DNA of 64,000 bases from an uncultured archaeon (lineage in GTDB: Archaea; Halobacteriota; Methanosarcinia; Methanosarcinales; Methanoperedenaceae): the NCBI GenBank assembly GCA_902386205.1, contig CABMIH010000053.1, positions 1 to 64,000 of the forward strand, written 5' to 3'. The notes beneath the pieces are model-generated. The model was not told the DNA's origin and did not search any database. It saw only the letters and a program-made list of their open reading frames with translations. A program made the position numbers and the translations under genes. Each line of letters begins with the position of its first letter. Positions within the stretch are counted from its first letter, which is position 1. Positions 1 through 64,000 of the stretch are shown one piece after another.

Positions 1-51
1 GGCCGCGGAGGCGGAAGGAGAGATAACAGGGGCGGCAGGGGAAGAAGGTAA
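1..51 (+). CDS. C-terminal end of an RGG-rich protein (partial)
   Basis: Frame 1 is open from the window edge to a TAA at 49-51. It encodes sixteen residues made almost only of Gly and Arg with one Asp-Asn pair (GRGGGRRDNRGGRGRR). Such RGG tails are typical of RNA-binding proteins such as Gar1-like proteins or RNA helicases. The body of the gene lies outside the window, so the family cannot be named. The next gene, rio2, begins 64 bases downstream on the same strand. Confidence 0.55.
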   Translation, partial: GRGGGRRDNRGGRGRR

Positions 52-115
52 TATACCTTCATTTTTCTTTTTTTATCAACATTTTTTATAGTCAGCAATA
101 TAATATAGTAATTTG

Positions 116-982
116 ATGCTTGAAAGTATTCCGGATATATTTCTCAAAATTTCGAACAGGGAATTTCGGGTTCTTCTTGCGATAGAGAACAAAATGAAAT
201 TCTACGAGTGGGTTCCTTTAGAAGAAATAGCTAATTTTACAAATTACGATCTAAATGAAACTGGATATATCCTTTCCGGCCTCTTGAAAAACAAACTGGT
301 CCACAGGAACGTGTCAACTTACGAAGGCTACAGGATTTATTTTGAGGCTTATGACCTGCTTGCCCTGAATGCCTTTGTGAAACGGGGCACGGTCAATGCA
401 TTAGGAGATGTGATCGGTGTCGGGAAGGAATCGGTGGTATATGAGGCCACAGGCGGCATCATCGACAGGCATGTTGCAATAAAGTTCCAAAGGGAAGGAA
501 AAATGAGTTTCAAGCAGGTAAGTTTAAAAAGGGAGCACCTGGGAGAGCGAAAACACCTTTCATGGCTGTATGCATCCCGCCTTTCTGCAAAAAGGGAGCA
601 TGATGCATTAACAAAACTTTATCCACAGGTCAGTGTTCCCGAGCCGATCGATTACAACAGGCATGCAATTGTTATGTCAGTTGTCAAAGGACAGGCTCTT
701 GCCTATACAAGGGTGGATGAACCCCAGTGGTATCTTGATGAGATACTGAACCAGGTAAAAAAAGCTTACAGGCTGGGGATAATCCATGGCGACCTGAGCG
801 AATTTAATGTTTTCATCAATCCAGAGGGATGCGAGATCATAGACTGGCCCCAGTATGCCACTCCTGCCCACCCGAATGCCGGGGAGTTGTTCTACAGGGA
901 CATAGACAATATTCTGGCTTTTTTCAGGAGGAAATACCGGATAAAAAGAGACATCAAGGAAGTAATAAACAATATATCATGA
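116..982 (+). CDS. rio2: RIO2 serine/threonine protein kinase
   Basis: This is an atypical RIO-family kinase/ATPase that acts in late maturation of the small ribosomal subunit. Residues 1-85 look like the RIO2 winged-helix domain. The kinase part has the RIO2-type glycine loop GVGKESVVYEA near residues 101-111, the ATP-anchoring Lys in VAIKF (about K123), the catalytic loop HGDLSEFNV (D226) and the metal-binding IIDWPQ (D243). At 288 residues it has the usual archaeal RIO2 length. The ATG at 116 is preferred over the in-frame TTG at 113. No Shine-Dalgarno (SD) is obvious, so the message may have a short leader. The stop overlaps the next start in an ATGA junction at 979-982, so the two genes are co-transcribed and probably translationally coupled. 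Confidence 0.95.
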   Translation: MLESIPDIFLKISNREFRVLLAIENKMKFYEWVPLEEIANFTNYDLNETGYILSGLLKNKLVHRNVSTYEGYRIYFEAYDLLALNAFVKRGTVNALGDVIGVGKESVVYEATGGIIDRHVAIKFQREGKMSFKQVSLKREHLGERKHLSWLYASRLSAKREHDALTKLYPQVSVPEPIDYNRHAIVMSVVKGQALAYTRVDEPQWYLDEILNQVKKAYRLGIIHGDLSEFNVFINPEGCEIIDWPQYATPAHPNAGELFYRDIDNILAFFRRKYRIKRDIKEVINNIS

Positions 983-2958
983 ATATGCCTGGAAAAATAA
1001 TTTTTGGGATTGATATCGCAAAGGGATCGCTGCAATCAAAAGAAAAGCCGGGATATGCAGTTGCAATACTAAAGGATGGAAATGTCGAGCATCACAGGAT
1101 GGTAAGTTTCCATAAATTCCTCAGCATGGCATGGAAAGAAAAACCTGCGATAGTTGCAGTTGATAATATTCATGAGCTTGCATCCGACAGGCGTGACCTG
1201 GTCATGATGCTTAAGAAATTGCCTGCCAATACTAAACTCGTCCAGGTGACAGGCGGGGAACATCTCCTGCCCCTCGTGAAACTTGCAAAACAGCAGGGCA
1301 TTTCGTTTGACAGGTTCGATCCGAATGCAGAGGCCCTTGCGTGCGCCCGCCTTGCCGAACTGGGGATAGGCTATGAAGTCTCAGCATTTGAGGATAAAAC
1401 GATGATAAAAGTCAGCAGGGCCAGGTCGCCTGGAAAGGGAGGATGGAGCCAGAACAGGTACAGGCGCAAGGTTCACGACCATGTGAGGCAGAAAGCAAGG
1501 GAAATAGAGGATTCCCTGAACGAACAATCGAAGGCCAGAGGATTTACATACACGCAAAATATCGTAGAGAGGTTTGGGGGATATTCAAAAGCAGAATTCC
1601 TTGTAGATGCCCCGCGCAGTTCACTTCATATGAGTTCAGGTAAATATGGTGATGTACAGGTGGGTGTCAAAGCTATTGAACGTGATGCGCTTGCTTTTAA
1701 TCCTCTTAAGACCCGAAAACGGGATTATATTATCGTGGGAATTGATCCCGGGACCACGACTGCTGTGGCAGTTATCACTCTTGAAGGGGAATTGCGTATG
1801 CTCCACAGTTCAAGGACAATATCGATCCCGGATGTTATCGAAATGATAGCAGACAACGGAAGGCCCCTGATCATAGCAAGCGATGTTTACCCGACCCCGA
1901 ATGCCGTGGAAAAAATCAGGCGTGCGTTCAATGCCGTGCTTGGTTCTCCGGATGACATCATAACTACTGAGGATAAGATCGAATTTGCAAAACCTTTCGG
2001 GTATTCAAATAACCATGAGCGCGATGCGATAGCTGCGGCAGTGTCAGTTTACCGAAAGAACAAGAATAAGTTTGAACAGATAAAAAAGAAAATGCCGCCC
2101 GGAGTTGATGTGGACGAAGTAATCGCACAGGTGGTGAGAGGCAAAGCTATCGATACCGTGCTCTCTGAACTGACAAAAAAAGATATCAAAATACCTGAAA
2201 CCGGGGTGAGTAAGGAAAAAATAACCGATGAAACCCATCATTTAAGGGAATTGCTTCGAAGGCACGATGAAAATTTCGAAGAGATGAAGAAATACCAGGA
2301 CGAATTGAAGAATGAACTTGCCTTTAAGGATGTTAAGATCAGGGAACTGGAAGGAATTATAGACAGGCAGCGAACCCGGACTTATGACCAGCTTAAGAAA
2401 GAAAAAGAAATAAGGATACGCAATAAAGAGATATCACGCCTCCAGCGCCTTGTTTCTGAGAACAACAAAAGGATCTCATTACTGAATGAGAGGATACATA
2501 AACTGAAAAACGTCCGAAGGCTTGAGATAAGCGGCCGTGTACTTCCTGTCAAGATAATTTCTGCTTTTACTAAAGATAGTATAATTAAGACGCGCGAACA
2601 GTTCGGTATTAAAAAGGGGGATATCATCCTTCTAAAGGAGGCAAGCGGTGGGGGTACGATAACATCTAAAATGCTTGCTGACCTGGGTGTCAGGGCCGTA
2701 ATAATCTGCAATGAGATGTCCCACGCCGCACAGGAGGAATTATTTAAACTCAATGTGCCTGTTCTTGAGGCGAAAGACGTGAAAATACAGCTTGGTCATG
2801 CCGAGGATTTTGCAGTTGTCAATCCAGATGATATCGAACGTGCCATTGAGGAATGGGCCAGGAAGGCGGAAAAACGCAGGATGGCTGCCAAAGAAGAATG
2901 GCTTGAGTCTCTTGTGGGCGAGTACAGGAGCGAGAGGCGCCGTGAGTTGAAGGAGTGA
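979..2958 (+). CDS. DUF460 family protein, RNase H-like fold, coiled coil
   Basis: This belongs to the archaeal DUF460 (COG2433) family, conserved but without an established function. The ATG at 979 overlaps the rio2 stop (ATGA); the frame stays open further upstream, but only over rio2 codons. The 659-residue product starts with an RNase H-like stretch (IIFGIDIAKGS). A second one, IIVGIDPGTTTAVAV, lies near residues 250-265. The GIDPGTTT signature is the nucleotide-hydrolase/RuvC-type first strand with its Asp. A long charged coiled coil (about residues 400-530, rich in Lys, Glu and Arg) precedes a C-terminal globular domain. Pairing with rio2 suggests a role in RNA or ribosome metabolism, which is inference. 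Confidence 0.88.
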   Translation: MNMPGKIIFGIDIAKGSLQSKEKPGYAVAILKDGNVEHHRMVSFHKFLSMAWKEKPAIVAVDNIHELASDRRDLVMMLKKLPANTKLVQVTGGEHLLPLVKLAKQQGISFDRFDPNAEALACARLAELGIGYEVSAFEDKTMIKVSRARSPGKGGWSQNRYRRKVHDHVRQKAREIEDSLNEQSKARGFTYTQNIVERFGGYSKAEFLVDAPRSSLHMSSGKYGDVQVGVKAIERDALAFNPLKTRKRDYIIVGIDPGTTTAVAVITLEGELRMLHSSRTISIPDVIEMIADNGRPLIIASDVYPTPNAVEKIRRAFNAVLGSPDDIITTEDKIEFAKPFGYSNNHERDAIAAAVSVYRKNKNKFEQIKKKMPPGVDVDEVIAQVVRGKAIDTVLSELTKKDIKIPETGVSKEKITDETHHLRELLRRHDENFEEMKKYQDELKNELAFKDVKIRELEGIIDRQRTRTYDQLKKEKEIRIRNKEISRLQRLVSENNKRISLLNERIHKLKNVRRLEISGRVLPVKIISAFTKDSIIKTREQFGIKKGDIILLKEASGGGTITSKMLADLGVRAVIICNEMSHAAQEELFKLNVPVLEAKDVKIQLGHAEDFAVVNPDDIERAIEEWARKAEKRRMAAKEEWLESLVGEYRSERRRELKE

Positions 2959-3037
2959 AACCAATGGGACTGGACTATTATTTGCCATCACTTTAAATAC
3001 TGCGAAAGAGCAATTGATGTCCTCATACCAAGTATTA

Positions 3038-3050
3038 ATTATATATATAT
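3038..3050 (+). promoter_or_regulatory. TATA box of the iscA-like/NAC unit
   Basis: An uninterrupted alternating AT run (TTATATATATATC) sits about 31-43 bases before the ATG at 3081. That is the distance expected for an archaeal TATA box with a very short leader. The SD AAGGAG at 3069-3074 fixes the start at 3081. Confidence 0.5.
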
Positions 3051-3080
3051 CAAATACATAGGTGGAGCAAGGAGATTTAA

Positions 3081-3395
3081 ATGATAGAGATTACAAATAC
3101 TGCAGCAGCAGAATTGAAACAACTTCTTGAAAAAGAAAAGAAAACTGATCATGGATTGCGAATTTTCGCTGCTGGAATGGGGTGCAGCGGGATACAGTAC
3201 GGCCTTACCCTTGAAAAATCCCCCAAGAACGGGGAGGAAGTCTCGGAAAGCAACGGGATAAAAATATTTTTCGATAAGGACTTGCATGATGATATCTCTG
3301 AATTCAAGATCGATTTTATTGATAATGAATACGGTAAAGGTTTCGTTATAGACAACCCGAATGCAAAATGCGGCTCAGGTTGCAGTTGCGGGTGA
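3081..3395 (+). CDS. A-type iron-sulfur carrier (HesB/IscA family)
   Basis: This is a 104-residue protein of the HesB/IscA fold, which carries or inserts Fe-S clusters or iron. It starts with the family pattern IEITNTAAAELKQLL. The conserved first Cys is C35 in GMGCSGIQYG. The C terminus has C97, C101 and C103 in CGSGCSCG. The classic A-type ending is CGCG followed by Ser-Phe, so the spacing here is shifted, with an extra Gly-Ser and a terminal CSCG. This shifted pattern may mean different cluster chemistry. A good SD (AAGGAG) lies six bases before the ATG. NAC starts five bases after the stop, so they form one operon. Confidence 0.87.
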   Translation: MIEITNTAAAELKQLLEKEKKTDHGLRIFAAGMGCSGIQYGLTLEKSPKNGEEVSESNGIKIFFDKDLHDDISEFKIDFIDNEYGKGFVIDNPNAKCGSGCSCG

Positions 3396-3400
3396 GCTGA

Positions 3401-3754
3401 ATGTTCCCGGGACTTGGCAAGGGGCTCAATCCCCGCAAAATGGCTTCGATGATGAAGCAGATGGGGATCGACATAAATGAGATAGAGAATGTTGAGGAAG
3501 TCATCATCCGCACGCCGGAAAAGGACATCATCTTCAAGGATGCCCAGGTCTCAATAATGGATGCGCGGGGGATGAAGACCTATCAGGTCGTCGGGACGCC
3601 CCAGGAAGTGGCGCGAGAGGCAAAGATCCCGGAAGATGATGTTAAACTTGTGATGGAGCAGACAAAAGCGAGCGAAAGCGATGCAAGGAACGCTCTCAAG
3701 GAGACAAAAGGGGATATCGCGGCTGCAATTATGAAGCTTAGCAAAGCCGGTTGA
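3401..3754 (+). CDS. nac: Nascent polypeptide-associated complex protein (archaeal NAC)
   Basis: This is the archaeal homologue of alpha-NAC, a ribosome-associated factor that binds emerging polypeptides as a homodimer. Residues 1-25 are a basic, Met-rich ribosome-contact segment (LNPRKMASMMKQMG). Residues 30-65 form the NAC beta-barrel domain. Residues 78-117 form a UBA domain (DVKLVMEQTKASESDARNAL). The length of 117 residues is typical. It follows the iscA-like gene by five bases. Confidence 0.95.
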   Translation: MFPGLGKGLNPRKMASMMKQMGIDINEIENVEEVIIRTPEKDIIFKDAQVSIMDARGMKTYQVVGTPQEVAREAKIPEDDVKLVMEQTKASESDARNALKETKGDIAAAIMKLSKAG

Positions 3755-3807
3755 TTTTCTGGGTATTTGAAATGGGGTATGAATAAATTCTGAAATTATA
3801 TGAAATA

Positions 3808-4398
3808 TTGTTGTTCGTGGGAACATTTGCGATAATTGGAATCGTCTTGATATCGGGATGTATAGAACAGGGTGAACAGGGAACATCAAATGACAATAAT
3901 TCTGTAACACCAGCACCAAAAACAGATTCAACTCCAGCTATCTTACCTGAAAAACAAGAATTGCAATCAGATATAGAAACACCAAAAACAGATTCAACTC
4001 CAGCTACCTTATCTGAAAAACAAAAATTGCAGTTAGATATTGATAATGCGCCTTACAATACAAGCGAATATCAAGAAAATATATTTGATTGTTCCAATAT
4101 GGCGGCTTTACTTCATGATTGGTTAGAAACTCAAACGCAAACAAAATGGAACGTGGAAGTATGGTTTGGATGTGAATCTCCATCTTGTAGAGAAGGTCAC
4201 GAATGGCTTGAGGTAATTGGAAAAGAATCTAATTATTCAGTTGAAGTAACATCAAAAAGGATAGCAGACCATTTGGGAAATTCTAATGAAAGTTATAGAG
4301 AATATTATTCTTATTTCAACAGACATTATAGTTCTTTGCCCAAAGGCTCTGGTGGATTTATAGACCCAAAGGAAAATACATATCCAAAAAGATGGTGA
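3808..4398 (+). CDS. Putative lipoprotein with transglutaminase-like Cys/His motif
   Basis: A hydrophobic leader ends in the lipobox LISGC near residue 17, indicating a lipid-anchored exported protein. Residues about 30-75 contain two tandem copies of a Pro/Thr-rich unit (PKTDSTPA, then EKQ). The folded part has FDCSNMAALLHDWLE, then GHEWLEVIG, then VEVTSKRIADH. This Cys, His and acidic order fits a transglutaminase/papain-like domain, but the assignment is tentative. The start is unclear: the reading frame offers only TTG at 3808 (or CTG/ATT upstream). An ATGAAA at 3800 is out of frame by one base and would otherwise give a normal MK-type signal peptide. Codon use is more AT-rich than in the neighbours, which suggests acquisition. 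It ends 22 bases before the convergent deoxyhypusine synthase. Confidence 0.6.
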   Translation: MLFVGTFAIIGIVLISGCIEQGEQGTSNDNNSVTPAPKTDSTPAILPEKQELQSDIETPKTDSTPATLSEKQKLQLDIDNAPYNTSEYQENIFDCSNMAALLHDWLETQTQTKWNVEVWFGCESPSCREGHEWLEVIGKESNYSVEVTSKRIADHLGNSNESYREYYSYFNRHYSSLPKGSGGFIDPKENTYPKRW

Positions 4399-4419
4399 TG
4401 AGTATTTGTTCGGTGTTAA

Positions 4420-5361
4420 TTAAGGTTTAACATGCTGTGAACCATTCCCGCTTTTTGCCGCAGCAATGATCATCGGCAGCGTTATCGTTGCATCCGAGTA
4501 CACCGTGACAGACCTTGCGTTCTCACCGACTTTTCCCCAGGAACGCGCCTCATCAAGCGTGGCTCCCGAAAGACCACCGGTCTCTGGCCTGTCCATTGTG
4601 AGCTGTATGGCATAATCAAAGGATTTCGGGGTAACGAGCATGGATTGCAGGATGAAGTTCTTTGGCACGCCCCCGCCTACTATCAGGACACCTGCTCTTT
4701 TTGCTTCGTAGCAGCGGTCGATCAGCCCTTTCATATCAGAAAAGACATCCACGTCAAGAGGCTTTGCCTGTTTGTATAACCATGCCTGGAGGCCGATTAT
4801 CGAGTCCTGGATAGCAGGGCAATATACCGGCACACCCATATCATATGCACTTTTTAAAATAGAGTTATCATCATCAAGTTTTTCACCGATATGCGCGAGA
4901 AATCCGCTGATCGAAAGCTTCTGTGGAAGCTCCCTGAAGATCGGCTGGAGCGTTTCCTCAAGCCTTGAAAAATGCTCCTCAGGCAGGAACACATCATAGA
5001 TGCGGTTTATGGAATTATGTTTTAATTCAACATCGTCGGCAACATCAGTCCCTTTGTAATGGTGAAGCCCGAGGGATTCGATGATATCGTGAACCAGATT
5101 TGCACCCGTTGTGACGAGGATATCTATTTCCCTGTCCCTTATAAGGTCGCTGACTATCTGCCTCATGCCGGCTGGCACCATGGCGCCCGCAAGCCCGAAG
5201 AACCTGGTACATTCCCTGTCGCTTACCATTTCCCTGTATATGTCCACGGCTTCACAAAGCCGGCCTGCCCCGAAGGCGCAGTCTTTTAAAGAGTGCGTAA
5301 GCTGGCTCACTGTCATGTCTTCTGTGATCTTTACGGGTCTGATGGGTCTATTCAATTCCAT
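4420..5361 (-). CDS. dys: Deoxyhypusine synthase
   Basis: This enzyme makes deoxyhypusine on translation factor aIF5A from spermidine in an NAD-dependent reaction. The 313-residue product has the family core throughout: GLAGAMVPAGMRQIV, then TTGANLVHDIIESLG, CPAIQDSIIG, LIVGGGVPKNF, and LSGATLDEARSWGKVG with the catalytic Lys near residue 277. The ATG at 5361 is chosen because it follows the cfbE stop by two bases; an in-frame ATG at 5376 would overlap cfbE by 13 bases. It is the last gene of the cfbA-cfbE unit, an odd pairing of translation-factor modification with F430 synthesis. Confidence 0.93.
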   Translation of the reverse strand: MELNRPIRPVKITEDMTVSQLTHSLKDCAFGAGRLCEAVDIYREMVSDRECTRFFGLAGAMVPAGMRQIVSDLIRDREIDILVTTGANLVHDIIESLGLHHYKGTDVADDVELKHNSINRIYDVFLPEEHFSRLEETLQPIFRELPQKLSISGFLAHIGEKLDDDNSILKSAYDMGVPVYCPAIQDSIIGLQAWLYKQAKPLDVDVFSDMKGLIDRCYEAKRAGVLIVGGGVPKNFILQSMLVTPKSFDYAIQLTMDRPETGGLSGATLDEARSWGKVGENARSVTVYSDATITLPMIIAAAKSGNGSQHVKP

Positions 5362-5363
5362 AG

Positions 5364-6728
5364 TTACCTGAAACATTTAACACAGGACAGGATTATGTCG
5401 TTTTCCCTTGTTAATCCTTTTGCAAGTTCAAGCCCTTTTTTCAGATCATCGGCATAATAAATATTATTCACAATAAGCGGTTTCATCCTTTCACCTACGA
5501 GGACCAATGCCGTAAGTTCATCCATATGTTTATCGATGAACCTCTTCACATCGGCAGGCGGAAGCCCTTCGCATACCTCTTTTGCCTCTTCCCCGAGCAC
5601 CATGATTATCCGTTCGCCCTGCCTCTTAGAAAATTCCAGCGCCTTCCCCGCAGTCCTTATATCCAGCCCGGAGTTTGAATTATCTATCAGCGTCCTTCCG
5701 GCAAGGGATATTCTTTTCATGCGTCCTTCGGCCCCTCTGAAATCTCCGATTGCACGTTCTATGGTATCGTTATCGATATTCAATGCAAGGGCGATCGCAG
5801 TTGCGCACACGAATGCTGTTTTATAAGAGGTTATGTCGTAATCCGGTTTTTCCCTGATAATGATCCTGCCTTTTTTACTGCCAAGATAATAAGCGATCGT
5901 TCCCCCTTCGCTGCTGATATCCTCGTAATAGACGTTGCATGCGGCGTTAACAGCATCGGTAAATGAAATGATTTTGACATCTCTCCTGCACGAGCCGAAA
6001 AACCTCAAAGCGTCATTGTTTATCACAAGAGAACTTCCGGGTTTCGCATTAAGTATCATCTGGCGTTTTGCCTCGCTTGCCATCTTTGTGTTGTTTGCGA
6101 TTTTATAGTCATTTGCAATAGTAGTTATAACGCCGATATCAGCGCGACCGGTCCCGCCAAGTGATATCTCAAAAACAAGTACCTCCGGCTCGATCCCTGC
6201 CTCCAGCACCACATCCAGCGCAGAGATTATACTTGCAGGCGTAATGCTCAAACCTTTCTTGATTGTTCTTCTCGCGCCCCAATCCTCCACACCGCGGCTT
6301 GTGTGCGAAACCACTCTTTTTTGCCTTGAAAGGATATCTGATAAAAGAGTGGCGGTGCTTGTTTTTGCTTTGGTTCCTGTTATTTCGATTATGGTTTTGC
6401 CTTTGAGGTCATATCCTGATAATACCTGCCCGACTGCCTCATGATGCGATAAAACAGGTGTTTTATTATCTATTGCATCGGTGAGCATGGGATATGCAGG
6501 ATCAAGATGTACAGGGGCGACGATGATATCAAAATCCGAAGCTTTCAGGGCATCCCGGGAAACTTTTATGCCTTCGTTCCCAAGGGCAGCCAGTTCTGCG
6601 GGGTCAAGCGTCCCGTACACATCGATGCCTGTTACAGAACAGACAAGTTTTCCCAGTTTGCGGGCTATTATTGCGCCGCCATGGGTAAGATCAAGTACTG
6701 CGACCCTGGATGAACTTTTTATAAGCAT
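5364..6728 (-). CDS. cfbE: Coenzyme F430 synthase CfbE (Mur ligase-like)
   Basis: CfbE carries out the last step of F430 biosynthesis. It uses ATP to activate the propionate of seco-F430 and close the carbocyclic ring; F430 is the nickel cofactor of methyl-coenzyme M reductase. The 454-residue protein has a Mur-ligase P-loop, EITGTKAKTSTATLL, near residues 115-129. Other Mur-like segments are LGGTGRADIG, FRGAEGRMKRIS and DNSNSGLDIRTAGKAL. The ATG at 6728 shares its A with the cfbA stop (TGATG); a TTG one codon earlier is less likely. Its presence is the best sign that the organism runs methanogenesis or its reversal. Confidence 0.93.
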   Translation of the reverse strand: MLIKSSSRVAVLDLTHGGAIIARKLGKLVCSVTGIDVYGTLDPAELAALGNEGIKVSRDALKASDFDIIVAPVHLDPAYPMLTDAIDNKTPVLSHHEAVGQVLSGYDLKGKTIIEITGTKAKTSTATLLSDILSRQKRVVSHTSRGVEDWGARRTIKKGLSITPASIISALDVVLEAGIEPEVLVFEISLGGTGRADIGVITTIANDYKIANNTKMASEAKRQMILNAKPGSSLVINNDALRFFGSCRRDVKIISFTDAVNAACNVYYEDISSEGGTIAYYLGSKKGRIIIREKPDYDITSYKTAFVCATAIALALNIDNDTIERAIGDFRGAEGRMKRISLAGRTLIDNSNSGLDIRTAGKALEFSKRQGERIIMVLGEEAKEVCEGLPPADVKRFIDKHMDELTALVLVGERMKPLIVNNIYYADDLKKGLELAKGLTRENDIILSCVKCFR

Positions 6729-7132
6729 CAATTGGATGAAAGGGCCTCTTTTGCCCTCTTGAAAGCCAGTTCGGCAACCAGTTCATCGGCGCCGAGGGGC
6801 TCTGAATATAATAGCGTCACATCCTTCCCGTCAAGCTTTATCGTTGTTTTCCTTGAATTCCTGCTTATACCGAGTATCTGGGGGATGTCTTCCATCGTAT
6901 GAACGCCGTGCGCTAAAAAAATAGGTACTGCCACAATAGTTGAGACGCCCGTGCCCTTGAATGCATCAAGACCTTCCTTCATAGTGGGAGTGTTCATATT
7001 CATAAAACCGGTCCTTACGACCATGTTCTTATATTTTTTTGCGATCAGGTCCGCAACCCCTGTGACCACGTCCTTATTATGCGGGTGCTTGCTTCCATGC
7101 CCGAGTGCAAGTATTCCAATTTTCTCACTCAT
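6728..7132 (-). CDS. cfbA: Sirohydrochlorin nickel/cobalt chelatase CfbA (short CbiX)
   Basis: This is a short-form class II chelatase of 134 residues. It inserts nickel into sirohydrochlorin for F430, and cobalt for B12. The two metal-binding histidines are H12 in ALGHGSKH and H75 in FLAHGVHTMEDIP, the positions expected for CbiX-S/CfbA homodimers. It is the first gene of a minus-strand operon with cfbE and deoxyhypusine synthase. The upstream region holds a 129-bp tandem repeat at 7212-7469. Confidence 0.93.
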   Translation of the reverse strand: MSEKIGILALGHGSKHPHNKDVVTGVADLIAKKYKNMVVRTGFMNMNTPTMKEGLDAFKGTGVSTIVAVPIFLAHGVHTMEDIPQILGISRNSRKTTIKLDGKDVTLLYSEPLGADELVAELAFKRAKEALSSN

Positions 7133-7211
7133 AAAAATCCTCGTTCAATAATGATAATTGAATTGGGGTTTATAGTGATTGGCTCTTATAACCCTTTTGA
7201 TTAACACACTC

Positions 7212-7469
7212 TATGGATTTTTTCGTAAATCGTCATGAACATGAAAGCTGCATCATGTTCATATATATTTTAATTATGAACATTGAAATGAGTATTATGA
7301 ACATATAAATGGTCATTAAACCCCTCCCTGCCAGATTTTCTATGAATTTTTCCATAAGGCGCCATGAACATAAAAGCCGTATCATGTTCATATGGATTTT
7401 AATTATGAACATGGAAATGAGTATTATGAACATTGAAATGATCATAAATCCCGACACTGCCAGATTTAT
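7212..7469. repeat. Two 129-bp direct repeats with internal hairpins
   Basis: The 436-base gap between cfbA and the next gene has no convincing ORF. It contains two imperfect direct copies of a 129-base unit (7212-7340 and 7341-7469). Each copy has an inverted repeat: ATGAACATGA at 7235-7244 pairs perfectly with TCATGTTCAT at 7253-7262, and the second copy pairs 7364-7373 with 7382-7391 with one mismatch. Each also has a trailing series of TATGAACAT/TTGAAATGA steps and ends in the segment CTGCCAGATTT. As 129 is divisible by three, an accidental 82-codon ORF runs through it on the minus strand. It lies upstream of the cfbA start, so a regulatory role is possible but not shown. Confidence 0.8.
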
Positions 7470-7568
7470 TTGTAATTCCATGACTGATTGGCTTTTATTT
7501 AAACCATTACCGAATATCGAGTACGCTTTTTTTTCAGGCCGGGCGCAATTTCATTATGATTTCGCCCC

Positions 7569-9170
7569 TCATTTTTTTATACCCCATGAATAAATCCTTA
7601 TCGTTCCATCAGATGCTTCGTCATGCAGCTCCTCAATTATATATGCCTTGATATCTGAAGAAATAAGAATCCAGGCAGAATTATCCAGGACTATCCAGCC
7701 TCTGTCGTTTTTTGCAACGACTTCTTTTAACATATCAACATTTTTAATAACCACTGCGTTTGCATATACCTCATTGGAGCCATTGTTCACCAAAAGATTA
7801 TCGATGCCAAGACCCACCCCGTTAGCTTCAAACGCCAGCCAGTAATCTGATCTACCCATATAAAATAATGACACGGCAGGCCTGCTGTCTATTAATACAT
7901 CATTGTTCTGCATATTTTCCCTGACATAGCTGTACGCCCCTTTGAAGTCCGCCTGTGGCGCGTTGACACCAAGATCAAAATTCTCATCAGGCAGGATCAT
8001 GAATACGTGCTGCGAGAACGCCATTATGATTAACATTGAAGTGATCACAATAGCAATGAAAGTTAATCCCGTTTTTGCAGGTTTATTTTCGCTATGCCTT
8101 TGAGTGAATTCGAACAAGAAATCAAAGAAATAAGAACAAAAAATTAAAAGAATCGGAAATATAAAATAGAGATACCTGGTGCCAGGCAGAAGTACATAGT
8201 AGGACAGGATATAAAAAGGGATGACGAAGCCGATTATCAAGAGCAATCCGCTCATCCAGCTTTTACGTAGAGCCAATACTGCACCAAATATTGCCAGGTA
8301 AATGAAAAAAGATAGTTCAGTTTCTAAAATATTAAAATATACTTCAAAATATGTAACCCTGGGAAGCCAACTATCTTTTGAAATAAAGGATATTACAGAA
8401 AAAAAATCTGATCCCATAAATTTTAGGAAAAGAAATATCAGAACTACAATGAATATGAATGAGCCAATATAATATTTCATGTACGTGAAATCTTTCCATT
8501 TATACTTGATTTTTTTAAAATTAGCGATCAAATAAAAAGGGACGAATATTAAGATCAACACATATCCAAATTCATGGCTTAATACAGCGCTGATTAAAAA
8601 CAATACTGATAATGCAAAATTCAAAATCCTTTTGCTTGTGTTCTTTCTTTCTTGATCACAAAAATTGAACTCAAAAAAGAAGTAAAGAGATGAAAGATAA
8701 AAAAGTTGGAGTTGTTGATACATCCTTGCCTGTCTTGACCAGGCGATCTCCATTACTGAAAAGGTTATCAAGAAAGCTGCTATAAGTCCTATTTTTCTAT
8801 TCCCGAATTTCACTCCCATAATATATACAAGCGGTATCGTAAGCGTTCCAAAAATTACACTGGGGAACCGAGCTGAAAACTCGCTAATGCCAAAAACCAA
8901 AAAACTGAGTGATATAAAAAAAGTGTTCAAAATCGCCCTCATGTAAATGAACCCTGAAGGGAAAGTCGGGGTTCCATGTTTTATCAGAGCTGCTGCAGCA
9001 TTTGCAGATATCGCTTCATCTATCCAGAAAGATGGTGAACCTAAATGATAAATTCTGAGCAGGAAACCGCAGATAGTGAGAAACAGAAGCAGGATGATGC
9101 TGATCTTACTTTTCAGAGGTAATACTATTGTTTTCATTTTTATATTTTTCCAAATTTTTTCGAGAAGCAT
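7569..9170 (-). CDS. GT-C membrane glycosyltransferase (ArnT/PMT-like)
   Basis: This 533-residue polytopic membrane protein of the GT39/ArnT/PMT type transfers sugars from polyprenyl-phosphate donors to acceptors on the outer face of the membrane. After the first membrane helix (IILLLFLTICGFLLRIYHLG) comes the catalytic loop FWIDEAISANAA with the Asp-Glu pair. About ten further hydrophobic helices and a soluble C-terminal domain of about 140 residues follow. SRQARMYQ is also typical of the family. The start at 9170 is the longest; an ATG twelve codons later (9137) is possible. It is divergent from the gene at 9277. Substrate is unknown. Confidence 0.8.
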   Translation of the reverse strand: MLLEKIWKNIKMKTIVLPLKSKISIILLLFLTICGFLLRIYHLGSPSFWIDEAISANAAAALIKHGTPTFPSGFIYMRAILNTFFISLSFLVFGISEFSARFPSVIFGTLTIPLVYIMGVKFGNRKIGLIAAFLITFSVMEIAWSRQARMYQQLQLFYLSSLYFFFEFNFCDQERKNTSKRILNFALSVLFLISAVLSHEFGYVLILIFVPFYLIANFKKIKYKWKDFTYMKYYIGSFIFIVVLIFLFLKFMGSDFFSVISFISKDSWLPRVTYFEVYFNILETELSFFIYLAIFGAVLALRKSWMSGLLLIIGFVIPFYILSYYVLLPGTRYLYFIFPILLIFCSYFFDFLFEFTQRHSENKPAKTGLTFIAIVITSMLIIMAFSQHVFMILPDENFDLGVNAPQADFKGAYSYVRENMQNNDVLIDSRPAVSLFYMGRSDYWLAFEANGVGLGIDNLLVNNGSNEVYANAVVIKNVDMLKEVVAKNDRGWIVLDNSAWILISSDIKAYIIEELHDEASDGTIRIYSWGIKK

Positions 9171-9276
9171 AATTTTATCAGTGAAGATGTCATTATCATA
9201 AGTATTACCATTTGATATAATACTATGCTAATTTAATATTATCCAGAAGCTATCGAATCGGCTATGAGGAGGCAGT

Positions 9277-10683
9277 ATAACGAAAAGGTGTATTTACACG
9301 ATTGCAGGATTAAGTCCGGTATTCTTACTCGTGTACATTTTTTATCTAATTGCTTTTAATGTTCCGATCATCTATGCCATAGATATCGGCTCACCTGGAG
9401 ATGTGGACTCCGGTAAAGATGCCTATCTGCGCGATATGACAGATCAGGGGAGGTTAACCCAGAGCATGATTGTTGATGACCATACTTTCAGGAATATGAC
9501 AGGTTCACCTCTGTATTTTTATATTAATCCCATGAACCGTATATCGAATGACACAAAGATAATGGCGAAACTGAAATTCAGAGGGGATTCTGACCTTGAT
9601 ATTGCCCTTTATAAAGATTATGCATGGCAGCCCCTGTTTATAAAAAGATTGGATAATTATACACTGGTCAAACGGTTAAATGATACCAGTATCTATAGCA
9701 TAGATAACAGCAATAATTATACAAATTATGATACTATAAAAGAATGGATTTCGGGCAATATACCGAGATATTCATCCATTAAGTTGTACGACTACATCCT
9801 CGACCCTTATATATTGATCAACAGGGAGCTCACTTATAATAATGCTGAGACTGAGATCAACCAAACCTTCAGGGGAACGCATTCGTTTCTCGTCTATCTT
9901 AATGACAGCCTGAACCTGGCGCTGGGCAAGCAGGATCTGAACTGGTACAATGGAAGTGATGAGTATTCTGTTGAACTCTATGATATGGACGGCAATCTGA
10001 TTTTTAGCGATACAATACAAGATGACGGAATTACGGACAACACTTCACAGAAGCTGCCCCCACAGTTTAAGACATTTTACCATGATGGTATGGAAAAAGG
10101 GACTTACGAGCTGAAGCTTGTCAATCTGAGAGAAAATAACAAAAATATGGATTCGACCATAACATGGATAAAAATAAACACGGATAAGATTTTGACACAG
10201 GGGGATATCCTGCCCCTTAATCCTGGCGCACTCTTTTTCGATCTAAGGAAGAACTCTACGCTAAAATTTTTTGCGTGGCAGAGGGCTGCAATTCAGAACT
10301 TGTCTATTAGAGGCACCGTGAACAGGGATGTCATAATTAACAGCAGCCATTTAGGAGCTTCGGTATCGGTGGAATTGCCTGAGGGCAGCTATAATATATC
10401 CATAGAAGGTAATATATATATGTCGGGTGCGAATTTTGCTTTCGCAAAAAAATCTCTTTTCCAGCCCTTTAATTATCAGGTTACTGATGAGAACAGCGAG
10501 TGGTTAATAATCTCAAATTATCAGGCAGAGAAGGAGAATAACGGCTGGATCATAGCCAAGAAAATATACAGCGGCTCCAACATTGAGCTAATGAATGATA
10601 AGACTATAATCTTTGGATTAAAGAAAAAAGGTGAACAGGAGGTGGAGCTGGATGGGTTTGAAGTCATTCTTACACCCAGATAA
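9277..10683 (+). CDS. Secreted sequon-rich protein of unknown function
   Basis: No family is recognised. The product has one N-terminal hydrophobic segment followed by a polar, beta-rich exported domain with thirteen N-glycosylation sequons (for example RNMTG, SNDTK, YNGSD, YNISI). A canonical start is only available as GTG at 9331, which gives a signal peptide without basic residues. A strong SD (GAGGAGG, 9266-9272) precedes an in-frame ATA at 9277. Starting there restores a classic signal peptide (TKRC, then a hydrophobic core ending near PIIYA). That start is therefore annotated here, with the caveat that it is non-canonical or a changed ATG. The gene overlaps the downstream GT-C gene by 32 bases, so the protein may be an acceptor or partner of that enzyme. 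Confidence 0.72.
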   Translation: MTKRCIYTIAGLSPVFLLVYIFYLIAFNVPIIYAIDIGSPGDVDSGKDAYLRDMTDQGRLTQSMIVDDHTFRNMTGSPLYFYINPMNRISNDTKIMAKLKFRGDSDLDIALYKDYAWQPLFIKRLDNYTLVKRLNDTSIYSIDNSNNYTNYDTIKEWISGNIPRYSSIKLYDYILDPYILINRELTYNNAETEINQTFRGTHSFLVYLNDSLNLALGKQDLNWYNGSDEYSVELYDMDGNLIFSDTIQDDGITDNTSQKLPPQFKTFYHDGMEKGTYELKLVNLRENNKNMDSTITWIKINTDKILTQGDILPLNPGALFFDLRKNSTLKFFAWQRAAIQNLSIRGTVNRDVIINSSHLGASVSVELPEGSYNISIEGNIYMSGANFAFAKKSLFQPFNYQVTDENSEWLIISNYQAEKENNGWIIAKKIYSGSNIELMNDKTIIFGLKKKGEQEVELDGFEVILTPR

Positions 10684-12775
10684 AGATGCATTAGCAAAAC
10701 TTGTTTCTAATTTTTTTAGAAATTTGCTTGGCGTATATATCGTCCTCTTTATATTCGATTATGTCTCACCTGGATATGTAGAATTTTATATTGACCTGGA
10801 CTGGTTACTCTATCCGTTGGTAGTAACCGGGGCTGCTTCACTAATCTTTTATGCGCAGAAGCTTAAGAGTTCGAACAATGTAAGATTTGAAGAAATCAAG
10901 AGACTTATATCTTATGTTTTCCTTGTGATGCTTCTGATAACCACCGCCCAGTCATTCGCTCCCGAACTTATGATTGATTGGATGACGCTTCTAATGTTAA
11001 CGGCAATTGCACTGGGGGTTGTTACCTTCTATCTGAACAAAGATAAGCTTGATGCGATAGAAGAAGAGGCGCGGCAGGAGGAATTAGGGGAGAAAAAGCG
11101 GGAGATGGAATTCCCGGATAAGTTTCCGCAAATAAACAGGCTTTGGGGAGTTAGGTGGATTGTGAGATGGATGTATAAGGAGGGGTGGTGGTACTCTGCT
11201 CTGGTAATTATTTTATTAGTAATAGGTTTCTCAATCAGATTGTATAGATTGGGCGATTTAAGTTTATGGTGGGATGAAACAATAACAGGAGAGGTAGTTA
11301 CAAGGATAAGAGAAACTGGTCTACCATTAGAACCCTCTGGTCTTGAGTATTATTGGAGAGGAATTGCATATCATTATTTTGTTGTATTATTCACATATTT
11401 ATTTGGATTAACAGAATTTGCGATTCGATTTCCAAGTTTGTTGTTTGGAATGGGAATTGTTTTATTATCATTTTTAGTTGGCAAAAAAATTAATAAGATA
11501 GTGGGTTTGTTTGTTCTAATATTTATGACTTTTTCTACATTCAATATCGAATATTCCCGTTTTGCAAGATTCTATATCATGAATGCTTTTCTTTTCATGC
11601 TGTCGATATTTATTGTTTATGAAGGCTTCTTTAAAGATAAGATGAAATACAAAATCTTATCTTTAATAATTTTTTTAATAATGGTACACACAGTACAATT
11701 AGGCAGTTTTTTTTTGTTCGTACTAGGTAGCTATTTTATATACGAACTTATCAGATTCACAAAATCGGAAGAAGAATTAAAAAAAATTGTAACAAAAAAT
11801 AAAATCAATTTCATTTTCTGTGGATTTGCCTTAATTATATTTATTTTTGATAATTTATTTCAAACTTTGTTCAGCATTTCTCTAATACGTGCTTATGAGG
11901 AAATTGAGACCGTTCCGGCCCCACCTTCCTACCCAATTGTAAAAATTCCTGAATGGGATTTATTTTATTTTATGAATGGTTCACATATCCCAGTAATATT
12001 TTTGTTCATTTTTTTAATTTATCTCCTTTTAAATTTATCAAAAAATATGGTATCAGACAGAAAGCAATTTTTAATATATATTAGTATAATATTTTTTATT
12101 TCCGTAATTTCTTTTGAATCGCTAAATAGAGAAGTTGTTGGAGCGAGGATATATTTGATTTTTGAAGGATTATATGCTGTTCTCTCATTGTATAGTATAT
12201 TTTCTGTACTGAAAATTTATATTAAACAACAGAAGGTTTTGAAATTTGTTAGTCTTATCAGTGTTGTTTTACTTATAATGTCTATAACACCAAATTTTTA
12301 TGAAAGAATTACTATTGATTATGGCGACGATGTTAGTCATGATTCATTCAGAACAACATACGTTGCAGCTTACAGAGCAGATTATAAAACTCAATATTTA
12401 TATCTTGATGAACATATCCAAATTGGAGATATTTGGATAAATATAATGAATTCACCATATTTCTATATTAATAAAATACCTGATTATTTTTTCAATCAAA
12501 ATTATAGATGGAATACTTATGCACTTTTAGATGAAAATGGCAATTTTAGAACAGATGAAGGTAGTATTTTAATAAATAGTGCAAATAATCTTGAAGATAT
12601 TATTGCAAATAATCCAAGTAAAAGGATATGGTTAGTTGTAAACGGGGGGAGTGTAAATATACTCAGTACTACTCATGTAAGAAGTGATTTTTTAAGATTT
12701 TTAGAAACAAATGAGGATAAGGTGATTTACGAATCCCCCGATGGATATAGTAGAATTTTATTATTTAATAATTAA
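10652..12775 (+). CDS. GT-C membrane glycosyltransferase with extra N-terminal membrane domain
   Basis: The 707-residue protein has two parts. Residues 1 to about 170 contain four membrane helices and a charged linker (EEEARQEELGEKKRE) not usual for the family. From about residue 175 it is a GT-C enzyme with LYRLGDLSLWWDETITGE, the catalytic Asp-Glu loop, then YSRFARFYIMNAF and many membrane helices. The ATG at 10652 is chosen because GGAGGTG at 10638-10644 sits seven bases upstream; the GTG at 10631 lacks an SD. Base use changes inside the gene: the first 500 or so bases look like the housekeeping genes, the rest is strongly AT-rich like the glycan cluster. That suggests a fusion or recombination junction near 11170. 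Confidence 0.8.
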   Translation: MGLKSFLHPDKDALAKLVSNFFRNLLGVYIVLFIFDYVSPGYVEFYIDLDWLLYPLVVTGAASLIFYAQKLKSSNNVRFEEIKRLISYVFLVMLLITTAQSFAPELMIDWMTLLMLTAIALGVVTFYLNKDKLDAIEEEARQEELGEKKREMEFPDKFPQINRLWGVRWIVRWMYKEGWWYSALVIILLVIGFSIRLYRLGDLSLWWDETITGEVVTRIRETGLPLEPSGLEYYWRGIAYHYFVVLFTYLFGLTEFAIRFPSLLFGMGIVLLSFLVGKKINKIVGLFVLIFMTFSTFNIEYSRFARFYIMNAFLFMLSIFIVYEGFFKDKMKYKILSLIIFLIMVHTVQLGSFFLFVLGSYFIYELIRFTKSEEELKKIVTKNKINFIFCGFALIIFIFDNLFQTLFSISLIRAYEEIETVPAPPSYPIVKIPEWDLFYFMNGSHIPVIFLFIFLIYLLLNLSKNMVSDRKQFLIYISIIFFISVISFESLNREVVGARIYLIFEGLYAVLSLYSIFSVLKIYIKQQKVLKFVSLISVVLLIMSITPNFYERITIDYGDDVSHDSFRTTYVAAYRADYKTQYLYLDEHIQIGDIWINIMNSPYFYINKIPDYFFNQNYRWNTYALLDENGNFRTDEGSILINSANNLEDIIANNPSKRIWLVVNGGSVNILSTTHVRSDFLRFLETNEDKVIYESPDGYSRILLFNN

Positions 12776-12854
12776 GCATATAAAAATTTAATAAAACATT
12801 ATGGTGCCAAAAATACAAAAATATAAGTATATAATTTGAAATTCAGGAAATAAA

Positions 12855-14135
12855 ATGAAAGATAATACAATTGCTCAAGTCGTAATAGATGAATTATGCA
12901 CTGGGTGTGGAACTTGTGTTTCTTCGTGCCCCGAAGAAGCCTTAGAACTTACAATAGATGAAGATAAAGGTATTTACATCCCTGTATTAAATAAAGAAGA
13001 GTGTCATAACTGTGGCATCTGTTACAGAGTATGTCCAGGTCATTCTGTCGATTTCAAAGAATTAAACATAAAAATATTTGGAAAAGAGCCCGATGATATT
13101 ATAATCGGGAATTATTTGAATTTTTATGTCGGGCATGCTACTGAGTATGATATTCGTTATAACTCATCTTCTGGGGGGCTCGTGACAGCTTTATTGATAT
13201 TTGCTCTTGAGGAGAGAATAATAGATGGTGTTCTCGTTACAAAAATGAAAAATGATAATCCTCATGAGCCAGAACCTTTTATTGCAAGGACAAAAGAAGA
13301 GATAATTGAAGCATCAGAATCCAAATACTGTCCTGTTCCTGCAAATATTGCTGTTAAAGAAATCCTAAATTCAAAAGAGGGAGAAAAGTTTGCTGTTGTT
13401 GGTTTGCCCTGCCATATTCAAGGAATAAGAAAAGCAGAGCAAATTAATGACAAATTAAAAGAGAAGATCGTTATACACTTAGGATTGTTTTGTAATTCAT
13501 TTGGAGTTAATTTTTTAGCAACAGAGTATGTACTTCAAAAACTAAATATCCGAAAAGAAGATGTTATCAAAATAAACTATCGAAATGGTGATTTTCCACC
13601 AGGCACAATGTCAATTAGACTAAAAAATAATAACAGTAAGAAAATAAGTCATAGTGAATTTTGGACCATGATATTTTATCCTTTTGTTTCTTGTTTTGCT
13701 CCAATCCGTTGCATGTTGTGCAGTGATCAGAATTGTGAATTAGCTGATATTTCTGTGGGTAGTGAATGGTTTCCATATTTAGAAAGGGACAATATTAATC
13801 AATCTTTGATTTTGGTAAGAACTAAACCAGGTGAGGAAATTTTAAAAAAATGTGAACTTAATAGGAAACTGAAATTAATAAAGATTAATAAAATGAGAAT
13901 AAACGATTATAAACAAAAAAGGTTAAAGGCACATATATCTATTTTTAGATTATTAGGAAAAAAAACACCTTATTATAACCTAAACGGATTACCAAACCCA
14001 ACATTTAAAATATATTTAAGCAACGTATCACTTCACGTACGGACATATTTTTCATCGAAACGATGTCTATGGGGTTTGATGCAAATTTGCCAATCGTTCT
14101 CAAGGAAGATTTCTAGTGTTATTCCAAGAAAATAA
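12855..14135 (+). CDS. F420 hydrogenase/dehydrogenase beta-subunit family protein with two [4Fe-4S] motifs
   Basis: Residues 10-60 hold two ferredoxin-type motifs, CTGCGTCVSSCPEEAL and CHNCGICYRVCPGH, each binding a [4Fe-4S] cluster. The rest matches the FrhB/FdhB-like N- and C-terminal domains (RYNSSSGGLVTALL, KYCPVPANIAVKEIL, GLPCHIQGIRK, FCNSFGV). FrhB proteins bind FAD and exchange electrons with F420. Stand-alone members are common in polysaccharide clusters next to pyruvyltransferase-family genes, as here (14548-15771, convergent). A redox step on a glycan is a plausible but unproven role. AT-rich codon use matches the cluster. Confidence 0.82.
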   Translation: MKDNTIAQVVIDELCTGCGTCVSSCPEEALELTIDEDKGIYIPVLNKEECHNCGICYRVCPGHSVDFKELNIKIFGKEPDDIIIGNYLNFYVGHATEYDIRYNSSSGGLVTALLIFALEERIIDGVLVTKMKNDNPHEPEPFIARTKEEIIEASESKYCPVPANIAVKEILNSKEGEKFAVVGLPCHIQGIRKAEQINDKLKEKIVIHLGLFCNSFGVNFLATEYVLQKLNIRKEDVIKINYRNGDFPPGTMSIRLKNNNSKKISHSEFWTMIFYPFVSCFAPIRCMLCSDQNCELADISVGSEWFPYLERDNINQSLILVRTKPGEEILKKCELNRKLKLIKINKMRINDYKQKRLKAHISIFRLLGKKTPYYNLNGLPNPTFKIYLSNVSLHVRTYFSSKRCLWGLMQICQSFSRKISSVIPRK

Positions 14136-14150
14136 ATGACGTAATTTAGA

Positions 14151-14431
14151 CCCACATTCCGCACATCAACTTCGATTAATTAGGATTTTTCCCCATGTTG
14201 ATTTTTAATATGCAGCAGCTATTATTCTTCCCACATTCCGCACATCAACTTTGATTAATTAGGATTTTTCCCAATGCTGATTTCTAATATATAGCAGTTA
14301 TTATTTTTTTCCATTTATCGCTAAAATGGCTTGATTTTAGCGATTACATATAAAAGATTAATAGCACATTATATAAAAAACCGCTATGCAGAAAAATATT
14401 TAAATTATCCATTCCAAGTGCGGAATGTGGG
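14151..14431. mobile_element. MITE-like element, 14-bp terminal inverted repeats, TTTAGA target duplication
   Basis: The 412-base gap between the convergent genes has no real gene. It contains CCCACATTCCGCAC at 14151-14164 and its exact reverse complement at 14418-14431. TTTAGA lies directly outside both ends (14145-14150 and 14432-14437), as expected for a target-site duplication. Inside, the left end is repeated directly with a 79-base period (14151 and 14230), so CCCACATTCCGCAC occurs three times. A perfect 10-bp hairpin lies at 14318-14343 (TCGCTAAAAT with ATTTTAGCGA). No transposase is encoded in its 281 bases, so it is a non-autonomous element or IS remnant. The parent family was not identified. 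Confidence 0.7.
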
Positions 14432-14547
14432 TTTAGACACCGACAATTTCGATAAAATCCGTAGTGTCAATGGTATTTTGAGGGCATGCATTATAACAAC
14501 CAAAATGCTCCGCGCAAATTTTTCCTTGTATTATTGTAATTGCAGCA

Positions 14548-15771
14548 TCATATTTTTGCATATATATCATTTATTTGCGTAATTGATAATTCTTTTAGTC
14601 TACCTACATTTTTTTCTATTTTATTTGTAAGCATTTCGTAATGATTCAAAATAAATGAAATTTTGACTAATGTTTCCTTTACTACATTTCCTGATTCCCA
14701 ATGATTATTTCCTCTAGCACAAACAATTAAATCTTTCATGTCCAAATCCTTTCCAATTATTCCTTCATATTTTACGCTATAAGATAAGGATATTGCAGGC
14801 TTTGACATCTGAAAAGAAGAAATTGCTGCATGCATTCTTCCCGTTATTGTAAATAATCCATTTCCAATTATATCCCTCGCTTCGCTTGGCAGCAATTCTT
14901 CATTAATCACAACAATTCTTTGCAGCTCTTTTTCAGATAACAGAGATCGAATATCATTAATAATTAACCGATCATCAACTTCTTGTGGTTTAAGTACGTG
15001 AGCAAGTAATACTATTTTTTTGTTTCTTAACTTTGGATTGTTCAATATTTGATGGACTATTTCAACCCAAGAACTAACATAAATTTCCTTTTTATTAGTA
15101 TATTGCATAAATGAACCGGATGGTACCAATATTATGTAATCATTTGACTTTAAATTATATTGTCTATAAAAACTGCTATCCTCTGTTTGATTTGATAAAT
15201 GTAGAAAAGCTAAATCACTCGATAGAAAAAAATCATTTAATTTGAGTTTTTTTTCTAAATATTCAGCGCATAAAGAATCCCGCAAATAAATATGAGCATT
15301 TTTTAGATAGATTTTTGCTAAATTTTCTCTCCAGAAATGAAAAGGGCCAATTGTTTGCCCCACCAAAAAAACTGGAACCTTTTTGGATAATCTATGTATT
15401 TTATTTAATTCAACAATAATTTCCCATTTAGAATAATATTCACTTAGATCATCCCCCCCTAATATTGTCAAAGCTGAAAGATTTGAAAATAAAATATCAT
15501 TGACATGATTAATTATCCTTATTTTTAGATTTTTTACTTTGCTGATTAAAGAATTTCCTTTCGATTTTTTTGTTATTTTAAATCTTTCAACAATTATATT
15601 ATTTTTTAATTCTTTTTTTAATCTTTTTAAATCATCATTGCTATCCAATTCGACCAAAAAAGAAACTTCCATATTACTCATTAGATATAGGTAGTGAATG
15701 AAATTAATAAGCATCATAAAAGAACCATAATTGTAGGTATTATTTGCATGCAGTACAACTATTTTTTTCAT
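14548..15771 (-). CDS. Polysaccharide pyruvyltransferase family protein
   Basis: The 407-residue protein begins KKIVVLHANNTYNYGSFMMLINFI, the nucleotide-sugar-fold opening of the polysaccharide pyruvyltransferase family. Later segments are LTILGGDDLSEYYSKW, VFLVGQTIGPFHFWRE, ILVPSGSFMQYTNKKE and GNGLFTITGRMHAAISSFQMSKPAISLSYS (split here as family landmarks). These enzymes add ketal-linked pyruvate, or in some relatives other groups, to surface glycans. ATG 15771 is preferred over GTG 15777 because AAGGTG lies just upstream. It is the last gene of the glycan operon, starting two bases after the flippase stop. Confidence 0.82.
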   Translation of the reverse strand: MKKIVVLHANNTYNYGSFMMLINFIHYLYLMSNMEVSFLVELDSNDDLKRLKKELKNNIIVERFKITKKSKGNSLISKVKNLKIRIINHVNDILFSNLSALTILGGDDLSEYYSKWEIIVELNKIHRLSKKVPVFLVGQTIGPFHFWRENLAKIYLKNAHIYLRDSLCAEYLEKKLKLNDFFLSSDLAFLHLSNQTEDSSFYRQYNLKSNDYIILVPSGSFMQYTNKKEIYVSSWVEIVHQILNNPKLRNKKIVLLAHVLKPQEVDDRLIINDIRSLLSEKELQRIVVINEELLPSEARDIIGNGLFTITGRMHAAISSFQMSKPAISLSYSVKYEGIIGKDLDMKDLIVCARGNNHWESGNVVKETLVKISFILNHYEMLTNKIEKNVGRLKELSITQINDIYAKI

Positions 15772-15773
15772 AA

Positions 15774-17033
15774 TCACCTTGTTAATATTTTTTTATAAAA
15801 ATACACATCCGTTGTTATTATAAATAGGAACTGAGAAATTAACGTTGCATAAATTACCCCTATAAATCCAAAAGAATGGATTAAAATAAAATCAAGCGTT
15901 ATATTTAGCAATCCATATATTAGCAAAGTATTTGTTAATATTTTCACATTACCTGAAGGAGTAATATATCCAATACTTATATAAGATGAAAAAAATTTAA
16001 ACGGCACCAAAATAATTATTAAATTAAGCATTAAAATTAATAAACCTAGATTATATTCTTCTAAAAAGTTTTTAAAAATCAAAGGTATTATCCAAAATGA
16101 AAGTCCTGAAACGAGCAAACCTATTAATAACAACAACAAAGATTCTTTGATAATTTTGTCCTTTATGTAATCAAATCTTCCTAATGCAAAATTCTTAGCT
16201 GTATTGGGAGCAACAACTGTTGCCAATAAAGTTACAGGCATAAGAATCATTATAAAAATTTTATTAATTATCTCATAATAACCGATTTCTTCAATAAAGC
16301 CAAATTGACCCAATATAATAATATCAACTCGTGTATACAGAAAAAGACCAATGTTAGATAAGCCAATCCACAAAGAATAACTGGTTATTTTTTTTAATAT
16401 TTCTTTGTTGAATATAAAATCATAATCTTTATAATCTAAAGCCAAAACCAAAAATAGCAATAAATAAAATATATTTTGTGAAATTAATGCTCCAAGCAAA
16501 CCAAAATTTTTTATTAGATAATATACATAACCAAGCGATAAAAATCCCGTTATTAATGAAATTATTGATAGCCTTTCAAATCTCTTTAGTCCTCTGTAAA
16601 TGCCATCATATAAAGAAGTCATTAGGGCAAAAAAAAACATGGGCAGAGTCCAAAGTACATAAACAAACTTTTCGGATAAGAAATATTTCCCAAAAACAAT
16701 AGTTATCAAAGTCACAATTGAGCTTAATCCCAAAATGACTATTCCAGAATTAAATAAAACACATCTAACTTTCTTTTCATCAATTGCATTATATTCCGCA
16801 ACATAATTCGATGCCGCTATTGATATTCCAAAATCTCCAAAAATGATAAGAAAAAACACTACTGCTAAAACATAATTATAGATGCCAAATTCAAAAGGCG
16901 TTAATAATTTTGCAGCTATAATAAATATCAGGAAGGTAACTCCTTGTTTTCCAAATATTTGTAGACTTCTCCAAATGAAATTGTGAATTGTTTCTTTATG
17001 TTTGATGTATAGATTCTGAATTCGTTTTTTCAT
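15774..17033 (-). CDS. Polysaccharide flippase (Wzx/MATE-type, MVF superfamily)
   Basis: This 419-residue protein has about twelve to fourteen membrane helices. Oligosaccharide flippase features include QIFGKQGVTFLIFIIAAKLL and then TPFEFGIYNY, which is the usual first-helix pattern, and TRVDIIILGQFGFIEEIGYY in the middle. It should flip lipid-linked oligosaccharide across the membrane. It lies between GT2 (17035) and the pyruvyltransferase-like gene, with one to two base junctions, so the genes form one operon. Strongly AT-rich. Confidence 0.87.
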   Translation of the reverse strand: MKKRIQNLYIKHKETIHNFIWRSLQIFGKQGVTFLIFIIAAKLLTPFEFGIYNYVLAVVFFLIIFGDFGISIAASNYVAEYNAIDEKKVRCVLFNSGIVILGLSSIVTLITIVFGKYFLSEKFVYVLWTLPMFFFALMTSLYDGIYRGLKRFERLSIISLITGFLSLGYVYYLIKNFGLLGALISQNIFYLLLFLVLALDYKDYDFIFNKEILKKITSYSLWIGLSNIGLFLYTRVDIIILGQFGFIEEIGYYEIINKIFIMILMPVTLLATVVAPNTAKNFALGRFDYIKDKIIKESLLLLLIGLLVSGLSFWIIPLIFKNFLEEYNLGLLILMLNLIIILVPFKFFSSYISIGYITPSGNVKILTNTLLIYGLLNITLDFILIHSFGFIGVIYATLISQFLFIITTDVYFYKKILTR

Positions 17034-17034
17034 A

Positions 17035-18015
17035 TTAACCTAATTTAGGAGCTTTTATTTTTAAGAAAATATCTTCTTTTGTAACTCTTTTTGATTGAAT
17101 TTCTCTTCGTTTTCTTATTGCTGTTGGTAAATTTTGCATAAATAAATAATATCCCTGAAAAAAGGCTAATAAAGATCCAGCATGTAATCTAAAAATGGAT
17201 TGTTTAATAGATTTTATAAAAGCAAAAAAAGAATATAATATTAAAATTATAATAATATTAAGGCTGGAGTAATTTTTTACTATTGTATATAAATGAGCAT
17301 AAAAAATGTTCTTAAGCTTAAAATTATAATAATTATTATTTTTATTCGAATCTTTCCCGATGTGAATTTGAACAGATTTGGAAAATAAATAATTTCTATA
17401 ACCAGATAACCATAACTTCATTCCTAAATCCATGTCATCCCCCCCAAAGATTAAATGATCATCGTATCCCTTGACAGTGAGCCATGTTTCCTTTTTGAGG
17501 AAAAGTGCCGCTCCATGCGGGAAACCGATCATAATTTTATCGATTTGTTTTAATTTTTCTAGACATAGTGGAACTTTATTGTGTTTTATGAAATAATAAT
17601 CTAAAAACCCTCCATAAAAATCTGATTCTTTCTCATTTTCATTTATTAGGCTTAGGCCAAAACAACCAAAAGATTCTAAATTTTTCGAATATTCTAATAA
17701 ATATCTAATAATATTCTTTGAAGTAAACAGGATATCGTTATCTAATAATAGAATATATTCTCCTTGTGCACTCCCGACAGCGTAATTACATGCAAAATTC
17801 TTCTCTCTCAAACGAGGACTCTGAATTAATCTTATTCTATCGAATTTTTTTATGAATTCTAAACTTCCATCTGTTGAACCATTATCTACAATAATAAACT
17901 CGTAATTAGGATAATCTAATTCAAGAATTGGCTGAATTGTTCTTTGTAGAAATTTTATGCCATTGTAATTTAACATTACAACACTAACTTCCGGAAATTT
18001 CTCAACTTCTCTCAT
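17035..18015 (-). CDS. Family 2 glycosyltransferase
   Basis: This GT-A fold enzyme opens with VSVVMLNYNGIKFLQRTI, has the nucleotide-sugar motif FIIVDNGSTDGS near residue 42, the metal site LLLDNDILF near residue 95, and an acceptor-side segment HGAALFLKKETW followed by FGGDDMDLGMKLWLSGY. A C-terminal membrane helix (NIIIILILYSFFAFIKSI) anchors it. In family terms it resembles rhamnosyltransferase-like GT2 enzymes, but the sugar cannot be told. The ATG overlaps the upstream methyltransferase stop by four bases (18012-18015). Confidence 0.88.
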   Translation of the reverse strand: MREVEKFPEVSVVMLNYNGIKFLQRTIQPILELDYPNYEFIIVDNGSTDGSLEFIKKFDRIRLIQSPRLREKNFACNYAVGSAQGEYILLLDNDILFTSKNIIRYLLEYSKNLESFGCFGLSLINENEKESDFYGGFLDYYFIKHNKVPLCLEKLKQIDKIMIGFPHGAALFLKKETWLTVKGYDDHLIFGGDDMDLGMKLWLSGYRNYLFSKSVQIHIGKDSNKNNNYYNFKLKNIFYAHLYTIVKNYSSLNIIIILILYSFFAFIKSIKQSIFRLHAGSLLAFFQGYYLFMQNLPTAIRKRREIQSKRVTKEDIFLKIKAPKLG

Positions 18016-18833
18016 TTCTTGATAAAAACGTATTTAGTGTCTGTACAACTTTTTCTATATTTTTCATACAATGCCGGCTGGCACTTAGGTCTATACATCA
18101 AATAATCAATATCTTCAATTACGCTACAGTTATTTTCTGTGAGAATCTTGAATATTCTTTGCCATTCGATATGGTCGTCTATCCATACATGAATATCTCC
18201 TTCTCTTTTATATCTATTATTAATAAAAGATATAATTAATGTAGATCTTATGAAATTAAAAGTAAATAATTCTCGTGTTTTAAACAACTTAATTAAATGC
18301 TCAAATATTGTCTGTTTTGTTAAATCATTATATTCTTCCAGCAATGCGTTGGGTTTCCACTTATTTTCATTAGCCTCGTGATCAATGTAAATATAACCAC
18401 CTGGTTTTAAAACCCTGATAAACTCCTTGATTGTAAATAAATAATCAGGAATGTGATGAAGAACAGAATAAGTGGCAACAACATCAAAACTATTGTTCTC
18501 AAAAGGTAATTTTTTATCTATAAGTAAACTTAATTCTAAATTAGAGTTATTATTGGCTCTTTTACTTAGAATATCCAGCGATTTTTGTGAAACATCACAA
18601 GCAGTAACCCAACATCCTTTATTTAAAAATTTTAAAGCAAGATTACCTGTTCCTGATCCCAAATCCAAAATTCTTGGCTTATTCTTAGCCACTCTATTTA
18701 ATAATGTTTCTATTGTTTGTTCCACTCTTCTCTGTTCTACTTGGTTGTATATTTCAGGATGTTTCAGGTCATATACTTCAGCAATAGTATTATGAGCTTT
18801 GGCATTCTGCTTTATTTTATTATTTTCAATCAT
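18012..18833 (-). CDS. Class I SAM-dependent methyltransferase
   Basis: A Rossmann methyltransferase of 273 residues. Motif I is ILDLGSGTGNLALKFL near residue 55, the post-I acidic end is VTACDVSQKSL, and motif IV/V is FDVVATYSVLHHIPD followed by KPGGYIYIDHEA. Ubiquinone/menaquinone-methyltransferase-like enzymes share these motifs, but the operon places it in glycan or lipid-carrier modification, such as O-methylation of a sugar. It overlaps the upstream GT4 gene by eight bases. Confidence 0.88.
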   Translation of the reverse strand: MIENNKIKQNAKAHNTIAEVYDLKHPEIYNQVEQRRVEQTIETLLNRVAKNKPRILDLGSGTGNLALKFLNKGCWVTACDVSQKSLDILSKRANNNSNLELSLLIDKKLPFENNSFDVVATYSVLHHIPDYLFTIKEFIRVLKPGGYIYIDHEANENKWKPNALLEEYNDLTKQTIFEHLIKLFKTRELFTFNFIRSTLIISFINNRYKREGDIHVWIDDHIEWQRIFKILTENNCSVIEDIDYLMYRPKCQPALYEKYRKSCTDTKYVFIKK

Positions 18834-19926
18834 TGTTGTATATATTCTTTAAATTTAACAAATAATTGTCCAGCGAATACTTTTTTGCATTATCCTGGCT
18901 GTTTTTTGTTAATTCAATTCTTAGACTTTCATCGCAATTGATCAATTCAATTTTTTCTGCCAGATCTGTTTCATTATTCTTTTGAAATAATAATCCTGTT
19001 TTCTTATCCAGAACAACTTCATTTAATCCTTTAATGTCAGATGCAATTACCGGAACACCTAATGTCTGTCCCTCAATAGCAGATAAACCGAAAGATTCTG
19101 ATCTGGATGGAATGACAAGACAATCTATCAAACGATAAAATCTTAACATATCTCTAACATATCCCAGGAAAATTATCCTATCTCTGATGTCCAGATTTTC
19201 GGTCAGTCTTTCTAATTCTTTTTTTTCGATACCATCTCCCGCAATAACAACTTTAGAATTTGGGATATTGATATAAGGAATCGATTTTATCAAGATGTCG
19301 CAACCTTTTAGTTTATCCAATCTGCCTGCAAAACCGATGACATAATCTTCGGTATTTAATCCGAATTTTTTTCTTTCAACAGTCCTGTCGAAATTCTTGA
19401 ATTTCTCCAGATTGAATTTGTTTAAATCAATAAAATTATATAAAATTTTTATTTTTTTCCCATCTGCTTTTGTGTTCTCAATAAGTTCCATTTTCGTCGC
19501 TTCAGAAACTGCCAGAAATAGATTTATTTTATTTTGAAAAAGTTTTAAAATAAGATTATAGAAATGTTTATTTTGAAATATATCTCCGTGCTCATGCACA
19601 ATTATCCTGAGATTTTCGAAATACAATATTTTTACCAGAACTCCAAAAAAAACAGACTTAGGAAGATGTAAGTGAAGAATTTTTATATTATTTTTTTCAA
19701 TATAATTTTTTAACTCGAGAAAAGATAATAAATTATACCTGGACTTGTGGTTTGATGAAATAAATAATGCCCCATCATGTGATATATGGTAATTTGACCT
19801 TCGCAAAGAGAAACTCTGTAATTCAAGATCATCGCAATTCCATCTTTCAATGAGCTGGATTACGATTCTCTGAGCTCCGCCAAGTTCCATATGATCTATA
19901 ACATTTAAAATTTTAGTTTTTAGCAT
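18826..19926 (-). CDS. Family 4 glycosyltransferase
   Basis: A GT-B retaining glycosyltransferase of 366 residues. The N-terminal acceptor domain starts NVIDHMELGGAQRIVIQLIE. The C-terminal donor domain has IGFAGRLDKLKGCDILIKS, VVIAGDGIEKKEL and the catalytic ESFGLSAIEGQTLGVPVIAS segment with the conserved Glu pair spaced by seven residues. It overlaps the next upstream GT4 gene by seven bases and is the second of two consecutive GT4 enzymes, likely adding successive sugars. Confidence 0.9.
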   Translation of the reverse strand: MLKTKILNVIDHMELGGAQRIVIQLIERWNCDDLELQSFSLRRSNYHISHDGALFISSNHKSRYNLLSFLELKNYIEKNNIKILHLHLPKSVFFGVLVKILYFENLRIIVHEHGDIFQNKHFYNLILKLFQNKINLFLAVSEATKMELIENTKADGKKIKILYNFIDLNKFNLEKFKNFDRTVERKKFGLNTEDYVIGFAGRLDKLKGCDILIKSIPYINIPNSKVVIAGDGIEKKELERLTENLDIRDRIIFLGYVRDMLRFYRLIDCLVIPSRSESFGLSAIEGQTLGVPVIASDIKGLNEVVLDKKTGLLFQKNNETDLAEKIELINCDESLRIELTKNSQDNAKKYSLDNYLLNLKNIYNND

Positions 19927-21053
19927 ATTTCGTGATGATTTGATCTTGAGACAGTTTCATAAACTTTAGAATAACTTAATGCAATTTTTTCCCAATAAAA
20001 ATTATATTCAGCTCTTTTTCTTGCATTTAAGCCCAATTTTATAATGAGTTCATTATCGTTAATAAGTTCAACCAATGCATTCCTAATACTCTCAGAGCTC
20101 TTTGGTTCAATTAATATCGCTGCGTCACCCACAACCTCTGGACAACCTGTAACATTAGTTGTAATGATGGCACAACCAGAAACCATTGCTTCCAGGAGAA
20201 CAACCGGAAAGTTTTCTGCGGATGATGAGAATATAAAAATAGAAGAGGTTTCATATTCATACTTCAGTCTTTCATTGTTCACATACCCTAACAGTTCGAT
20301 ATTATCAGAACCGCTTCGTTTGATGCGTTCTGCTAAATTTTTTTTATATGGGCCATCTCCGCATATTACCAGCCTGTAATCATTTACTCCTTTCATGGCA
20401 TCAATTACGTATTGAACTCCTTTTCTTTCAAACAACCGGGTTACGACCAGGATTTTATTTTCTTTCTTTTTTGGGGTGAAATTTTTCGGATTAATTCCAT
20501 TAGGAATCACTTTGATGGTATTGCAATAATTTTCTTCACCAAAATTCTCTAAAATCAAATCTCTAAGAAATTGAGTGGGACTGGTTATACATGCTGCATT
20601 CCTAACGATTTCTTTCCATATTGGTTTAAGCAACCTATGTTGCATTCCAAATCTGTCCGGATTGTAATTGGGAACATCGCTCCCATGACTTGTAATAATA
20701 TATGGAATCTTACTTTTATTTAAATACGAAACTACTCCTGTTGGAATGATAAAATGAGTATGGCAGATATCATATTTATTCTCTTTTAATAACTCTGGCA
20801 AAAAACGATACGCTGAGTAGCAATACGAAAGCATTTCATGAGTCTGGCACACATTCCGCTGCTTCCTGATGCTCGGAACCCGGTATACAGTCACTCCGTT
20901 GATCTCTTCTTTCTGCTTCAGTCCCTTAAACCCCATGGTGACCACATCGACACTATGACCAAGTTTAACAAGTTCTTCGGCCAGGGATTTTGTTACAGGT
21001 GAAGCTCCTCCTCCCAGCGGCGGATACTCATAATTCAGCATCAATATTTTCAT
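19920..21053 (-). CDS. Family 4 glycosyltransferase
   Basis: GT-B fold, 377 residues. It opens MKILMLNYEYPPLGGGASPV, has ICHTHFIIPTGVVSYL and YIITSHGSDVPNYN in the acceptor half, then VVTRLFERKGVQYVIDAM, LVICGDGPYKKNLAERI and the donor-site SSAENFPVVLLEAMVSGCAI segment. It resembles PimB/WcaL-like mannosyl or glucosyl transferases only in general features. It follows the polyprenyl-phosphate GT2 gene by four bases. Confidence 0.9.
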   Translation of the reverse strand: MKILMLNYEYPPLGGGASPVTKSLAEELVKLGHSVDVVTMGFKGLKQKEEINGVTVYRVPSIRKQRNVCQTHEMLSYCYSAYRFLPELLKENKYDICHTHFIIPTGVVSYLNKSKIPYIITSHGSDVPNYNPDRFGMQHRLLKPIWKEIVRNAACITSPTQFLRDLILENFGEENYCNTIKVIPNGINPKNFTPKKKENKILVVTRLFERKGVQYVIDAMKGVNDYRLVICGDGPYKKNLAERIKRSGSDNIELLGYVNNERLKYEYETSSIFIFSSSAENFPVVLLEAMVSGCAIITTNVTGCPEVVGDAAILIEPKSSESIRNALVELINDNELIIKLGLNARKRAEYNFYWEKIALSYSKVYETVSRSNHHEIC

Positions 21054-21057
21054 TATT

Positions 21058-21993
21058 CTATCCGACCGTTTTCTCGATCAAATAATTCTTCCTTTCGTTC
21101 TGCCCGTAATACAACTTACACATAATATCGGCTAAAATCCCTGATGCCACGAACTGGACACCGATTATGACCATCAAAATTGCCAGCAAAAATAATGGCC
21201 TGTCCGAAAGGCCCTTTCCAAAGAACAGCCTCTCAATACCCATATAACCCCCCAGCAGTGTGCCTGAGATGCCAAGCAGAAGCCCCAGACCGCCGAACAT
21301 GTGGATAGGTCTTACCGAAAACTTCTGCCAGAAGGTGATGACAATAAGATCAAGGAAGCCTTTTGAGATCCTCTTCCAGTTGTACTTCGTTATTCCATAT
21401 TTCCTGGGGTGGTGTTTAACTTTTACCTCGCCGATCCTGTAGCCTTTCCATAAAAGCATTGCAGGGATATACCTGTGGATTTCTCCATAAAGATCCAGGC
21501 CCTTTACGCATCCGTTCCTGTATGCCCTGAAAGTGCAGCCAGAATCGTGAATCTTTTCACCCGTAGTCATTTTCCGCAACAGATTGGCAAATTTTGAAGT
21601 GATTTTCTTGGAAAACTTATCTTTACGGTCTGCGCGCCAGCCGCAGACTACATCATAATCTTCTTTTTCAATTTTCTCTATAAGCTTTGGTATATCAGAT
21701 GGGTCATTCTGCAGGTCACCATCCATACTGATAACAATATTCCCTTCTGCATTATCAAATCCGGCCTTTAATGCGGCGCTCTGCCCGAAATTCTTCCTGA
21801 ATTTTATTATTTTGACGGTATCATCTTTCTCGCGAACATTCAGCATGTTCTTGTAGGTATTATCTGTGGATCCATCATCCACAAAAATGATACTGTATTC
21901 CCGTTCCAGACTCTTCATGGTATTGCTCAATTCAGTATGCAGGGGTTCAATGTTTTCTTCCTCATTGTAAAAAGGAACTACTACCGAGATCAA
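21058..21993 (-). CDS. Polyprenyl-phosphate glycosyltransferase (DPM1/GtrB-like GT2)
   Basis: This 311-residue GT2 has VSVVVPFYNEEENIEPL near the start (written from residue 2), IIFVDDGSTDNTY, and the metal-binding VISMDGDLQNDPSDIP typical of dolichyl/undecaprenyl-phosphate sugar synthases. The C terminus has two membrane helices (about residues 230-290), which is the GtrB/DPMS-III layout. It would load a sugar onto polyprenyl phosphate, making the donor that the GT-C enzymes at 7569 and 10652 use. Base composition here returns towards the chromosomal norm. The stop of the upstream epimerase overlaps its start by four bases (21990-21993). Confidence 0.9.
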   Translation of the reverse strand: MISVVVPFYNEEENIEPLHTELSNTMKSLEREYSIIFVDDGSTDNTYKNMLNVREKDDTVKIIKFRKNFGQSAALKAGFDNAEGNIVISMDGDLQNDPSDIPKLIEKIEKEDYDVVCGWRADRKDKFSKKITSKFANLLRKMTTGEKIHDSGCTFRAYRNGCVKGLDLYGEIHRYIPAMLLWKGYRIGEVKVKHHPRKYGITKYNWKRISKGFLDLIVITFWQKFSVRPIHMFGGLGLLLGISGTLLGGYMGIERLFFGKGLSDRPLFLLAILMVIIGVQFVASGILADIMCKLYYGQNERKNYLIEKTVG

Positions 21994-22940
21994 TTTGCCA
22001 CCCCCTTATACCAGTCTACAAAATTCTCGATTCCCTCGCCTATGCGAACCATTGGTTTATAGCCAAGAAGTTTTTGCGCTTTTGATATATCAGCATAGGT
22101 GACAGGAACATCCCCGGGCTGATCCGGCAATTTTTTAATGATCGCGTTCTTTCCAAGATTCTCTTCAATTAATCGTATTAAATATCTTAATTCCACAACA
22201 TCTGAATTTCCCAGGTTGATTATTTCATACCCCAGTTTTTTATCAACTGCCGCCATAATCCCGTTCACAATATCGCTGATATATGTATAATCTCTTCTTG
22301 ACCTGCCATCACCATACATTTCGATGACCTTACCCTGGTCGATCAACCTTGTGAATTTATGGATTGCCATTTCAGGCCTTTGCCTTGGTCCGTAAACCGT
22401 GAAAAATCGAAGGCTGGTGATCGGAATCCCATAGAGATGATGATATGTATAACAGAAAGTTTCACAGGCTTTCTTTGAAGCCGCATAGGGAGATATCGCT
22501 TTATCCACAGGATCATCTTCCCTGAATGGTATATCTTCATTTATTCCATATAATGATGAACTTGAGCCAAAAACAAGTTTCCTGATGTTATGCTTCCTGC
22601 CAAGTTCCAGTAGATTGATCGTACCTCTGACGTTCACATCTTCGTATAACAGCGGATCCTGTATGGAAGGCCTGACCCCTGCTCTTGCCGCCAGATGGAT
22701 CAGGGTATCGATCTCATTATCATGGAATATTTTTTCCATCTGCGTCTTTTCCCTGATATCGGCCCTGTGGAAAATGAAATTTTCCTTGTCAAGGTTATGC
22801 TCGATATTTTTTATTTTGATGGACTGATCATAGAATTGATCAAAATTATCAATTCCAACCACTTTTTTTCCCATATCCAGGAGTTTATCTGTCACATGTG
22901 AACCGATAAATCCTGCACATCCTGTAACCATTATTGTCAT
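21990..22940 (-). CDS. NAD-dependent sugar epimerase (UDP-glucuronate/galactose 4-epimerase type)
   Basis: An extended short-chain dehydrogenase. It has the NAD motif GCAGFIGSHVTDKLL, the catalytic SSSLYG and YAASKKACE (Tyr-x3-Lys), and the family segment FFTVYGPRQRPEMAI. That last segment with its RP and the sequence LAARAGVRPSIQDP are typical of UDP-glucuronate 4-epimerases (GalE-like/CapI). ATG 22940 is used; a GTG two codons earlier (22946) is also in frame. First gene of the nine-kilobase minus-strand glycan operon. Confidence 0.9.
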   Translation of the reverse strand: MTIMVTGCAGFIGSHVTDKLLDMGKKVVGIDNFDQFYDQSIKIKNIEHNLDKENFIFHRADIREKTQMEKIFHDNEIDTLIHLAARAGVRPSIQDPLLYEDVNVRGTINLLELGRKHNIRKLVFGSSSSLYGINEDIPFREDDPVDKAISPYAASKKACETFCYTYHHLYGIPITSLRFFTVYGPRQRPEMAIHKFTRLIDQGKVIEMYGDGRSRRDYTYISDIVNGIMAAVDKKLGYEIINLGNSDVVELRYLIRLIEENLGKNAIIKKLPDQPGDVPVTYADISKAQKLLGYKPMVRIGEGIENFVDWYKGVAN

Positions 22941-22967
22941 GGGCACCTCAAATTAAAAAAATTGAGT

Positions 22968-23864
22968 TTAGAAGTTGAAAGTATCTTCTAAAACTCCGTT
23001 GAATATGGAGATGGTTTCCTCAATGTTAACTGATAAGTCGGGAATTTCTGCATCGAGATCAGCTTCATCTGAATAGACTTTCACAAATTTTACTTTTGTG
23101 ATTTCCGGGCTCGATACGCTTTCCGATCTCGCTTTCACAACAGCAGTCCCTCTTTCAGTTTCCGAGGTCAAAGTAACGATAGCCTTTCCGTCTCGATCGG
23201 TAACAACATTCTTTGCGCTTAACGTTCCTCTGGTAGTCTTGAAGTTGATAATTACATCTCCGACTTTTACATCGTTGCCTTCTCTATCTTTTAATTGAGC
23301 TACGATCGTCGAAGTGGATACGCCATCTGCAACGATTTTTTCCGGGTCAGCGGTTAATGATATCTCATGAGCCACTTCTACAAATTTTACCTTTGTCACA
23401 TCCGGGATCAATACACTATCTGACGTCGCTTTTACAACAGCAGTTCCTTTCTCGGTACTCGAAGTTAAAGTCACGATAGCCCTTCCGTCAGAATCAGTAA
23501 CGGCGCTATCTGCACTTAACGTTCCCCTGGTAGTCTCGAAGTTGATAATTACACCCTCAACTTTTATATCGTTGTGTTTTCGATCCTTCAATTGGGCAAT
23601 TATCGTTGAAGTCGATACGCCGTTTGCAGGAATTTCTTCAGGATATGCTGTCAATGATATCCTGCGGGCAACGATCCCATACCCGGGAAAATGTTCGATC
23701 TCATTATCCTCATTGTTAACTGAGTCTTCGCCGGCAGCATGATCGCCACCTGCATAAAGATCCGGAAAACCTGCTTCTTCTTCCGCGCTTACTGGTATTG
23801 CAGACGCTGCCAGCATAAAAAATGCTGTAGTTACCACTATACAAGTTAGAGTTGTTTTGTCCAT
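22968..23864 (-). CDS. Secreted protein with two bacterial Ig-like (Big_1) domains
   Basis: Signal peptide at residues 1-27 (hydrophobic core, AIPVSA cleavage). After an acidic linker come two 99-residue tandem domains (about 66-164 and 165-263). They share ISLTA, PEEI/PEKI, ANGVSTSTII/ADGVSTSTIV, QLKDR, VIINF, TTRGTLSA, DSDGRAIVTLTS and GTAVVKA, the pattern of the invasin/intimin Big_1 fold. The copies are also similar in DNA, so the duplication is fairly recent. The acidic C-terminal tail (264-298) has no membrane anchor or sorting signal that I recognise. GGAGG lies before the ATG. Role: adhesion or envelope structure, inferred from the fold. The upstream region has a 39-base palindrome. 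Confidence 0.85.
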   Translation of the reverse strand: MDKTTLTCIVVTTAFFMLAASAIPVSAEEEAGFPDLYAGGDHAAGEDSVNNEDNEIEHFPGYGIVARRISLTAYPEEIPANGVSTSTIIAQLKDRKHNDIKVEGVIINFETTRGTLSADSAVTDSDGRAIVTLTSSTEKGTAVVKATSDSVLIPDVTKVKFVEVAHEISLTADPEKIVADGVSTSTIVAQLKDREGNDVKVGDVIINFKTTRGTLSAKNVVTDRDGKAIVTLTSETERGTAVVKARSESVSSPEITKVKFVKVYSDEADLDAEIPDLSVNIEETISIFNGVLEDTFNF

Positions 23865-23955
23865 TGACGATGCCTCCTTCTACTACAAGCAGAAAACAGA
23901 TTCTACTTTATGTAGGGAAAAATTACATTAATTTCTTAGTATTTAGGCCTTTTGA

Positions 23956-23994
23956 TTTACATAATGATTATTATGATAATCATTTTCATGTAAA
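23956..23994. promoter_or_regulatory. Fur/DtxR-like palindrome upstream of the Ig-like gene
   Basis: The core ATGATTAT (23964-23971), TATG, ATAATCAT (23976-23983) is a perfect inverted repeat, flanked by TTTACAT (23956-23962) and ATGTAAA (23988-23994). The core resembles metal-regulator boxes of the TGATAAT/ATTATCA type. It lies about 90-130 bases upstream of the secreted protein start and about 410 bases downstream of the cheD start, past its end. It could be an operator or a stem-loop. Confidence 0.5.
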
Positions 23995-24070
23995 AACCTG
24001 GAAAAACCGATGGCATTGCCGTAAAAAAGTTTAGCAAATCATTTACTTTAACTGATCTGAAGTAAAAATA

Positions 24071-24544
24071 CTATATCTCCTTAACTCCCTTAAAAGCGCT
24101 TTTCACGATCAGTACCCCGGATTCAAGATAGAACTCAAGCGTTCTCCCGTAGTTCCCCCCTGTATCGCTGGCCAGGATCGGGATATTCAACTCATCCAGT
24201 TTCCATCTTACAGCTTCAACATTTTTTTCACCTATGTTCATGGTTTCCCCGAAGCTGAACATACTTGCACCGCCAGCTATTTTACATTTTATCCTTCTCT
24301 GGGAACAACCTTTTTCTATCATCATATTAACAGCCTTCTCGATCCCGGAATCTGCAAATTTTAAAGGATCACTCCTGTTCCTTGATTGCTCGATACTGGG
24401 TAGAACTATATGGGCAAGAGCGCCAATCTTTGCCACAGGGTCAATGAATGAAATTCCCACGCAAGAGCCAAGACCGATGGTCACAAGCACGGCAGGATTA
24501 TGGGCAACTGCAAGGTCGGCGATTCCTACGATAATCTTTTCCAT
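24071..24544 (-). CDS. cheD: Chemoreceptor glutamine deamidase CheD
   Basis: CheD deamidates receptor glutamines and is stimulated or held by CheC. The 157-residue protein has the catalytic Cys in GLGSCVGISFIDP (near residue 28), the catalytic His in GALAHIVLPS, and IKCKIAGGASMF with GEKNVEAV. It is the last gene of the che operon, eleven bases after cheC, which matches their physical partnership. Confidence 0.94.
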   Translation of the reverse strand: MEKIIVGIADLAVAHNPAVLVTIGLGSCVGISFIDPVAKIGALAHIVLPSIEQSRNRSDPLKFADSGIEKAVNMMIEKGCSQRRIKCKIAGGASMFSFGETMNIGEKNVEAVRWKLDELNIPILASDTGGNYGRTLEFYLESGVLIVKSAFKGVKEI

Positions 24545-24555
24545 TGCTAACTATC

Positions 24556-25176
24556 CTATCTGCCCACCAGCCTGTTTATCGAAGTGAGCAGATTATCCAG
24601 GGACGAATCGTTCACGAATACGAGTATCGTTCCATCCACTTTCTCCGAATCTACCGTGAATTCCGTCTTAAGGAGAAGCACATCATCAACAACCGGCATC
24701 AGCATGCCTACGACCTGGTTAATTATAGAATCCAGCATATCATATACCATGGTGGGTGTCGAAAGATTTATCGCCAGTTTCAGGAAATCCGAAAGTGCAG
24801 TAATGTAAGTTCCGTTCATTATATTACCCAGTTCATTCAAGGCTGATATTTCCATTTCATCAAAACCCTCGCCGCCTTCTTCCATTCCGAACATCTGTTT
24901 CACAAGCAGTTTTGCACTTTCCTTGGATAACAGGAGCAGCAGGAACCCGCTCTCTTCTCCCTTCAGTCCCTGGATAATACCTACTACCGGATTTTCATTT
25001 TTTATATAATCGGGCAATTTGATCAAAGGTATCAATTTGAGGTCGGGCAGGGAAATTCCCACTTTTTTGTCCTTTATCATCCTCGAAAGGGAAGTAGTAG
25101 CCTGTCCGATCCCTATATTCCCTACCTCTTTCAATGCATCGTACTGGAACTCATTAAGCGTTTTTATTTTACTCAT
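24556..25176 (-). CDS. cheC: CheY-P phosphatase CheC
   Basis: The CheC family dephosphorylates CheY-P. This 206-residue protein has both phosphatase helices: KEVGNIGIGQATTSLS near residue 16 and NELGNIMNGTYITALS near residue 110, each with the Glu and Asn that position water at the phosphoryl group. The pseudo-two-fold layout is that of CheC, not the shorter CheX. It lies between cheR and cheD in the operon. Confidence 0.94.
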   Translation of the reverse strand: MSKIKTLNEFQYDALKEVGNIGIGQATTSLSRMIKDKKVGISLPDLKLIPLIKLPDYIKNENPVVGIIQGLKGEESGFLLLLLSKESAKLLVKQMFGMEEGGEGFDEMEISALNELGNIMNGTYITALSDFLKLAINLSTPTMVYDMLDSIINQVVGMLMPVVDDVLLLKTEFTVDSEKVDGTILVFVNDSSLDNLLTSINRLVGR

Positions 25177-25183
25177 AACATTA

Positions 25184-26023
25184 TCACCTTTTTTGATAGA
25201 TTCTTTCCCTCACATCCACAGGGGCAAATAATTCACCTGCCGGACCGACCAGTGTCTCGGTTTTCCCCATAACGAAATATCCGCCCTTATTAAGGGCATT
25301 ATAAAAATTCAAATAAAGCTTTTCCTGCAATTCCTGCTCGAAATATATAGTGACATTCCTGCAGAATATCACGTCGAACCCGAACATCCGGGGGCCGGAA
25401 ATCATATCATGATGCCTGAACTTTAAAAGGCGCCTTAAATCCTCACTTACCTGGTAGTTCGCATCGTCTTTCTTAACAAAAAACCTCTCAAGCCTTTCCT
25501 TATTTATTTTCTCAAGCTGCTTTAACTGGTATATACCGTTCTCCGCTTTTTTAAGGGAATCATCATCTATATCTGTCCCCATGATGGAGATAGAATATCT
25601 TTTCGTTAATCCGCCCAGGAATTCACGCACCAGGATGGCAATGGAATACGGTTCCTCGCCGTTTGAGCAGCCGGCGCTCCATATTTTGAGGGTCTTGTCT
25701 TCAGCTTTAGACCTGACCAGTTCAGGAAGCACGGTTTTACTGAATATTTCGTAAGTCTCAGGGTTCCTGAATAGTTCTGTGACGTTAACTGTCAATGTAT
25801 CCTTTAATTTCTGCAATTCAGCCTCATTCTTCATGATAACGTCCATATATTCCTTATATGAACCCGACTGGTTCGCCCGCAGCCTGACCGCAAGCCTCCG
25901 CTTCAAATGAGCCTGTTTATACTGGTCGCAGTTAAAACCGATTTTTTTCTTGATAATGATTTTCAGGTCCGCAAACTCCTTTTCATCTTCATGCAAAACG
26001 AGAGGGTCTGCAAAATTCGTCAT
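25184..26023 (-). CDS. cheR: Chemotaxis protein methyltransferase CheR
   Basis: CheR uses S-adenosylmethionine to methylate glutamates on receptors. The N-terminal helical domain (HLKRRLAVRLRANQSGSY) is followed by TLTVNVTELFRNPE, the SAM-binding IWSAGCSNGEEPYSIAI, MGTDIDDDSLKKA, DVIFCRNVTIYFE and YFVMGKTE. At 279 residues it is full length. Its ATG overlaps the cheA stop by four bases (26020-26023). Confidence 0.96.
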   Translation of the reverse strand: MTNFADPLVLHEDEKEFADLKIIIKKKIGFNCDQYKQAHLKRRLAVRLRANQSGSYKEYMDVIMKNEAELQKLKDTLTVNVTELFRNPETYEIFSKTVLPELVRSKAEDKTLKIWSAGCSNGEEPYSIAILVREFLGGLTKRYSISIMGTDIDDDSLKKAENGIYQLKQLEKINKERLERFFVKKDDANYQVSEDLRRLLKFRHHDMISGPRMFGFDVIFCRNVTIYFEQELQEKLYLNFYNALNKGGYFVMGKTETLVGPAGELFAPVDVRERIYQKR

Positions 26024-27996
26024 AACAATGTCCCCACATCAAGAATAAGCGCCACGTTCCCGTCACCCAGTATGGTGGCGCCTGCAAATCCTTTTATTCC
26101 TTTAAGAAGGCTGTTGTCAAGTTTCTTGATTATTACTTCCTGCTGGCCCACGACCTGGTCCACCACAAGTCCCACGTTGCTGCCCCCGCGCTCCACCACT
26201 ACCACGATCAGTTCTTCAGTGCCATTTGTATTAATCCCAAACAGCCTGTGGAGCCAGATTATAGGCAGTACCTCCCCCCTCATCAATATGACCTCTTCCC
26301 CTTTTATGGTCTTTATCATGTCTTTTTTGATCGCCAGGTCCCGTATCACATTAGTGATCGGTATCGCATAGATATCCTTGGCGACTTTCACCATGAGGGA
26401 GCGTATGATCGCTACTGTAAGGGGCAATTTAAGAATGAGCTTTGTGCCCTCCCCTATCTTTGACTCAAGTTTTACTGAGCCTCCAAGGGATTCAATTTTT
26501 GTCCTGACAACATCCATCCCGACCCCGCGTCCTGAAACATCGGTCACTTTCTCAGCAGTACTGAAACCTGCCATGTAGGACAGGTTAAGCGCCTCGTTAT
26601 CCGTGAGCTTTGCAGCCTCCTCAGTTGTCATTAATCCCTTCTTTACTGCGGTTTCCCTGAACTTGCGGGGATCCATCCCTTTGCCGTCATCAACAGCTTC
26701 TATTGCTACATAATTTTTCTCGCGCCTTGCAGTCAGTATGATCCTGCCTTTGGGATTCTTGCCGGCTTTTTCCCGTTCCTGGGGAGATTCTATCCCATGG
26801 TCCACACAGTTCCTGAGAATATGGACAATGGGGTCCCCTACCTCATCCAGTACAGTCCGGTCAAGCTCGATATCGCCGCCTTCCAGGATAAGTTCTATTT
26901 CCTTACCCTCTTTTTTGGCAAGATCCCTTACCATCCTGGGGAAACGGTTGAATATCTGGTCAATCGGCACCATCCTTGAAGCCATTATCTCTTCCTGAAG
27001 GTCGTTAGTAAGGCGGTTCAGGCTTGCAAGGGACTCTTCAAGGACATCAAGTTTATGCACTGTTGCAAGCTGCGTCAACCGTATTTTATTTATGACAAGT
27101 TCCCCGACCAGGTTCATCAACGAATCGAGCCGCTCGATACTGACACGCACGCTCTGGACGCTCTTTACAACGGTTTTATTGCTATCGCCTTCGCAGGTTT
27201 TTTGTTCGATCTTCATTTTGACCTGTGTTTCCACATGGGTATCCACAGGTTTTGCTTCTACTCCTGACACATCCGAGGTCTTTTTTACGGCTTCTTCTAA
27301 TTTTTTAGCATCCTCGCCGGTCGATATCATGACCGTAAATACCCGGTCAAATTTTTCATCTTCAATATCTTTAACCGGCGGTGTTGTCTCCACTATCTTC
27401 CCTAACTCGGAAAGATTTCTCATGACGACAGTTGCCCGGGCCGATTTAAGGAGACAGGATTCCTGAAGCGTGACCGTTACATTGAATACAGTACCGGTCT
27501 CCCCGGAGTTTTTCTGTTCATTGGCCACAGATGCAACCTCTGGTGTGGCAGTTTCAGGATTCTCTGTGGCTTTTGCCTCAGTTGCTGCCGGTTTTTCATC
27601 TTCATGTACCGGCGCGTCCGTTCCTTTTGACAGAGACTGGAGCCTGTCACGCAGGGAAGAAATATCAAACTGGGAAGATTGTTCCGGGGCTTCCACCATT
27701 TTTTCAAGGTTATCAAGCACTTCGAACAGCAGGTCCACCCCGGAAGGGTCAAGTACCATCTCATTCTTACGTACCCTGTCCATCAGATTCTCCATATCAT
27801 GAGTAAGCTCTGCGATATTGGAATAACCCATGGTAGCCGACATGCCCTTGAGCGTATGGGCTGCCCTGAACATCACATTGATCGTTTCACTGTTTTTCTG
27901 GTCCTTCTCAAGGCTCAAAAGTGCATCATTCATCGATTGCAGATGCTCTGCTGCTTCAACCGCATACATTTCTTTATATTCGGACATATCGTTCAT
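26020..27996 (-). CDS. cheA: Chemotaxis histidine kinase CheA
   Basis: CheA is the central kinase; it autophosphorylates and passes phosphate to CheY and CheB. Domains in order: P1 HPt with FRAAHTLKGMSATMGYSN (phospho-His about H47); acidic Ala/Glu-rich linker; P2 at about residues 165-250; P3 dimerisation helices (SVRVSIERLDSLMNLVGELV); P4 ATPase with N-box HILRNCVDHGIES, VDDGKGMDPRKF and GRGVGMDVV; P5 CheW-like regulatory domain at about 520-658. 658 residues is a usual size. It is part of the cheY-B-A-R-C-D operon, which itself contains no cheW. Confidence 0.97.
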   Translation of the reverse strand: MNDMSEYKEMYAVEAAEHLQSMNDALLSLEKDQKNSETINVMFRAAHTLKGMSATMGYSNIAELTHDMENLMDRVRKNEMVLDPSGVDLLFEVLDNLEKMVEAPEQSSQFDISSLRDRLQSLSKGTDAPVHEDEKPAATEAKATENPETATPEVASVANEQKNSGETGTVFNVTVTLQESCLLKSARATVVMRNLSELGKIVETTPPVKDIEDEKFDRVFTVMISTGEDAKKLEEAVKKTSDVSGVEAKPVDTHVETQVKMKIEQKTCEGDSNKTVVKSVQSVRVSIERLDSLMNLVGELVINKIRLTQLATVHKLDVLEESLASLNRLTNDLQEEIMASRMVPIDQIFNRFPRMVRDLAKKEGKEIELILEGGDIELDRTVLDEVGDPIVHILRNCVDHGIESPQEREKAGKNPKGRIILTARREKNYVAIEAVDDGKGMDPRKFRETAVKKGLMTTEEAAKLTDNEALNLSYMAGFSTAEKVTDVSGRGVGMDVVRTKIESLGGSVKLESKIGEGTKLILKLPLTVAIIRSLMVKVAKDIYAIPITNVIRDLAIKKDMIKTIKGEEVILMRGEVLPIIWLHRLFGINTNGTEELIVVVVERGGSNVGLVVDQVVGQQEVIIKKLDNSLLKGIKGFAGATILGDGNVALILDVGTLL

Positions 27997-28005
27997 AAAT
28001 CACCT

Positions 28006-29079
28006 CTACGCAATTTGCGCAATACCTTCTGCTATTTTAGTTATGGGTAAGACATAATCAGCCAATTTCTGATCTATCACGGACTTGGGCATGCCAAAGA
28101 CCACACATGTGGACTCATCCTCAGCTATCACCTTGCCGCCAGCCGATTTCAGTTTCTTTATCCCCTCTGAACCGTCAGAACCCATGCCTGTAAGTATAAC
28201 ACCGACCGCCTTCTCCCCGTATATCGGCACTGCGGATTTAAGAAGAACATCTACAGAGGGGCGGACACCCTGGACGCGCTCGCCCTTTGTGAGCGCAATT
28301 ACCTCCCGCACTCCTCCATTAAATCTTTGCTGTTTTACTGTCATATGATAATCGCCCGGGGCGATAAGAACAATTCCAGGTTCTACAACATCCCCTTCCC
28401 TGGCTTCCCTTACCCTGATCCTTGATTGCAGATTCAAGCGCTCGGCCAGTGATTTAGTAAAGCCGGGAGGCATGTGCTGTACCACAAGTACGGCCAGTGT
28501 CGGCGGGAGTAAGGGTATGACCTGCTGCAATGCCCTCGGCCCACCCGTGGATGAACCTATTATAACTATTTTTTTAGATGTTGGTTTTTTAATATGCCCT
28601 GCCTTTTCCCCCCTATCAGGTTGTGGCTCCCTGGCCACTGTTTCTTTTTTACGCTTTTCTTCGATAAAACCAAGCTTATGGACCGCCACGCCGGCAGCAG
28701 CCCTTACTTTTTTTATCAGTTCATCTTTTATGTTGGCAATATCGCGGCTTATCTCACCTGAAGGTTTGAGTATGAAATCCACAGCCCCGTATTGGAATGC
28801 AGTAATAGTGATATCGGCGGAATTATCACCGCTTAACATGATGACTGGCGTCGGGCACTCGCTCATTATATAACCAAGCGCATTCAACCCGTTGAGCACG
28901 GGCATTTCAATATCCATTGTAACAACATCAGGTTTTAACGCAGTTACCTTTTCTATTGCATCCTGTCCGTTTTTTGCCTTCCCGATTACCTCTATATCCG
29001 GGGAAGATGCAAGTATATCGCTGATCACTTTACGCATTAACGCAGAGTCATCCACCACAAGCACTTTTATCCGGGACAT
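28006..29079 (-). CDS. cheB: Protein-glutamate methylesterase CheB
   Basis: CheB removes receptor methyl groups when phosphorylated by CheA. The receiver domain (1-125) has VVDDSALMRK, the phospho-Asp in DVVTMDIEMPVLNG and the Lys in FILKPSGE. After a charged linker the esterase domain has the catalytic Ser in IGSSTGGPRALQQ, His in VVQHMPPGFTKSLAERL and Asp in GMGSDGSEG. Full length at 357 residues. It starts eleven bases after the cheY stop. Confidence 0.97.
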   Translation of the reverse strand: MSRIKVLVVDDSALMRKVISDILASSPDIEVIGKAKNGQDAIEKVTALKPDVVTMDIEMPVLNGLNALGYIMSECPTPVIMLSGDNSADITITAFQYGAVDFILKPSGEISRDIANIKDELIKKVRAAAGVAVHKLGFIEEKRKKETVAREPQPDRGEKAGHIKKPTSKKIVIIGSSTGGPRALQQVIPLLPPTLAVLVVQHMPPGFTKSLAERLNLQSRIRVREAREGDVVEPGIVLIAPGDYHMTVKQQRFNGGVREVIALTKGERVQGVRPSVDVLLKSAVPIYGEKAVGVILTGMGSDGSEGIKKLKSAGGKVIAEDESTCVVFGMPKSVIDQKLADYVLPITKIAEGIAQIA

Positions 29080-29090
29080 TTTCTACCTTT

Positions 29091-29447
29091 TTACAGGTTC
29101 TTTGAAACAATGTCCATTACTTTTGCAGCATCAAACGGTTTGATGATAAAATCCCTGGCGCCGATCTTAATGGCGTCATTTACGACTGTTTGCTGGCCTA
29201 TCGAACTGCACATTACCACTTTTGCGCCTTTATCAAAAGCTATTATCTGCTTCAGGCATTCGATCCCGTCAGTATTTGGCATTATGATGTCAAGCAGGAC
29301 AAGGTTAGGTTTATGTTCCTTGTACTTTGCCACGCCATCTGATCCATCTACCGCTTCGATCAATTCGTTTCCCGTTGATGCAAGGATTTTTTTCAGCATC
29401 ATTCGCATGAAGGCTGCATCATCCACGAGCAAGATTTTTCCTGGCAT
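29091..29447 (-). CDS. cheY: Chemotaxis response regulator CheY
   Basis: A single-domain receiver of 118 residues. The acidic pocket is in ILLVDDAAFMR, the phospho-Asp is about D53 in LVLLDIIMPNTDG, the switch Ser is in VVMCSSIGQQ, and the Lys is in FIIKPFDAAK. In archaea CheY-P acts on the archaellum motor through CheF and the ArlC/D/E proteins. It is the first gene of the che operon, with the doubled regulon operator just upstream. Confidence 0.96.
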   Translation of the reverse strand: MPGKILLVDDAAFMRMMLKKILASTGNELIEAVDGSDGVAKYKEHKPNLVLLDIIMPNTDGIECLKQIIAFDKGAKVVMCSSIGQQTVVNDAIKIGARDFIIKPFDAAKVMDIVSKNL

Positions 29448-29522
29448 TTTTTCTCCTCATTTTTTATTTAAACATTATTAAAATATTGTCCCTTTTCATG
29501 CAATGTTATCTCTAACCACATA

Positions 29523-29572
29523 TGTATAAACAGAAGTGTGATATTAGTGTGATTTGTGTGATATTGGTGTGA
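29523..29572 (-). promoter_or_regulatory. che operon promoter with doubled TGTGA-N6-TGTGA operator
   Basis: On the plus strand TGTGA occurs at 29537, 29548, 29557 and 29568, giving two pairs each with 11-base spacing. The TATA box (TGTATAAAC on plus, 29523-29531) lies five bases from the first unit, as in the other eleven promoters of this type. The cheY ATG is about 75 bases downstream. The array ends one base before the last base of the arlJ stop codon. Confidence 0.75.
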
Positions 29573-29573
29573 T

Positions 29574-31235
29574 TTAACCGGTGGTTCCCAACAACGGGCC
29601 CATGGAGCGCATGGTTACTTCGGCCGCTATCGCAGAAACCCAGACAAGCCCTACAAAGTGTGTATAAGTGTTGAAATGATGACCGCCATCCACCACCCTG
29701 ATAAGCATTGCCGATATTAGCGAATGGCCGACCATCATGAACATCAGCATCGTTGTCAGCAGGTTCACATCCGTATTGATGATGGCCGACATCGAGATAC
29801 CAATATCGATATCCGGTGTGATTACTCCTGCAAAAAGAGTCCCGAGCATCGAGATAATGGAAACTGCAAGGAACATCGTGGCCCCGATCCCCGCAGTTAA
29901 GCCATAAAGCACTCCGGTCAGGCTTGCCGCACTGCTGTATCTCAATTTCCTCATTGAAAGTATATACATGAAATTCCTTCCGATAATATCGCCGATAATA
30001 CCGGGTTTTCCACCTACCGCCGTCCCTTCCACGAACATCGTCGCGAACCTCTCCACCAGGTTGCTCCCCGTACCTGCCGCAAAATGCTCCCATGACCTTT
30101 TCGGGTTGATCCGTGTCCTTAATCTTTTATAGAGGTTGGTAATATTTTCTGACAGCGGGCCAAAATCATGCGAAACCAGCTCTTTTAAGGATTCAAGTAT
30201 GAGACCGCTCCTTGAGCCGGCCGCACCACCCAGTGAACGTATAAAGGCGCCAAAATTATTATCATATCTTTTGATCTTGTTCTCTTCTGTCCTTGCAATT
30301 AACCCTGTTATCAATAAAGGAGTTAATGACAATGCAAACATGATAGTGGTCGGAAGGGTGGTAAAAACAATCAATATCCCTGTGAGGATGATGCAGATAG
30401 CCATTGAAAAGGGCATTGACCATTTAATTCGCCTGTCTGCCGAAGTCTCAATTTCAAGCGTGTGCCATATCCTGTCAGTCGGCACGACCGATCTTGCGTA
30501 CATCAATATCGCCAATTCGGTCATCAGGAAAAGCACTATCGCGCCGGTTACTAAAAATGTGGCATTCATTCCTGTGATTATTGGCATTATGATCGCGAAC
30601 GATACAAGCATAATAAGTGACATGCACATGGAAACGAACATTTCTTTTAGCATATCGATGGAATTCAGGGAATCCTTGTACATGGTCATGAAATCATTCA
30701 TTACAACTACCTGCTCGTCAATGATGAACTTCTCGAAATCTTCCCCTGACTGCACGGCATGCGCCATCCTGTCAAGGAAGTCTGAGAAAATAATAGAAGG
30801 GGTACGCTTGGCTATAAACCGGCATGCCACAGGAAAATTCAAATGCCAGTACCTGATAAGCGCGTATATTCTCCCGGTTTCCTTTGCCAGGTAGCCATAT
30901 GCTTCGTTCTTCGATAACTGGCGCAGGACATCTATCCTTGTCATCTGCGATGTGGCAAGAACTCCCATATGTGTTATGAAATAGTGCATATTATTATTGA
31001 TATCTTTTTTTCTCCCTTCGATGCTGGAAATAGGATACACAGCAACAGCGGTCAAAAGGGCAAAAGGAACAAGCACTATAGCTGTCAGCATGTCCCCTTG
31101 CGCAATGGATGGAGCAAGGATAATAATCAAAAAAGGAAAGATAATCGCCATTATAAATACCGGTATCACGACCTTCTTGAAATAATCCTTCTTGGGCATC
31201 CCCAGACAATGGAACATGACCTGTGTATCCATCAT
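29574..31235 (-). CDS. arlJ: Archaellum membrane platform protein ArlJ (FlaJ)
   Basis: ArlJ is the polytopic membrane core of the archaellum motor, related to type II/IV secretion platform proteins. The 553-residue protein has two T2SSF-like halves, with cytoplasmic segments (for example FIAKRTPSIIFSDFLDRMAHAVQSGEDF in pieces, and IRSLGGAAGSRSGLILESLKEL) separated by groups of membrane helices, and a helix-rich C terminus. The ATG overlaps the arlI stop by four bases (31232-31235). Last gene of the archaellum operon. Confidence 0.94.
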   Translation of the reverse strand: MMDTQVMFHCLGMPKKDYFKKVVIPVFIMAIIFPFLIIILAPSIAQGDMLTAIVLVPFALLTAVAVYPISSIEGRKKDINNNMHYFITHMGVLATSQMTRIDVLRQLSKNEAYGYLAKETGRIYALIRYWHLNFPVACRFIAKRTPSIIFSDFLDRMAHAVQSGEDFEKFIIDEQVVVMNDFMTMYKDSLNSIDMLKEMFVSMCMSLIMLVSFAIIMPIITGMNATFLVTGAIVLFLMTELAILMYARSVVPTDRIWHTLEIETSADRRIKWSMPFSMAICIILTGILIVFTTLPTTIMFALSLTPLLITGLIARTEENKIKRYDNNFGAFIRSLGGAAGSRSGLILESLKELVSHDFGPLSENITNLYKRLRTRINPKRSWEHFAAGTGSNLVERFATMFVEGTAVGGKPGIIGDIIGRNFMYILSMRKLRYSSAASLTGVLYGLTAGIGATMFLAVSIISMLGTLFAGVITPDIDIGISMSAIINTDVNLLTTMLMFMMVGHSLISAMLIRVVDGGHHFNTYTHFVGLVWVSAIAAEVTMRSMGPLLGTTG

Positions 31236-32866
31236 ACCTCGAACGGGATGCCGTCAAGACCCCTGGCCTGGTAATTCCAGATAATATCCCGGACTTTATA
31301 GTAATCGAATATGTTCTCTTCTGCCATCCTGTTAAGGATCTTTGCCCGCAATGCCAACTCATCGTATATCATGCGCTTATCCGCATACCCCAGCCTTATT
31401 GCCACCTTATCAAGCACAAAACTGTTGTTCATTCCCCTGAACCTGTGCCTGTCCATATTGAAATCCCATTCAAAAACGGCACGCGTGATCACGCCTCCCG
31501 CTTCCTCGAGGTATCCTTCTATCTCTTCGACAGATGTGCATCGCCGCAGGAATTTTCCTTTCCTGTATATGGCCTGGAGGATGAGGGCCGAGTTCAGGTT
31601 GTCCACGAATGTGACAGGGATGTTAATAGGCACGCCTGTAAGACGCTGGATGAGTTTCTTGACTGATGATGCATGGAAAGTGGCAAGCACGGCGTGACCT
31701 GTCTGCATGGCCTGGAAAGCCACTGCACCCTCTTCGCCCCTGATCTCACCCACTATGATATAATTCGGCCTTGACCGCAGCGCCACCTTGAGCAGGGTGA
31801 ATGTATCCACTTGCGATTCTTTCGGGCCGTCTTCGCGGGTGATCAACTGCTGCCAGGCCGCCTGTGGCGGGGACACTTCAGCCGTGTTCTCAACAGAATA
31901 CATCTTGGCTTTGCGGCTTATGAAAGGCAATGCGGCATTCAGCATTGTAGTTTTGCCGCTTGCGGTCTCGCCGCTAAAAAAGATGCTCATCTGGTTCTCA
32001 AGCAAAAGCCAGAGATACGCTGCCAGGTTGGCATCTATGCTGCCCCATTTAATAAGCTGGGAAATACTTGCAGGGATTTCCATGAACTTCCTTAATGTGA
32101 AACTTGAGCCTTTCCTGCTTATATCGGTGCTGTAAATGGCGTTAAGTCTTGTGCCGTCAGGCAGGGTACCGTCGATGATGGGGCGTGCGTCGCTTACCGG
32201 CCGGCCTATACGCTCGCCTATGGTATGGATCCAGAGGCTCAGGTTCTCCTGGGTGCCGAAAGTGATATTTGTTGAAAGCATCCCCAGTATCTTATGTACG
32301 ATATAAACCCCGCTAACTCCTATGCTGTGGATATCTTCAAGATAGGGGTCCCTTATCACGGGTTCTATCGGCCCCTGCCCGATAACGTTCCTCTCCAGGT
32401 AATATGATATCTTATCATATTCTTCCTGTGATATGGATACAAGCTTTTCCCCGAGCAATTTATCCAGTATGTTAACAGGTATAAGTTTCCCTTCGATCTG
32501 CACGGATTCGTTCAAAAGCTTCATCATGAGCTTTCTTAACTGGTCTTCATTTTCAGGGACAACTTCGTCAGCTGCCTTTACAAGGATAGAGTCCATTATC
32601 TGGTTATATTTCAGGTGTTCTTTCTCGGATAAAAGAGGTTCAATTGTGACGTAACGGATTTCCTTGCTCGTCTTGTCCCCTTTGAGATGAATGAATATCG
32701 GGTCACCCACCGGATATATGATCGAAGGCACGGGGATATCCACGATGTCTTTTGACAATTTTGGGAAGAAGTCGGGTACTATCCCGGTTTCTTTCTTATA
32801 GTTCTCAAGATACTCCTTTAAATGCGGGTTTCTTGAAATCGCTTCTTCAAACTTGTCATCCGTAAT
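31232..32866 (-). CDS. arlI: Archaellum motor ATPase ArlI (FlaI)
   Basis: ArlI is the hexameric ATPase that assembles and turns the archaellum. It has Walker A FSGETASGKTTMLNAAL, the Asp/Glu box and Walker B IIVGEIRGEEGAVAFQAMQ, and the His box VLATFHASS. The canonical in-frame start would be TTG at 32758. The frame continues upstream for 36 codons of family-like sequence (TDDKFEEAISRNPHLKEYL, then KKETGIVPDFF) to an ATT at 32866. There an SD (AAGGGGGA, 32878-32871) sits five bases before it. I therefore annotate the ATT start (544 residues). An ATG at 32870 is in another frame and stops after four codons. Confidence 0.93.
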   Translation of the reverse strand: MTDDKFEEAISRNPHLKEYLENYKKETGIVPDFFPKLSKDIVDIPVPSIIYPVGDPIFIHLKGDKTSKEIRYVTIEPLLSEKEHLKYNQIMDSILVKAADEVVPENEDQLRKLMMKLLNESVQIEGKLIPVNILDKLLGEKLVSISQEEYDKISYYLERNVIGQGPIEPVIRDPYLEDIHSIGVSGVYIVHKILGMLSTNITFGTQENLSLWIHTIGERIGRPVSDARPIIDGTLPDGTRLNAIYSTDISRKGSSFTLRKFMEIPASISQLIKWGSIDANLAAYLWLLLENQMSIFFSGETASGKTTMLNAALPFISRKAKMYSVENTAEVSPPQAAWQQLITREDGPKESQVDTFTLLKVALRSRPNYIIVGEIRGEEGAVAFQAMQTGHAVLATFHASSVKKLIQRLTGVPINIPVTFVDNLNSALILQAIYRKGKFLRRCTSVEEIEGYLEEAGGVITRAVFEWDFNMDRHRFRGMNNSFVLDKVAIRLGYADKRMIYDELALRAKILNRMAEENIFDYYKVRDIIWNYQARGLDGIPFEV

Positions 32867-32877
32867 TCATTCCCCCT

Positions 32878-33570
32878 TCATGAGACTCCTGAGATGTCTA
32901 TCATTACCCCGGCTTTAGCTTCGACCTTGAAACCGAACATGCTTGCAACCTGGACCTCGGGGCGGGCGTATTTGTTTATTATGAGTGTCCTTCGGATATC
33001 TGTTCCAAGCTGCCTGAGTTTCAATGTGAGAAGTATATCGGCAGCATCTTTGAACTCTGTGCTTATACCAGGTGACAGTTCTGTACTGTCCATGGTCAGG
33101 ATAATGGTCTTTTGCACGCCGGTCAATTTCTTGAAAAACGAGATAAGTTGCAGGCTTTTTTCTGCTTCGGGACTATAGCGTATAAGCGCAGAGAGAGTAT
33201 CTATTATTATAACGTCTTTTTCAAACAGCCCCGCTGCCCCCATAAGCCGCTGGATGAAATCGATCCTTGGTTTTGATTCCTTAAGCAGAGGATATGCCGG
33301 GATATAGAGAAGTTCTCCTTTCAGGAGTTTGAGCCCTATCGGGTAATCCAGGGAATTCATCTGCCTGATGAAATTTTTCGTTGTAAGTTGTGTTGAAATA
33401 TAAGTGACCGTATTTTTATTATCAAGGAGACCAAAAGCGATCCTCTGGCTTATGGCGCTTTTGCCGCTTCCTGTAGGGCCATCCAGAACCACAAGTGCAC
33501 CTTTGGGGAAGCCGCCCCCAAGCATCGGGTTTATCTCGTCCCTGTCCAGTGGAAATGAATATAATGCCAT
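32878..33570 (-). CDS. arlH: Archaellum regulatory ATPase ArlH (FlaH)
   Basis: ArlH is a RecA/KaiC-like ATP-binding protein that docks with ArlI and with the stator ring. The 230-residue protein has Walker A LDGPTGSGKSAISQRIAFG and Walker B DVIIIDTLSALIRYS. Near the end, TLIINKYARPE and FGFKVEAKAGVMIDISGVS are family-like. Three bases separate it from the arlG stop. Its own stop codon overlaps the SD used by arlI. Confidence 0.95.
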   Translation of the reverse strand: MALYSFPLDRDEINPMLGGGFPKGALVVLDGPTGSGKSAISQRIAFGLLDNKNTVTYISTQLTTKNFIRQMNSLDYPIGLKLLKGELLYIPAYPLLKESKPRIDFIQRLMGAAGLFEKDVIIIDTLSALIRYSPEAEKSLQLISFFKKLTGVQKTIILTMDSTELSPGISTEFKDAADILLTLKLRQLGTDIRRTLIINKYARPEVQVASMFGFKVEAKAGVMIDISGVS

Positions 33571-33573
33571 AGC

Positions 33574-34023
33574 TCACCACCTCCTGAATTCGAATTCGTC
33601 ATCGATACCATTACCTGTGATCACTCTGAACTTATGACTGCCGGGATTCAGGGACACGGATGCATTAACCTTCAAAACATCAGTGGCGCGCCAAATGGTA
33701 CCACCCTGGATCACTGTCGTATTAATATTCCCGCCTGTTACTGTCACGCCGTCGATCAGAACCGTTATGCCAGCGGGGGAGAGTTCCTCTTTCCCGGTGT
33801 TTTTCACATAAAATGTATATACTCCGCCATCATACGGGATAGTATCCGGGTCATTGATCACGGTGATGTCTGTTCTCAACTGCTCTGACAGCGCCTTGCT
33901 TCCGATGGTTGCCGCTGTCGAGATAGACTGGACGTTCATGAATATCCCCCCTGCCACGCTTAAAGCTATTATTACAGACACTATGAAGAAGATCAGGTGA
34001 GATGCGGCTGTGTCTGCTCCCAT
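33574..34023 (-). CDS. arlG: Archaellum stator protein ArlG (FlaG)
   Basis: A 149-residue protein with one N-terminal membrane helix (LIFFIVSVIIALSVAGGIF) and an extracytoplasmic beta-sandwich, typical of ArlG. ArlG forms filaments that, with ArlF, tie the motor to the S-layer. The soluble domain includes VYTFYVKNTGKEELSP and VLIDGVTVTGGN. AGGTGA lies upstream of the ATG at 34023. It follows arlF by ten bases. Confidence 0.92.
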   Translation of the reverse strand: MGADTAASHLIFFIVSVIIALSVAGGIFMNVQSISTAATIGSKALSEQLRTDITVINDPDTIPYDGGVYTFYVKNTGKEELSPAGITVLIDGVTVTGGNINTTVIQGGTIWRATDVLKVNASVSLNPGSHKFRVITGNGIDDEFEFRRW

Positions 34024-34033
34024 TCAATATCAC

Positions 34034-34444
34034 CTATGTGATGGCGTAATCAGATGCGCCGTTAGCGGTTATTAGTTTTACCCTTTTGCCAGTTACCCCG
34101 TTAATGATCGTAACATTGATAGGGCTCCTGGGGGCCCATACACCCTGGCTTGATACTGAAAAAGATGTAAAGAACGTTCCATCATAAATGACATTCAGCT
34201 TGCTTGAATTAAGTGTCACAGAGCCGTTGTTGTAAACCGTGAGATCAATATCACTGATGCCGCTCACCTGGGAGTTCGTTATCACTATTTTAGTGTTCAA
34301 TTTATCTTCCTGCATATCATTAAGGCTTTTTTTAGCCTCCAGTACCCTTTGATTCGATAGGTTGGCAAGAGGATAAAATATCGTGGCCAGGTACATAAAA
34401 GAAGCAGCGAATATTATCACGGCAGCGGAAGTGGAAAAACCCAT
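34034..34444 (-). CDS. arlF: Archaellum stator protein ArlF (FlaF)
   Basis: ArlF is the S-layer-binding stator partner of ArlG. It starts MGFSTSAAVIIFAASFMYL with one membrane helix, then SLNDMQEDKLNTKIVITNSQ and a beta-sandwich (DIDLTVYNNGSVTLNSSKLN). The ATG at 34444 has a GGGGGT SD and gives 136 residues. A 15-codon longer in-frame ORF (34489) would overlap the archaellin gene and lacks an SD, so it is not used. Confidence 0.92.
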   Translation of the reverse strand: MGFSTSAAVIIFAASFMYLATIFYPLANLSNQRVLEAKKSLNDMQEDKLNTKIVITNSQVSGISDIDLTVYNNGSVTLNSSKLNVIYDGTFFTSFSVSSQGVWAPRSPINVTIINGVTGKRVKLITANGASDYAIT

Positions 34445-34457
34445 ATAACCCCCGCTG

Positions 34458-35087
34458 TTATGGATATAGCTGCACGAACCTGTAAACACCGTAGGAGTTT
34501 GGTGTGGTTATCTCAAGGTTCACTGCCTGGCCAAGTTCCTGGTTCAGTGATAGCCAGATAGTTTTCCTTGTAGGTAGTGTGACCGGGGAAATGGACCCTG
34601 GACTTACCGTGATGGCAACAAGGTCACCGCTGTTCAGTACAGGTGTTGAGACGTTGAATGAACCATCTTCATCCCTTACCGCCGCGGCAGTAAAAAAGCG
34701 GCTACCAGCGCCCGTACTTGAATAGTTGAGATCGTACTTATAATCTTTATCCATTATAGTTATAATCACCTGTCTTAAGTCTATGGATGTTGTGCCAACG
34801 TCTGGTTTGATACGGATTATCAAACTCTGGATGCTGTCATTAACAGAACCACTCGAATCAGTCCTGTTCCCGAGCACCTGGTCCACGATGATGTTGGATG
34901 ATATCTGCTGGGTTGCCTCTTTGCTTGTCTTTGTGGCTTTCTGCTGGAGCGCTCCTGTTGTATATATCAACACTGCCGCAGCTACTGCCGCTACAAGCAC
35001 CATTGATATGAAAATAATGAGCGTACCTACGCCTATATCGCCGCTCTCATTGTTTTTCAGGCAATTCCTGTTTGCTTTCATGCTCAA
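34458..35087 (-). CDS. Divergent archaellin, possibly a minor or basal subunit
   Basis: The class III signal peptide ends [25 protein letters not shown], the ArlK cleavage and filament-core helix of archaellins. The 209-residue product is clearly less similar than the three MKTG/MKTR archaellins upstream are to each other, notably after residue 70. It has no promoter of its own in the 36-base gap, so it depends on read-through from 35124-35726, past a hairpin at 35113-35132. It starts the arlF-G-H-I-J set. A minor, hook-like role is inferred from position and low expected dose. Confidence 0.88.
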   Translation of the reverse strand: MSMKANRNCLKNNESGDIGVGTLIIFISMVLVAAVAAAVLIYTTGALQQKATKTSKEATQQISSNIIVDQVLGNRTDSSGSVNDSIQSLIIRIKPDVGTTSIDLRQVIITIMDKDYKYDLNYSSTGAGSRFFTAAAVRDEDGSFNVSTPVLNSGDLVAITVSPGSISPVTLPTRKTIWLSLNQELGQAVNLEITTPNSYGVYRFVQLYP

Positions 35088-35112
35088 TCATCCTTCTTAA
35101 AAAGAAAGAAAA

Positions 35113-35132
35113 TTCCCCTGTAATCAGGGGAA
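35113..35132 (-). terminator. Hairpin plus T-run at the end of an archaellin gene
   Basis: TTCCCCTG (35113-35120) pairs perfectly with CAGGGGAA (35125-35132) around TAAT. The stop codon lies inside the loop and stem. In transcript sense it is followed by a U-rich stretch (TTTTCTTTCTTT). Because the arl operon continues beyond it, it probably acts as a partial terminator or as a 3' stabiliser. Confidence 0.65.
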
Positions 35133-35726
35133 CAACTGTACCATGGTATTCTCACCGTATGTTGCAGGGGCCACAACGTCCTTGAGTACCATTGTCCCGG
35201 TCTCGGGTATTATCTGGATAGTACCCTTCTTCCTCGGATACAATTCCTGGGACATTGCAGTCAAGTTCAATGTAACAAGTGCAAGATCTCCGGATTGCAG
35301 CACGTTATTAGCCGAACCTGAACCAACTCTTTCTTCCGTGTAGTTGAATAGAGATGCTGTGGCACCTCCGCTACCGGTTTGCAGGTTCAATGTGGTTGTT
35401 GTTGTTTCGTTGATATATTTCACAACTACTTTGCTGAAGTCTATTGATGAACCTCCTGCTGCAAGTTCCATTGTGACATTTATCAATTGGACCTTGCCAT
35501 TTGTGCTGTCAGTCTTACCAACAACAGACGATATTTTCAGGTTCGAAGCCACTTCAGCCGTAGCTTCCTTTCCAGTCTGCTGCGCTTTCTGCTGCAGTAC
35601 GCCCGATGTCTGGATAAGCACTGCTGCCGCCACCGCTGCGACAAGTACCATCGCAATGAAGACGATCAGCGTGCCTATGCCGACATCAGCTTTGTTATTT
35701 TTCAATATACTGATTCCGGTTTTCAT
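35124..35726 (-). CDS. arlB: Major-type archaellin (copy nearest the arl operon)
   Basis: A 200-residue archaellin, the filament subunit. It has prepeptide [13 protein letters not shown] then [20 protein letters not shown], the standard ArlK site and hydrophobic helix. The rest is Thr/Ser/Asn-rich with sequons (INVT, INETT, FNYTEE, LNLTA), so N-glycosylation is likely. It ends [11 protein letters not shown], shared with its two sister copies. ATG 35726 has the SD GGAGGCG; an earlier in-frame ATG (35780) is inside the conserved leader. Promoter at 35815-35844. Confidence 0.95.
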
Positions 35727-35790
35727 AACGCCTCCATTAATATTTTTGTCTTCGAAACGCAGGTGGCGGTATAACGCCATTCCTTGCTTC
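35727..35790 (-). promoter_or_regulatory. Conserved archaellin 5' leader, copy A
   Basis: From about the predicted transcription start (near 35793) to the ATG, the sequence is nearly identical to the leaders at 36579-36641 and 37344-37406. It begins AAGCAAGGAATGGCG and ends in the SD. TGGCG (35764-35768) and CGCCA (35775-35779) form a small hairpin. A leader peptide is not conserved among the copies, so the RNA itself seems to be under constraint. Confidence 0.6.
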
Positions 35791-35814
35791 TAATCATAAT
35801 GAGCATTATACGTA

Positions 35815-35844
35815 GATATAAATGGAGTTGTGAAAAAAGTGTGA
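35815..35844 (-). promoter_or_regulatory. Archaellin promoter with TGTGA-N6-TGTGA operator, copy A
   Basis: In gene orientation TCACA, six bases, TCACA, five bases, then the TATA box ATTTATATC (GATATAAAT on plus, 35815-35823). TGTGA units are at 35829 and 35840 on plus. Drives the archaellin at 35124-35726 and by read-through the arl operon. Confidence 0.78.
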
Positions 35845-35963
35845 AAATATCTGGCGATACAGGCAACTTTTATCACATCCAAAAAAAGGAAAAACAGATA
35901 ACGCCCGGTTAAAAAAAAGCTGCCTTCGGCGATCAGAGATACCCCTGAAAAAAAAATAAAAAA

Positions 35964-35980
35964 TCCCCTTTCTCAGGGGA
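35964..35980 (-). terminator. Hairpin plus T-run at the end of the middle archaellin
   Basis: TCCCCT (35964-35969) pairs with AGGGGA (35975-35980). In transcript sense it is followed by a long T-rich run (35943-35963). The stop codon at 35973-35975 overlaps the loop. A second GCC-TTC-GGC hairpin with a T-run lies beyond it near 35912-35926. Confidence 0.65.
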
Positions 35981-36578
35981 ATAACTGTACCTGGATATTT
36001 TCGCCGTATGTTGCAGGGGCCACGACTTCCTTGATAATCATCGTCCCGGTCTCAGGAATTATCTGGATCGTGCCTTTTTTCCTCGGAAGCAATTCCTGGT
36101 TGATCAAAGTCAGGTTAATTGAAACAAGTGCAAGGTCTCCTGATTGCAGTACGTAATTACCCGAGCCTGAACCAACTCTTTCTTCCGTGTAGTTGAATAA
36201 CGTCGATGTAGGTCCCAGTGAGCCGTTGGTTTGCAGGTTCAATGTTGTTGAGGTCGTTTCATTTACGTATTTAATCACTATCTTGTTGAAATCTATAGAA
36301 GAACCTCCGGCCGCAAGCTCCAGGCTCAGATCCAGGTTTTGGATCTTGGCATTTGCGGGGTCAGTCTTACCAACAACAGACGATATCTTCATGTTGGAAG
36401 CCACTTCAGCCGTAGCTTCCTTTCCGGTCTGCTGTGCTTTCTGCTGCAATACGCCCGATGTCTGAATAAGCACCGCTGCCGCCACCGCTGCGACAAGTAC
36501 CATCGCAATGAAGACGATCAGCGTGCCTATACCGACATCGGCTTTGTTATTATTCAATATACCGATTCCGGTTTTCAT
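35973..36578 (-). CDS. arlB: Major-type archaellin (middle copy)
   Basis: 201-residue archaellin with prepeptide [13 protein letters not shown] and core [20 protein letters not shown]. Very close to the copies at 35124 and 36738 over the N-terminal 60 residues and the motif EERVGSG, and ends [12 protein letters not shown] 36578 has the SD GGAAGGCG. In this copy an upstream ATG in the leader opens an 18-codon frame that ends across the archaellin start (ATGA). It has its own promoter (36664-36693) and terminator, so it is a one-gene unit. Confidence 0.95.
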
Positions 36579-36641
36579 AACGCCTTCCATAATATTTTGT
36601 CTTCGAAACGCAGGTGGCGGTATAACGCCATTCCTTGCTTC
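36579..36641 (-). promoter_or_regulatory. Conserved archaellin 5' leader, copy B
   Basis: Same leader as at 35727-35790, with TGGCG at 36615-36619 and CGCCA at 36626-36630 forming the hairpin. Compared with copy A it has lost two bases after the GAAGAC segment, which breaks any in-frame leader peptide while keeping the hairpin and SD. Confidence 0.6.
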
Positions 36642-36663
36642 TATATTAGCATCATTATACTTT

Positions 36664-36693
36664 GATATAAATGAAGTTGTGAAAAAAGTGTGA
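36664..36693 (-). promoter_or_regulatory. Archaellin promoter with TGTGA-N6-TGTGA operator, copy B
   Basis: TATA box GATATAAAT (plus, 36664-36672), five bases, TGTGA at 36678 and again at 36689. Same rigid spacing as copies A and C. Drives the archaellin at 35973-36578. Confidence 0.78.
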
Positions 36694-36730
36694 AAAAAAA
36701 GGAAAAAAAGAAAAAAAACTAATATGAAAA

Positions 36731-36745
36731 TCCCTTTTTATGGGA
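36731..36745 (-). terminator. Short hairpin at the end of the first archaellin
   Basis: TCCC (36731-36734) pairs with GGGA (36742-36745). In transcript sense it is followed by TTTTCATATTAG and a T-run at 36697-36718. Weaker than the hairpins of the other two archaellins but in the same place over the stop codon. Confidence 0.45.
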
Positions 36746-37343
36746 ACAATTGTATCATTGTAGCGTCCCCGAATGTTGCAGGCGCCACTATATCCTTGAG
36801 TACCATCGTTCCTGTCTCAGGGATAAGATGGACGGTGCCGCGTTTACGTGGATACAGATCCTGGTTCATTAAAGTCAAATTAAAAGTGACAACAGCAAGA
36901 TCTCCAGGTTGCAGCACATTATTAGCCGAGCCTGAGCCGACCCTCTCTTCAGTGTAGCCAAATAGAGATGCAGTAGGTCCTACTGAACTGTTGGTTTGCA
37001 GGTTCAAAGTCGAAGAAGTTGATTCGTTTATATATTTAACGATAACCTTCGAGAAATCAATCGGTGAACCTCCGGCCGCAAGTTCCACTGTGATGTTTAC
37101 TTTCTGGACATAGTCATTTCCAGTATCTGTTTCGCCCACAACTGACGTCACTTTCAGGTTGGAAGCCACTTCGGCAGTTGCCTCTTTGCCTGTCTGCTGC
37201 GCTTTCTGCTGCAATACGCCCGATGTCTGAATAAGCACTGCTGCCGCCACCGCTGCGACAAGTACCATCGCAATGAAGACTATCAGCGTGCCGATACCGA
37301 CATCAGCTTTATTATTTTTCAATATACTGATTCTGGTTTTCAT
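36738..37343 (-). CDS. arlB: Major-type archaellin (first copy)
   Basis: 201-residue archaellin with prepeptide [13 protein letters not shown] and core [20 protein letters not shown]. It has the shared [17 protein letters not shown] and [13 protein letters not shown] segments and ends [16 protein letters not shown] before the ATG at 37343. It is the most upstream of the three tandem copies, with its own promoter at 37431-37460. Three nearly equal copies with separate promoters suggest differential or dose-dependent filament composition. Confidence 0.95.
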
Positions 37344-37406
37344 AACGCTCCATAATATTATTTTGTCTTCGAAACCCGGGTGGCGATGTACGCCATTCCT
37401 TGCTTC
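37344..37406 (-). promoter_or_regulatory. Conserved archaellin 5' leader, copy C
   Basis: Third copy of the leader. TGGCG (37381-37385) and CGCCA (37391-37395) are kept although the loop (ATGTA on plus) and flanking bases differ from copies A and B, which supports a hairpin rather than a peptide. Confidence 0.55.
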
Positions 37407-37430
37407 TTATTATTATGAGACTGATACTTG

Positions 37431-37460
37431 GATATAAATAGAGTTGTGAAAAAAGTGTGA
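37431..37460 (-). promoter_or_regulatory. Archaellin promoter with TGTGA-N6-TGTGA operator, copy C
   Basis: TATA box GATATAAAT (plus, 37431-37439), five bases, TGTGA at 37445 and 37456. Located 20 bases beyond the end of the upstream response-regulator gene. Drives the archaellin at 36738-37343. Confidence 0.78.
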
Positions 37461-37479
37461 AATTATGGGAAAAGTAGCA

Positions 37480-38112
37480 TCAAGCGATTAAACAATCTTT
37501 CTTGAAAGCTTCTAATTCTCTGTGTTCCCTGTCAATCTTTATTTTCAGGGCTTCAAGCTCACGCATAATGCCAGTTTCATTTCTGGCTTTCCTGTCGGGG
37601 TAAAGCTGGCGCATCATAATGAAAAGTTTCCTGTCGCTGATGCTCTGCCTGAGCAAGCGGATATTTTTTTCTAAAAGAGCCCTGTCCCTTTCATTGAATC
37701 CCTTTACTGTCTCGATACAGTTTTCAACAAGAGCTGGGATTTCCAGGGCATCTCTTACAGCCATATAAAGACAGTCAACAGTAACAGGTTTCATAAGGTA
37801 GTCTGAGACCATGGACAAACGCGTGAAATCATCCATGCCCGGGATTTTTGAGGTAACAATCACCACTGGAATATCAGGTTCTGATTCCTTTATCTTTCCA
37901 ACCAGTTCCCAGCCGTCCATATCTGAAAGTTCAAGATCAAGCAGGATCATGTCGGGCCTGTCCCGTTTCAACGTCAACAGGCAATCCTTTCCCGTATATG
38001 CCGTGTTAATTATGTATTTTTCAACATCCATGAGCAGCATTTCTGCAAAAAGGTCTGCAATATCGGGTTCGCTGTTTACGATAAGTAAGTATTTTAACTT
38101 TTTATTGCTCAT
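37480..38112 (-). CDS. Response regulator with C-terminal helical domain
   Basis: Residues 1-125 are a receiver domain: YLLIVNSEPDIADLFAEMLL, phospho-Asp in DMILLDLELSDMDGWE, switch Thr in VVIVTSKIPGM and the Lys in YLMKPVTVD. The acidic pair at the start is reduced to NSEPD (Glu and Asp kept). Residues 125-210 are alpha-helical and charged (RDRALLEKNIRLLRQS, ending in a coiled coil) with no DNA-binding motif that I recognise. It sits between the archaellins and the motility-linked unknown genes, so a signalling role in motility is likely. Its own promoter lacks the regulon operator. Confidence 0.85.
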   Translation of the reverse strand: MSNKKLKYLLIVNSEPDIADLFAEMLLMDVEKYIINTAYTGKDCLLTLKRDRPDMILLDLELSDMDGWELVGKIKESEPDIPVVIVTSKIPGMDDFTRLSMVSDYLMKPVTVDCLYMAVRDALEIPALVENCIETVKGFNERDRALLEKNIRLLRQSISDRKLFIMMRQLYPDRKARNETGIMRELEALKIKIDREHRELEAFKKDCLIA

Positions 38113-38250
38113 ATAATGGCTACATGAATGTCACACAAATATAAGCCTTAGTGGGATTAATTTTCACATCCGTTAACTATCCGGTGAGATGATGGGTCCG
38201 GCATGTTCTTCTTTGCATGCCGGGTTTTTGAAAATAGTTACCCGCAGGGA

Positions 38251-38919
38251 TTATTCTGCTTTTACAAGGATCACACCGTTCTGGTCTGGCATTTTTTCAG
38301 TGTTATCACATAAATATGTGTATATCGATTGCTGGGCATCTTCAGAACAGGAGGCGTTTGAGAACTTCATGGATATCGATGAGGGATACAGCAACAGCTT
38401 GATTATTTTCTGGGGGTTCTTATTGTTCGAAAGATACATCGATATCAATATGGCTGCAAAATTATTTATTTCCGGGTCAGTACCCGTTACCTGGATTGAG
38501 ATCTGGTCATCGCCGCTGTCAACAGACACAGTAGTTGGCCAGTTGAGGATAGAGAGCTCTTCGTTGATTATTTTATTCAGGCTGTTCGTATCATAGACAT
38601 TGATGTCATTGTGGGGCGCAAAAAGCTGGAGCGTTTCACACATCGGCGGAAGACCATATTTCCTGCTGGCCAGAAGCCACCTGAACATCGTTAACGGGAT
38701 CGTTACACCGTATATCCGGTTTTGTATTTGTTCCCTGACGTGGTTTTTTTCTTTCAAAATGTCTTTTGCCGTTTCAAGGCTTCCCATGTTCTCGGTCACA
38801 AAGCCTGTGAAGTCAATTATATCCCTCATTGCCGCCGAAAGGTTGCCCTGATGTTTTTTTAGCAACGGTTCAAGCAGTTTTAGATGGGCATCGCTTATTG
38901 ATACGTTCTTTCTTAGCAT
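38251..38919 (-). CDS. Unknown protein with ribbon-helix-helix-like N terminus (short paralog)
   Basis: The first 40 residues (RKNVSISDAHLKLLEPL, then HQGNLSAAMRDIIDF) read as strand-helix-helix, the pattern of ribbon-helix-helix DNA-binding domains (KNVSIS strand, two helices with the GNLSAAMR turn). The remaining 180 residues match no family I know. They contain two weak hydrophobic stretches and an alpha/beta pattern (TVSVDSGDDQISIQVTG) shared in outline with the paralog at 39127. AAAGGTG before the ATG at 38919 serves as SD. Placed within the motility region, it is a candidate regulator. Confidence is high for a gene, moderate for the fold. Confidence 0.75.
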   Translation of the reverse strand: MLRKNVSISDAHLKLLEPLLKKHQGNLSAAMRDIIDFTGFVTENMGSLETAKDILKEKNHVREQIQNRIYGVTIPLTMFRWLLASRKYGLPPMCETLQLFAPHNDINVYDTNSLNKIINEELSILNWPTTVSVDSGDDQISIQVTGTDPEINNFAAILISMYLSNNKNPQKIIKLLLYPSSISMKFSNASCSEDAQQSIYTYLCDNTEKMPDQNGVILVKAE

Positions 38920-39126
38920 TTATTCACACCTTTTTACACAATTTATGGGTTTGTTATCACAGTCGTTTGTCGCATCATCGCATTATAATGATGATAAGCA
39001 TAATAATTGACTAAAAGTATTTAATATTAACTCGTCAAATATATATACCCCTTATGAAATTAACCCTGAATCCTGAAGGCAGTAGCTAATATCAGCCGGA
39101 ACTCCGGTCTTTTTACCGGATTTCCA

Positions 39127-40179
39127 TCAAATTAAGAAATTTCCCGGTACAGGACTGGCCGGCTTCTCCCCATCATTGCGCACCACCGGGCTCATGACTA
39201 TCAGGTTTTCAGAGCAGCGGGATTGATATAGACTACCATTGGCATTGAGCACGTTCAAAAGGATCTTCTCAATGGCATTTATTGCACGAGAATCCGTATA
39301 ACCGTGGTAAATCTTCAAGGTGTTCTCGTCCACATCGATCCGCTCGACAACGCCCATATATTCATATACTGATTTCATGGTAGAGATAAGAGTTCCTAAC
39401 GGGATATCCCTTATCGGGACCTTATGTATGGCCTCGATGGATGCTGTAAGATAACTTGGCGCCTCTTTTCCCATCAGCAATTCATTATAATAATTTTTCG
39501 GGATGGTTACCATATTGTAATTGGTCTGTTTATACAGGTTAACGATGCATTTCCAGAATTCCATCTTTTTAGAGATTTCCGAGGTAATATCTTCCATCTG
39601 GCCAAAATAATCAACAAGAGATTGTCCCGCAAGATAGGGACTGGCCTGTTTCCTGAAATTGATAGTAATCGTACTGGATGTCCTTTTAAGAGAAACGATC
39701 TCCTGTTTTTTTTGGGAGACCATAAAGGAAGAGATAATACTCCCCAGGAATTCGGTTTTATAAACATTATTCCCGGTCAGCGTGACCCTCGCTTGCGACG
39801 GGTTCATATCATCGTCGTAGTCATATATCCTTACTTTTGTCTGCCAGCTTGTCCCTCCTGCCATTTCATCAAGATAGCCTTCAAATTCCGAAAGCCGTTC
39901 TATCCTGGAGGATTCAAGGAGGCTATTGATGATCTCCTGGTCTATGAGCCTGCCGTGTGCCTGCCTGATGAGCCAGTACATAACTGTTTCAGTGAGATTA
40001 TTATCTGCTTTTAACCCGTCTATAAGCCCTGTTGCTGCATCGGGGTCTTTTATCATTGTATCGATAAGATCGATTATTTCACGCATAGCGGCGCTGAAAT
40101 TTCCCTTATGCTTTATAATAAGGGGCTCAAGTTTTTTCAAATGGACTTTTTCTAATGATATATTTTTCCTGATAGACAT
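39127..40179 (-). CDS. Unknown protein with ribbon-helix-helix-like N terminus (long paralog)
   Basis: 350 residues. The N terminus (RKNISLEKVHLKKLEPL, then HKGNFSAAMREIIDL) matches the paralog at 38251 and the ribbon-helix-helix pattern. It then has a middle region (RIYDYDDDMNPSQARVTLTG, then FRKQASPYLAGQSL) and a C-terminal repeat of a similar alpha/beta module (RIDVDENTLKIYHGYTDS). So it may hold two copies of the module present once in the short paralog. It carries the regulon operator in its own promoter, so it is either a regulon member or an autoregulated controller. GC-paired inverted repeats (CCGGT/ACCGG) lie just past its stop, near 39105-39122. Confidence 0.75.
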   Translation of the reverse strand: MSIRKNISLEKVHLKKLEPLIIKHKGNFSAAMREIIDLIDTMIKDPDAATGLIDGLKADNNLTETVMYWLIRQAHGRLIDQEIINSLLESSRIERLSEFEGYLDEMAGGTSWQTKVRIYDYDDDMNPSQARVTLTGNNVYKTEFLGSIISSFMVSQKKQEIVSLKRTSSTITINFRKQASPYLAGQSLVDYFGQMEDITSEISKKMEFWKCIVNLYKQTNYNMVTIPKNYYNELLMGKEAPSYLTASIEAIHKVPIRDIPLGTLISTMKSVYEYMGVVERIDVDENTLKIYHGYTDSRAINAIEKILLNVLNANGSLYQSRCSENLIVMSPVVRNDGEKPASPVPGNFLI

Positions 40180-40231
40180 ATTCCTCTTTAACGGGAATTT
40201 CTTAGCGCCAAAATATCGTAGGGTTCACCTT

Positions 40232-40261
40232 AATATAAACAAATTTGTGAGGAATGTGTGA
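40232..40261 (-). promoter_or_regulatory. Promoter with TGTGA-N6-TGTGA operator for 39127-40179
   Basis: AATATAAAC (plus, 40232-40240), five bases, TGTGA at 40246 and 40257. About 50 bases upstream of the ATG. A degenerate second version follows at 40288-40306 (CATATAAAT, five bases, TGTGT) with no second unit. Confidence 0.75.
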
Positions 40262-40351
40262 AGCCGGAAAGTTGTGTAAATTGTGTGCATATAAATAAGC
40301 TTGTGTGAAAAGGCTATTTTTAATCGTGATTTCCCTAAGAAAGGTTTTATT

Positions 40352-40381
40352 AATGTATATACATTATATCAAATGATATAA
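40352..40381. promoter_or_regulatory. Two adjacent palindromes just before a small membrane-protein gene
   Basis: AATGTATATACATT (40352-40365) is a perfect palindrome. It overlaps TTATATCA-AA-TGATATAA (40364-40381), a perfect inverted repeat. The second ends one base before the ATG at 40383. They may combine a TATA element and an operator. Confidence 0.45.
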
Positions 40382-40382
40382 A

Positions 40383-40571
40383 ATGGTTTCAAAGAGTACA
40401 ACTATTTTGAGTTTTTTGCTTCCCATAGCCATGGTATTTGGCACCACGCTTGCCATTTATTTCTACAAATATTCTTCACTGACAATATTATATCTTTTTG
40501 CAGGCGGGGGATTTTTAATATGCCTGTACGTATTGATATTGAGATCGGAGAAAAGAAGGTCGGTCAGGTAG
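40383..40571 (+). CDS. Small membrane protein, two predicted helices
   Basis: The 62-residue ORF has two hydrophobic segments (ILSFLLPIAMVFGTTLAIYF and ILYLFAGGGFLICLYVLIL) and a basic end (RSEKRRSVR), an internally consistent small membrane protein. It is the only plus-strand gene between 14 and 56 kb. A palindromic AT-rich region directly precedes the ATG, so the transcript may be leaderless. No family is recognised. Confidence 0.5.
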   Translation: MVSKSTTILSFLLPIAMVFGTTLAIYFYKYSSLTILYLFAGGGFLICLYVLILRSEKRRSVR

Positions 40572-40592
40572 CTGAGTATAAATCCCGGATTT

Positions 40593-41168
40593 TTATGTAC
40601 CCGGAATCCCAAGCTTGAGCTTTGAACCGCAAAAAGGACACATGATCCAGTTCGGGTCAATGGTTTTCTTGCAGAACTGGCAGATCCTGGAAACTTCTAC
40701 TTTCTTTATCAGCACGTTGCCGCAGTTCGCACAATTTGTCCATACAGGATCAACGGGACTCTGGCATTTTTCGCACGGCTTGTACGTTGAAAGCCATTTC
40801 TGGCCTTTCAAATCCACGCCGCACTTGGTACAGAACTTGTACGAAACAACAAGCCTCTCCCCGCATGACATACATGTCGGAACATCGTGCCTGAGCGTGG
40901 GATTGAGTTTTTTCTTGAGATTCTCAATACACACGCCGGCTTCACGCTTGACCATTTCCTCGGGGTCTTTTTCGGCCAGCCCTTCGATTATTCTTACAAG
41001 CGTCTTTGTGAATTCCGGGATCTCAATATCCATTTTCCCGAAATCAACTTTATCTGTGTTTATTGAAGAAGAAATGTATTTCAGGGTCATGAAACGGGTC
41101 GCCACTATCTTGCTTTCAAGTTTTTCGAGCATGTGACGCCGTTCTTCTTCCGAAAGTATCTTGCTCAT
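40593..41168 (-). CDS. Protein with three tandem zinc ribbons
   Basis: Residues 1-90 are helical and charged (EEERRHMLEKLESKIVATRF). Residues 99-180 hold three zinc ribbons: CMSC with CTKC, CEKC with CANC, and CQFC with CPFC, each pair about 13-16 residues apart. Double zinc ribbon proteins of this kind often act in protein-protein contacts. It is the last gene of a three-gene operon with two membrane proteins and is driven by a regulon-type promoter, so a motility or signalling link is inferred. Function unknown. Confidence 0.8.
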   Translation of the reverse strand: MSKILSEEERRHMLEKLESKIVATRFMTLKYISSSINTDKVDFGKMDIEIPEFTKTLVRIIEGLAEKDPEEMVKREAGVCIENLKKKLNPTLRHDVPTCMSCGERLVVSYKFCTKCGVDLKGQKWLSTYKPCEKCQSPVDPVWTNCANCGNVLIKKVEVSRICQFCKKTIDPNWIMCPFCGSKLKLGIPGT

Positions 41169-41170
41169 AC

Positions 41171-41491
41171 TTATTCTGTAATCTCCTCAAGCGTTATGGC
41201 TAAAAGTATGGCAAATGCGAAATATAATATCAGGATAACAGACAATAATGCCTCAAATATCGGCAGGAAGCCTACAAAAATAACTGTTCCTATCGTTCCG
41301 ACAGCCCTTGTAATACCCAGCAATATGAACAGACTCGTCATGATGATGAAATATTCCCACATAAGGTCCATTGTCTTTAAACCTTTTAGCTCTCTTGAGA
41401 TGCCAACAAGCAGGTTAAAGGACAGGACTGTGCAAATTATGACAATAATCGAAGCTATTGTATTCAGTATTACCAGTAATGCTTCATTCAT
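41171..41491 (-). CDS. Small polytopic membrane protein of the motility-linked operon
   Basis: 106 residues with about three hydrophobic helices (LLVILNTIASIIVIICTVLSF, in family style; FIIMTSLFILLGITRAVG; LLSVILILYFAFAILLAI) and a short charged loop (GISRELKGLKTMD). The ATG at 41491 is chosen for its strong SD (AAGGAGGAAC). A 13-codon longer ORF exists but has no SD. It overlaps the end of the upstream gene by eight bases, and the zinc-ribbon gene follows two bases later. No family recognised. Confidence 0.75.
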   Translation of the reverse strand: MNEALLVILNTIASIIVIICTVLSFNLLVGISRELKGLKTMDLMWEYFIIMTSLFILLGITRAVGTIGTVIFVGFLPIFEALLSVILILYFAFAILLAITLEEITE

Positions 41492-41960
41492 CCTGTTCCT
41501 CCTTGCTGAAAACTGTCCAGGGTTCTTCACGCATCGTTTTTACTATCTTCCGGAGACCAAATAGCAGTATCAGGAATACCATGACCTCTATCACAGGGTC
41601 AAGGATATTCAGGATAACAAGAGTAGTATCGATAACCTCAGTAGATTGTATAGTACTCACGGAATTAGCTATGTTCACCTTCAGGATATTCAATAAAATA
41701 CCGACGGTCATGACAATGTTCCAGAATATCAGCATTATCATGGAAATAGAAAGGTATTTCCAGCTTTCTGAGCCTTTCTCCGCCCTCCTCCAGAGTCCTG
41801 CTGCCAGGTATGTAGAGCCGCATATGCCAAGGAGAAAGGATATCAACCGCACGATAGTACCGCTTGTATCCACACCCTCGATGATGCCATCAGCTTTAAC
41901 GTTCGGCAGCATTAACAAAAAAAGACAGGACAGAGTTAATAACATGATTTTTTTTGACAT
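41484..41960 (-). CDS. Membrane protein with signal peptide, first gene of motility-linked operon
   Basis: 158 residues. A signal peptide (KKIMLLTLSCLFLLMLPNVKA) is followed by four more hydrophobic helices and a cytoplasmic end (KIVKTMREEPWTVFSKEE). No family recognised. The promoter at 42041-42070 has the regulon operator with a good TATA box about 80 bases upstream. The three-gene operon could supply motor or receptor accessory parts. This is inference from shared control and position. Confidence 0.78.
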   Translation of the reverse strand: MSKKIMLLTLSCLFLLMLPNVKADGIIEGVDTSGTIVRLISFLLGICGSTYLAAGLWRRAEKGSESWKYLSISMIMLIFWNIVMTVGILLNILKVNIANSVSTIQSTEVIDTTLVILNILDPVIEVMVFLILLFGLRKIVKTMREEPWTVFSKEEQDE

Positions 41961-42040
41961 TTCTTCTCCTGTTCTTTATTGCGTGTTTCGGATCTCATTT
42001 TGTTAAATCCAGTCTTTTAAAATAGAACTTGACCTTTAAG

Positions 42041-42070
42041 AATATAAACGGATTTGTGAAAAACGTGTGA
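42041..42070 (-). promoter_or_regulatory. Promoter with TGTGA-N6-TGTGA operator for the membrane operon
   Basis: AATATAAAC (plus, 42041-42049), five bases, TGTGA at 42055 and 42066. Gene orientation is minus, towards 41484-41960. Confidence 0.76.
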
Positions 42071-42144
42071 AGTTGGAAAAACTGATTTATATTCAAAAAA
42101 AATATAATATAATAATATATTGAGATACGTGTCTTATTGCTTCT

Positions 42145-42366
42145 TTATACCAGTCCCCTTACGTTCTTATACCAGTCGCATGTCATACAGGTGCCAAGCT
42201 TCTGGGCATGTGTTCCCTGGACCTTTCCGCCGCAGAAAGTCCCTGCGACCATCCAGCAGTCCTTTCCATTTTTAGGGTAAGCCGGACATATACCCATTTC
42301 ACTTACTTTACTTCCGCCTTTATCTCTTCCGCATTTTTTATGTTCCCAACAATTACTTGCTGCCAT
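42145..42366 (-). CDS. Small seven-cysteine protein (two-CW-type domain)
   Basis: 73 residues that form one Cys-rich domain: C6-W, C12, C27-P, C37-W, C45-GG and the C60-x2-C63 pair, with [11 protein letters not shown] between. It resembles what is annotated as a two-CW domain (my recollection of the name). The same domain is fused to the C termini of MCPs at 53836 and 60503. Seven conserved Cys suggest binding of a metal, Fe-S cluster or haem-like group, or a redox switch. The start at 42366 lies 30 bases from a regulon-type promoter. Confidence 0.82.
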   Translation of the reverse strand: MAASNCWEHKKCGRDKGGSKVSEMGICPAYPKNGKDCWMVAGTFCGGKVQGTHAQKLGTCMTCDWYKNVRGLV

Positions 42367-42395
42367 AGTTATCCAACATTAAAATTCGTGCCAAG

Positions 42396-42425
42396 GACTT
42401 AAGAATGATTGTGAAAAAAGTGTGA
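42396..42425 (-). promoter_or_regulatory. Promoter with TGTGA-N6-TGTGA operator for the seven-cysteine gene
   Basis: TGTGA at 42410 and 42421 on plus with the usual spacing. The TATA position (GACTTAAGA on plus, 42396-42404) is poor, so this is the weakest promoter of the set although the operator is exact. Confidence 0.6.
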
Positions 42426-42457
42426 ACCTTTACATATTTTTCCTGGAAACTTCACAG

Positions 42458-43789
42458 CTAATGTATTTGCTCATCAACCCGTTTTAGAATAAAACGCGAT
42501 GCTATCATCCGCAGATCCTCTGCCAGCAGCTCAAGTTCATGGGCTGCCTTTACGAGATTCTCCATTGATGCTGATTGTTCTTTTGCGGCAGACAAAGCGC
42601 CCCGTGTGGCAGCCGCGGATTGCTCGCTGATAGAGAACACCCCCTCTACCGTAGCGGTGATCTCCTCTACAGAAGCGGATTGTTGTTCCGCTGCCGCGGC
42701 GATTTCCCCGACCATTGAGGCTACATTCCCGGATGCTTTTACAACCTGGTTGATGGACGAACTGGCATTCTCAATAGTTTTTGCGCCATCGTCAACAGTT
42801 TTTTTACCATGTTCCATACTTTCGACAACATGTTTTGTTTCCTGCTGGATACCTTTTATCAGCATAGTGATCTGGCTTGCCGCATTCCTTGATTCCTCTG
42901 CCAGTTTCCTCACCTCGCCAGCCACTACTGCAAATCCCCTGCCCTGCTCTCCTGCGCGGGCCGCTTCTATGGCAGCATTCAGGGCAAGCAGGTTCGTTTG
43001 GTCAGAGATGCCGGTAATGATAGTGACGATATCGCCTATAGCCTGGGACTTGGACTCAAGTTCTTTTATCATGGCTGCTGAGTTATCAACATTCATTTTG
43101 ATTTCCGCCATCTTCTTTGCAACCTCCCCGGACATATGACCAACTTCCTGGGAGTTTTTATTGGCATTGTCGGCGCCCTCTGCGGCTTTTTGTGAATTGG
43201 CCGCGACCTGTGCTACGCTTTCTGACATTTCTTTAATAGCTTTGCTGATCTCCGCCATCTTCATAGCCTGCTGGCTCACGCCGCTTGAAATATCCCTGCT
43301 ACTGTCCGATACCCTCATGGATTGGGCTTTCATTTCCTCACTTGACACCGAAAGTGCCTGTGCTGTCAAAGAAACTTTCAGGGCGGAGTCCTGCACCTGG
43401 CCAAGGATAGTTTTCAGGGTAGATGTCATTTTCCTGAAATATCCTGCAAGTTCTCCCAGTTCGTCACTTGATGAGACAACCACATCCATTGTCAGGTCCT
43501 TTTGGGCTATCCGGGTTGCCGCTGCGTCAAACTCATTTATCGGTTTGAGGATTGAGCGGGTCAAACCAATGCACATGAGGATCGAAGAGATTATGGAAAA
43601 AATAATAAAGAGAACAAGCCCCAGTTTCGGATCAATTATATCACTATAGCTTTCGCCATAAAGACCCAAGTAACCCACGATTAACATCAATGTATCCACC
43701 ACAATAAAGCTGTACGCTATCTTCATCCCGATTTTGAACTTATTAATGGTCAGTTCGTTCACCTTATCCATGATGCCTATGAAACCCAT
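42458..43789 (-). CDS. Methyl-accepting chemotaxis protein without a large sensory ectodomain
   Basis: 443 residues from the ATG at 43789, which has the SD AGAGGTG (a 14-codon longer ORF lacks one). Two membrane helices at about residues 20-75 are joined by a loop of only about 18 residues ([16 protein letters not shown]). Then come a HAMP domain ([20 protein letters not shown]), the long signalling coiled coil with the hairpin tip [20 protein letters not shown] and adaptation regions. It must sense through the membrane, the cytoplasm or a partner. No C-terminal sensory domain. Promoter with operator at 43848-43877. Confidence 0.92.
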
Positions 43790-43847
43790 ACGGACACCTC
43801 TTGAGAATCTGAATGCTTCATTTAAAATCAAAACAGAGATTTACCAG

Positions 43848-43877
43848 CGTATAAAAATATTTGTGAGATAAGTGTGA
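43848..43877 (-). promoter_or_regulatory. Promoter with TGTGA-N6-TGTGA operator for MCP 42458
   Basis: CGTATAAAA (plus, 43848-43856), five bases, TGTGA at 43862 and 43873. Directs the MCP at 42458-43789. Confidence 0.75.
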
Positions 43878-43991
43878 AATCGACAGTTGAAAAAAATAAG
43901 GCCCATGGTAAGAACGGCAAGATGGAACTCGCCATCTGCCCTCTCTATATTTTACTCCAATTTCTGCGGTGCTTCACCAGAAAAGAGGCTG

Positions 43992-46337
43992 TCATTTACC
44001 TTTCTCTGCCGCAGAAATGTGTTTGGCCTGTTTCTGTCCGTGCTTCCGGGAAGTCTTGCTTTTGATCTGGGGCTTCTGCTCCGGTACCAGAGGTCCTTCT
44101 GCCTGGCTATGTACAGGCGCTGTCGTTAGTTCATGTTTTTCGGCTTCATTCACAACTACATGTTCCTGTTCGTGCAATGCATGTTCATCCGCTTGTTTTG
44201 GTTTCAACGCATCTTTTTGTTCATGCATTTGCGACGCCTTATGTTCTGCTGGAGGGTTCGGAATCAAAAGCTTGTCCACTTTTTTTGTGGTTGATGCTGT
44301 CCCAAGATTGAATTTTGCGACTTCAGCCTGCAATTCATCCGATAACCTTGCCAGTTCCTGGGCCGCCCTCACGAGAAGTTCCATTGATGCTGACTGCTGT
44401 TCTGCCGCAGCCGATGCTTCCTGCGTGCTTGCTGCGGATTCTTCGCTTATGGATGAGACATCTTCTATCGAAGAAGCGACCTCTTCAACCGAGGCAGACT
44501 GCTCTTGTGCCGTAGCAGCGATTTCCTGCACCATGCCGGCAACGTTCCCCGCGGCTTTAACTATGCGATCAATAGAAGATACGGTATTCCCGATAGTCTG
44601 TGCTCCTTCGTTCACGGTTTTTGTGCCCCTTTCCATGCTCTCGACAGCTTTCTTTGTTCCCTGCTGCACTTCTTTTATAAGCTCTGTGATCTGGTTCGCC
44701 GCGCTTCTTGATTCCTCGGCAAGTTTTCGGACCTCGTCTGCCACCACGGCAAAACCCCTGCCATGCTCACCTGCGCGTGCAGCCTCGATAGCCGCGTTCA
44801 GGGCAAGAAGGTTCGTCTGGTCCGCTATGTTGGTTATCACGTTGATTATCTCACCGATCTTCTGGGATTTGCTGTCAAGTTCTTTTATTACTACAGCAGA
44901 GTTGTCCACAGTTGCCTGAATCTCACCCATCCTCTGTGCGACCTCACTTGACATCTTCCCAACTTCCTGGGCGGCCTTATTTGCTTCCCCGGCGCCTTCG
45001 GCTGCCTTCTGGGAATTGGAAGCGACCTGCTGCACGCTCTCTGACATCTCTTTCATGGCCCTGCTGATCTCAGCCATCTTGGAGGCCTGCTGGCTTACGC
45101 CATTAGCGATTTCCTGCGTTGTATTTGACACCTGTTCCGTGGAAGCTTTCATCTCTTCACTTGATGCCGAGAGGTCCTGTGCTGTAGAGGAGACCATCGT
45201 TGCAGATTTCTGCACCTTTCCAAGGACGTTTTTTAAATTCTCGGTCATGGACTGGATGGCCCTTGAAAGCTGGCCCACCTCGTCCCTGGAATCGCTCTTC
45301 ACCTGTACAGTGAGATCTCCCTCAGCGACTTTCCTGGAAGCCTGGAGCATACTGTCCACCGGTCTTGTAAGGCTCCTTGCAAACCATAATCCCAGGAGTG
45401 TCCCTGCAATCGAGAAGATCAATATCGCCAGGATCAGGCTGTTCCTTATGGCATTAACGGGGTCGCTGAAATCCTCAAGATAACTTCCGGACGCTATGAT
45501 CCAGTCCTTCGGTCCATAATAAGTATAGGCCACCACTTTATCGCGGCCTTCCCAGGGATACTGGATATACCCTTCCTTCGTCTCTGTTATTTTCTTGATG
45601 AAATCATATTCATAAATGTTTTCCCCTTCGCGGTTTGGATGGATTATAAGGTTACCTTGCGAGTCTATGACATAGAGATAACCGGTTTTGCCGACAATTA
45701 TGCTTTTCATCTGCTCTTTGATGTGGTTTATAAAGGGCTCTTCCGGGATGCCGACATACAACAGGCCTATTATTTTGCCGGACTGGTCTTTGATCGGCTC
45801 ATAGGCTGTCAGGTACCATGCATTCACTACCCACGCCCTGCCAAAATACGTTTCACCGCGAGTTACTGATGCATCATATACAGGCTGTGATACTTTTGTT
45901 CCCACAGCGCGCGTACCATCGTTCTGGAGAACGTTCGTGGAGATGCGGACCGCTTCGTTCCCATTTACCTGGAAGACCGTTGCTGTGCCGCCGACCATGT
46001 TCTTTACAGCATCTACTATCTCAAAATTCCCGTTAACTACATAATTGTCGCCCAGCACCATTTTCCCGTCAGCGAGCCTGGGTTTTCCCCTTGCATAGAA
46101 CTGGAACCTGGCAACTCCGAGGGAATTATTCACATTGTTCTGGGCAAGCGAGTAAGTAATGGTTATATAATCCTTTTCTAATTGGACCTGCTCCTCTAAT
46201 TTCTTTTGTATTTCGGTATGTATGGCCATCGTTGTTTCATTGTAGGCGTATAGTCCGATTATGGCCACAGGTATGATCGAAAGGATCAATGCGAACGCAA
46301 TAATTTTATGTTTTATACTTATGTCCTGTATTTTCAT
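43992..46337 (-). CDS. Methyl-accepting chemotaxis protein with double Cache ectodomain and charged tail
   Basis: 781 residues. Helix 1 (about 10-30), an extracytoplasmic region of Cache_3-Cache_2 type ([48 protein letters not shown]) followed by a second Cache-like module ([20 protein letters not shown]), helix 2 (about 305-325), one HAMP ([22 protein letters not shown], in part) and the signalling domain with [20 protein letters not shown]. The last ~100 residues are rich in His, Lys, Glu and Gln ([17 protein letters not shown] onward). Cache receptors of this kind often bind small organic acids. Promoter at 46525-46554, about 190 bases upstream. Confidence 0.95.
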
Positions 46338-46524
46338 TAACGTTCCTCATGCATTATTTTCAAATTTATTGTCTTAATATTCGGCTTCATAAGCCCTCTT
46401 GTTAATGACTACCTAACGGCGGACCACCACGAAAGCAGTTGTACCCCGATACACATTTTTCAAGCTATCAATAAAGCTGGCGTTTTAAAAGACGTTTTAG
46501 TAGAGATTTCCAATGTTTCACCAT

Positions 46525-46554
46525 ATCATAAACCGATTTGTGAATATCGTGTGA
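46525..46554 (-). promoter_or_regulatory. Promoter with TGTGA-N6-TGTGA operator for MCP 43992
   Basis: ATCATAAAC (plus, 46525-46533), five bases, TGTGA at 46539 and 46550. The transcript would have an unusually long leader of about 165 bases (46338-46500), in which I see no gene. Confidence 0.7.
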
Positions 46555-46561
46555 AAGGAAG

Positions 46562-48541
46562 TTACACATTTCCAGTAATGTTATAATTATCCGGTTCAGG
46601 TACAGATGACGTCTCACCAAAATTGAATTTTGCGACTTCAGCCTTCAATTCCTCTGCCAGCGCTGCCAGTTCATTGGTAGCCTTTACGAGCATTTCCATT
46701 GATGCCATTTGCTCTTGCGCGGCAGCCGAGGCTTCCTCGGTGTTTGCAGCAGATGCCTGGCTTATGTTTGAGACATCGTCGATCGAGGCTGAAACTTCTT
46801 GTATGGATGCTGATTGCTCTTCTGTTGTAGCCGCTATTTCCTGTATCATGGTGGCTACGTCCCCGGCAGCTATTACAATATTGTTGACCGAGGATGCAGT
46901 ATTCCCGATGATCTGGGCACCATCATTGACAGTTTTTGTACCCTGATCCATGCTCTCAACTGCTTTCTTTGTTTTAAGCTGGACTTCTTTAATGAGTCCT
47001 GTTATCTGGTCCGCTGCATTTCTTGATTCCTCGGCAAGCTTTCGGACTTCGTCCGCCACCACTGCAAAACCCCTTCCGTGCTCACCTGCGCGGGCGGCCT
47101 CGATGGCCGCGTTAAGTGCAAGCATGTTCGTCTGGTCTGCGATATTGGTAATTACTTCGATTATCTCGCCTATCTGCTGGGATTTGATCTCAAGCTCTTT
47201 TATCACCGTAGATGAATTAACCACTGCTGCCTGGATTTCTGTCATTTTCTTTGCGACCTCCCCGGACATATGGCCTACCTCCTGGGCGGCCTTATTGGCA
47301 TTATCGGCACCCTCTGCGGCTTTCTGGGAATTGACAGCGACCTGCTCCACGCTTCCGTTCATTTCTTTCATGGCCTTGCTTATTTCTGAAATCTTCAAAG
47401 CCTGCTGGTTCACTCCCTGGGCAATATCCTGTGAATTGCACGAAACCTGGTTTGCAGAAGCTTTCATCTCATTGCTTGATGTCAAAAGCTGCTTCGATGT
47501 TGATGCCATCTTTTCAGCGCTGTTATTTAAAGTCAGGATAAGCTGCCGCAGGTTTTCCTGCATATTATTTATTCCAGTGGTTATTTTCATGAAATCGCCT
47601 TTGGCCTCCACCCTGACACGTTTTGTCAGGTCTCCTTTTGATAAGGCCACAAGCACGGTGTTGACGTCGCTGATAACATTCCGCAGGTTGCCCTGCATGT
47701 TGTTTATCGCGGTCGTTATTTTTTCAAAATCGCCTTTTGCTTTTACGCTCACTTCCCTGCTCAGGTCCCCTTCAGATAATGCATCCAGGGTTTTGTTAAT
47801 ATCCCTTATCACATCCTTCAGGTCGTTCGCCATTGCCTGGAAGGTATTTGAAAGTGCACCAATTTCATCTTTTGAGGCATTTTTTAGCTTAACTTCCAGT
47901 TTTCCATCTGCAATATCTTTCGCGCCCAGCACCATCTCGCCCATGGGCCTGGTAATGGAACGGGAGATATAGAAACCAAGAACTATTCCTGTGACTGCTG
48001 CAATAACCACGGAAATCACTATCAGCATGATATAATAGGTCTTTTCATTTCTGGCATCCTCCCCAGAAGCCTGCATCGACATTTTCTGGTCCAGGTTGAA
48101 TTTCAAAAGCAGGGTGTTGAGTTCTTCTTCCCTCTTTTCCAGTTCCTGCATTCTTCCGCTATCAGCGGGTGCCAGTACAAGTTCTTCGAATTCCCTGTAT
48201 TTTGAATTTATATTGTCAATAACCGCTTTATCCGCCCCTTTCTCTTCCAGGTCTGCAATTATAGCGTCGATCTTTTTCTTGTTTTCATCAAAAATTATCG
48301 CCGCCTCTTTGTTGCCATTGATATGATCGCGAGCCAATTTTTGCTGGTCCATAACGAGCATCTGAAGTTCAGAGGATTTATCTGCAAGTACCATACGCTT
48401 GTTCAAAACTTCATCAAGGTGCTCTCCAACGGTATTTATGCCCGAATATCCGATGAATCCTACAACAGCGAGCAGGATTATCACAAAAGCGAATCCGCCT
48501 ACCAGTTTCTTTCCAAGAGATAGATCATTTATGTGCAGCAT
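46562..48541 (-). CDS. Methyl-accepting chemotaxis protein, four-helix-bundle ectodomain, tandem HAMP
   Basis: 659 residues. Helix 1 (about 10-30), an all-helical ectodomain of the 4HB type (about 32-165; [21 protein letters not shown]), helix 2 (about 172-195), then HAMP ([20 protein letters not shown]) and two further HAMP-like units, recognisable by the repeats [22 protein letters not shown] and [22 protein letters not shown] (shown in outline). The signalling domain has [20 protein letters not shown]. The poly-HAMP chain matches the MCPs at 48630 and 50907. Promoter at 48583-48612. Confidence 0.94.
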
Positions 48542-48582
48542 AATAAGTGGAATTGATATATATCCAGAAAGGACATCACCCT

Positions 48583-48612
48583 GATATATACAAAATTGTG
48601 AAAAAAGTGTGA
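48583..48612 (-). promoter_or_regulatory. Promoter with TGTGA-N6-TGTGA operator for MCP 46562
   Basis: GATATATAC (plus, 48583-48591), five bases, TGTGA at 48597 and 48608, between the MCP it drives and the 3' end of the next MCP gene. Confidence 0.76.
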
Positions 48613-48629
48613 AATTATGTAGATACTGT

Positions 48630-50894
48630 CTATCCCAGTTTGAATTTTGAAACTTCAGCCTGTAAACCTTCAGACAATCTTGACAGTTCCTGGGCTGCCA
48701 ATACGAGCTGTTCCATAGATGCCGACTGTTCCTCTGCGGCGGCCGAAGCCTCCTGTGTGCCGGCCGCTGCGTCTTCGCTTATCTTCGAAACATCCTCGAT
48801 AGAAGCCGTGACCTCTTCTACTGATGCATATTGCACTTCCGCGGTTGCTGCAATTTCCTGGACCATCGATGCCACCTCCCCTGCTGCTTTGACGATACGG
48901 TTGATGGAAGCGACAGAATTCTCGATAGTCGTGGCGCCTTCGTTAACTGTCTTTGTGCCCTGTTCCATGCTTTCGACGGCCTGTTTTGTTCCCGTCTGCA
49001 CTTCTTTTACGAGTTCAGTGATCTGGTTCGCCGCAGTTCTTGATTCCTCGGCAAGTTTCCTGACCTCTTCGGCAACCACCGCAAAGCCCCTGCCGTGTTC
49101 ACCTGCGCGGGCTGCCTCAATAGCCGCGTTCAGTGCAAGCATGTTCGTCTGGTCTGCGATATTTGTTATCGCGCCAATGATCTCGCCTATCTTCTGGGAT
49201 TTGCTGTCAAGCTCCTTTATCACCCTTCCTGATTTATCAACCGTTACCTGGATTTCAGTCATTTTCTGCGCGACCTCTCTTGACATCCCGCCCACTTCCT
49301 TGGCTGTCTTATTGGCCGCTTCTGCACCCTCAGCCGCTTTCTGCGAATTGACTGACACCCGCTGCACGCTCTCAGACATCTCTTTCATGGCTTTGTTGAT
49401 CTCTCCCATCTTGGCCGCCTGCTGGGTAGCCCCCCTGGCAATATCCTGGGTTGTAAGCGATATCTGGTCAGTAAATGATTTCATCTCCTTGCTTGATGTT
49501 GATAGTTCCTGGGAGGAAAGCGCTACATTTTCAGCGCCGTTTTTCATCGTCAATATGAGTTTTTGCAGACTTTCCTGCATATTATTTATCCCGGCAGTGA
49601 TCTTCCCGAAATCACCCCTGGCATCCACCTGGACGCGCTTTGTCAGGTCGCCTTCTGATAATGCGCCCAGCACACTGTTAATATCCCCGAAGATTTTTCG
49701 AAAATCGCTTTGCATTTTGTTGATCCCGGTTGTTATCTTCTCAAAATCCCCTTTTGCTTTTACCTGGACTTCCCTGCTCAGGTCTCCTTCTGATAATGCG
49801 GCGAGAACTTTGTTCACATCCCCGATTACTTCATGAAGATCATCCGCCATGGTCTGGAAAGTGGTAGACAGCGTGCCGATTTCGTCTTTTGACGCAGCGA
49901 CTACCTTGATCTCCAGTTTACCGTCTGCAATGTTTTTCGCACCCCGCACGACCTCGCACATGGGCTTTGTGATGGAACGGGAGATATAATACCCGATGCC
50001 AAGACCAAAAGCTATCGCCAGGATGGACAGCGCCGTCACTATCACTGCCGCTTCGGAATTATTTCTGTCCAAATCATTCATTTTTGCGGTTTTGTCGGCA
50101 TCAAAATCTATAAGGAATTCACCTACTATCGGCTCTATATTGCGAACAACGGATGTGAATTCGGCATCCCTGGAATCTATCCTCTTGTTTATGTCTGCTA
50201 ATTTGTCAAATGCTGAAGTATATATAAGGAGTTTGGCGTTAATGTCATCCTTGACTTTCTGGGGCAATTTGCTGGCTGAAATATCGCTCTTAAGTATCTT
50301 TTCATCATCGTGGAGCTTCTTCTGGTACTCATCGCCGCCGCGAATCATGTAGTCCTTTTCGTCGCGCCTTAACTGCAGCATATCCGCAAGGAGCAGGCTA
50401 TCTTCCTGCTTTTTTACCAGTTCTTCTATTGTATGCGCCGCAGTCCTGAGTTCACCCTGGAGACCCGAGTTCTCATCCATACCTTTTACCCTGGCAAGCT
50501 CGACATGCTCCAGGAAAAGTTTTTCAGACTCGGTCGACAGGAATATGATCCTGTCGGCCATATCTTTTCTTTCCTGCGGGATATCCATTTTTTTTATTTC
50601 TTCTGCGATTTTCCTGACATCTGCGCCAGCCTGTAATGCCATATCTGCAGAGTTATTATCATGGAGTGACATGAATTGCAGCACATACTGCCTTTCTTCA
50701 AGCATTTTTATTTGCATCTTAAGGCCCATTTGTGCGGATGAGAGTTCGTCCTCCATAAAACGTTCCATTTCCCCATCCTGGGAGTTAAGGGCCATAAGGC
50801 TTACTGCGCTTACTATTAATAGTAAGATACTTATCAGCGCGAACCCGCCGATCAATTTCCTGCCAAGAGACAGGTCTTTTATATTAAATATCAT
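48630..50894 (-). CDS. Methyl-accepting chemotaxis protein, helical bimodular-type ectodomain, tandem HAMP
   Basis: 754 residues. The ectodomain (about 35-285) is all-helical and long, with [17 protein letters not shown] and [18 protein letters not shown], features of the HBM sensor type. Helix 2 is followed by three HAMP-like units ([50 protein letters not shown]) and a signalling domain with [23 protein letters not shown] receptors bind carboxylates in known cases. The gene is twelve bases downstream of MCP 50907 and probably shares its promoter. Confidence 0.94.
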
Positions 50895-50906
50895 ACCCGT
50901 TTCTTT

Positions 50907-53618
50907 CTATCCCGGCATATTATCGCCGGGTTTTGGTTGTGTCGTTTTTTCTGTGCCATCAGGGGCTTCAGGTTTCTTCATATGCTCCTTTGCCGCCTTT
51001 CGTTTAAGTGGTGGTTTCTTTTCGCGTTTTGGGTGTTCATCAGCGTCCTGTTTATCCGATACCTTTTTATTGTCCGGCGGCCTGGGCACTTCTTGTACAT
51101 CTGGACCTTTCTTTTTGTCATTGGGGGGTTCATTGACGTTTTTTATGTCAGATACCGCTTTATGTTCCTTTCCCGGTGCCTTATTTTTATCAGCAGGTTC
51201 AGTTTCATGCCCGGATGTTTCATCCCTGTGATCCATCGTGGGAACCGTATTCCCAAGATTGAATTTAGCAACTTCAGCCTTCAATTCTTCGGACAGTTCC
51301 GCCAGTTCCTGTGCGGCTTTTGCCAGTTGTTCCATTGATGCGGACTGTTCTTCTGCACTGGCCGTTGCTTCCTGGGTGCTTGCTGAAGATTCTTCACTTA
51401 TGGCAGATACCTCCTCTATCGAGGATGTGATCTCACTGACAGATACCGACTGTTGCTCAGATGCGGCAGCGATCTCCTGTACCATGGTAGCAACATCCTC
51501 AGAAGCTTTGACGATACTATTGATCGCAGTGACTGCATTTTCCACAGTCCCCGTGCCTTCCCCGACCTTTTTTGTGCCACGGTCCATGCTTTCAACGGCC
51601 TGTTTTGTCCCATGTTGTATCTCTTTTATCAGTTCGGTGATCGTTCCTGCTGCACTTCTTGATTCCTCGGCAAGTTTCCGGACCTCGTCTGCCACCACGG
51701 CAAATCCCCTGCCATGATTACCAGCCCTTGCTGCCTCAATGGCTGCATTCAGGGCCAGAAGATTGGTCTGGTCAGCAATGCCTGTGATGACGCCGATTAT
51801 CTCTCCGATTTTCTGTGATTTGGTCTCAAGTTCTTTTATCACTGCAGACGAATCATCTACTGATGACCTGATCTCAGCCATCTTGTGCAGTACATCGCCG
51901 GACATGCTGCCGACATCTTTTGCCGTCTTATTGGCATTGTCGGCCCCTTCGGCAGCTTTCTGTGAATTGACTGAAACCTGCTGGATGCTGTTTGACATTT
52001 CTCTCATGGCTTTGCTTATCTCAGCAAGCTTTGAAGCCTGCTGGTTTACGCCGTTTGCGATATCCTGTGTTGTAACTGATACCTGCCCGGTCGCGTTTTT
52101 CATTTCCTCGCTTGATGCTGAGAGCTGCCTGGAAGAAAAAGCCACTTTTTCAGCGCTGTTTTTTAATGTGGTTATAAGTTGATGCAAATTATTCTGCATG
52201 TTTTTAATACCGGTAGTTATCTTTCCAAACTCACCCTTTGCCTCTACTCTGACCTTCCTTGTAAGGTCCCCTTCTGACATTGCAGCCAGAACATCGTTTA
52301 CTTCCGTAATAACTACCCGCAGGTCATCCTGCATTTTCTTTATCCCTATGGTAACCTTCTCGAAATCTCCTTTGGCTTTTACCTGGATCTGCCTGCTTAA
52401 GTCTCCCTCGGATAGCGCGCCTACAACACTGTTGACATCCTCAATGACTGCTTGCAGGTCATTCGCCATTGTCTGGAACTTGTTTGAAAGAGTTCCGATT
52501 TCATCCCCGGATGAATTCTGGATCTTTACTTTCAGTTTCCCATCAGCGATTTCTTCTGCAACATTTACAAGATTATATATCGGTTTTATCAATTTATTTG
52601 ACATCAAGAGGCCGAGAAGCATGGCAAAAATAAGGCTCCCCGCACCTATCAATAATATGTTCTGCTGCGCGTTTTTCTTAAGATCGACGAAAGGGGCCTC
52701 CGGCGTTCCCACATAAAGTATGCCTATTACTTTTTTATCGATGTCATATATCGGTTCATACCCCGTAACGTACCATGCATTAACTACAAACGCACGGCCG
52801 TAGTAAGTTTTTCCGTCGCGCATGACCGCATTGTATATTGGTATAGATACTCTTGTGCCTATCGCCCTGTTCCCGTCCAGTTTCTTAACATTTGTGGAGA
52901 CGCGAAGGTCATTCATGAATATCGTGGATGTCTCTACCTTTACTGCATTTTTAGTTTCATCCACTATGGTAAAATCCCTGTTTATAAGATGTCCCACCAC
53001 GACAGTTCCGGCAATCTTCCCGTCCGAATATATCGGACTGGATGCTTTTATCATCATTCCCGATGTTTCGACCTTCTTGTCCGTAGCCATTGCCCCGTCT
53101 GTGGGGATGAGTTCGAGTTTTGCCTGCTCCTCCAGTTTATCCTTTGCAAGTTCGTCTGCTTGTACGATAGCTGTAGCAACAGCATCCTTGCCCTTAAGAG
53201 CAGAGGCAACGAACGGGTCGGCTGCAAGGCTCTCTCCATTCTGCGAAGGATTATTGCTCCGTGCAATGACCCTGCCTGAGGAATCGGTAACTATGATGGT
53301 GCTTATGAAAGGATACTGGTTCTTCACAGATTGGATATATTTTGAAATGCTGGAATTGGAAGAAGTCTGTATGTCCCCTTTATTTGCCACGAAATAAGCG
53401 GTCATCTGGAGTTTTTTCTCCATGCCGCTGTAAATCTCATGGGCTGCCCCGAGGTCTCCCACTATCTTTGTCTGCGCCTGTCCGCCTATGCCCTCATCTA
53501 TAAGATTAGTGCTAAAAAGTGCAAGGGCGATCAGCGGTATCAACACGACAGTTACTATTGTTATCAATAGCTTTGTCTTTATTTTTATGTTTCCTAACAT
53601 TGCGACATTCAGCTTCAT
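50907..53618 (-). CDS. Methyl-accepting chemotaxis protein, double Cache ectodomain, tandem HAMP, long basic tail
   Basis: 903 residues, the largest receptor here. Helix 1 (about 15-35), a membrane-distal Cache domain ([20 protein letters not shown]), a second Cache of the Cache_3-Cache_2 type ([34 protein letters not shown]), helix 2, three HAMP-like units and the signalling domain ([20 protein letters not shown]). The last 120 residues are Lys, Pro, Glu and Asp-rich and look disordered. It is first in a two-receptor operon with 48630. Promoter at 53758-53787. Confidence 0.95.
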
Positions 53619-53757
53619 TATTCACTTCGACCTCTGTTATTGGTTCCCTTTACGGCTGCAAATGGCGAAAACCGGACGTTATCATTCTTTGACTAATCCT
53701 CTCACCAAACAGCGTTTTTTAATCTTCTTATGCTGTGATTTCCAATGCTTTCTCCAC

Positions 53758-53787
53758 AATATAAGCCAATTTGTGAAGAAGGTGTGA
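53758..53787 (-). promoter_or_regulatory. Promoter with TGTGA-N6-TGTGA operator for MCP 50907
   Basis: AATATAAGC (plus, 53758-53766), five bases, TGTGA at 53772 and 53783. Drives the MCP pair 50907 and 48630, with a leader of about 115 bases. Confidence 0.74.
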
Positions 53788-53835
53788 CAAATAAGGACGA
53801 CATATTTATATTAATAAAAAATATGCGCCGGACAG

Positions 53836-56067
53836 TTATGTTTTTACTATTTTATACCAGTCGCATACCAGGCACGTATCATGTTTTTGGGCTTGTGTAC
53901 CCTGTACTTTCCCTCCGCAGAAAGTTCCTGCCACCTTCCAGCATTCCTTTCCTTTTTCTGGATAAGAGGGACATATACCCAGTTCTCCTGCCTTGCTTCC
54001 GCCTTTCTCCCTCCCGCATTTCATGAATTCCCAGCAGTTCTTAACGTGATTTTTTTCTATCTGTTTTTTCTTGCCTTTAGTTTTCTCTTCGGGTTTTGCA
54101 GGTTTTCCCCCCATTTCCGCCGGTTTCTTTTCAACCATTTCCATCTTTTTTATTTCCTGCACTGCCGGTTTCTCTTCATCCCTTTGAATTTGTCCAGAAG
54201 TATCCGATTTTGATCTGCCTTTCAATTTCACGACATCTTCCTGCAGCTTATCGGACAATTCCGCAAGTTTCTGTGCAGACATTACAAGCTCCTCCATCGA
54301 CGAAGTCTGCTCTTCCGCAGCAGCCGAAGCTTCCTGGGTGGCGGCTGCGGATTCCTCGCTGATAGTGGATACATCTTCAACAGTGGCTGATATCTCTTCT
54401 ACAGACACGGATTGTTCTTCAGAGGCTGCGGCGATCTCCTGCACCATGGTGGCCACTTCCGCGGCAGCTTTTACTATGCGATCTATGGCAGTGACAGCCG
54501 TCTCAACTGTCCCCGCCCCCTCGGTGACGGTCCTTGTGCCTTTGTCCATGCTCTCAACCGCCTGTTTTGTCCCGTGCTGGATCTCTTTTATCAGTTCGGT
54601 GATCGTACCAGCTGCACTTCTTGATTCTTCCGCAAGTTTCCTGACCTCGTCTGCCACCACTGCAAAACCCCGGCCATGATCCCCTGCCCGTGCGGCCTCG
54701 ATCGCTGCGTTCAGGGCAAGAAGGTTCGTCTGGTCCGCGATAGCGGTTATCACACCTATTATCTCGCCAATTTTCTGTGATTTTGTATCAAGTTCTTTTA
54801 TGACCCTGGATGATGTGTCAACTGTCATCTGAATCTCGGTCATCCTCTTCAATACCTCTTTGGACATGCCGCCCACTTCCTGTGCGGTCTTATCTGCGGC
54901 ATCGGCGCCTTCAGCCGCTTTCTGGGAATTGGCTGAAACCTGCTGGATGCTTTCCGACATCTCTTTCATGGCCCTGCTGATCTCAGCCATCTTGGAGGCC
55001 TGCTGGCTTACGCCCTGTGAGATATCCTGGGATGTGTTTGATATTTGCTCAGTAGCGGCTTTCATCTCCTCGCTTGAAGCCGAGAGCTCAAGCGCTACAT
55101 CGGCGACCTTCCTGGAAGCATAAAGCATGGTATCCACGGGCTTTGTGACAGAACGGGAGGCATATATTCCTATGGCAAGGCATGTTATTATCGTTATCAG
55201 GGATAGCACCGTTACAGTCGCTTTGGCCGTTGAGCTCATTTTCTGGGTTTCCGCTCTCACCACAGATTCGTCGGCTATGGCATCGGTTATGAATTCAGCC
55301 ACTATCGGCTCTATCTCATGGACTTTATTTGTAAACTCCGCTTTCTTTGAAATGATCTGGGAATCTATATTTACGAGCTTGTCAAAAGTTGAAACATACA
55401 CAAGGAGCTTGTTATTAATGGTATCTTTGGCGTTTTGTGACAGCTTGCTTGCAGCAATGCGGTCCCTGAGTATTTTTTCATTATCATGCAGTATCTTCTG
55501 GTTATCTGCCCCCCCGCGCAGAATATAATTTTTTTCATCCCGCCGCAGTTCCAGCATACCTGCCATTAACCCGTCATCGTTCTGTTTCTTGATTTCATTT
55601 TCAACATCACGGGCCGCTGTAAGAAGTTCCCCCTGGAGCCCCGAGTTCTCATCCAGTCCTTTTGTTTTTGTAAGCTGGGCAACTTCGAGGAACGGTTTTT
55701 CATATTCCCCAATCAATACTATCACTTTGTCTGCCATCTCCTTTCTTTCAGGAAGGACATCCAGGTTCTTTATATCCCCGGCGTTCTTCTTAACTTCGGC
55801 AGTCGCCGCAGTCACTTTATCAATATAAGATGCATCAAGGCGCACCAGGAAATCTTTCTCCGAGCGCCTTGCCTGGAGCATTTGAGAATTAATTTCATAC
55901 GCCTTTTCTTTTAACGTGACTTCATTTTCCAGTAAGGATTTTGTTTCACTATCAACTGTACCAAGGGTGGTTATGTTCGTTAAGCTCAGGATTATAAGCA
56001 ATATCGTTATAAGCCCGAACACACCCACGAGTTTTTTCCCCAGCGAAATACTCTTTAAATTTATCAT
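53836..56067 (-). CDS. Methyl-accepting chemotaxis protein with HBM-type ectodomain, truncated HAMP and C-terminal seven-Cys domain
   Basis: 743 residues. The helical ectodomain has [30 protein letters not shown] and [16 protein letters not shown] (HBM type). After helix 2 only the first HAMP helix remains ([20 protein letters not shown]); the text then jumps to [14 protein letters not shown], about 45 residues shorter than in MCP 60503. The signalling tip is [21 protein letters not shown] Lys/Glu/Pro linker leads to a final 70-residue seven-Cys domain nearly identical to the protein at 42145. No regulon operator is found upstream; this is the exception among the complete receptors. It is divergent from the UbiA gene. 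Confidence 0.94.
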
Positions 56068-56242
56068 TTGATCCTCCGTTTTATTGATATTTCCTTCTTT
56101 TTTATTTCATCTTCACAACTGCCAGTAAGTTTTATCAAAAAATAAAAACCCCTAAGTGACTTCATAAACCCAATGATTACAGTTAATGTACATGATTATG
56201 ATAATGAGACTTAACATCTTTATACTATATATTTTTAATGGT

Positions 56243-56315
56243 TTGTAATATTTTAAAGTGGTGCTAAAATTACAACGGCGTTGTAATATTTCAAAGCGGT
56301 TAAAATATTTATAAG
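56243..56315 (+). promoter_or_regulatory. UbiA-gene promoter with palindrome and direct repeats
   Basis: A 20-base direct repeat (TTGTAATATTTTAAAGTGGT at 56243 and, with two changes, at 56281) brackets a palindrome ATTACAAC-GGC-GTTGTAAT at 56269-56287. It ends at an AT-rich TATA candidate (AATATTTATAAGG, near 56304-56315) about 20-30 bases before the ATG at 56335. It also lies in the divergent region of MCP 53836. Confidence 0.6.
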
Positions 56316-56334
56316 GTCTTATTTTTTTATCAGT

Positions 56335-57183
56335 ATGTGTATTGATACACCTACTATAAAACTTTTAAGGGCTTCTGTCCTTGTGGCTTTTTCCGGCGCC
56401 TGCAAATTACACATAGCTTTCCTCTTCCTGGATATCGAACCCAAGGTAACTATCTACCTGGCCGGTTTCCTTGTGATCTATGCAACATACACTTTGGACC
56501 GTGCCACTGGAAGCGAAGAAGATAAGATCAATAAAAAAGAGTTCACATCAGCAAGGAAAGATATAGCCCTTGTTTTTTGCCTTGTTTCTTTAGCTGCAGG
56601 TTCCTGGCTTTTTTTACAGGAAGATCTTCTTTTCATCTCTTTTTTGCCTTTTATTATTGGCTATATCTACAGTAAAGGAATACACATGGGACGGATTTCC
56701 CTGAAACTGAAAGGCAACTTTGGCATGAAGAATTTGACGGTCGCCCTTACATGGAGTTCGATCATTTCCGCGATCGTCCTGCGCTGGGTGAGTATCCCGG
56801 TCGTATTATCGTTTGTTTTCCCCCTCTTCGCAGTTAAAAGTTTTATAAATACAGTGATATACGACTTCAGGGATGTTAAGGGCGATTCCGTGGCAGGAAT
56901 AAAGACCCTGCCCATCTTCCTGGGGGAGGGGACGACTCGATCATTACTCCAGTCCATGCACATCATACTGCACCTGTGGATAGCGATCGCCATGTTCCTG
57001 GGCTTTGTAAGACCGGAAATAACCATGTTCATGACGTTAGGACTCACAGGCCTCATATATACCCGGTTTTATACGAGGGCATCCCAAGAAAACGAATCAA
57101 GGTACAAGAAAATTATGCGGGATGTTATCGTGGACGGGGAATTTATCCTGGCTGTAATTCTTGATGCGATCATATCCTTTTGA
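56335..57183 (+). CDS. UbiA-family prenyltransferase
   Basis: 282 residues with about eight membrane helices. The two prenyl-diphosphate sites are YTLDRATGSEEDKIN near residue 52 and VIYDFRDVKGDSVAGIKTLP near residue 175, an Asp-rich pair as in UbiA enzymes. In archaea such proteins make the DGGGP ether lipid or prenylate quinones and haem. This one is shorter than and different from typical GGGP transferases, so the acceptor is unknown. It overlaps the 3' end of the convergent regulator gene by 14 bases. Confidence 0.85.
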   Translation: MCIDTPTIKLLRASVLVAFSGACKLHIAFLFLDIEPKVTIYLAGFLVIYATYTLDRATGSEEDKINKKEFTSARKDIALVFCLVSLAAGSWLFLQEDLLFISFLPFIIGYIYSKGIHMGRISLKLKGNFGMKNLTVALTWSSIISAIVLRWVSIPVVLSFVFPLFAVKSFINTVIYDFRDVKGDSVAGIKTLPIFLGEGTTRSLLQSMHIILHLWIAIAMFLGFVRPEITMFMTLGLTGLIYTRFYTRASQENESRYKKIMRDVIVDGEFILAVILDAIISF

Positions 57184-57952
57184 TCTCTTTTGCTTTTGAG
57201 AGAAAATGATCGAACAGATCCTCACCCCACTTTATGGCCGAACTGTCAGAGCTTTCAAGGTCTTTCTGGGAATCGTACCCCCCGTTCTTAAAGAAGAGCG
57301 ATAAAGAAAAAAAACAATTCGTGACCGTGCCTGCAACTTTAATATCCTCATCAGAAACATACAATCGCTGGCCTGGAAAGCTTAATGTTTTCCTCATCGT
57401 CTCAAGATAATCGTTTTTTGCCCTGTTGAAAACGTCCCTTGTCAGGATCAGGGAAGTCTCGGCTCCGCCCATTGCAAGCTGCAGGAAGAAAGGGGGATAC
57501 TGGGGATGGAATATAGGCGAAACACCTTTGATATGCTTAGATTTTATGAGGGCCTCGACGAATTCCCTGTGGGGCTCAAATATTTCGCTCATTTTGCTTT
57601 CGATCAGAGTGGAGTTCTCAAGCTCATATATCCTGTTCAACAGGTATTGCGGGATAGCTTTGATCTCATGGTCAGTCCAGAAATCCTCATATTTTTCGAC
57701 TATATCTATCGTCCTGGAAAATGAATTAAAAACCTCTGCGATTATCATCCCTATTTCAGTGAGTGCATAAGTCTTACCCTCCTGCCGGACCAGGTTCACT
57801 TCTTCCAGCTTCCTTATCTGCGGGATCATTCCTGCAGAAGTTACTTCAAGAGATTTCCTTATCTCTTCTAATGTTTTCGGGCCGTCTCTCAGGAAAATAA
57901 GAAGGCTTTCCCTTTTCCTGGAATGTGTAATGGCTCCTATCAGTTTACTCAT
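57170..57952 (-). CDS. Winged-helix regulator with FilR1 (DUF1724) sensor domain
   Basis: 260 residues. Residues 1-70 are an ArsR/TrmB-like winged helix (LLIFLRDGPKTLEEIRKSL, VTSAGMIPQIRKLEE, VRQEGKTYALTEIG). The remaining part (YLLNRIYELENSTLIESKMSE, HPQYPPFFLQLAMGGAETSL, RLYVSDEDIKVAGTVTN) matches the methanogen FilR1/DUF1724 domain. These regulators are nearly confined to methanogenic and related archaea. Possible targets are the adjacent palindrome-bearing promoter of the UbiA gene or the receptors; not shown. Confidence 0.87.
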   Translation of the reverse strand: MSKLIGAITHSRKRESLLIFLRDGPKTLEEIRKSLEVTSAGMIPQIRKLEEVNLVRQEGKTYALTEIGMIIAEVFNSFSRTIDIVEKYEDFWTDHEIKAIPQYLLNRIYELENSTLIESKMSEIFEPHREFVEALIKSKHIKGVSPIFHPQYPPFFLQLAMGGAETSLILTRDVFNRAKNDYLETMRKTLSFPGQRLYVSDEDIKVAGTVTNCFFSLSLFFKNGGYDSQKDLESSDSSAIKWGEDLFDHFLSKAKEIKRI

Positions 57953-58072
57953 CGTTTTTACCTTCCTGGGATTTTAGCATATCATTCCTACCCTGATTAC
58001 TCTTTGAAGATTCTTATCTACGAGTATTAATATAGTTTTCTGAAAAATCTCTAACTTTGAAATTTTTTTAAT

Positions 58073-59947
58073 TCATGCGATATTTTCTTGTACAGTTCCG
58101 TGGTTTAATCTTGCTACCTCTGCCTGCAAATCCAGGGACAGGCCTGCCAGCTCCTGGGCCGCCTTCACCAGGTTTTCCATGGATGCCGCCTGTTCTTCCA
58201 CGGCAGCCGAAGCTTCCTGTGTGGCTGCTGCCGATTCTTCGCTGATCGTGGAGACATCCTCGACCGAAGCTGAAATTTCCTCGATGGAAACCGATTGTTC
58301 TTCTGCGGTTGCTGCGATTTCCTGGATCATGGTAGCGACATTTCCAGTAGCTTTGACGATGCGGTCAACAGCGGCGGCAGTATTCTGTATGGTGCCTGCG
58401 CCTTCACTCACTTTTTTCGTACCTTTATCCATGCTTTCAACAGCATTCTTTGTGCCATTCTGGACCTCTTTTATCAATCCGGTAATCCTGTTGGCTGCCT
58501 CCCTTGATTCCTCGGCAAGTTTCCTTACTTCGTCAGCCACCACTGAAAAACCCCTTCCATGCTCTCCTGCCCGCGCAGCCTCGATGGCAGCGTTCAGGGC
58601 AAGCATGTTCGTCTGGTTTGCGATATTGGTTATCACATCGGTAATCTCCCCTATGGTATGGGACTTGCTTTCAAGCTCTTTTATCAGGACCGCAGAGCCA
58701 TCCACTGTCAACTGGATCTCGGTCATCTTACTCAAAACTTCACCTGACATCCCGCCCACTTCCTGTGCGGTCTTTTCCGCCACTTCCGCCCCCTCAGCCG
58801 CTTTCTGGGAATTGGCCGCCACCTGCTGCACGCTCTCTGACATCTCTTTCATGGTCCTTGTTATCTCTGCCATCTTCTGGGCCTGCTGGCTTACACCCGC
58901 AGCTATATCCTGGGTCGTGCCTGAGATTTGCCCGGTTGAGTTTTTCATCTCCTCATTCGAGTTTGAAAGCTCCTGCGCCACACTGGCAACTTTACCTGAA
59001 GCATGAAGCATGCTGTTCACAGACCTTGTGATGGAACGGTAGATGTAAATGCTGGTACCGGCGCCTGTTAAGATCGCAACCACCGCAAGTGCGAGAACCG
59101 CCATTCTTGAAGCGCTGTTGGATTGAGCCATCGCATCCATGCCGTTCGCCCTGTGAACCTGTGAATCCTGTACTATGCCTGCGACAAGAGTATCTATCTG
59201 GCTGGCCTGGTTAACGATCCCCTCTTCTTTTTTTCCTTCTTCAAGGGATAAGCTTACAAATTTATCAAAAGCGGCAAGGTACTGGTCAAGTTTTGAGATG
59301 GTCTGCTTTTTATCATCGGCAGATGCCCTGGATGCTGTTACGCTCTTTTTTGCACTCTGGATGGCATCCCGTACTTTAGCCTGGTAAGCAACATCCTTTC
59401 GGATCACAAAGTTCTTCTCATGTCTCCTTGCTTCAAGGAGCGAAGCAAGGGCATCGGTATTGTTATTCTTTTTTATTCCAGCCTCGGCATCCCGCGCCAG
59501 GTTTATAAGATCCCCGTTCAATCCTTCCATTTCTGTCAGGCCGATCTGCTTCTGTAATGAAACAAGTTCAAGGAAATTATTCTCATATCCTGTTATCAAA
59601 ACGAGAATATTATTGGCATCGTCTTTATTTTTCTGCTCCACATCCAGTTTTTGTATTTCTGCAACATCATTTTTAATTCCATCAACAGAAGACTTTACTT
59701 TGTCCACATACTGGAGGTCGCTTCGCATCAGGAAATTTTTCTCATCGCGCCTTGCCTGGAGGAGTTTGATGTTTATATCGTCCGCTTTTTTCTCCAGTGC
59801 CACATCGTTATCAAACAGGCTTTTTGTTACTTCTTCCATTGAACCCAGTTTTGTAAGGCTCAGTGCTGCAACTATTATAAGTAAAAGGATCACAAAGCCA
59901 AATCCGCATACCAGTTTCCTGCCAAGGGATATGCCGTGATGATGCAT
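58073..59947 (-). CDS. Methyl-accepting chemotaxis protein, HBM-type ectodomain, truncated HAMP
   Basis: 624 residues. The helical ectodomain has [19 protein letters not shown] and [18 protein letters not shown], very similar to MCP 60503, so the pair arose by duplication. After helix 2, only [20 protein letters not shown] remains of HAMP before [14 protein letters not shown], like MCP 53836. Signalling tip [20 protein letters not shown] is preceded by ITNIAN rather than the usual ITNIAD. No C-terminal Cys domain. It follows cheW (59953) by five bases and closes the operon from the promoter at 62804. Confidence 0.94.
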
Positions 59948-59952
59948 AGGTC

Positions 59953-60471
59953 TCAGGCTGCGGCTTCCTGGACCGCCTCCCTGGATATGGTGTGGATGCT
60001 ATGCAGTTCGTCGGCCCCAAGAACCTTTCCCATGTTGAGGAGGATCAAAAGCCTGTTATCCAGCTTTCCCACGCCGAGGACATACTCGGTGCCTATCTTG
60101 CTTGCGATTACGGCAGGCGCAGGCTCAACGTTCTTTTCCTGCAGGCGGATGACCTCGCTCACGGCATCTACAACGAACCCCATCACGGTATCGCCTATGT
60201 TGGCCACTATGATCCTTGTGTTCTCGTCCTGTTCCTTGCTTTCCATGCCCATTACTACATTGAGGTTGATCACTACGATGATCTTTCCCCTGAGGTTGAT
60301 CACGCCCCTGATGTATCCCGGCGCCTGCGGGATCTTTGTGATATTTGTCATGCGGATTATCTCCTGCACGTTCATTATCTCAACGCCGAATTCTTCGCTG
60401 CCTATGTTAAAAACAACGAGCTGTAGCTCGCCGTCCGCCACGCGGGTTTCATTTTCCTTTTTATCTGTCAT
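59953..60471 (-). CDS. cheW: Receptor-kinase coupling protein CheW (copy 1)
   Basis: 172 residues. CheW-type beta-barrel sequence [44 protein letters not shown] and [18 protein letters not shown] links receptors to CheA. ATG 60471 is chosen for its SD (GGAAGGAAG) and because it avoids overlap with MCP 60503; a 19-codon longer frame exists. Nearly identical to CheW copy 2 at 62910, with changes mostly at the ends. Confidence 0.95.
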
Positions 60472-60502
60472 GTAAATCTTCCTTCCTTTATCTCCTTTCA
60501 TG

Positions 60503-62689
60503 TCAGGTATTTTTCTTGAAAACTTCACAGGTCATGCAGTTGTGCAATTTCGCTTCCGCATCACCCTGTTTTATACCTCCGCACCATGTCCCCTCTATCA
60601 GCCAGCAACGTGTTTCTTTGGAGTTATATGCAGGGCACTTCTGCTGGATCTCATTTTTGCATTTCTTAATATCCCAGCAGCGGATGAACTCGTCTGCGGA
60701 TTTTAGCACAAAGCGCGATGCAGCCATCTGCAGTTCCTCGGAAAGTAGCGCGAGATCCTGGGCAGCTTTCACAAGCTGATCCATCGATGCGGCCTGCTCC
60801 TGTGCCGCTGCCGAAGCCTCCTCTGTGCCTGCCGCTGATTCCTGGCTTATGGCCGAAACTTCTTCTACCGAAGCCGTCACTTCCTCAACAGAGGCGGATT
60901 GCTCCTCTGATGCCGCCGCTATCTCCTGGATCATGTTGGAAACATCCCCTGCCGCTTTGACGACATGGTTGATGGATAAAGCGGCGTTCTCAATGTTTTT
61001 GGAACCTTCACCTACGGTTTTCGTGCCTTTCTCCATGCTCTCGACAGCTTTCTTTGTCCCCTGCTGCACCTCTTTTATAAGCTCTGTGATCTGGTTCGCC
61101 GCGCTTCTTGATTCCTCGGCAAGTTTTCGCACCTCGTCTGCCACCACAGCGAAACCCCTGCCGTGCTCGCCTGCCCGTGCGGCCTCGATGGCTGCGTTCA
61201 GGGCAAGGAGGTTGGTCTGGTCGGCAATATTGGTTATCACGCTTATGATCTCGCCTATCTTCTGGGACTTGCCGTCAAGTTCTTTTATTACTACAGCGGA
61301 GTCATCCACAGTAGTCTGGATCTCACCCATCTTGTTCGCCAGTTCGATTGATATCGTGCCGACTTCCTGGGCCGTCTTATTGGCACCCGCTGCACCTTCG
61401 GCCGCTTTCTGGGAATTGGCCGCCACCTGCTGCACGCTCTCTGACATCTCTTTCATGGCTCTTGCGATTTCCGCCATCTTGGAAGCCTGCTGGCTCACGC
61501 CTTTGGCAATATCCTGTGTTGTGGTGGATACCTGGTCTGTGGCGGCTTTCATCTCCTCGCTTGATGCCGAGAGGTCCTGGGCCGTCGAGGAGACTTTGAC
61601 CGAGGACTCCTGCACTTTGCCAAGGACGTTTTTTAAATTCTCGGTCATGGACCCGATGGCAACTGAAAGCTGTCCCACTTCGTCTTTGGATTCGTTTTTC
61701 ACCTGTACCGTGAGGTCTCCTTCCGCGACTTTTTTGGAGACCCGGAGCATGCTGTCCACAGGTCTTGTAATGGAGCGGGAAATATAGATACCTGCACCAA
61801 GCCCGGCTATGATTGCTATTATTGATAGCACGATAACTGTCATTTTAGAGACCCGGTTAGAAGATGCCATTGCCTCTATGTCGGCAGCCCTCAGGTCCCT
61901 GGCATCTGTTACAATTCCTGCAACCACGGTATCTATCTGGCGCGCAATATTTACAAGTTCTTCCTCTTTTTTATCCCTTGATGAGGATATGCTGACAAAA
62001 TTATCAAAAGTGGCTACGTACTTGTCAAGCTTTGAATTGATCTGGGCTTTCATCTCGGCTGAGGCTTTGCCTTTGGAAACGCTATTTTTTGCACTGTCGA
62101 TAGCATCATGAACTTTAACCTGGTAAGACACATCCTTTCGGATCACATAGTTTTTCTCATGCCTTCTTGCTTCAAGAAGGAGCGTAAGCCCGTCTGTGCT
62201 ACCGGCCTTTTTCAGGTCAACCTCTGCATCGCGCGCCAGGTTTATCAGCTCCCCGTTTATCGCTTCCATTTCCTGTAAACCGATCTTCTTTTGCAGGTCA
62301 ACGATCTCAAGGAAAGTATTCTCGTAACCTGAAGCCATAGCTAAAATACTGTTCGCATCATCCTTTGTTTTCTGGCTCACATCCAGTTCCTGGATATCTG
62401 CTACATCGTTCCTGATACCGCTAACCGAGACTTTTACCTTATCTGCATACTGGAGGTCGCCGCGCATCAGGAAATTTTTCTCATCACGCCTTGCCTGCAA
62501 AAGGTTGATATTGATATCATCCGCTTTTTCAGTGAGGTTCACCTCGTTATCAAGCAGACTATTTGTTCCGGTTTCCATTGAACCAAGTTTTGTGATGCTC
62601 AATGCGGCTACTATTATCAGCAAAAGGATAACGAGCATGAAACCACCTATCAGTTTCTTGCCCAACGACATGTCTTTTATACTAATCAT
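60503..62689 (-). CDS. Methyl-accepting chemotaxis protein with HBM-type ectodomain, full HAMP and C-terminal seven-Cys domain
   Basis: 728 residues. Helical ectodomain ([37 protein letters not shown]), helix 2, a complete HAMP ([38 protein letters not shown]), signalling tip [20 protein letters not shown], and a C-terminal seven-Cys domain ([29 protein letters not shown]) with a shorter first loop than at 42145 and 53836. First gene of a receptor-cheW-receptor operon. Promoter at 62804-62833. Confidence 0.95.
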
Positions 62690-62803
62690 TATACACCTGT
62701 TTCCTCATTTCTAACGTCCTTAAGGCATTTTTCACTTATCAGGAACACAAAAATGTGCTAACCTGCCGTTTTTCCCTTTTAAGATTGAAAACAATTTCAC
62801 CCC

Positions 62804-62833
62804 AATATATAGAAATTTGTGAAAAAGGTGTGA
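62804..62833 (-). promoter_or_regulatory. Promoter with TGTGA-N6-TGTGA operator for the MCP-cheW-MCP operon
   Basis: AATATATAG (plus, 62804-62812), five bases, TGTGA at 62818 and 62829. About 115 bases upstream of the ATG of MCP 60503. Confidence 0.76.
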
Positions 62834-62909
62834 ACTTTTTACAAAAGACGATAAAACCGGGAAACCGTCAGGAAATAAGGAAAAGAGGAAAAAGGAGGAA
62901 AGGGTGGCG

Positions 62910-63434
62910 CTATGTAGCTGCTACCCCTGCCGCATCGTTGGAAATACTCTGGATGCTGTGCAATTCATTTGCGCCAAGCACCTTGCCCAGGTTAAGGAGG
63001 ATAAGGAGCCTGTTGTCCAGCTTGCCCACGCCAAGGACATATTCCGTGCCTATCCTGCTTGCGATAACAGCAGGCGCGGGCTCAACGTTCTTTTCAGGCA
63101 GCCTGATGACCTCGCTTACCGAGTCCACAACGAACCCCATCACGGTTTCACCAATGCTTGCAACTATGATGCGTGTGTTCTCATCCTGTTCCTTGCTTTC
63201 CATGCCCATTACTACATTGAGGTTAATCACTACGATGATCTTTCCCCTGAGGTTGATTATACCCCTGATGTACCCGGGAGCCTGCGGGATCCTTGTGATA
63301 TTGGTCATGCGGATGATCTCCTGCACGTTCATTATTTCAACGCCGAACTCCTCGCTGCCTATGGTAAAAACGACGAGCTGGAGCTCGCCGTTCGCTGTCG
63401 TTTCTGCTTTTACTGCCGTGTCCTGTTCTGCCAT
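62910..63434 (-). CDS. cheW: Receptor-kinase coupling protein CheW (copy 2)
   Basis: 174 residues with the same CheW segments as copy 1 ([51 protein letters not shown]). ATG 63434 follows AGGAGGAAGAAC; the 11-codon longer frame would overlap the upstream receptor. The two copies may serve different receptor arrays or arise only from duplication of a receptor-cheW unit. Confidence 0.95.
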   Translation of the reverse strand: MAEQDTAVKAETTANGELQLVVFTIGSEEFGVEIMNVQEIIRMTNITRIPQAPGYIRGIINLRGKIIVVINLNVVMGMESKEQDENTRIIVASIGETVMGFVVDSVSEVIRLPEKNVEPAPAVIASRIGTEYVLGVGKLDNRLLILLNLGKVLGANELHSIQSISNDAAGVAAT

Positions 63435-63444
63435 GTTCTTCCTC

Positions 63445-64000
63445 CTATTTCGGCAGGGCGGGCTCACCTGGCGGAGGAGTTATTTTCTCCTCAGCAGTAC
63501 CGGGTTTGAGAGCGGGTTTCGCGCCCTGTTTTTTGTTCGCCTTGCCCTTAGGGGCAGGTTTCTTTTCGTTCCTGGGAAGTTCATGTTCGGCGGCAGGCTG
63601 ATGTTCATATCTTGGGGTTTCTTCAGTATGCTTTATCGCCTGCACTTCTTTGGATTCGTGTTTTAGGATCGCTTCATGCCCAAAAGCAGGCATATACTCG
63701 TGCTTTAAAGCTTCTTCCGCATGTTTTACTGTTCCCAGGTTGAACTTGGCGACTTCAGACTGCAACTCCTCAGCCAGCCCTGCCATTTCCTGGGCTGCCC
63801 TTACGAGCTGTTCCATGGATGCGGCCTGTTCTTCGGCTGCGGCCGAGGCCTCCTCGGTACCCGCTGCCGACTCCTCGCTGATGGATGATACATCTTCGAC
63901 AGAAGAAGTGACATCTTCGATGGATGCGGACTGCTGTTCAGCAGCGGCTGCGATCTCCTGTACCATCGTGGAGACTTCCCCGGCTGCCTTGACGATACTG
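63445..64000 (-). CDS. Methyl-accepting chemotaxis protein, C-terminal part (cut by window edge)
   Basis: The frame is open to the window edge. What is present is the last part of an MCP signalling domain ([20 protein letters not shown], then [21 protein letters not shown]) and a tail of about 95 residues rich in Lys, His, Glu and Pro (HEYMPAFGHEAILKHESKE onward), like MCP 43992 and 50907. Ten bases separate its stop from the cheW start. Confidence 0.9.
   Translation of the reverse strand, partial: SIVKAAGEVSTMVQEIAAAAEQQSASIEDVTSSVEDVSSISEESAAGTEEASAAAEEQAASMEQLVRAAQEMAGLAEELQSEVAKFNLGTVKHAEEALKHEYMPAFGHEAILKHESKEVQAIKHTEETPRYEHQPAAEHELPRNEKKPAPKGKANKKQGAKPALKPGTAEEKITPPPGEPALPK

Follow-up and report, generated by a model that had tools for sequence, protein, structure and literature searches.

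Three adjoining genes, gA, gB and gC (together gABC), carry the archaellin-type promoter and are co-inherited with the chemotaxis-linked archaellum and CheA in the Methanoperedenaceae, an association that is well supported. Our favoured explanation, held with moderate confidence, is that gABC encodes a lineage-specific, membrane-anchored accessory module of this family's archaellum and chemotaxis machine. To our knowledge, the parts list of the archaellum has grown little since the description of the arl operon, and we found no paper describing either the gABC operon or its promoter motif.

A tight three-gene unit in a motility island

The window, by which we mean the whole 64,000-nucleotide stretch of DNA analysed, comes from a Candidatus Methanoperedens species whose nearest relative among the records compared is isolate MnB_21. 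Reading of its open reading frames places gA, gB and gC in a tight unit at 40593-41960:

41484-41960, minus strand: gA, 158 aa, with a signal-peptide-like N-terminus, three hydrophobic helices and a conserved tail, PWxxFS
41171-41491, minus strand: gB, 106 aa, ATG start, with three hydrophobic helices and a conserved loop, ISRELKGLKT
40593-41168, minus strand: gC, 191 aa, with a helical N-terminal domain built on an invariant VATRF core, followed by three zinc ribbons

As originally predicted, the genes overlap or abut: gA and gB share 8 nt and a 2-nt gap separates gB from gC, so a single transcript is likely. Comparison with four relatives gave dN of 0.01-0.22 against dS of about 0.3-1.5 where computable, which marks all three as real genes encoding selected proteins, and the triplet is kept in all relatives' loci retrieved; gABC orthologues lie, for example, on NZ_JMIY01000007 near 622 kb.

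By hydropathy, gB has three hydrophobic stretches, in agreement with the three-helix membrane protein proposed for it, and gA has a signal-peptide-like stretch followed by three more. The signal peptide once proposed for gA is therefore plausible but not proven, as gA of the type strain, ANME-2D (L065), apparently starts past that stretch. Homology between gA and gB was rejected by profile comparison (probability 1%), confining their resemblance to layout. The C-terminal half of gC matches a double zinc ribbon above the curated Pfam cut-offs (PF12773 and PF13248, both generic zinc-ribbon models; E 8e-14), scoring 52 bits against a cut-off of 27.3 for the PF12773-type model. Twelve cysteines, invariant in 18 sequences, make up three four-cysteine ribbons, the number predicted.

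Searches elsewhere returned little. There was no significant match to gA in Pfam, NCBIfam, PHROGs or PDB, no family match to gB, and no match to the N-terminal domain of gC in any library searched. Neither gA nor gB matches the stator models NF052590 and NF052591, and Pfam scans of all three proteins found no match to CheF (PF04283) or ArlCDE (PF04659, PF05377), consistent with the view that none is a known archaellum or chemotaxis component. Predicted structures (pLDDT 46.8 for gC and 60.2 for gA) are too weak for fold assignment; a search of PDB structures with the gA model gave nothing at E <= 0.001, and PDB sequence searches with gC and gA gave chance matches or none.

The position predicted for the unit, between motor and receptor genes, is confirmed. 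On one side lie archaellin genes with their own motif copies, arlFGHIJ and cheY/B/A/R/C/D; on the other are seven genes for methyl-accepting chemotaxis proteins (MCPs) and one for CheW. The neighbours needed below are:

26020-27996, minus strand: cheA
32878-33570, minus strand: arlH of the che-linked archaellum locus
33574-34023: ArlG-matching gene of the arl operon
34034-34489: ArlF-matching gene of the arl operon
39127-40179, minus strand: uncharacterised protein of 350 aa, preceded by an exact copy of the motif at 40233-40262; a neighbour of gABC in many genomes
40383-40571, plus strand: conserved membrane protein of 62 aa, encoded between the 39127 gene and gC
42145-42366, minus strand: 73-aa two-CW protein adjoining gA, with its own motif core at 42397-42426

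The stator proteins ArlF and ArlG are, like gA and gB, small, membrane-anchored and encoded in the same locus, but they are separately present in the arl operon, and gA and gB have three hydrophobic helices.

A promoter shared with the archaellins

Alignment of the copies in the window defines a motif consisting of a TCACA repeat, 11 bp apart, directly upstream of a TATA box. The copy before gA is, as predicted, exact:

42042-42071, minus strand: gABC promoter, TTCACAC-N5-TCACAA-N5-TTTATAT, identical at all 20 specified positions and 81 nt before gA

The 19-nt core of the motif occurs 11 times in the window where 0.04 would be expected, and every copy is on the minus strand. Genome-wide, 26 sites turn up when up to three mismatches are allowed; a control with the pattern reversed gives none. 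Six sites are exact, five of them in the window, before three archaellin genes, the 350-aa gene at 39127 and gA. The fla promoter of Methanococcus likewise has sites for an activator, EarA, immediately upstream of its BRE/TATA (PMC5512572), but these are four 6-bp sites, a different layout from the 11-bp-spaced TCACA repeat described here.

The motif stands before gA at <=2 mismatches in 17 of 19 relatives' loci, the exceptions being L066 and the type strain, in which gA is joined to an MCP unit. It is also retained before gA in ten loci of 19-20 kb where gABC lies apart from any arl or che gene; these loci hold 14 sites at <=2 mismatches in a total of 198.8 kb, whereas 100 shuffles gave none. 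Of the ten, six carry a single site, that before gA, and in two of the four double-site loci, viewed in full, the extra site precedes a 39127-type gene. The neighbours in several of these loci, read by eye, are household genes and what we take to be a tRNA ligase subunit. Sister-genus loci (L126, L127) have sites before gA and before a KaiC-like gene adjoining the ArlC-D/E fusion gene, and one with three mismatches before a 39127-type gene. No sites were found in the loci of a second (type-2) archaellum, whose genomes lack gABC.

The motif is also found upstream of a few genes without a known motility role. Outside the motility island, four related small three-helix membrane proteins are each encoded right behind a copy (loci L084, L085, L088 and L089), and the three that were scanned have no convincing Pfam match:

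G000 C65:32169-32564: small membrane protein behind a motif copy
G000 C5:8131-8532: small membrane protein behind a motif copy
G000 C37:5298-5642: small membrane protein behind a motif copy
G000 C57:196179-196517: small membrane protein behind a motif copy

These copies, together with those before other genes outside the island, would fit a passenger role for gABC, with an envelope function unrelated to motility and expression that merely coincides with it. We consider this very unlikely, as gABC is missing together with the type-1 arl/che locus, is syntenic with ArlCDE and receptor genes and, in the case of gC, recurs in a second archaellum cluster. Searching with the motif offers a way to find more motility genes of as yet undescribed role. 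Flagellin genes change in some of the published RNA-seq of Candidatus Methanoperedens, which covers oxygen exposure, electrode growth and Mn reduction (PMC10874420, PMC7082337, PMC11264602).

Co-inheritance with CheA and the che-linked archaellum

Among the genomes surveyed, which include metagenome-assembled genomes of varying completeness, gA is present in 19 of the 31 of the genus, and a gB profile recovers the same 19 plus both genomes of the sister genus. Wide presence of the operon without arl or che genes was looked for but not found: the profile found no gB in the other 217 Methanosarcinia, 13 in the family and 204 outside it, and gC was detected outside the family in four of 394 genomes sampled from the phylum.

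The expected co-occurrence with arl and che genes was found, and it is specific: gABC tracks CheA and the che-linked archaellum type, not the archaellum per se. CheA is encoded by 20 of 21 family genomes with gABC and by 3 of 13 without it (Fisher P 2e-5, phylogeny ignored), and gABC is present in 18 of 19 genomes with the che-linked (type-1) arlH versus none of eight with type-2 (P 4e-6, phylogeny ignored). ArlH above the cut-off is found regardless of gABC, in 18 of 19 genomes with it and 9 of 12 without (P 0.27). One genome, G014, which is 93% complete, has a type-1 arl-che locus, yet no gABC was found in the genome. The type-2 archaellum may represent one clade, in which case independent gains or losses may be few, and the co-occurrence could stem from a single clade-level loss. 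Its eight loci, all in genomes of the genus (L067-L074), have higher ArlH scores and no adjoining che genes, and most have two arlI-like genes. gABC is restricted to a single family and lacking in type-2 archaellum genomes, and so does not qualify as a general component of the archaellum.

In the sister genus, the ArlC-D/E gene is divergent from the KaiC-like gene, and gA-gB-gC follow, with motif sites; in G026, gC adjoins ArlC-D/E. The type strain is arranged differently: its gA, which lacks the motif, lies downstream of cheW and starts soon after an MCP gene's stop codon. This arrangement raises the idea that gABC is an accessory of the chemoreceptor array or its polar patch and not of the motor. 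The two-CW protein points the same way, as it is encoded beside gA in many loci and its domain ends two MCPs, and the association of gABC is closer with CheA (P 2e-5) than with ArlH alone (P 0.27). Set against this, gC lies within the archaellum cluster of a genome without CheA (G417, below), and neither a two-CW gene nor a receptor is close to several of the unlinked gABC copies. On balance we think a purely receptor-side role rather unlikely. In the window, these two domains, at 53842-54039 and 60515-60679, are fused to the C-termini of the chemoreceptors.

CheF and the undetected link to the switch

CheF is the archaeal adaptor that links phosphorylated CheY (CheY-P) with ArlCDE (PMC9126983). 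We found no match to its model, PF04283, in any of 34 family genomes, the source genome included, compared with 29 matches elsewhere in the class; many other CheA-bearing Methanosarcinia also have neither a PF04283 match nor gABC, and a divergent CheF may therefore escape the model. The switch itself is present as an ArlC-D/E fusion gene (contig C5:1046-2149), which rules out replacement of a missing ArlCDE by gABC; this cytosolic motor part, which adjoins gABC in G026 and in the sister genus, is a separate gene in gABC genomes. With CheF undetected though ArlC-D/E is present, the established connection between CheY-P and the ring is undetected in the family.

A rival reading is a stand-in for CheF, with gC held at the membrane by gA and gB and connecting CheY-P to the ArlCDE switch ring. 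Such a gC would fill the same niche as CheF, that of a cytosolic adaptor at the archaellum switch, by different means: CheF is a dimeric PH-domain protein whose tail binds CheY, whereas gC combines a helical domain with three zinc ribbons, has no sequence match to CheF and is accompanied by two membrane partners. The absence of PF04283 matches from this family but not from others of the class, the presence of ArlC-D/E and its adjacency to gABC, and the association with CheA all fit. However, the gC orthologues of G417 and G409 occur without CheA, CheA is present in many other Methanosarcinia with neither a PF04283 match nor gABC, and the response-regulator gene at 37480-38112 and the proteins encoded at 38251-40179 are equally well placed for the task. 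Replacement of CheF by gABC is possible but weakly supported, and we judge it unlikely. If this unlikely reading were true, gABC would be a second, independently evolved link from receptors to archaellum, working without CheF at the ArlCDE switch. The methane oxidisers of Methanoperedens are environmentally important, and gABC offers a concrete candidate for steering in a methane-oxidising family where CheF is undetected; it also makes testable by what route CheY signals arrive at the motor in the absence of CheF.

gC beyond the family

A profile of the gC N-terminal domain matches the four genomes outside the family mentioned above. G417 belongs to another class of the same phylum, and its gC orthologue, 31% identical over 181 aa, keeps all three ribbons. 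Directly after arlB-C-DE-F-G-H-I-J it has an overlapping operon, EarA-methyltransferase-p171-gC. G409 has the same order, methyltransferase-169 aa-gC-CBS, on a short contig, and CheA is absent from both genomes. Two of the 59 genomes of the G417 class have gC, both in G417's own family. A shorter gC relative with one ribbon occurs in G259, a genome with CheA, and has no arl match within 20 kb. A check for a HEAT-like N-terminal domain gave a weak PF13646 match in the G417 orthologue (E 0.034) and a helical model of low confidence. G417 also has a second, diverged gC-like copy with one internal TGA (L147, G417:C1:95701-96195).

That the G417 operon opens with EarA, the archaellum activator, and ends with gC raises the prospect of a regulator or assembly checkpoint in which gC governs archaellum expression or assembly and gA and gB act as its membrane sensor. 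But gC has no recognized DNA-binding domain apart from its zinc ribbons, gABC itself sits under the motility promoter and tblastn found no EarA homologue in the Methanoperedens loci searched, and we regard such a role as quite unlikely.

A possible place at the motor or the receptor cluster

Our preferred reading remains an accessory module, and we infer that its proteins form a complex that docks on the motility machine. With three helices each and cytoplasmic tails, gA and gB would jointly make up a small membrane base, and gC would act in the cytosol as an adaptor, linking this base to the machine through its helical domain and zinc ribbons. Its target may be the cytoplasmic face of the motor, at the level of ArlCDE, or the receptor cluster beside the motor, and the module would serve as a docking or positioning part, or a switch-coupling part, produced in step with the filament. 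We make no choice between the two sides: the G417 context speaks for the motor, and the operon of the type strain, like the two-CW gene, for the receptors. The original proposal of a new accessory complex is supported in its general form, by the promoter kept where gABC is unlinked, the co-occurrence with CheA and type-1 arl, the adjacency to ArlCDE, the receptor-operon fusion of the type strain and the gC orthologue in the G417 archaellum cluster, but not in its specific placement in motor, stator or receptor array, for which the structure models are too weak.

Other genes of the motility island

The products of 39127-40179 and 38251-38919 are related proteins that share an N-terminus and accompany the motif and the type-1 archaellum; they are possible regulators of the motif regulon. 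Their N-termini look by eye like those of ribbon-helix-helix factors that might bind the motif, an assignment for which a PDB profile search gave no support. A FilR1-like winged-helix regulator is encoded among the receptor genes (57170-57952, minus strand).

In three loci (L085:1046-3102, L126:7052-9007 and L127:1199-3137), the KaiC-like ATPase gene and the ArlC-D/E fusion gene point away from each other, and a motif copy lies between them. The 62-aa protein at 40383-40571 is probably an unannotated archaellum protein, as its homologues lie behind arlJ in four type-2 archaellum loci (L067, L068, L069 and L071).
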